Assembly (NCBI GenBank): GCA_934668605.1
Contig: CAKUNY010000049.1
Span: 1-13,490, forward strand
Reading direction: 5' to 3'
Length of the DNA stretch: 13,490 bases
From: an uncultured Oscillospiraceae bacterium
GTDB taxonomy: Bacteria > Bacillota > Clostridia > Oscillospirales > Oscillospiraceae
The notes below the pieces were generated by a model. The model was given only the letters and a program-made list of their open reading frames with translations, ran no database searches and had not been told where the DNA came from. The stretch's first letter is position 1, and the number at the start of each line of letters is the position of its first letter. Of this stretch, positions 1 to 13,490 are shown piece by piece. The position numbers were made by a program, and so were the translations under genes.

Positions 1-38
1 AGTCAGAGTCCGGTGTGCTACCGTTACACAAATCCCCT
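1..38 (-). tRNA. Partial tRNA-Gln (anticodon CUG), 5' half only
   Basis: Read on the minus strand this gives the 5' half of a glutamine tRNA, cut by the window edge inside the anticodon arm. The parts seen in order are: a 7-nt acceptor strand AGGGGAT (38-32), TT at positions 8-9, D stem GTGT, D loop AACGGTA with the invariant GG, D stem GCAC, A26, anticodon stem CCGGA, and loop CTCTGAC. U33 precedes anticodon CUG (complement of 6-4), which reads CAG codons. The T arm, 3' acceptor strand and CCA end lie outside the window, so the fold cannot be completed. A consensus promoter lies just upstream. The first base is A, where many Gln tRNAs have U. Confidence 0.85.
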
Positions 39-68
39 AAATTGCCGCAGCGCCGAAACGCAAGTATT

Positions 69-96
69 ATTATAGCGAGCTTCTTGTATTTGTCAA
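69..96 (-). promoter_or_regulatory. Consensus sigma-A promoter of the tRNA
   Basis: On the minus strand there is a perfect -35 TTGACA (96-91), a 16-bp spacer and a perfect -10 TATAAT (74-69). Transcription would start near 62, about 24 nt before the tRNA 5' end. A match to both hexamers fits a stable-RNA gene. The stretch from 97 to about 267 holds nothing recognisable. Confidence 0.85.
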
Positions 97-267
97 GCAT
101 TATTTTTCAAAAATCAGCAAATCCCGCAAATTTTTCCGCGCCTTCATTTCTCCGCTCTCCAAAACGCGCCGCGCCGCATGAAAAAGGCCATCCGTCTCAG
201 CTTTTGACAAGGAAATCCGCCTTGTTTTTACTAGCCGGTTTCGTGCGTGGAATCGTCCGCTGCGCGC

Positions 268-274
268 CATATTA
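268..274 (+). promoter_or_regulatory. Possible forespore-type (sigma-F/sigma-G) -10 element
   Basis: CATATTA fits the sigma-G -10 pattern (CATNHTA) and lies 37 bp upstream of the SpoIVB-like start codon. SpoIVB is made in the forespore under sigma-F/sigma-G in Bacillus. No good GHATR -35 box is seen at the expected 17-18 bp upstream, so this rests on one short motif plus context. Confidence 0.3.
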
Positions 275-311
275 AGCTTCGAGATCAGCGATTGAGAGAG
301 GATTTTGCGGG

Positions 312-1295
312 ATGAAACACAGGACTTTGACCCTGCGCCGGTCGATTACGGCGCTTTTTTTACTGCTTGCGCTCTGCGGAAAGGCTCTGGCCGCCATGCC
401 GGAAAAGCTCGTGCCCTGCGGCCACACGGCGGGCATCAAGCTCTATACCGGCGGGCTTCTCATTACCGCCCTTGACGAGCAGGCGCCCGCGCAGCGAGCC
501 GGGCTTCGCGCGGGCGATACCATTTTGAAAATTGACGGCACGCGCGTCTCATCGGTGCAGGACGCGACGCTTCGCTTATCGAGCGGCAAAAGCGTCTGCC
601 TCAGCGTCCGCCGGGGCAAAAAGCAGGCGGAATTTTATCTGACCCCCGAGAAAACGGAAACCGGCTACCGCCTCGGCATTTCCGTCCGTGACAACATTTC
701 CGGCATCGGCACCATCACGTTCTTTGACCCAGAAACCGGGGTCTACGGCGCGCTGGGACACGGCGTGGCAGGCCTTACCTCCGCGCAGCCGCTCACCATC
801 TCCGGCGGTGTCCTCGTCAGCTCGAGCGTCACAGACGTCAAAAAGGGCGTGCGCGGCACACCGGGCGAGCTCCACGGCGCGTTCGATGTCTCCTGCCCGC
901 TTGGCTGCGTCCGGCAGAATGAGACGCACGGCATTTTCGGCACCCTCAGCGCCATCCCGGAAAGCGAGGCCGTTTCTGTCGCGGATGCATCGCAGATCCA
1001 TACGGGCGCGGCGGTCATTCTCGCAAACGTCGACGGCGAGGAAACCCGGGAATATTGTGTGCGCATCGATAAGCTTTATCCGCAGGCGGAAAACGGGCGG
1101 AACCTTCTGCTCACCGTCACGGATGAACGCCTTTTATCGCGCACAGGCGGCATTGTACAGGGCATGTCCGGAAGCCCCATTTTGCAGGACGGCAGGCTCA
1201 TCGGAGCCGTCACGCATGTGCTCGTCAACCGCCCCGAGCAGGGCTACGGCATTTTTCTGCAAAACATGCTCGCGCAGTGCGAGGCGTACCAGTAA
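312..1295 (+). CDS. spoIVB: SpoIVB-like PDZ serine peptidase (family S55)
   Basis: This 327-aa protein resembles SpoIVB, the forespore-secreted protease that starts the sigma-K checkpoint by cleaving SpoIVFA. An N-terminal hydrophobic segment (about 11-28) serves as signal or anchor. A PDZ domain follows (about 45-105, with the AGLRAGDTIL motif), then the S55 peptidase domain (about 125-320). The likely catalytic residues are His150 in ALGHG, Asp271 in VTDERLL and Ser286 in GMSGSP. The 15-residue gap from Asp271 to Ser286 matches the gap between Asp363 and Ser378 as I recall them in Bacillus SpoIVB. The protein is about 100 residues shorter than the Bacillus one. AGAGAGGA lies 9 nt before the ATG. 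spo0A, the usual downstream partner, is absent: the next gene is convergent. It could therefore be a second SpoIVB paralogue. Confidence 0.88.
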   Translation: MKHRTLTLRRSITALFLLLALCGKALAAMPEKLVPCGHTAGIKLYTGGLLITALDEQAPAQRAGLRAGDTILKIDGTRVSSVQDATLRLSSGKSVCLSVRRGKKQAEFYLTPEKTETGYRLGISVRDNISGIGTITFFDPETGVYGALGHGVAGLTSAQPLTISGGVLVSSSVTDVKKGVRGTPGELHGAFDVSCPLGCVRQNETHGIFGTLSAIPESEAVSVADASQIHTGAAVILANVDGEETREYCVRIDKLYPQAENGRNLLLTVTDERLLSRTGGIVQGMSGSPILQDGRLIGAVTHVLVNRPEQGYGIFLQNMLAQCEAYQ

Positions 1296-1326
1296 AACAG
1301 TCCCAGGAAGCGTCTGCCTCCCGGGA
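1294..1326 (-). terminator. Intrinsic terminator of the zinc-ribbon gene
   Basis: In minus-strand RNA the arms at 1326-1316 and 1311-1301 form an 11-bp stem with a 4-nt loop, followed by CTGUUUU. Two of the pairs are G·U wobbles. In plus-strand RNA these become A·C mismatches, so the hairpin is built for minus-strand transcripts. The U-tract overlaps the TAA stop codon of the convergent spoIVB-like gene. Confidence 0.6.
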
Positions 1327-1334
1327 TTTCAATT

Positions 1335-1622
1335 CTACGCTTCTTGTGCCGCGGCCTTTTCCGCGCGCTCCTTTGCGGCTTTTTCCTTATTATGCTTCGC
1401 GATTTCCATCATCTGCTCATACATCTGGTCGCCGACGCACTTTCTGGCGTATTTGCACCACTGGACGCAGCTGAGCATGTCGTTGTAGATCACGAAGCCG
1501 CACTTGTCGCAGGTCACCTCGGTGTCGGTCGAAAAAATTTCAACGGGATTTCCGCACTGCGGGCAGATTTTCTCCGCAATGGAAATCTCCTTGGATTTGC
1601 TCTGGCAGCCGGAATACAGCAT
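1335..1622 (-). CDS. Small eight-cysteine zinc-ribbon protein, function unknown
   Basis: This 95-aa soluble protein has no function I can name. It has a rubredoxin/zinc-ribbon-like core of two CxxC pairs (Cys20/Cys23 in CPQCG, Cys38/Cys41 in CDKCG). A second cysteine cluster follows (Cys52, Cys56, Cys62, in the segment SCVQWCKYARKC), and there is one more Cys at 6. The tail (about 66-95) is a charged, Ala/Lys/Glu-rich helix. The start was chosen at the ATG at 1622 because AAAGGGGAG lies 7 nt upstream and the conserved-looking cysteines begin right after it; a longer reading frame continues upstream but overlaps the divergent regulator. It is transcribed away from the Crp/Fnr-type gene and shares its control region, which suggests that the regulator acts on it. 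The second cluster could bind a further metal or an Fe-S centre; this is inference. Confidence 0.8.
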   Translation of the reverse strand: MLYSGCQSKSKEISIAEKICPQCGNPVEIFSTDTEVTCDKCGFVIYNDMLSCVQWCKYARKCVGDQMYEQMMEIAKHNKEKAAKERAEKAAAQEA

Positions 1623-1657
1623 GGCGCACTCCCCTTTCTGTGCTTGTCCTTCTGGAC

Positions 1658-1686
1658 TTGTCTTTCTGATCGTATTATAGTACAAT
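1658..1686 (+). promoter_or_regulatory. Promoter of the Crp/Fnr-family gene
   Basis: TTGTCT (1658-1663), a 17-bp spacer and TACAAT (1681-1686) form a good sigma-A promoter. Transcription would start near 1693, about 39 nt before the start codon. The palindrome at 1701-1716 lies just downstream of this start, a position suited to self-repression. Confidence 0.6.
1674..1679 (-). promoter_or_regulatory. -10 element for the zinc-ribbon gene, no -35 box
   Basis: A perfect TATAAT is read on the minus strand (1679-1674), placing the start near 1667. At 17 bp upstream there is no TTGACA-like sequence (CAGAAC), so the promoter probably needs an activator. It overlaps the divergent promoter of the regulator gene. 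Confidence 0.55.
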
Positions 1687-1700
1687 GGTGCAAGAGGTTC

Positions 1701-1716
1701 TGTTTGAATTCCAACA
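1701..1716. promoter_or_regulatory. Near-perfect 16-bp palindrome, likely Crp/Fnr-type operator
   Basis: TGTTTGAATTCCAACA pairs in 7 of 8 positions. Its centre (1708.5) is about 41.5 bp upstream of the predicted start of the zinc-ribbon transcript, the classic class II activation position for CRP/FNR proteins. It is also just downstream of the regulator gene's own start site. Binding by the adjacent regulator is inferred from position and symmetry. Confidence 0.5.
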
Positions 1717-1731
1717 CGAGGAGGCCGTATC

Positions 1732-2406
1732 ATGGAAAAATATTTGCCGCTGCTGCAAAAATCGCCGCTCTTTTCCGGGATGGAGCCCAGGCAGATCCAG
1801 TCGGTTCTGCATTGCGTGGGGGCATTCGTGCGCGAGGCCGGCGCGGGCGAGTATATTCTTCCCGCCGGAAGCCAGACGCAGGCGATGGGGCTTCTTCTCT
1901 CCGGCTCCGCGCTTGCCGTGCAGGAGGACTTGTGGGGTGAGCGGAACATCATGGGAAAAATCCAGCCACCCGGCACGTTTGCAGAGCCCTTCGCCGCAAC
2001 GCCCGGGGCGGTTCTGAACGTGAGCATCGTCGCAAACGCGCCGTCAAAGGTCATGTTTCTGAGCATCCAGCGCACACTCACCGTCTGCTCGGAGACCTGC
2101 CCGCAGCACGCGCAGCTCATCCGGAACCTCGTATCCGTTCTGGCAAAGAAAAATTTGCAGCTGAACGATAAAATCACCCACATGAGCAAGCGCCGCACGC
2201 GGGAAAAGCTTCTGTCCTATCTCTCGTCCGAATCGCTCCGGCAGGGCTCTTTGGAGTTTGATATCCCCTTCGACCGCCAGCAGCTGGCAGACTATCTGTG
2301 CATCGAGCGCTCTGCCATGTCCGCGGAGCTCTCCCGGCTTCAGAAGGAAGGGCTCTTGCAGACCGAGCGCTGCCATTTCCGTCTCATCACGCCGCTTGCG
2401 CGTTAA
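1732..2406 (+). CDS. Crp/Fnr-family transcriptional regulator
   Basis: This 224-aa protein has the two-domain Crp/Fnr layout: an N-terminal beta-roll sensor domain (about 10-120), a dimerisation helix (about 122-150), and a C-terminal winged helix (about 153-222). The helix-turn-helix sequence includes DRQQLADYLCIERSAMSAEL. The cAMP pocket signature is not evident, so cAMP is an unlikely ligand. Cysteines at 28, 119, 123, 190 and 214 leave room for a redox, haem or NO-type signal, but there is no clear FNR N-terminal cluster motif. GAGGAGG lies about 8 nt before the ATG. It is divergent from the small cysteine-rich gene. Related clostridial regulators often control nitrosative or redox stress genes; that role here is a guess. 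Confidence 0.87.
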   Translation: MEKYLPLLQKSPLFSGMEPRQIQSVLHCVGAFVREAGAGEYILPAGSQTQAMGLLLSGSALAVQEDLWGERNIMGKIQPPGTFAEPFAATPGAVLNVSIVANAPSKVMFLSIQRTLTVCSETCPQHAQLIRNLVSVLAKKNLQLNDKITHMSKRRTREKLLSYLSSESLRQGSLEFDIPFDRQQLADYLCIERSAMSAELSRLQKEGLLQTERCHFRLITPLAR

Positions 2407-2432
2407 CGAATCCTCCCGGAATCCGCCCCTTC

Positions 2433-2467
2433 TTTAACGCCGCTTTAACGTACTTTCGCGGTATAAT
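2433..2467 (+). promoter_or_regulatory. oadG promoter with tandem TTTAACG operator
   Basis: Two identical 7-mers TTTAACG (2433-2439 and 2444-2450) are separated by 4 bp, an exact 11-bp period. The second ends 11 bp before a perfect -10 TATAAT (2462-2467), and the operator covers the -35 position (GCCGCT, not a -35 match). This is the same layout as PhoB/PhoP boxes, where a tandem-bound OmpR-family regulator replaces the -35 contact. Transcription would start near 2474. A further TTAACG (2403-2408) overlaps the stop codon of the preceding gene and is out of phase. Confidence 0.72.
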
Positions 2468-2515
2468 GACACCCGAAATCGGCCGCGACGCGGCTTTGGA
2501 AGAAGGAGAAAAAAG

Positions 2516-2872
2516 ATGTTTCTGATTAACCAGGCAATGGTAGATGTTCCGATCGGAACGGCAGCTCTGATTGTCGTGCTCGGTATGGCAGTCGTCTTTT
2601 TCGGCCTTATTTTGCTGATGCTGGTCACCAAGGCCTCCGGCAAGATCATGCAGAATAGAGAAGCCGCCGCTGCGGCCGCCGCTCCTGCTCCCGCGCCTGC
2701 CGCTCCCGCTGCCCCCGCCGCAAAGGCATTTGCTCCCGGCTCGGCCGGCGAGGTCAAGCTCCACGACGTTCCCGACCGGACGGCCGCGATGCTCATGGCC
2801 ATCGTCGCCGACAAGCTCGGAAAGCCTCTCAACGAGCTGCGCTTCATCTCCATCCGCGAGATCAAGGACTGA
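2516..2872 (+). CDS. OadG-family sodium-pump gamma subunit
   Basis: This 118-aa membrane protein matches the gamma chain of Na+-translocating decarboxylases (oxaloacetate, methylmalonyl-CoA or glutaconyl-CoA), which tethers the carboxyltransferase to the membrane beta subunit. One membrane segment (about 14-38) is followed by a flexible Ala/Pro linker (about 49-72) and a small C-terminal domain (about 78-118, with DVPDRTAAMLMAIVADKL). GAAGGAG lies 7 nt before the ATG. No alpha, beta or biotin carrier subunit is next to it: it forms a single-gene transcript between a TTAACG-controlled promoter and a strong terminator. The rest of the pump must be encoded elsewhere, or the protein has a stand-alone role. 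The exact decarboxylase cannot be told from this subunit. Confidence 0.8.
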   Translation: MFLINQAMVDVPIGTAALIVVLGMAVVFFGLILLMLVTKASGKIMQNREAAAAAAAPAPAPAAPAAPAAKAFAPGSAGEVKLHDVPDRTAAMLMAIVADKLGKPLNELRFISIREIKD

Positions 2873-2891
2873 TCCTACATAGCAATTGCAT

Positions 2892-2925
2892 CGTGCCGCA
2901 TGGCTTTCCATGCGGCGCGTTTTTT
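2892..2925 (+). terminator. Strong intrinsic terminator after oadG
   Basis: A 12-bp stem (2892-2903 with 2908-2919, one G·U pair, core GCCGCATGG/CCATGCGGC) has a CTTT loop and is followed by six T residues (2920-2925). It lies 20 bp after the oadG stop codon and isolates that gene from the symporter downstream. Confidence 0.92.
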
Positions 2926-2948
2926 GCTGTCCTGTTCAGATTTTGTGT

Positions 2949-2983
2949 ATTTTACCCACTTTACCCGTTAAGCATGCGTTAAT
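2949..2983. promoter_or_regulatory. Tandem TTAACG operator upstream of the symporter
   Basis: CGTTAAG (2966-2972) and CGTTAAT (2977-2983) repeat with an 11-bp period; on the minus strand they read ATTAACG and CTTAACG. They are the same half-sites as at oadG and the sensor operon. The orientation is reversed relative to the symporter, and on the minus strand a TAAAAT (2954-2949) follows the last half-site by exactly 11 bp, as at oadG. So the site may drive a leftward transcript as well as, or instead of, controlling the symporter. Confidence 0.6.
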
Positions 2984-3016
2984 ATCGGTCATATTGCCTT
3001 TTCCGCATCCAGTTCC

Positions 3017-3025
3017 TGTGATAAA
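3017..3025 (+). promoter_or_regulatory. Weak extended -10 element for the symporter
   Basis: TGTGATAAA resembles an extended -10 (TG, one base, GATAAA) with no good -35 at 16-18 bp; the nearest TTGCCT (2994-2999) is 20 bp away. The tandem operator is centred about 57 bp upstream of the implied start near 3032. This is only a candidate. Confidence 0.3.
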
Positions 3026-3085
3026 CTGGGTGCAGAAGGAAGCCGCTTTGCGCGGCATCCGGTTCTGAAAGAAAAGGAGAGTATT

Positions 3086-4333
3086 ATGAAAGAAAAGAAG
3101 AAACTGAGTCTGCCGATCCAGATCTTTATCGGCATGGCCGCCGGTATCGTTGCAGGTCTGATCTGCGCATTTGCAAACTGGGGCGATTTCACAAAGGAAT
3201 GGATCAAGCCCATCGGCACGATCTATGTAAACCTTCTGAAGTTCCTCGTTGTGCCCGTTGTTCTGTTCTCCATCGCCGACGGCGTCATTTCCCTCAACGA
3301 CCTCAAGCGCGTCGGCTCGGTCGGCCTCAAAACCTTCGTCTACTACATGTTCACGACCGCGCTTGCCGTTGTCATTGGCCTTCTCATGGTCAATCTCTTC
3401 AAGGGCAACTTCACAAAGCTTCCCTCCGCCGAGCTCGGTGAGCTTGCGTACGAAGCAAAAGAAGCTCCTTCCGTCATGAGCGTCATCGTCAACATCTTCC
3501 CCGACAACTTCTTCAAGCCTATGGTGAACGCCGACATGCTGCCGGTTATCGTCATTGCCATCTTCCTTGGCGCAGGCTGTCTCGCTGCGGGCGAAAAGGG
3601 CGCAAAGATCGCCGACCTCATCAACTGTGGTCAGGAAGTCGTCATGAAGATCATGATGATGATCATCAGCTTCACCCCCTACGGCGTGTTCTGCCTGATG
3701 ACGAACGTCGTCGCGGAAAACGGCCCGCAGATCATCGGAAAGCTGGCGCTTATTATCGGTGTCGCCTACCTCGGCTACATCATCCACGTGGTCGTTGTCT
3801 ATGGCCTTTCCGTCAAATTCCTCTCCAAAATGAGCCCCATCGCCTTCTTCAAGGGTCTCGCCCCGGCGATGATCACGGCCTTTACCACCACGTCCTCCAA
3901 CGCGACGCTCCCGGTCAACATCGAGTGCTGCAACAAGATGGGCGCGGAGCCCGAGATCAGCGCGTTCGTCCTGCCGCTCGGCGCGACGATCAACATGGAC
4001 GGCACGGCCATCTATCAGGCAGTCGCGGCGGTCTTTATCGCCTGCTGCTATGGCATTGAACTGACCCTCGGCGACATGGCCATGATCGTTCTGACCGCGA
4101 CGCTCGCCTCCGTCGGCACCGCCGGCACCCCGGGCGCGGGCATGATCATGCTTGCTATGGTTCTGACGCAGGTCAAGATCCCCGTTGAGGGCATCGCGCT
4201 GATCGCAGGCGTCGACAAGCTCTTCGACATGGGACGCACGACCCTCAACATCACCGGCGACGCCACCTGCGCGCTCTGGATCTCCCGCCTCGAGCGCGAG
4301 AAGCGTGAAAAGCTCGCCAAGGCCAATAAATAA
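3086..4333 (+). CDS. Glutamate/aspartate-type cation:dicarboxylate symporter
   Basis: This 415-aa transporter of the SDF (DAACS) family imports acidic amino acids or dicarboxylates with Na+ or H+. The length and eight-helix-plus-two-hairpin pattern are normal. Key motifs are the HP1 serine-rich loop TTTSSNATLP (267-276), NMDGT in TM7 (303-307), the HP2 tip GTAGTPGAG (344-352), and TM8 DMGRTTLNITGD. In TM8, Asp381, Arg384, Asn388 and Asp392 are all present. In GltPh the matching Arg binds the side-chain carboxylate and the Asp the amino group; DctA proteins lack that Asp. Glutamate/aspartate is therefore more likely than C4-dicarboxylates. AAAGGAG lies just before the ATG. It stands alone, with a tandem TTAACG operator upstream. 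Confidence 0.9.
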   Translation: MKEKKKLSLPIQIFIGMAAGIVAGLICAFANWGDFTKEWIKPIGTIYVNLLKFLVVPVVLFSIADGVISLNDLKRVGSVGLKTFVYYMFTTALAVVIGLLMVNLFKGNFTKLPSAELGELAYEAKEAPSVMSVIVNIFPDNFFKPMVNADMLPVIVIAIFLGAGCLAAGEKGAKIADLINCGQEVVMKIMMMIISFTPYGVFCLMTNVVAENGPQIIGKLALIIGVAYLGYIIHVVVVYGLSVKFLSKMSPIAFFKGLAPAMITAFTTTSSNATLPVNIECCNKMGAEPEISAFVLPLGATINMDGTAIYQAVAAVFIACCYGIELTLGDMAMIVLTATLASVGTAGTPGAGMIMLAMVLTQVKIPVEGIALIAGVDKLFDMGRTTLNITGDATCALWISRLEREKREKLAKANK

Positions 4334-4370
4334 CCAGTTCCATCCTTTCTGACGCGCACCCCCTTGCAAA

Positions 4371-4397
4371 GCGCCCGCCGGCTCAGCCGGCGGGCGC
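4371..4397. terminator. GC-rich hairpin between convergent genes
   Basis: A perfect 12-bp stem GCGCCCGCCGGC/GCCGGCGGGCGC (4371-4382 and 4386-4397) closes a 3-nt loop, 37 bp after the symporter stop. It lacks a real U-tract: AAAAAC follows on the plus strand and TTTGC on the minus strand. It is probably a transcription end or RNA 3' stabiliser for the symporter, but is not a textbook terminator. Confidence 0.5.
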
Positions 4398-4431
4398 AAA
4401 AACTATTTCATGAACAAGTTTCCGGTTTGTT

Positions 4432-4536
4432 CGTAGGGGTCGATGCCCACATCGACCCAAGGGAAGTGCGAATTCGCCGAAGATTTCCATAATATCAAGT
4501 TACTCCGCTGGGGCGATGTGGGCATCGCCCCCTACG
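4432..4536. repeat. MITE-like palindromic repeat, copy A
   Basis: This 105-bp element is bounded by 27-bp imperfect inverted repeats (4432-4458 and 4510-4536), starting CGTAGGGG and ending CCCCTACG. Each repeat is itself a hairpin with a 9-bp stem: GGGTCGATG/CATCGACCC with loop CCCA on the left, GGGGCGATG/CATCGCCCC with loop TGGG on the right. The core carries CGAATTCGCCGAAG (4469-4482), found inverted in copy B. Homology appears to continue outside the right repeat at 4551-4563. No reading frame or target-site duplication is seen. It sits between the convergent symporter and response regulator genes. Confidence 0.8.
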
Positions 4537-4577
4537 GACGTCCCGAAAGGTTTCCGAAATTCCACGCAGGCAGCCGT

Positions 4578-5285
4578 TTAGTCGCCTTCGATCATGCGGT
4601 AGCCGATGCCGACTTCCGTGAAAATATAGACCGGCTGGGCGGGGTTCTGCTCGATTTTACGGCGGATATTCGCCATATTGACGCGCAGGATCTGGTTGTC
4701 GCTCCTTGCGCTCGGCCCCCAGAGCTCCTTGATGAGATAATCATACGTCAGCACCTTGCCCGCGTGAAGACCAAGAAGCGCGACGAGCTTATACTCGTTC
4801 TGCGTCAGATTCGCGTCCTGGCCTGCGATGAAGACCCGGTGCTTGGCATAGTCGATGGTCAAGTCTCCCGCCTTGAAAATGCCGGTATTCGCCACGGCCT
4901 CGCTGCCCGCAGGCGTTCTCGTGTGGCGGATAGCCGCGCGGATTCTGGCCAGCAGTTCGCCCGTTCCGAAGGGCTTTGTCAGATAATCGTCCGCCCCCGC
5001 GTCCAAGGCCTCGACCTTGTCTCTTTCATGCGTCCGGGCGGAGACGACCAGAATCGGCACCTTCGACCAGCTTCTGACCTTGCGCAGGATCTCCATCCCG
5101 TCCACATCCGGCAGACCCAGATCGAGAATGATCACGTCCGGACAGTGCGAGGCGATCATGCTCTCCCCCATCGCGCCCGTGCGGGCAAGCAGAACGTCGT
5201 AATCGTTCGCTGTGAGCACCGCCTGCATGAAGTTGCGGATGGTCTGCTCGTCTTCAATTACCAGAATCTTCTCTCGAATTTTCAT
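4578..5285 (-). CDS. KdpE-like OmpR/PhoB-family response regulator
   Basis: This 235-aa protein has a receiver domain (about 4-118) with acidic Glu11/Asp12, phosphoacceptor Asp55 in IILDLGLPD, Ser82 and Lys104 in KPF. An OmpR/PhoB winged helix follows (about 135-232), with recognition-helix region QILRVNMANIRRKIE and the wing GIGYRM. The start at 5285 (MKIREK) is set by GGAGG 8 nt upstream and by the start of the receiver fold; the frame stays open further upstream but would overlap the kinase more. It overlaps the 3' end of the sensor gene by 32 bp, so the two are translationally linked. It resembles KdpE, but no kdpFABC potassium pump is in the window. The 11-bp tandem TTAACG sites in this window are the type of DNA such a regulator binds as a head-to-tail dimer. 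Confidence 0.9.
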   Translation of the reverse strand: MKIREKILVIEDEQTIRNFMQAVLTANDYDVLLARTGAMGESMIASHCPDVIILDLGLPDVDGMEILRKVRSWSKVPILVVSARTHERDKVEALDAGADDYLTKPFGTGELLARIRAAIRHTRTPAGSEAVANTGIFKAGDLTIDYAKHRVFIAGQDANLTQNEYKLVALLGLHAGKVLTYDYLIKELWGPSARSDNQILRVNMANIRRKIEQNPAQPVYIFTEVGIGYRMIEGD

Positions 5286-6402
5286 TGCTTCGTTCCTCCA
5301 ATGGCAGTGTAAAGCTGAACAGCGCGCCGCCCAACTCGCGGTTTTCCGCCTGCATCGTGCCGCCGTGTGCCTGCACAATGCTCATGCAGACCGAAAGCCC
5401 GATGCCCATATTTCTTCGGCCGTCCGCCGTCAATTCCTCGTCGTGCGAAAGATAGCCCTTGAAAAGCTTGGGAAAAACCTCTCTCGCAATGCCCTGTCCG
5501 TTGTCCGCGACCTCAAAGCGCGCGTTCTCGCCGTCTTTTCGCAGCTGAAGCTCGACGCGCGTGGTCGTTCCGCCGTGCTGGATGGAGTTTTCCATCAGAT
5601 TGATGAGCACCTGCTCGATCAGGATCACGTCCATCGGGATCATCAGCAGCTCCTGCGGCGCGCGCACGGAAACGGCAATGTCCGGATAGTGCTTTTTTAT
5701 CTTCATGGCGGCGGCGCTCAGAACCTCCTCGCCCGCCTCCATCTCCTTTTTGATCTTCGTCTGTTCGCCCGTCATGCGTGTGACGGAAAGGAGGTTTTCA
5801 ACCACGCTCACGAGCCAGTTCGATTCGTCCCGGATGTTTTCGAGCAGCTGCTTTCTTGTCGCCTCATCGAGCTGATCGCCGGAGTCCAGAAGTGTGCTGA
5901 CGCCGCCCACGATCGAGGTAAGGGGCGTTCTGATATCGTGCGACACGGCGCGAAGAAGATTGCCCCGCATCTTCTCTTTTTCAGCCTCGGCGCGGATCTT
6001 CTCCTGCTGCTTGATCTGCGTGGTCAGCGTGCTGACAACGATGGACACGATCAGCATCACAAGAAACGTCAGCGGATACCCAGAGATCGTGAAATTCAGC
6101 TGATAATATGGAAACGTAAAGATATAGTTGATGCCGATGACGCCCACGACGGAGGACAGAAGGCCAAACAGATACCCGTCCGTGAACCGGGAGACGAGCA
6201 CGACCGTCAGCTCAAAAATGAGCGCAACATAGACGTCGCTGTCGTCGATCGTCCGCAGAAAATAGCAAATCATCGTCGCCGCTGCGAGAAGAGAAATGAA
6301 AATGCCGAAGTCGTGCCACGTAAGCACGAAGCGCAGCGGCGCCTTTTTTGGTTGATGCAGATCCGTTCCTGTTTTCGTCAAATTCCTCACCCAATTTATC
6401 AT
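5254..6402 (-). CDS. Short KdpD-like sensor histidine kinase (DUF4118)
   Basis: This 382-aa kinase corresponds to the C-terminal half of KdpD. It has four close-packed membrane segments (about 31-49, 56-71, 78-97 and 110-127; the DUF4118 four-helix module), a short coiled linker, a HisKA domain with phosphoacceptor His155 in SHDIRTPL, and a HATPase domain. The HATPase shows an N box (NLMENSIQHG, 268-277), a G1 box (DNGQGI) and a G2 box (GIGLS). The cytoplasmic KdpD and USP domains of full-length KdpD (about 900 aa) are missing, so it probably senses through the membrane module. The ATG at 6402 has no ribosome binding site and lies inside a TATGAT -10-like sequence. A later TTG (6381) follows GGTGAGG, but only 3 nt away, so the start is unsettled. 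Confidence 0.9.
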   Translation of the reverse strand: MINWVRNLTKTGTDLHQPKKAPLRFVLTWHDFGIFISLLAAATMICYFLRTIDDSDVYVALIFELTVVLVSRFTDGYLFGLLSSVVGVIGINYIFTFPYYQLNFTISGYPLTFLVMLIVSIVVSTLTTQIKQQEKIRAEAEKEKMRGNLLRAVSHDIRTPLTSIVGGVSTLLDSGDQLDEATRKQLLENIRDESNWLVSVVENLLSVTRMTGEQTKIKKEMEAGEEVLSAAAMKIKKHYPDIAVSVRAPQELLMIPMDVILIEQVLINLMENSIQHGGTTTRVELQLRKDGENARFEVADNGQGIAREVFPKLFKGYLSHDEELTADGRRNMGIGLSVCMSIVQAHGGTMQAENRELGGALFSFTLPLEERSNENSREDSGN

Positions 6403-6465
6403 ATCATGCCGCGCGCCGTTTTCGCCGTTAAGATTCCGTTAAATCCTTCGGGTACTTCCGTTAAG
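6398..6465 (-). promoter_or_regulatory. Sensor-operon promoter region with three TTAACG half-sites
   Basis: On the minus strand the half-sites are CTTAACG (6465-6459), TTTAACG (6443-6437) and CTTAACG (6432-6426). The last two are 11 bp apart and the first lies exactly 22 bp further up, so all three are in phase. A TATGAT (6403-6398) is a candidate -10; at 17 bp upstream of it is GGCGAA, not a -35 box, directly next to the last half-site. This fits autoregulation by the response regulator. Confidence 0.65.
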
Positions 6466-6488
6466 AGCAGCTGCGCGCGGCGCACAGC

Positions 6489-6517
6489 AAAAAAGGCTCG
6501 TGGGTCAGCCACAAGCC
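6489..6517 (-). terminator. Intrinsic terminator of the ABC exporter operon
   Basis: In minus-strand RNA a 9-bp stem (6517-6509 with 6503-6495, one G·U pair) closes a 5-nt loop and runs straight into six U residues (6494-6489). It lies 12 bp after the stop codon of the second exporter gene and before the sensor-operon operator sites. Confidence 0.9.
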
Positions 6518-6528
6518 CCTTTTCTATT

Positions 6529-8352
6529 CTATGCCGGTTCTCCCCCGCGCAAAAACGCCTGCATCGCCTGCTCGCGGTACTGGCGCGTGTAGAGCGCGTA
6601 ATACGCGCCCTTTCTCTCCATAAGCGCGCGGTGCGAGCCCTGCTCGATGATCTTGCCATCCTGCACGACTAAAATCACGTCCGCCCTTCGGATCGTCGAG
6701 AGCCGGTGCGCGACGATGAACGACGTTCTTCCCTGCATCACGGTTTCGATCGCCTGCTGCAATTTCTGCTCCGTGATCGTGTCAACGGAGGATGTCGCCT
6801 CGTCTAGCACGAAAATCCGCGGGTCGGCCAGAAGCGCCCGTGCAAACGACAGCAGCTGCTTTTCGCCTGTAGATAGGCTGCTGCCGCCCTCGCCGACCTG
6901 CGTGTCATACCCCTCCGGCAGACGCGCGATGATCTCGTCTGCGCACACGGCCTTGACGGCGGCTTCCATCTCCTGCATCGTCGCGTCGGGTCTTCCGTAG
7001 CGCAGATTTTCCAGCACCGTACCCGAAAACAGATGCGGCGTTTGCAGCACATAGCCAATATTCGCATGCAGCCACAGCTGGCTTCTTTCCCGCGCGTCGC
7101 GCCCGTCGATGAGCACCTGCCCGCTCGTCGGCTCATAGAACCGGCAGACGAGGTTCACAAGCGTCGATTTGCCCGCGCCTGTCTCGCCGACGATGGCGAC
7201 CCTTGTCCCCTGCGGAACCTCCAAGTTGAAGTGCTCGAGCACATTTTCCTCTCCGTCCGGATAGCGGAAGGTCACGTTGCAAAATGAAATATCCCCGTGA
7301 AGCGGCTCCCAGTTCTCTTTCTTCGGTTCGAACGCATCGCCGTATTTTTCTGTAACCTCCGGCGTGTCGCGCACGTCGGACTGCGTGTTCAGAAGCGCCG
7401 TGACGCGCTCGATGTTGACCTGCACGTTTACAAGGTTTGAAAACACCTGCACCAGCCACTGGATGGGCTCCATCATGCCCTGCGCGTAGTTCATGAACAC
7501 CGAAAGCGTACCGATAAGCATCACGCCCTGCATTGTGAGCATGCCGCCCTGCCACAAAACGATGGCCAGTGCCGCCGAGGCCGCGAACGCCGTTGTGGAC
7601 ATGAAAAGGCTCCGGAAGTGCATTTCCTTCACGCTCTCGCGCTTCATCTCTCCCGTGAGTCCCCGGAATTCCTGTTCCATCTTTTCTTCGATCACAAGCG
7701 TCTTCGTCGTCTTCGCGCCCGTGATGCCCTCGTTGAAGCCGGAGGTGATCTTCGAGTTCTGCTCGCGCACTCTGCGGTGATGGAAGACGAGCTTCTTCTG
7801 GAAATACACGCTGGAAATCGCAAGCACCGGCACGATCGCCATCACGCACAGCGCAAGTTTCCAGTTGAGCGCGAACATCATTACGATCGCCAGCACCAGA
7901 TACGCCACGTACCAGACCGCCTCCATGAGCCCCCAGGCCAGAATCGTTGCGATCTTGTCCGTGTCGGACATCACGCGCGCGTGGATGTAGCCGACGCTGT
8001 TCTGATTGAAATAGGAAAAGGACAGCGTTTGCAGATGGTTAAAGCAGACTCTCTTGAGGTCGCGCCCGATATACATTTCCGCCTTGCACGCGGCAAGCGC
8101 CGAGACGCAGTTTGTCGCCGTCTGGACGATCATGACGAGAATGTAGAGCGCGAGAAAGCCGCCGAGCCCCGCGAGCGTTTCATTCGCGATATAATGGTCG
8201 ATCGCGTACTGCTGAAACAGCGGGATCACCGCGTCCATCGCGCTCCCGATAAACCCCAGCGCCACCATGTCGACCAGAACCAGCCGCCCGTAGCCCTTGA
8301 GATACGGAAAGAGCTTCGGAATGCCGAACCAGCGAAGCTTTTCTTTTTTCAT
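6529..8352 (-). CDS. ABC exporter half-transporter with catalytic Glu and LSTGE signature
   Basis: This 607-aa protein is a type IV (B-family) ABC exporter half: a six-helix transmembrane domain (about 20-310) fused to an ATPase domain (about 350-595). Walker A is GETGAGKST (389-397), the Q loop is Gln437, and Walker B ends Asp517-Glu518 with the normal catalytic glutamate; the switch histidine is His549. The signature is LSTGE (493-497) rather than LSGGQ. It is the partner of the gene just upstream: its ATG overlaps that gene's TGA (ATGA), with GAGGAGG about 7 nt before it. As in LmrCD, BmrCD or TM287/288, it supplies the catalytic Walker motifs of the working ATP site. The substrate is unknown; drugs or lipids are typical. 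Confidence 0.93.
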   Translation of the reverse strand: MKKEKLRWFGIPKLFPYLKGYGRLVLVDMVALGFIGSAMDAVIPLFQQYAIDHYIANETLAGLGGFLALYILVMIVQTATNCVSALAACKAEMYIGRDLKRVCFNHLQTLSFSYFNQNSVGYIHARVMSDTDKIATILAWGLMEAVWYVAYLVLAIVMMFALNWKLALCVMAIVPVLAISSVYFQKKLVFHHRRVREQNSKITSGFNEGITGAKTTKTLVIEEKMEQEFRGLTGEMKRESVKEMHFRSLFMSTTAFAASAALAIVLWQGGMLTMQGVMLIGTLSVFMNYAQGMMEPIQWLVQVFSNLVNVQVNIERVTALLNTQSDVRDTPEVTEKYGDAFEPKKENWEPLHGDISFCNVTFRYPDGEENVLEHFNLEVPQGTRVAIVGETGAGKSTLVNLVCRFYEPTSGQVLIDGRDARERSQLWLHANIGYVLQTPHLFSGTVLENLRYGRPDATMQEMEAAVKAVCADEIIARLPEGYDTQVGEGGSSLSTGEKQLLSFARALLADPRIFVLDEATSSVDTITEQKLQQAIETVMQGRTSFIVAHRLSTIRRADVILVVQDGKIIEQGSHRALMERKGAYYALYTRQYREQAMQAFLRGGEPA

Positions 8353-10199
8353 GCCGGCTCCTCCTCTCCCACAGCCATCTGCACCTGATAAATCTCGCGG
8401 AACAGTCCCTCCTGCTGCAAAAGCTCCTCCGGCGTTCCGAGCTGCCTGACCCTGCCATGCTCCAGCACCAGCACCCGGTCGCAGCCGAGCAGCGTCAAAA
8501 TCCGGTGCGACACCAGGATCTGCGTCACGCCGCTGACCCGCTCGGATAAATTCTTCCGGATGCTCTCATCTGTCTCCGTGTCGACCGCGGAAAGCGAATC
8601 GTCAAAGACGATCACGGGCGTTTTCTGCGTCAGCGTCCGGGCAATCGCCACGCGCTGCTTCTGCCCGCCGGATAGGGTCACGCCGCGCTCTCCGACCATT
8701 GTATCGTAGCCCTTGGCAAACTGCCGGATATCGCCGTCGACGCATGCGGTAATTGCCGCCTCGCGAATTTCCTCCGCCGTTGCGCCGGTAATGCCGATGT
8801 TTTCTTCGATCGTCCGCGAGAACAAAAACGGCTCCTGCAAGACAACGCCGACATGCTCGCGCACCCATTTGGCAGGCATGGACGCGAGATCGACCCCGCC
8901 GACCGTAATTTTGCCCTTCGCCGGGGCGTAGAGTCTGCTAAGTAAGAGCAGCAGCGTGCTTTTTCCGGAGCCCGTCGCACCCAGAATGCCGAAGCTGGAG
9001 CCCGCCGGGATCGTAAAGCTCACGTCATGCAGAATCTCTAGGCCCGTCTCATAGGAAAACGACACGTGCTCGAACGAAATGTCCTTGTTCATCGGCGCAG
9101 GACTTGCACCGGGCGCGTCTTCTTCTGCCGGCGCGTTCAGAACCTCCGCCAGCCGGTCAACGGAAACGCCCGCCTTGCTCATCTCCGAGATCATGCGCCC
9201 GAGCCTTCTGACCGGCGTAATGAGCATCGCGTTATAAAAGGCAAACGAAATGAACTCGCCCTTTGTCATATCGCCGTTCACGCAGAGAATGCTGCCGAAG
9301 ACAACGACCAGCATCACCTGCAAGCAGCTCGTCACATCGCCAATTGCCCAGAACTGCGAGAGCGTGTAGCAGAGCCTCACCCAGAGGTTCGTATATTCCT
9401 GATTCTGCGCCTCAAAGCGCTCGCGCTCAAACGCCTCCCGGCCAAACGCGCGCACCACGCGCACGCCCGTGAGATTCTCCTGCGCGATCGTCGACAAAAC
9501 GCCCTCGGCCTCGTCGCAGTCCGTAAAGCGCTCGCGGATTTTGTTGTGAAACAGAAGCGAATATAAAATGATGATCGGGAACATGACGAGCGCGATGATG
9601 GAGAGCCGCCAGTTCATCGCGACCATGCACGCAAGAGACAGAACGATCAGAACGACGATCCGGAATACGGACACGAACTGCTCCTGAAAGAACGTTTTGA
9701 TGCGCTCGACATCCGCCGTACAGCGCTGGATGATATCGCCCGTCGCGTTTTTCATGTGCCAGCTCCACGGCAGGCGCTCGATCTGGTGATACAGCAAATC
9801 GCGGCTGGTCTTTACCATCGTCTCGCACGCGACGGAGCTATAGAGGTTCATCGCGTACCGGAACGCCGCCGACAAAAGCCCGACAGCAATCAGCATCCCT
9901 GCCAGAAGCCCCATATGCGCCCTGAAATAGCCGCTTCCTCCGAGCCCATTCCAGACGGCAAGAAGCCAGCCCGGAAGCCGCACGGGCTTATCTCCGATCA
10001 CCGAGTCGACCGTCAGCCGCAGAATCTGCGGAATGATCAGCTCCAGCGCCGTAAAGATCACGCCGGAGAGAATGCAGATCACAAAATACCGAACGCTGCC
10101 GCGCAGCATCCGGCGCAAAACGGCTCCGTTCCCGGAGCCTTCCTTCCTGTTTTTCAAATTCCGTATCTCCAATTTTCGTTCATTTTCAAATTCTTTCAC
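8349..10199 (-). CDS. ABC exporter half-transporter with degenerate ATP site (Asp for Glu)
   Basis: This 616-aa protein is the first gene of the exporter pair: transmembrane domain (about 35-345) and ATPase domain (about 373-600). Walker A is GATGSGKST (407-415), the Q loop is Gln455, the signature is a canonical LSGGQ (509-513), and the switch is His565. After Walker B the catalytic glutamate is replaced by Asp534 (VFDDSLSAVD). So this subunit gives a good signature to the working site and a poor Walker B to the other, the exact complement of its partner. The predicted start is a GTG at 10199 with only TGGGG upstream. A TTG at residue 28 with GGAG before it is an alternative, as the first 25 residues are charged and unlike the family. 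Repeat copy B lies upstream; no clear promoter was found. Confidence 0.93.
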   Translation of the reverse strand: MKEFENERKLEIRNLKNRKEGSGNGAVLRRMLRGSVRYFVICILSGVIFTALELIIPQILRLTVDSVIGDKPVRLPGWLLAVWNGLGGSGYFRAHMGLLAGMLIAVGLLSAAFRYAMNLYSSVACETMVKTSRDLLYHQIERLPWSWHMKNATGDIIQRCTADVERIKTFFQEQFVSVFRIVVLIVLSLACMVAMNWRLSIIALVMFPIIILYSLLFHNKIRERFTDCDEAEGVLSTIAQENLTGVRVVRAFGREAFERERFEAQNQEYTNLWVRLCYTLSQFWAIGDVTSCLQVMLVVVFGSILCVNGDMTKGEFISFAFYNAMLITPVRRLGRMISEMSKAGVSVDRLAEVLNAPAEEDAPGASPAPMNKDISFEHVSFSYETGLEILHDVSFTIPAGSSFGILGATGSGKSTLLLLLSRLYAPAKGKITVGGVDLASMPAKWVREHVGVVLQEPFLFSRTIEENIGITGATAEEIREAAITACVDGDIRQFAKGYDTMVGERGVTLSGGQKQRVAIARTLTQKTPVIVFDDSLSAVDTETDESIRKNLSERVSGVTQILVSHRILTLLGCDRVLVLEHGRVRQLGTPEELLQQEGLFREIYQVQMAVGEEEPA

Positions 10200-10237
10200 A
10201 CATGCCCCACGGGATTTCTGAAATTCCCCCGTCTATG

Positions 10238-10344
10238 CGTAGGGGACGATGCCCACATCGTCCCGGCAAATAAAACCGTTTTTACAGAAACCTTCGGCGA
10301 ATTCGATGGTGCCCTTTGGGTCGATGTGGGCATCGACCCCTACG
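10238..10344. repeat. MITE-like palindromic repeat, copy B
   Basis: This 107-bp element is homologous to copy A in inverted orientation. The 27-bp terminal repeats (10238-10264 and 10318-10344) each fold into a 9-bp-stem hairpin: GGGACGATG/CATCGTCCC with loop CCCA, and GGGTCGATG/CATCGACCC with loop TGGG. The core carries CTTCGGCGAATTCG (10292-10305), the exact reverse complement of the copy A core motif. A flanking GGGATTTCTGAAA (10211-10223) lies at the same 14-bp offset as its counterpart beside copy A. It sits between the HAD gene and the ABC exporter operon and fills most of the gap. Confidence 0.8.
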
Positions 10345-10368
10345 GCTTTGTTGACATTCTCCCGCAAA

Positions 10369-11031
10369 TCAGGAATTCTGTATCACATCAATCGCCTCGT
10401 CGAGCCTTGCGCACCTGGCGTAACAGAGCCCGGGAAGCTCCAGAGTCGGGTCAAACAGATCCGGCACGATGATCACCGGGAAGCCTCCGTTCGCGCCCGC
10501 GAGAAGCCCGTTGCGCGAGTCCTCAAACACGGCGCACGTTTCCGGGGATTCTTTTCCCAGCGCGCGCATGGCAAGCGTAAAAATCTCCGGGTCTGGCTTG
10601 CTTTTTTTCACCTGATCTCCGCCGACGATCGCCGCGAAAAAGTCCAGTACGCCCGCATTTTCCAGATACCCCCGCGCAATATCCGCCGCCGTCGAGGTCG
10701 CCAGCGCGCAGGGGATGTTTTCCGCCCGCAGCCATGAAAGAAGCTCCCGCAGCCCCGGCTTCACCGGAACGCCGTTTTCTCGGATATAATCATCCATCCA
10801 CGCGCGAAACCGCTTGAGGCACACCGCGCCCTCCTCCGGGCAGCCCGGAAACAGCTGCGGAAACTTCGCAATCGCCGCCTGCTGGTTGAGGCCGATGAGC
10901 TGCTTCATCTTCTCGCGCGAAAACCGGTAGCCGAGCTTCTCCCCGATATCCGTCTCAAACGCGCGGAGAAACAGCTCCTCCGTGTCGAACATCAGCCCGT
11001 CCATATCAAAAATCGCGGCGTTGAATTTCAT
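10369..11031 (-). CDS. HAD-superfamily phosphatase, beta-phosphoglucomutase-like
   Basis: This 220-aa cytoplasmic hydrolase belongs to HAD subfamily I with an alpha-helical C1 cap (about 16-85). Motif I is FDMDG with nucleophile Asp9 and general acid Asp11; motif II is the ATST stretch (111-114); motif III is Lys145 in KSKPDP; and motif IV is Glu170-Asp171 in FEDS. The family covers sugar-phosphate phosphatases and beta-phosphoglucomutases, and the motifs alone do not choose a substrate. Its ATG overlaps the stop codon of the upstream 489-aa gene (ATGA), so the two are translated together. The upstream gene has no ribosome binding problem, so this one may rely on re-initiation. Repeat copy B lies 24 bp after the stop; no T-rich terminator was seen. 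Confidence 0.92.
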   Translation of the reverse strand: MKFNAAIFDMDGLMFDTEELFLRAFETDIGEKLGYRFSREKMKQLIGLNQQAAIAKFPQLFPGCPEEGAVCLKRFRAWMDDYIRENGVPVKPGLRELLSWLRAENIPCALATSTAADIARGYLENAGVLDFFAAIVGGDQVKKSKPDPEIFTLAMRALGKESPETCAVFEDSRNGLLAGANGGFPVIIVPDLFDPTLELPGLCYARCARLDEAIDVIQNS

Positions 11032-12497
11032 AATGCTTCTTCCTTCTTTTCACCAAGTAGTAAAACTGTTTTGTCTTCCTTCCGCTTCTCGCGGAACACA
11101 AGGTTCCACGTCGCCCGCTTCTCCTTTTCCCGCCGAAGCTGCGAGCAGACGACGTCCTTTCCCATCGCAACCGCGACCGCCCCATCCGCGCCGCCGATCA
11201 CGCCGAACGCACAGCCGGAAAAATCGCCGTGAGAAATCGTGATCGACTTTCCAAAATCGCGCAGCGTCACGCTGCCATCGGGCGCTTCAGGCGCAATGGC
11301 ATAGGAAAGCTCGGTCGTGTAAACCGTTTCATCGAAAAGCGGCAGCTCCTCGGTATGCAGCGCCAGCGCCGTGAGCGTATAGGCTTCCGGCTTTCCCGGA
11401 AGCCGGAACGTGATGCTCTCGCCCGCCCGCTCGGGACTGAATTCCTGCCCCAGAACCTCGATCGGATTTTCCCAGATCGAGAGTGTGAGCGTTCGAAGCT
11501 TCGTCTCCCTCTTCCCGTCCCACGGAAAGCACAGCCGCTGCACCCGCCAGAACTCGGATTCGTCCAGATCATAGTGCATCCGGACGCGCTTGGCCTCCCG
11601 GTCGTTCCCTTCCGGATACAAAGCGTCCCAGCTCAAGCCATAGCCGTGGCTCTGCGAGAGCGTCCGGCCGTTGACCGTAAGCCTTGCGCCGATATCATCA
11701 TGAAATGGGTCTTCCGCATTCGCGCGGATGCGCTTTGCCTCATCCCAGTCGCTGCCGTCGTTTTCTCTGGAGAGGTTCCAGGCTTTCCGGAACGAAAACA
11801 CGTTCTCGACCGGCACACGCTTTATGATATCCAGCACGATCCCCTCTTTGCAGACATACGCCGCCGGAACCAGCCACTCGTCTTCCGCCCAGGAAAACGT
11901 CTTTTTTAGCGAAAGCTCCTTTCCCGGCGTTCCGTGCGCGCCCCAGAAGCCGCTCTCAAATGTGACCTTCCAGGGCTCTTCCCGCGCCTCCGGCGCAATA
12001 TCGTCGTCGTAAAATTCCTCCGGAAAGCGGAGCTTGCCATAATCAAAGCCGGACTGCACCGTGTGGATATATTTCCAGGGCTCCACCATCGGGCGCAGAT
12101 GAAACGTGAAGACGATTCTATCGAGCGACGCCATCTGCTCGTCGCTTGACGGGTGCTTCTGCTCAAACTCCTCCAGCTGCGCCGCGTTCCACTGCCACGC
12201 CTGCTCGATCGCCGCCGCGTCATGCAGCGCCAACAGCAGCCGCAGAAAATCGCGGAACGATTTGGCGACCGGATGCACGCAATTCTCCCGCCCGTTCATC
12301 GGGCTGACGGCAAACACCGTCTCCCCGAAGCCGCGCACAAAGCAGAAGTGGATCCCGTCCACCCCGCTCCGGCCAAACACCCGCGCGCCCTTCGGCGTAC
12401 AGAAATACGGCTCAAACGGCTCGTCCACCCGCATCACGCCCAGCGGCGCAAGATCGACATCCGTTTTCAAAAATTGGCGGTAGGTCAGCTTCGTCAT
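11028..12497 (-). CDS. Unrecognised 489-aa soluble protein
   Basis: I do not recognise this gene. The product has no signal peptide or membrane segment. The first 110 residues (including DGIHFCFVRGFGETVFAVSP and a following helical stretch FRDFLRLLLALHDAAAIEQAW) recall an SMI1/KNR4 (SUKH)-type fold, but this is only an impression. The rest is mixed alpha/beta, rich in Trp, Glu and aromatic residues. It has two His- and Trp-rich stretches (133-147 and about 184-190, FWGAHG) and a beta-rich C-terminal third that ends in a lysine/glutamate-rich tail. The start at 12497 has GGGAGG 8 nt upstream. It is the first gene of a two-gene operon, with an ATGA overlap to the HAD phosphatase, suggesting linked function. 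Confidence 0.75.
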   Translation of the reverse strand: MTKLTYRQFLKTDVDLAPLGVMRVDEPFEPYFCTPKGARVFGRSGVDGIHFCFVRGFGETVFAVSPMNGRENCVHPVAKSFRDFLRLLLALHDAAAIEQAWQWNAAQLEEFEQKHPSSDEQMASLDRIVFTFHLRPMVEPWKYIHTVQSGFDYGKLRFPEEFYDDDIAPEAREEPWKVTFESGFWGAHGTPGKELSLKKTFSWAEDEWLVPAAYVCKEGIVLDIIKRVPVENVFSFRKAWNLSRENDGSDWDEAKRIRANAEDPFHDDIGARLTVNGRTLSQSHGYGLSWDALYPEGNDREAKRVRMHYDLDESEFWRVQRLCFPWDGKRETKLRTLTLSIWENPIEVLGQEFSPERAGESITFRLPGKPEAYTLTALALHTEELPLFDETVYTTELSYAIAPEAPDGSVTLRDFGKSITISHGDFSGCAFGVIGGADGAVAVAMGKDVVCSQLRREKEKRATWNLVFREKRKEDKTVLLLGEKKEEAL

Positions 12498-12527
12498 GCA
12501 TCACGCCTCCCTCGGTTTCTTTCTTCC

Positions 12528-12555
12528 ATTGTACACAAAATTTCCAAAATTTCAA
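12528..12555 (-). promoter_or_regulatory. Promoter of the 489-aa gene / HAD operon
   Basis: On the minus strand there is TTGAAA (12555-12550), a 16-bp spacer and TACAAT (12533-12528). Transcription would start near 12521, about 24 nt before the start codon. It is divergent from the promoter at 12577. Confidence 0.7.
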
Positions 12556-12576
12556 CCGCCCGCGGCCAGAAGCCGG

Positions 12577-12605
12577 TTGACAAGGCCGCCGGAAGTTTCT
12601 ATAAT
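12577..12605 (+). promoter_or_regulatory. Perfect consensus sigma-A promoter
   Basis: TTGACA (12577-12582), a 17-bp spacer and TATAAT (12600-12605) match the consensus in all twelve positions and in spacing. The start would be near 12612, leaving a leader of about 73 nt before the ATC-hydrolase-like gene. No terminator-like hairpin was seen in that leader. Confidence 0.85.
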
Positions 12606-12684
12606 CCAGTTAGACTTCTTAAACCATTTCCGTCTGCATTGCACCGCAAAAACGCGCGGCAGCAGACCACAGGAGGCATGAGCC

Positions 12685-13314
12685 ATGAAATATGTTCCGA
12701 TGCAGACCGGCATGTGGGCGGTGTTTTCCGCCTCGTTCCGGAAAAATCTCATATCCGTTTTTGGTCTGGACGCCAAAGCGGCGCGCGATGTGACCGCAAA
12801 CGCAAAGCGAAAATACGCGCAGATTTTAAAGGAGCTTCCGGACTTCGAACCGGGCGACCGGTTTCTCATGAATATCGTCAGCTGCACGATGCTGGGCGCG
12901 TTTGTTCTGAGCATGCCCGAGCGGCCGGATGTGGAGCGGTTGACGGTCTATTACGAACAGTCCATGATGACCCCCGCCATGCGCCTTTTCTGCCGCAAAA
13001 GCGGAAGCAGCCGGTTTTCGCCCAAAAATCTCACAGCCATGCAGTTTACCGCGCAGTTCCGCGCCGCTGACCGAAACCCGTATTCCTGGAATATGGACTA
13101 TCTTCCCTATGCGGACGGCTCCGGCTTTGAAGCGCGCTTCACGGCCTGCGGCATCTGTCAGCTGATGAAAAAGCTCGGGCTCTATGACCTCACGCCCGCC
13201 CTGTGCCATCTCGACTACCCCATGACCGAAACCGGCGGCACAACAAAATTTGTCCGGGAGTATACCCTGGCCTCCGGCGGCCCCTACTGCGACTGCGGCT
13301 ATCGCAAGGTATAA
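12685..13314 (+). CDS. L-2-amino-thiazoline-4-carboxylate hydrolase-family protein
   Basis: This 209-aa soluble protein resembles the ATC hydrolase family (Pfam ATC_hydrolase). AtcB/C-type members open the thiazoline ring of ATC on the route to L-cysteine. Family features are in the C-terminal half: FTACGICQLM (Cys155, Cys158), PALCHLDYPM (Cys174, Asp177) and the ending TLASGG followed by a Cys-x-Cys pair (202, 204). The N-terminal half (about 10-120) is mostly helical and less conserved. AGGAGG lies 8 nt before the ATG at 12685; an earlier ATG (12678) is in another frame and too close. No partner (carbamoyl-cysteine hydrolase or racemase) is adjacent, so the real substrate may differ. Many gut Firmicutes carry such proteins with no known role. 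Confidence 0.75.
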   Translation: MKYVPMQTGMWAVFSASFRKNLISVFGLDAKAARDVTANAKRKYAQILKELPDFEPGDRFLMNIVSCTMLGAFVLSMPERPDVERLTVYYEQSMMTPAMRLFCRKSGSSRFSPKNLTAMQFTAQFRAADRNPYSWNMDYLPYADGSGFEARFTACGICQLMKKLGLYDLTPALCHLDYPMTETGGTTKFVREYTLASGGPYCDCGYRKV

Positions 13315-13435
13315 GCGGACACGAAACGGAACAGACGCAGCTCGTCCGCGACCGGCAGAAGAAATCCCGCGTTCGACGCGTCGCACGAAGAATATAGAGA
13401 AACCCCCGGTTTTACCTAATCTCATTAAGATAAGC

Positions 13436-13475
13436 AACAGCCCAGATCTTCAGCTTGAACGGTCTGGGCTGTTTT
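13436..13475 (+). terminator. Likely terminator after the ATC-hydrolase-like gene
   Basis: An 11-bp stem AACAGCCCAGA/TCTGGGCTGTT (13436-13446 and 13463-13473) has a 16-nt loop that can form a small inner hairpin (TTCA/TGAA) and ends in TTTT. It lies 121 bp after the stop codon; nothing recognisable fills 13315-13435. Confidence 0.7.
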
Positions 13476-13490
13476 GCAAATATTAAAAAA

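Follow-up and report, generated by a model that had tools for sequence, protein, structure and literature searches.

Putative regulator binding sites and their genes

Tandem copies of the hexamer TTAACG stand before three genes in a stretch of DNA from an uncultured Oscillospiraceae bacterium, which raises the question of which regulator might bind them and which genes would be governed in this way. The first-pass annotation of this stretch (13,490 nt in all, hereafter the window) had proposed a small local regulon with feedback, in which a KdpE-like regulator would control its own operon, the Na+-pump subunit gene oadG and a symporter gene. The features concerned are listed below, with the corresponding sequences of two congeners, G001 and G002.

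2434–2450, + strand: box before oadG, TTAACGccgctTTAACG, exact motif (same place in G001, identical; in G002, TTTACGccaaaTTAACA)
2462–2467, + strand: TATAAT as the −10 element for oadG, with 11 bp between it and the second half-site of the box
2516–2872, + strand: orphan gene resembling oadG, for the gamma subunit of a Na+-pump decarboxylase (PF04277, 9.6e-16)
2966–2982, − strand: box before the symporter, TTAACGcatgcTTAACG, exact motif directed away from the gene (G002 equivalent, TTAACAagactTTAACA, likewise reversed)
3086–4333, + strand: SDF family Na+:dicarboxylate/amino-acid symporter gene (PF00375, 1.5e-128)
4578–5285, − strand: response regulator resembling KdpE, with a receiver and a winged-helix domain (PF00072, 4.4e-28; PF00486, Trans_reg_C, 2e-19)
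5254–6402, − strand: DUF4118 sensor histidine kinase, 382 aa (PF13493, PF00512, PF02518)
6398–6403, − strand: −10-like TATGAT, preceded by TG, 22 bp past the last kinase half-site (same place in G001, TATGAT; in G002, TATTAT)
6426–6464, − strand: triple box before the kinase, TTAACG-N16-TTAACG-N5-TTAACG, exact motif

Tandem Repeats in the Window

Exact TTAACG occurs nine times in the window, against 3.63 expected, and a count of at least nine is reached by 4 of 200 shuffles. Seven of these half-sites lie where they had been reported, in three intergenic regions, at 2434 and 2445 (+) before oadG, at 2966 and 2977 (−) before the symporter and at 6426, 6437 and 6459 (−) before the kinase, and their spacings are indeed 11 bp in three cases and 22 bp in one. 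They do not, however, occur only there, since the overlapping palindrome CGTTAACG at 2401–2408, at the stop codon of a crp-like gene, holds two further copies. The boxes are oriented forward toward oadG and the kinase and backward toward the symporter. TTAACG-N5-TTAACG is found three times in the window and in none of 1500 dinucleotide shuffles of it. Apart from TTAACG, no hexamer forms three such exact pairs at a distance of 11 bp, the runner-up having two pairs.

The oadG-like product scores 32.4 bits against TIGR01195, slightly under the cut-off of 36.05, and the nearest named NCBIfam models of the symporter are GltP and DctA, both with scores far below cut-off. A plasmid search gave a single short match, to the symporter. 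The window yielded no RNA in an Rfam search at the gathering threshold and no tRNA with ARAGORN.

The Kinase–Regulator Pair and Its Recognition Helix

As the first-pass annotation had stated, an OmpR/PhoB-family regulator is encoded in the window, both the receiver and the winged-helix Trans_reg_C domain being matched. Its closest solved structure is KdpE (4KNY), and its score against the KdpE equivalog NF007820, 222.2 bits, is below the cut-off of 325, yet the best of 98 families. The kinase contains DUF4118, HisKA and HATPase domains only, the cytoplasmic N-terminal part of KdpD being absent, and scores 166.3 bits against the KdpD equivalog (cut-off 1123), with the best stretch beginning at model position 649. 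Its true start may be a TTG at 6381, as argued by eye from the sequence and the congener promoters. Neither kdpFABC nor another K+ transporter was found among the seven window proteins scanned, the remaining genes having been named by eye. In G001, a second KdpE-like regulator, likewise under the KdpE equivalog cut-off (214.6 bits), lies alongside a longer, Usp-bearing KdpD-like kinase, with TrkA and TrkH adjoining.

The recognition helix, ILRVNMANIRRK, is the same in 6/6 aligned orthologues and differs in three other G001 regulators (paralogues), PhoB-like and YycF-like ones among them. Residues R193, R200 and T215, which matter for DNA binding by KdpE (PMC3264566), are kept by alignment position as R201, R208 and T223. 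The features expected for KdpE-type recognition, namely 6-bp direct repeats, a 5-bp spacer and three key residues, are present.

Conservation of the Box in Relatives

In the orthologous kinase and oadG promoters, the box is kept in both congeners while the surrounding DNA has diverged, and the symporter box is kept in G002, the sole congener having the orthologue; the expectation that relatives would carry the motif upstream of the same orthologues is thereby borne out. Before the kinase, G001 keeps the 22- and 11-bp spacing (TTAACA-N16-TTAACA-N5-TTAACG) and G002 has a pair. The core TTAAC of the half-site first proposed holds, but its sixth position is A or G, and the consensus from the relatives is TTAAC(A/G)-N5-TTAAC(A/G), with TTAG or TTTA variants at times. 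The term local has to be given up, as the kinase and oadG sites of G001 sit on separate contigs. Exact TTAACR-N5-TTAACR sites number three in G001 (3.2 Mb), at the kinase, at oadG and inside a predicted gene, and three in G002 (2.0 Mb), at the kinase, at the symporter and between the gene for a Na+/Pi carrier and that for a PhoB-like regulator. G033, the third congener, which may be incomplete, has no regulator match at 1e-60, orphan oadG, close symporter or perfect box.

A wider set of 32 kinase promoters comprised 37 scan loci and the window, minus six loci with truncated or late-starting kinases; scan loci L038–L055 (regulator identity of at most 40%) were excluded. Perfect TTARCR-N5-TTARCR is present at 15/32, against 0.03 expected and 0/32 for the reversed motif, which is far above chance and, together with the congener promoters, supports the regulon reading. 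All 15 perfect boxes are oriented toward the gene, and 13 of their 30 half-sites end in G. A −10-like hexamer, counted without a shuffle control, lies 10–11 bp from the box at 11 of these 15 promoters (the second-ranked hexamer in two) and 22 bp from it at three. Five promoters have a box with one mismatch, those of L007 and L009 being reversed and far upstream, and 12/32 have no box even when one mismatch is allowed. In a separate draw of kinase promoters from family genomes, limited to loci with an aligned kinase start and sufficient DNA ahead of it, the box was present in 1/6.

An exact site stands at the kinase promoter in 8 of 30 genomes. Nevertheless, the motif shows no excess by sheer genome-wide frequency, since exact boxes across 30 genomes number 52 and those of the reversed-motif control 56; total frequency is therefore uninformative. 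When a mismatch is allowed, matches to the motif are outnumbered by those to the control in all three congeners (41 vs. 182, 13 vs. 57 and 5 vs. 51), a deficit that may be due to base composition.

Candidate Targets

Perfect boxes lie upstream of 3/13 genes of one oadB type (the G001 type, defined by an identity of 60% or more with the gene at C61 of G001), leaving 10/13 without one, and of 0/23 genes of the other type. Similarly, they precede 3/7 genes of the same symporter subfamily, 4/7 having none, and 0/24 other SDF carriers. G001-type oadB is solitary in the four loci inspected, and the operon context of the other type is known from G001 alone. Outside the genus, boxes stand at the symporter subfamily in G066 and, in three genomes, at one oadB type. 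The oadB and kinase genes of G087 point away from each other and have a single box in common, which is counted in both sets. Upstream regions of SDF, oadB and AGCS genes were recounted from profile-match starts, as some earlier SDF alignments started inside the gene, and the perfect totals for SDF and oadB were unchanged; the symporter count left out G081 (L247, contig edge) and a partial 77% match in G007. Symporter-subfamily genes (52–59% identity) of family genomes without a close regulator carry the box in 0/8 cases, where close means at least 60% identity and more distant regulators occur in G041 (53%) and G036 (48%). The oadB type gained support as a further candidate target, and the symporter likewise.

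A post hoc list of possible Na+ targets in G001, named by eye, comprised a PutP-like gene, AGCS, oadB and an AtpI-like gene. AGCS gained no support, with 0/28 perfect boxes and 2/28 with one mismatch against 0.60 expected and 4/28 for the reversed motif (earlier count, 0/29 perfect and 3/29 within one mismatch); its G001 site is 363 bp upstream of the gene, and the G002 comparison sequence spans only 310 bp upstream. Sites at Na+/Pi carriers were set aside as possibly belonging to PhoB.

Alternative Explanations

The Bacillus Pho box has a consensus of the TTAACA type, and the boxes, which share its architecture and have a half-site close to it, might be true Pho boxes, recognized by a regulator of the PhoB/PhoP type. 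Moreover, one exact G002 site precedes the Na+/Pi carrier next to the PhoB-like regulator, and G001 has an inexact site between its counterparts of these two genes. However, this is quite improbable, since the G001 pst operon promoter carries a different repeat, TTTACA-N5-TTTACA, 13 of the 30 half-sites at perfect kinase promoters end in G, the box tracks the kinase–regulator operon across species, and the PhoB-like regulator of G001 has a different recognition helix. The pst repeat lies upstream of pstS, and among the three congeners G001 alone has a PstS match. WalR/VicR sites are a highly improbable identity for the boxes: each of the seven half-sites in the window has G as its last base and their backward form, CGTTAA, breaks the B. 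subtilis WalR consensus TGTWAH-N5-TGTWAH quoted in PMC9210968, perfect kinase promoters are forward in 15/15 cases, and the recognition helix of the YycF-like regulator is a different one, even though TTAACA-N5-TTAACA read backward (TGTTAA-N5-TGTTAA) fits that consensus and G001 encodes a YycF/WalR-like regulator (L088; best NCBIfam match YycF, under cut-off).

Autoregulation alone could also be real, with the oadG and symporter pairs as by-standers owing to common descent or to the crp-like protein or another regulator encoded nearby. The window places both genes close to the kinase operon, and G001 is close kin, so that the identity of its oadG box carries little weight by itself. Such a restriction is nonetheless unlikely, as the box cores stand out within the diverged G002 DNA, oadG and the kinase are on different contigs in G001, and the symporter subfamily and one oadB type are matched outside the genus; furthermore, Crp-type sites are palindromes, from which head-to-tail 11-bp repeats differ.

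Proposed Regulation and Its Significance

The preferred reading is that a KdpDE-derived, autoregulated system very probably governs Na+-pump subunits and a Na+-coupled symporter through these boxes. The sequences themselves show the box, its conservation, its position and a recognition helix that is kept along with it. The KdpE-like regulator (4578–5285) would bind, as a dimer on a single DNA face, head-to-tail TTAAC(A/G) half-sites with 11-bp spacing and would control the kinase–regulator operon to which it belongs, together with the SDF symporter and the orphan oadG; in relatives, its control would extend to one oadB type and the same symporter subfamily. The signal read by the DUF4118 kinase could be a membrane or ion state, probably related to Na+. 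In the PhoB layout, repeats take the place of the −35 element about one turn ahead of the −10 element. At oadG and most perfect-box kinase promoters, the box likewise occupies the −35 place, 10–11 bp before the −10 element; in the oadG promoter, the −35 place at a 17-bp spacer, read by eye, is GCCGCT, a poor match. This position suggests that the oadG and kinase promoters may be activated in the manner of PhoB. The symporter box, upstream and reversed, could act in activation from a distance or in repression.

The system shares with E. coli KdpD/KdpE and its kdpFABC box (PMC3264566) the regulator family, the key residues and a DUF4118 domain in the kinase, but differs in its half-site, in the kinase architecture, in having no K+ transporter among the scanned window proteins and in having a Na+ symporter and subunits of a Na+ pump as its candidate targets. 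With PhoB/PhoP and the Pho box it has in common the OmpR/PhoB fold and 11-bp head-to-tail repeats that replace the −35 element about one turn before the −10 element, whereas the recognition helix differs, as does the repeat at the G001 pst promoter. The OmpR-family regulator RR_1586 of C. difficile likewise recognizes directly repeated copies of an 11-nt motif, its targets having been sought by comparative genomics and an autoregulation site predicted; however, its repeated consensus is DRTTAAGNWWW, and its listed targets include signalling, sporulation and germination genes (PMC6222199). Among the literature matches listed, none describes, in its title or the start of its abstract, a decarboxylase regulon under KdpE, a two-component system or a response regulator, which is weak evidence of novelty.

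The Na+ cycle, through Na+-pumping decarboxylases and Na+ symporters, sustains many gut anaerobes. It is conceivable, and proposed tentatively, that, in gut Clostridia, a KdpDE-derived sensor, having lost the cytoplasmic KdpD part and its coupling to K+, is now dedicated to regulating the Na+ cycle, in which it would balance Na+-exporting decarboxylase subunits (orphan oadG and one oadB type) against Na+-importing symporters by one conserved box, with a second, TrkA/TrkH-linked KdpE-like pair serving K+. A factor tying pump subunits to symporters would offer a handle on the Na+ cycle, and a little-described type of DUF4118 kinase can now be linked to a box with its promoter layout and to a set of candidate targets.

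Gene Context and the Kinase Start

The regulator and kinase genes of the window lie on the strand opposite to the genes running from the peptidase to the symporter:

forward strand, SpoIVB-like peptidase
forward strand, zinc-ribbon protein
forward strand, Crp-like regulator
2516–2872, forward strand, OadG-like protein (PF04277)
3086–4333, forward strand, SDF symporter (PF00375)
4578–5285, reverse strand, KdpE-like response regulator
5254–6402, reverse strand, DUF4118 histidine kinase
after the regulator and kinase genes, two ABC exporter genes (named by eye)

Within 6379–6403, a -10-like element (6398–6403) overlaps the annotated kinase ATG at 6402, and a TTG at 6381, preceded by GAGGA, may be the better-fitting start; the kinase gene of the congener G002 can begin right after the same sequence. 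An interspersed inverted-repeat element has two copies in intergenic DNA (4420–4548 and 10228–10345), and similar translated traces were seen by eye in loci of relatives.

A Tandem Box in the Window and in Congeners

TTAACG occurs nine times in the window, against 3.63 expected, and forms three exact pairs at 11 bp, which is more than chance explains (0 in 1500 shuffles of the window). The first-pass annotation had placed seven copies in three intergenic regions only; the seven are found at those sites, but two more occur at 2401–2408. There, the palindrome CGTTAACG lies at the stop of the crp-like gene, and is kept in G001 and absent from G002. The symporter pair is oriented away from its gene.

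Three genomes of the genus were compared (G001, G002, and G033). The closest relative in the scan, G001 (Oscillospiraceae), has a regulator 99% identical to that of the window, an identical oadG box, and a kinase box retaining the 22 + 11 layout with half-sites TTAACA, TTAACA, and TTAACG, while in G002 (regulator 83% identical) the boxes are TTAACA-N5-TTAACA at the kinase, TTTACG-N5-TTAACA at oadG, and TTAACA-N5-TTAACA at the symporter, the last reversed as in the window. The box recurs at orthologous promoters of relatives, for the kinase and oadG in both genomes and for the symporter in G002. G001 has no symporter closer than a 58% relative, whose box is inexact (TTCACG-N5-TTAACA). Since TTAAC cores, together with -10 elements, stand out in alignments of diverged congener DNA, and given the half-sites of G001 and G002, the box is TTAAC(A/G) with TTAG and TTTA variants. 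Second oadG copies of G001 and G033 have no such half-site pair within 300 bp and lie directly behind coding DNA (an oadA gene in G001; read by eye in G033). In G033, no regulator is matched at 1e-60, and an orphan oadG, a close symporter, and a perfect box are all lacking; this joint absence is only suggestive, as the genome is possibly incomplete.

Kinase Promoters Across Clostridia

Scanning the genome collection turned up 37 loci whose regulator is at least 54% identical to that of the window; with the window included, 32 kinase promoters were usable, and 350 bp of each were searched. Perfect boxes (TTARCR-N5-TTARCR) occur in 15 of the 32 (shuffles expect 0.03; reversed motif, 0), all 15 directed toward the kinase, and boxes with at most one mismatch in 20 (0.79 expected; reversed motif, 2). 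Three of the five one-mismatch promoters are forward, and those of L007 and L009 are reversed and far upstream. A -10-like hexamer lies 10–11 bp past the box in 11 of the 15 perfect promoters, a count without a shuffle control in which the hexamers of L020 and L022 rank second, and at 22 bp, one turn further, in three; one has none. TG precedes the hexamer in 13 of the 14 promoters having one. A further, separate draw of family genomes gave a box at 1/6 kinase promoters (0.02 expected).

Twelve of the 32 promoters have no box within 350 bp even at one mismatch. Four of the twelve (L012, L013, L016, and L017) have a small ORF, seen by eye, ahead of the kinase and, therefore, the promoter may sit further up. 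A hydrophobic ORF of about 50 residues, in several beginning MGNIG, was likewise seen by eye just 5' of the kinase in L007, L008, L009, L012, L013, L015, L016, and L017.

Extent of the Predicted Regulon

The exact site (TTAACR-N5-TTAACR) occurs three times in G001 (3.2 Mb; kinase, oadG, and within a predicted gene) and three times in G002 (2.0 Mb; kinase, symporter, and between an Na+/Pi carrier and a PhoB-like regulator). A genome-wide excess was not borne out, with 52 sites in 30 genomes against 56 for the reversed motif, yet 8 of the 30 have the site at the kinase promoter. Near-matches in G001, examined post hoc, pointed to oadB and other Na+ carriers. Upstream perfect boxes were then counted for candidate and comparison families in 31 genomes, with a shuffle expectation of at most 0.03 per set (Table).

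Table. Perfect boxes upstream of candidate and comparison families.
Symporter subfamily, window included: 3/7
Symporter subfamily, separate set of family genomes without a close regulator: 0/8
G001-type oadB: 3/13, one (G087) common to a divergent kinase
Other oadB: 0/23 (21 plus 2)
Other SDF carriers: 0/24
AGCS: 0/28

Seen by eye, GGGAGTAG and CGTCA elements occur in the leader of several oadB genes (including L340 2668–2826 and L299 1253–1414); at two of seven loci the leader matches the yybP-ykoY Mn2+ riboswitch with scores under the threshold of 45 bits (21.3 and 16.6). In G001 (L368 1649–7871), Na+/Pi carrier genes lie on both sides of a PhoB-like regulator with a kinase-like gene, and in G002 (L166) such a pair adjoins one carrier gene, with TTAACA-like repeats between regulator and carrier genes in both.

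Which Regulator Probably Binds

The recognition helix ILRVNMANIRRK is identical in the six orthologues aligned and unlike those of three other G001 regulators, namely the second KdpE-like, PhoB-like, and YycF/WalR-like ones (named by best NCBIfam match, each below cut-off). Residues R193, R200, and T215 of KdpE, reported as important for DNA binding (PMC3264566), align with R201, R208, and T223 of the window regulator, the R201 position being aspartate in the PhoB-like and YycF-like regulators, and the KdpE site described in that source has the same geometry of six-base repeats and a five-base spacer. A Pho box is unlikely, as the G001 pst promoter bears a different repeat; so is a WalR site, as every window half-site has a G at a position where the consensus quoted in PMC9210968 disallows it. 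The small regulon proposed at first pass for the KdpE-like regulator is well supported.

Activation and Possible Signal

At oadG, 11 bp separate the end of the second half-site from TATAAT, and the -35 place is occupied by GCCGCT, a poor match. PhoB-activated promoters share this layout, with a box spaced before the -10 and a poor -35, and by this resemblance activation by the regulator from the predicted box is favoured at oadG and most kinase promoters. The kinase box is one turn higher in the window, G001, and G002; that of the symporter lies further upstream and in reverse orientation.

The window kinase retains the transmembrane region of KdpD (DUF4118) but lacks its cytoplasmic part. In G001, L365 7400–12428 encodes a second KdpE-like regulator next to TrkA and TrkH, and the partner kinase of this regulator carries a Usp domain and aligns with KdpD starting at model position 250; a K+ role for the window pair is, therefore, less likely. 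The signal could be Na+ or membrane energy, which is a guess, and an Na+ function of the predicted regulon seems plausible.
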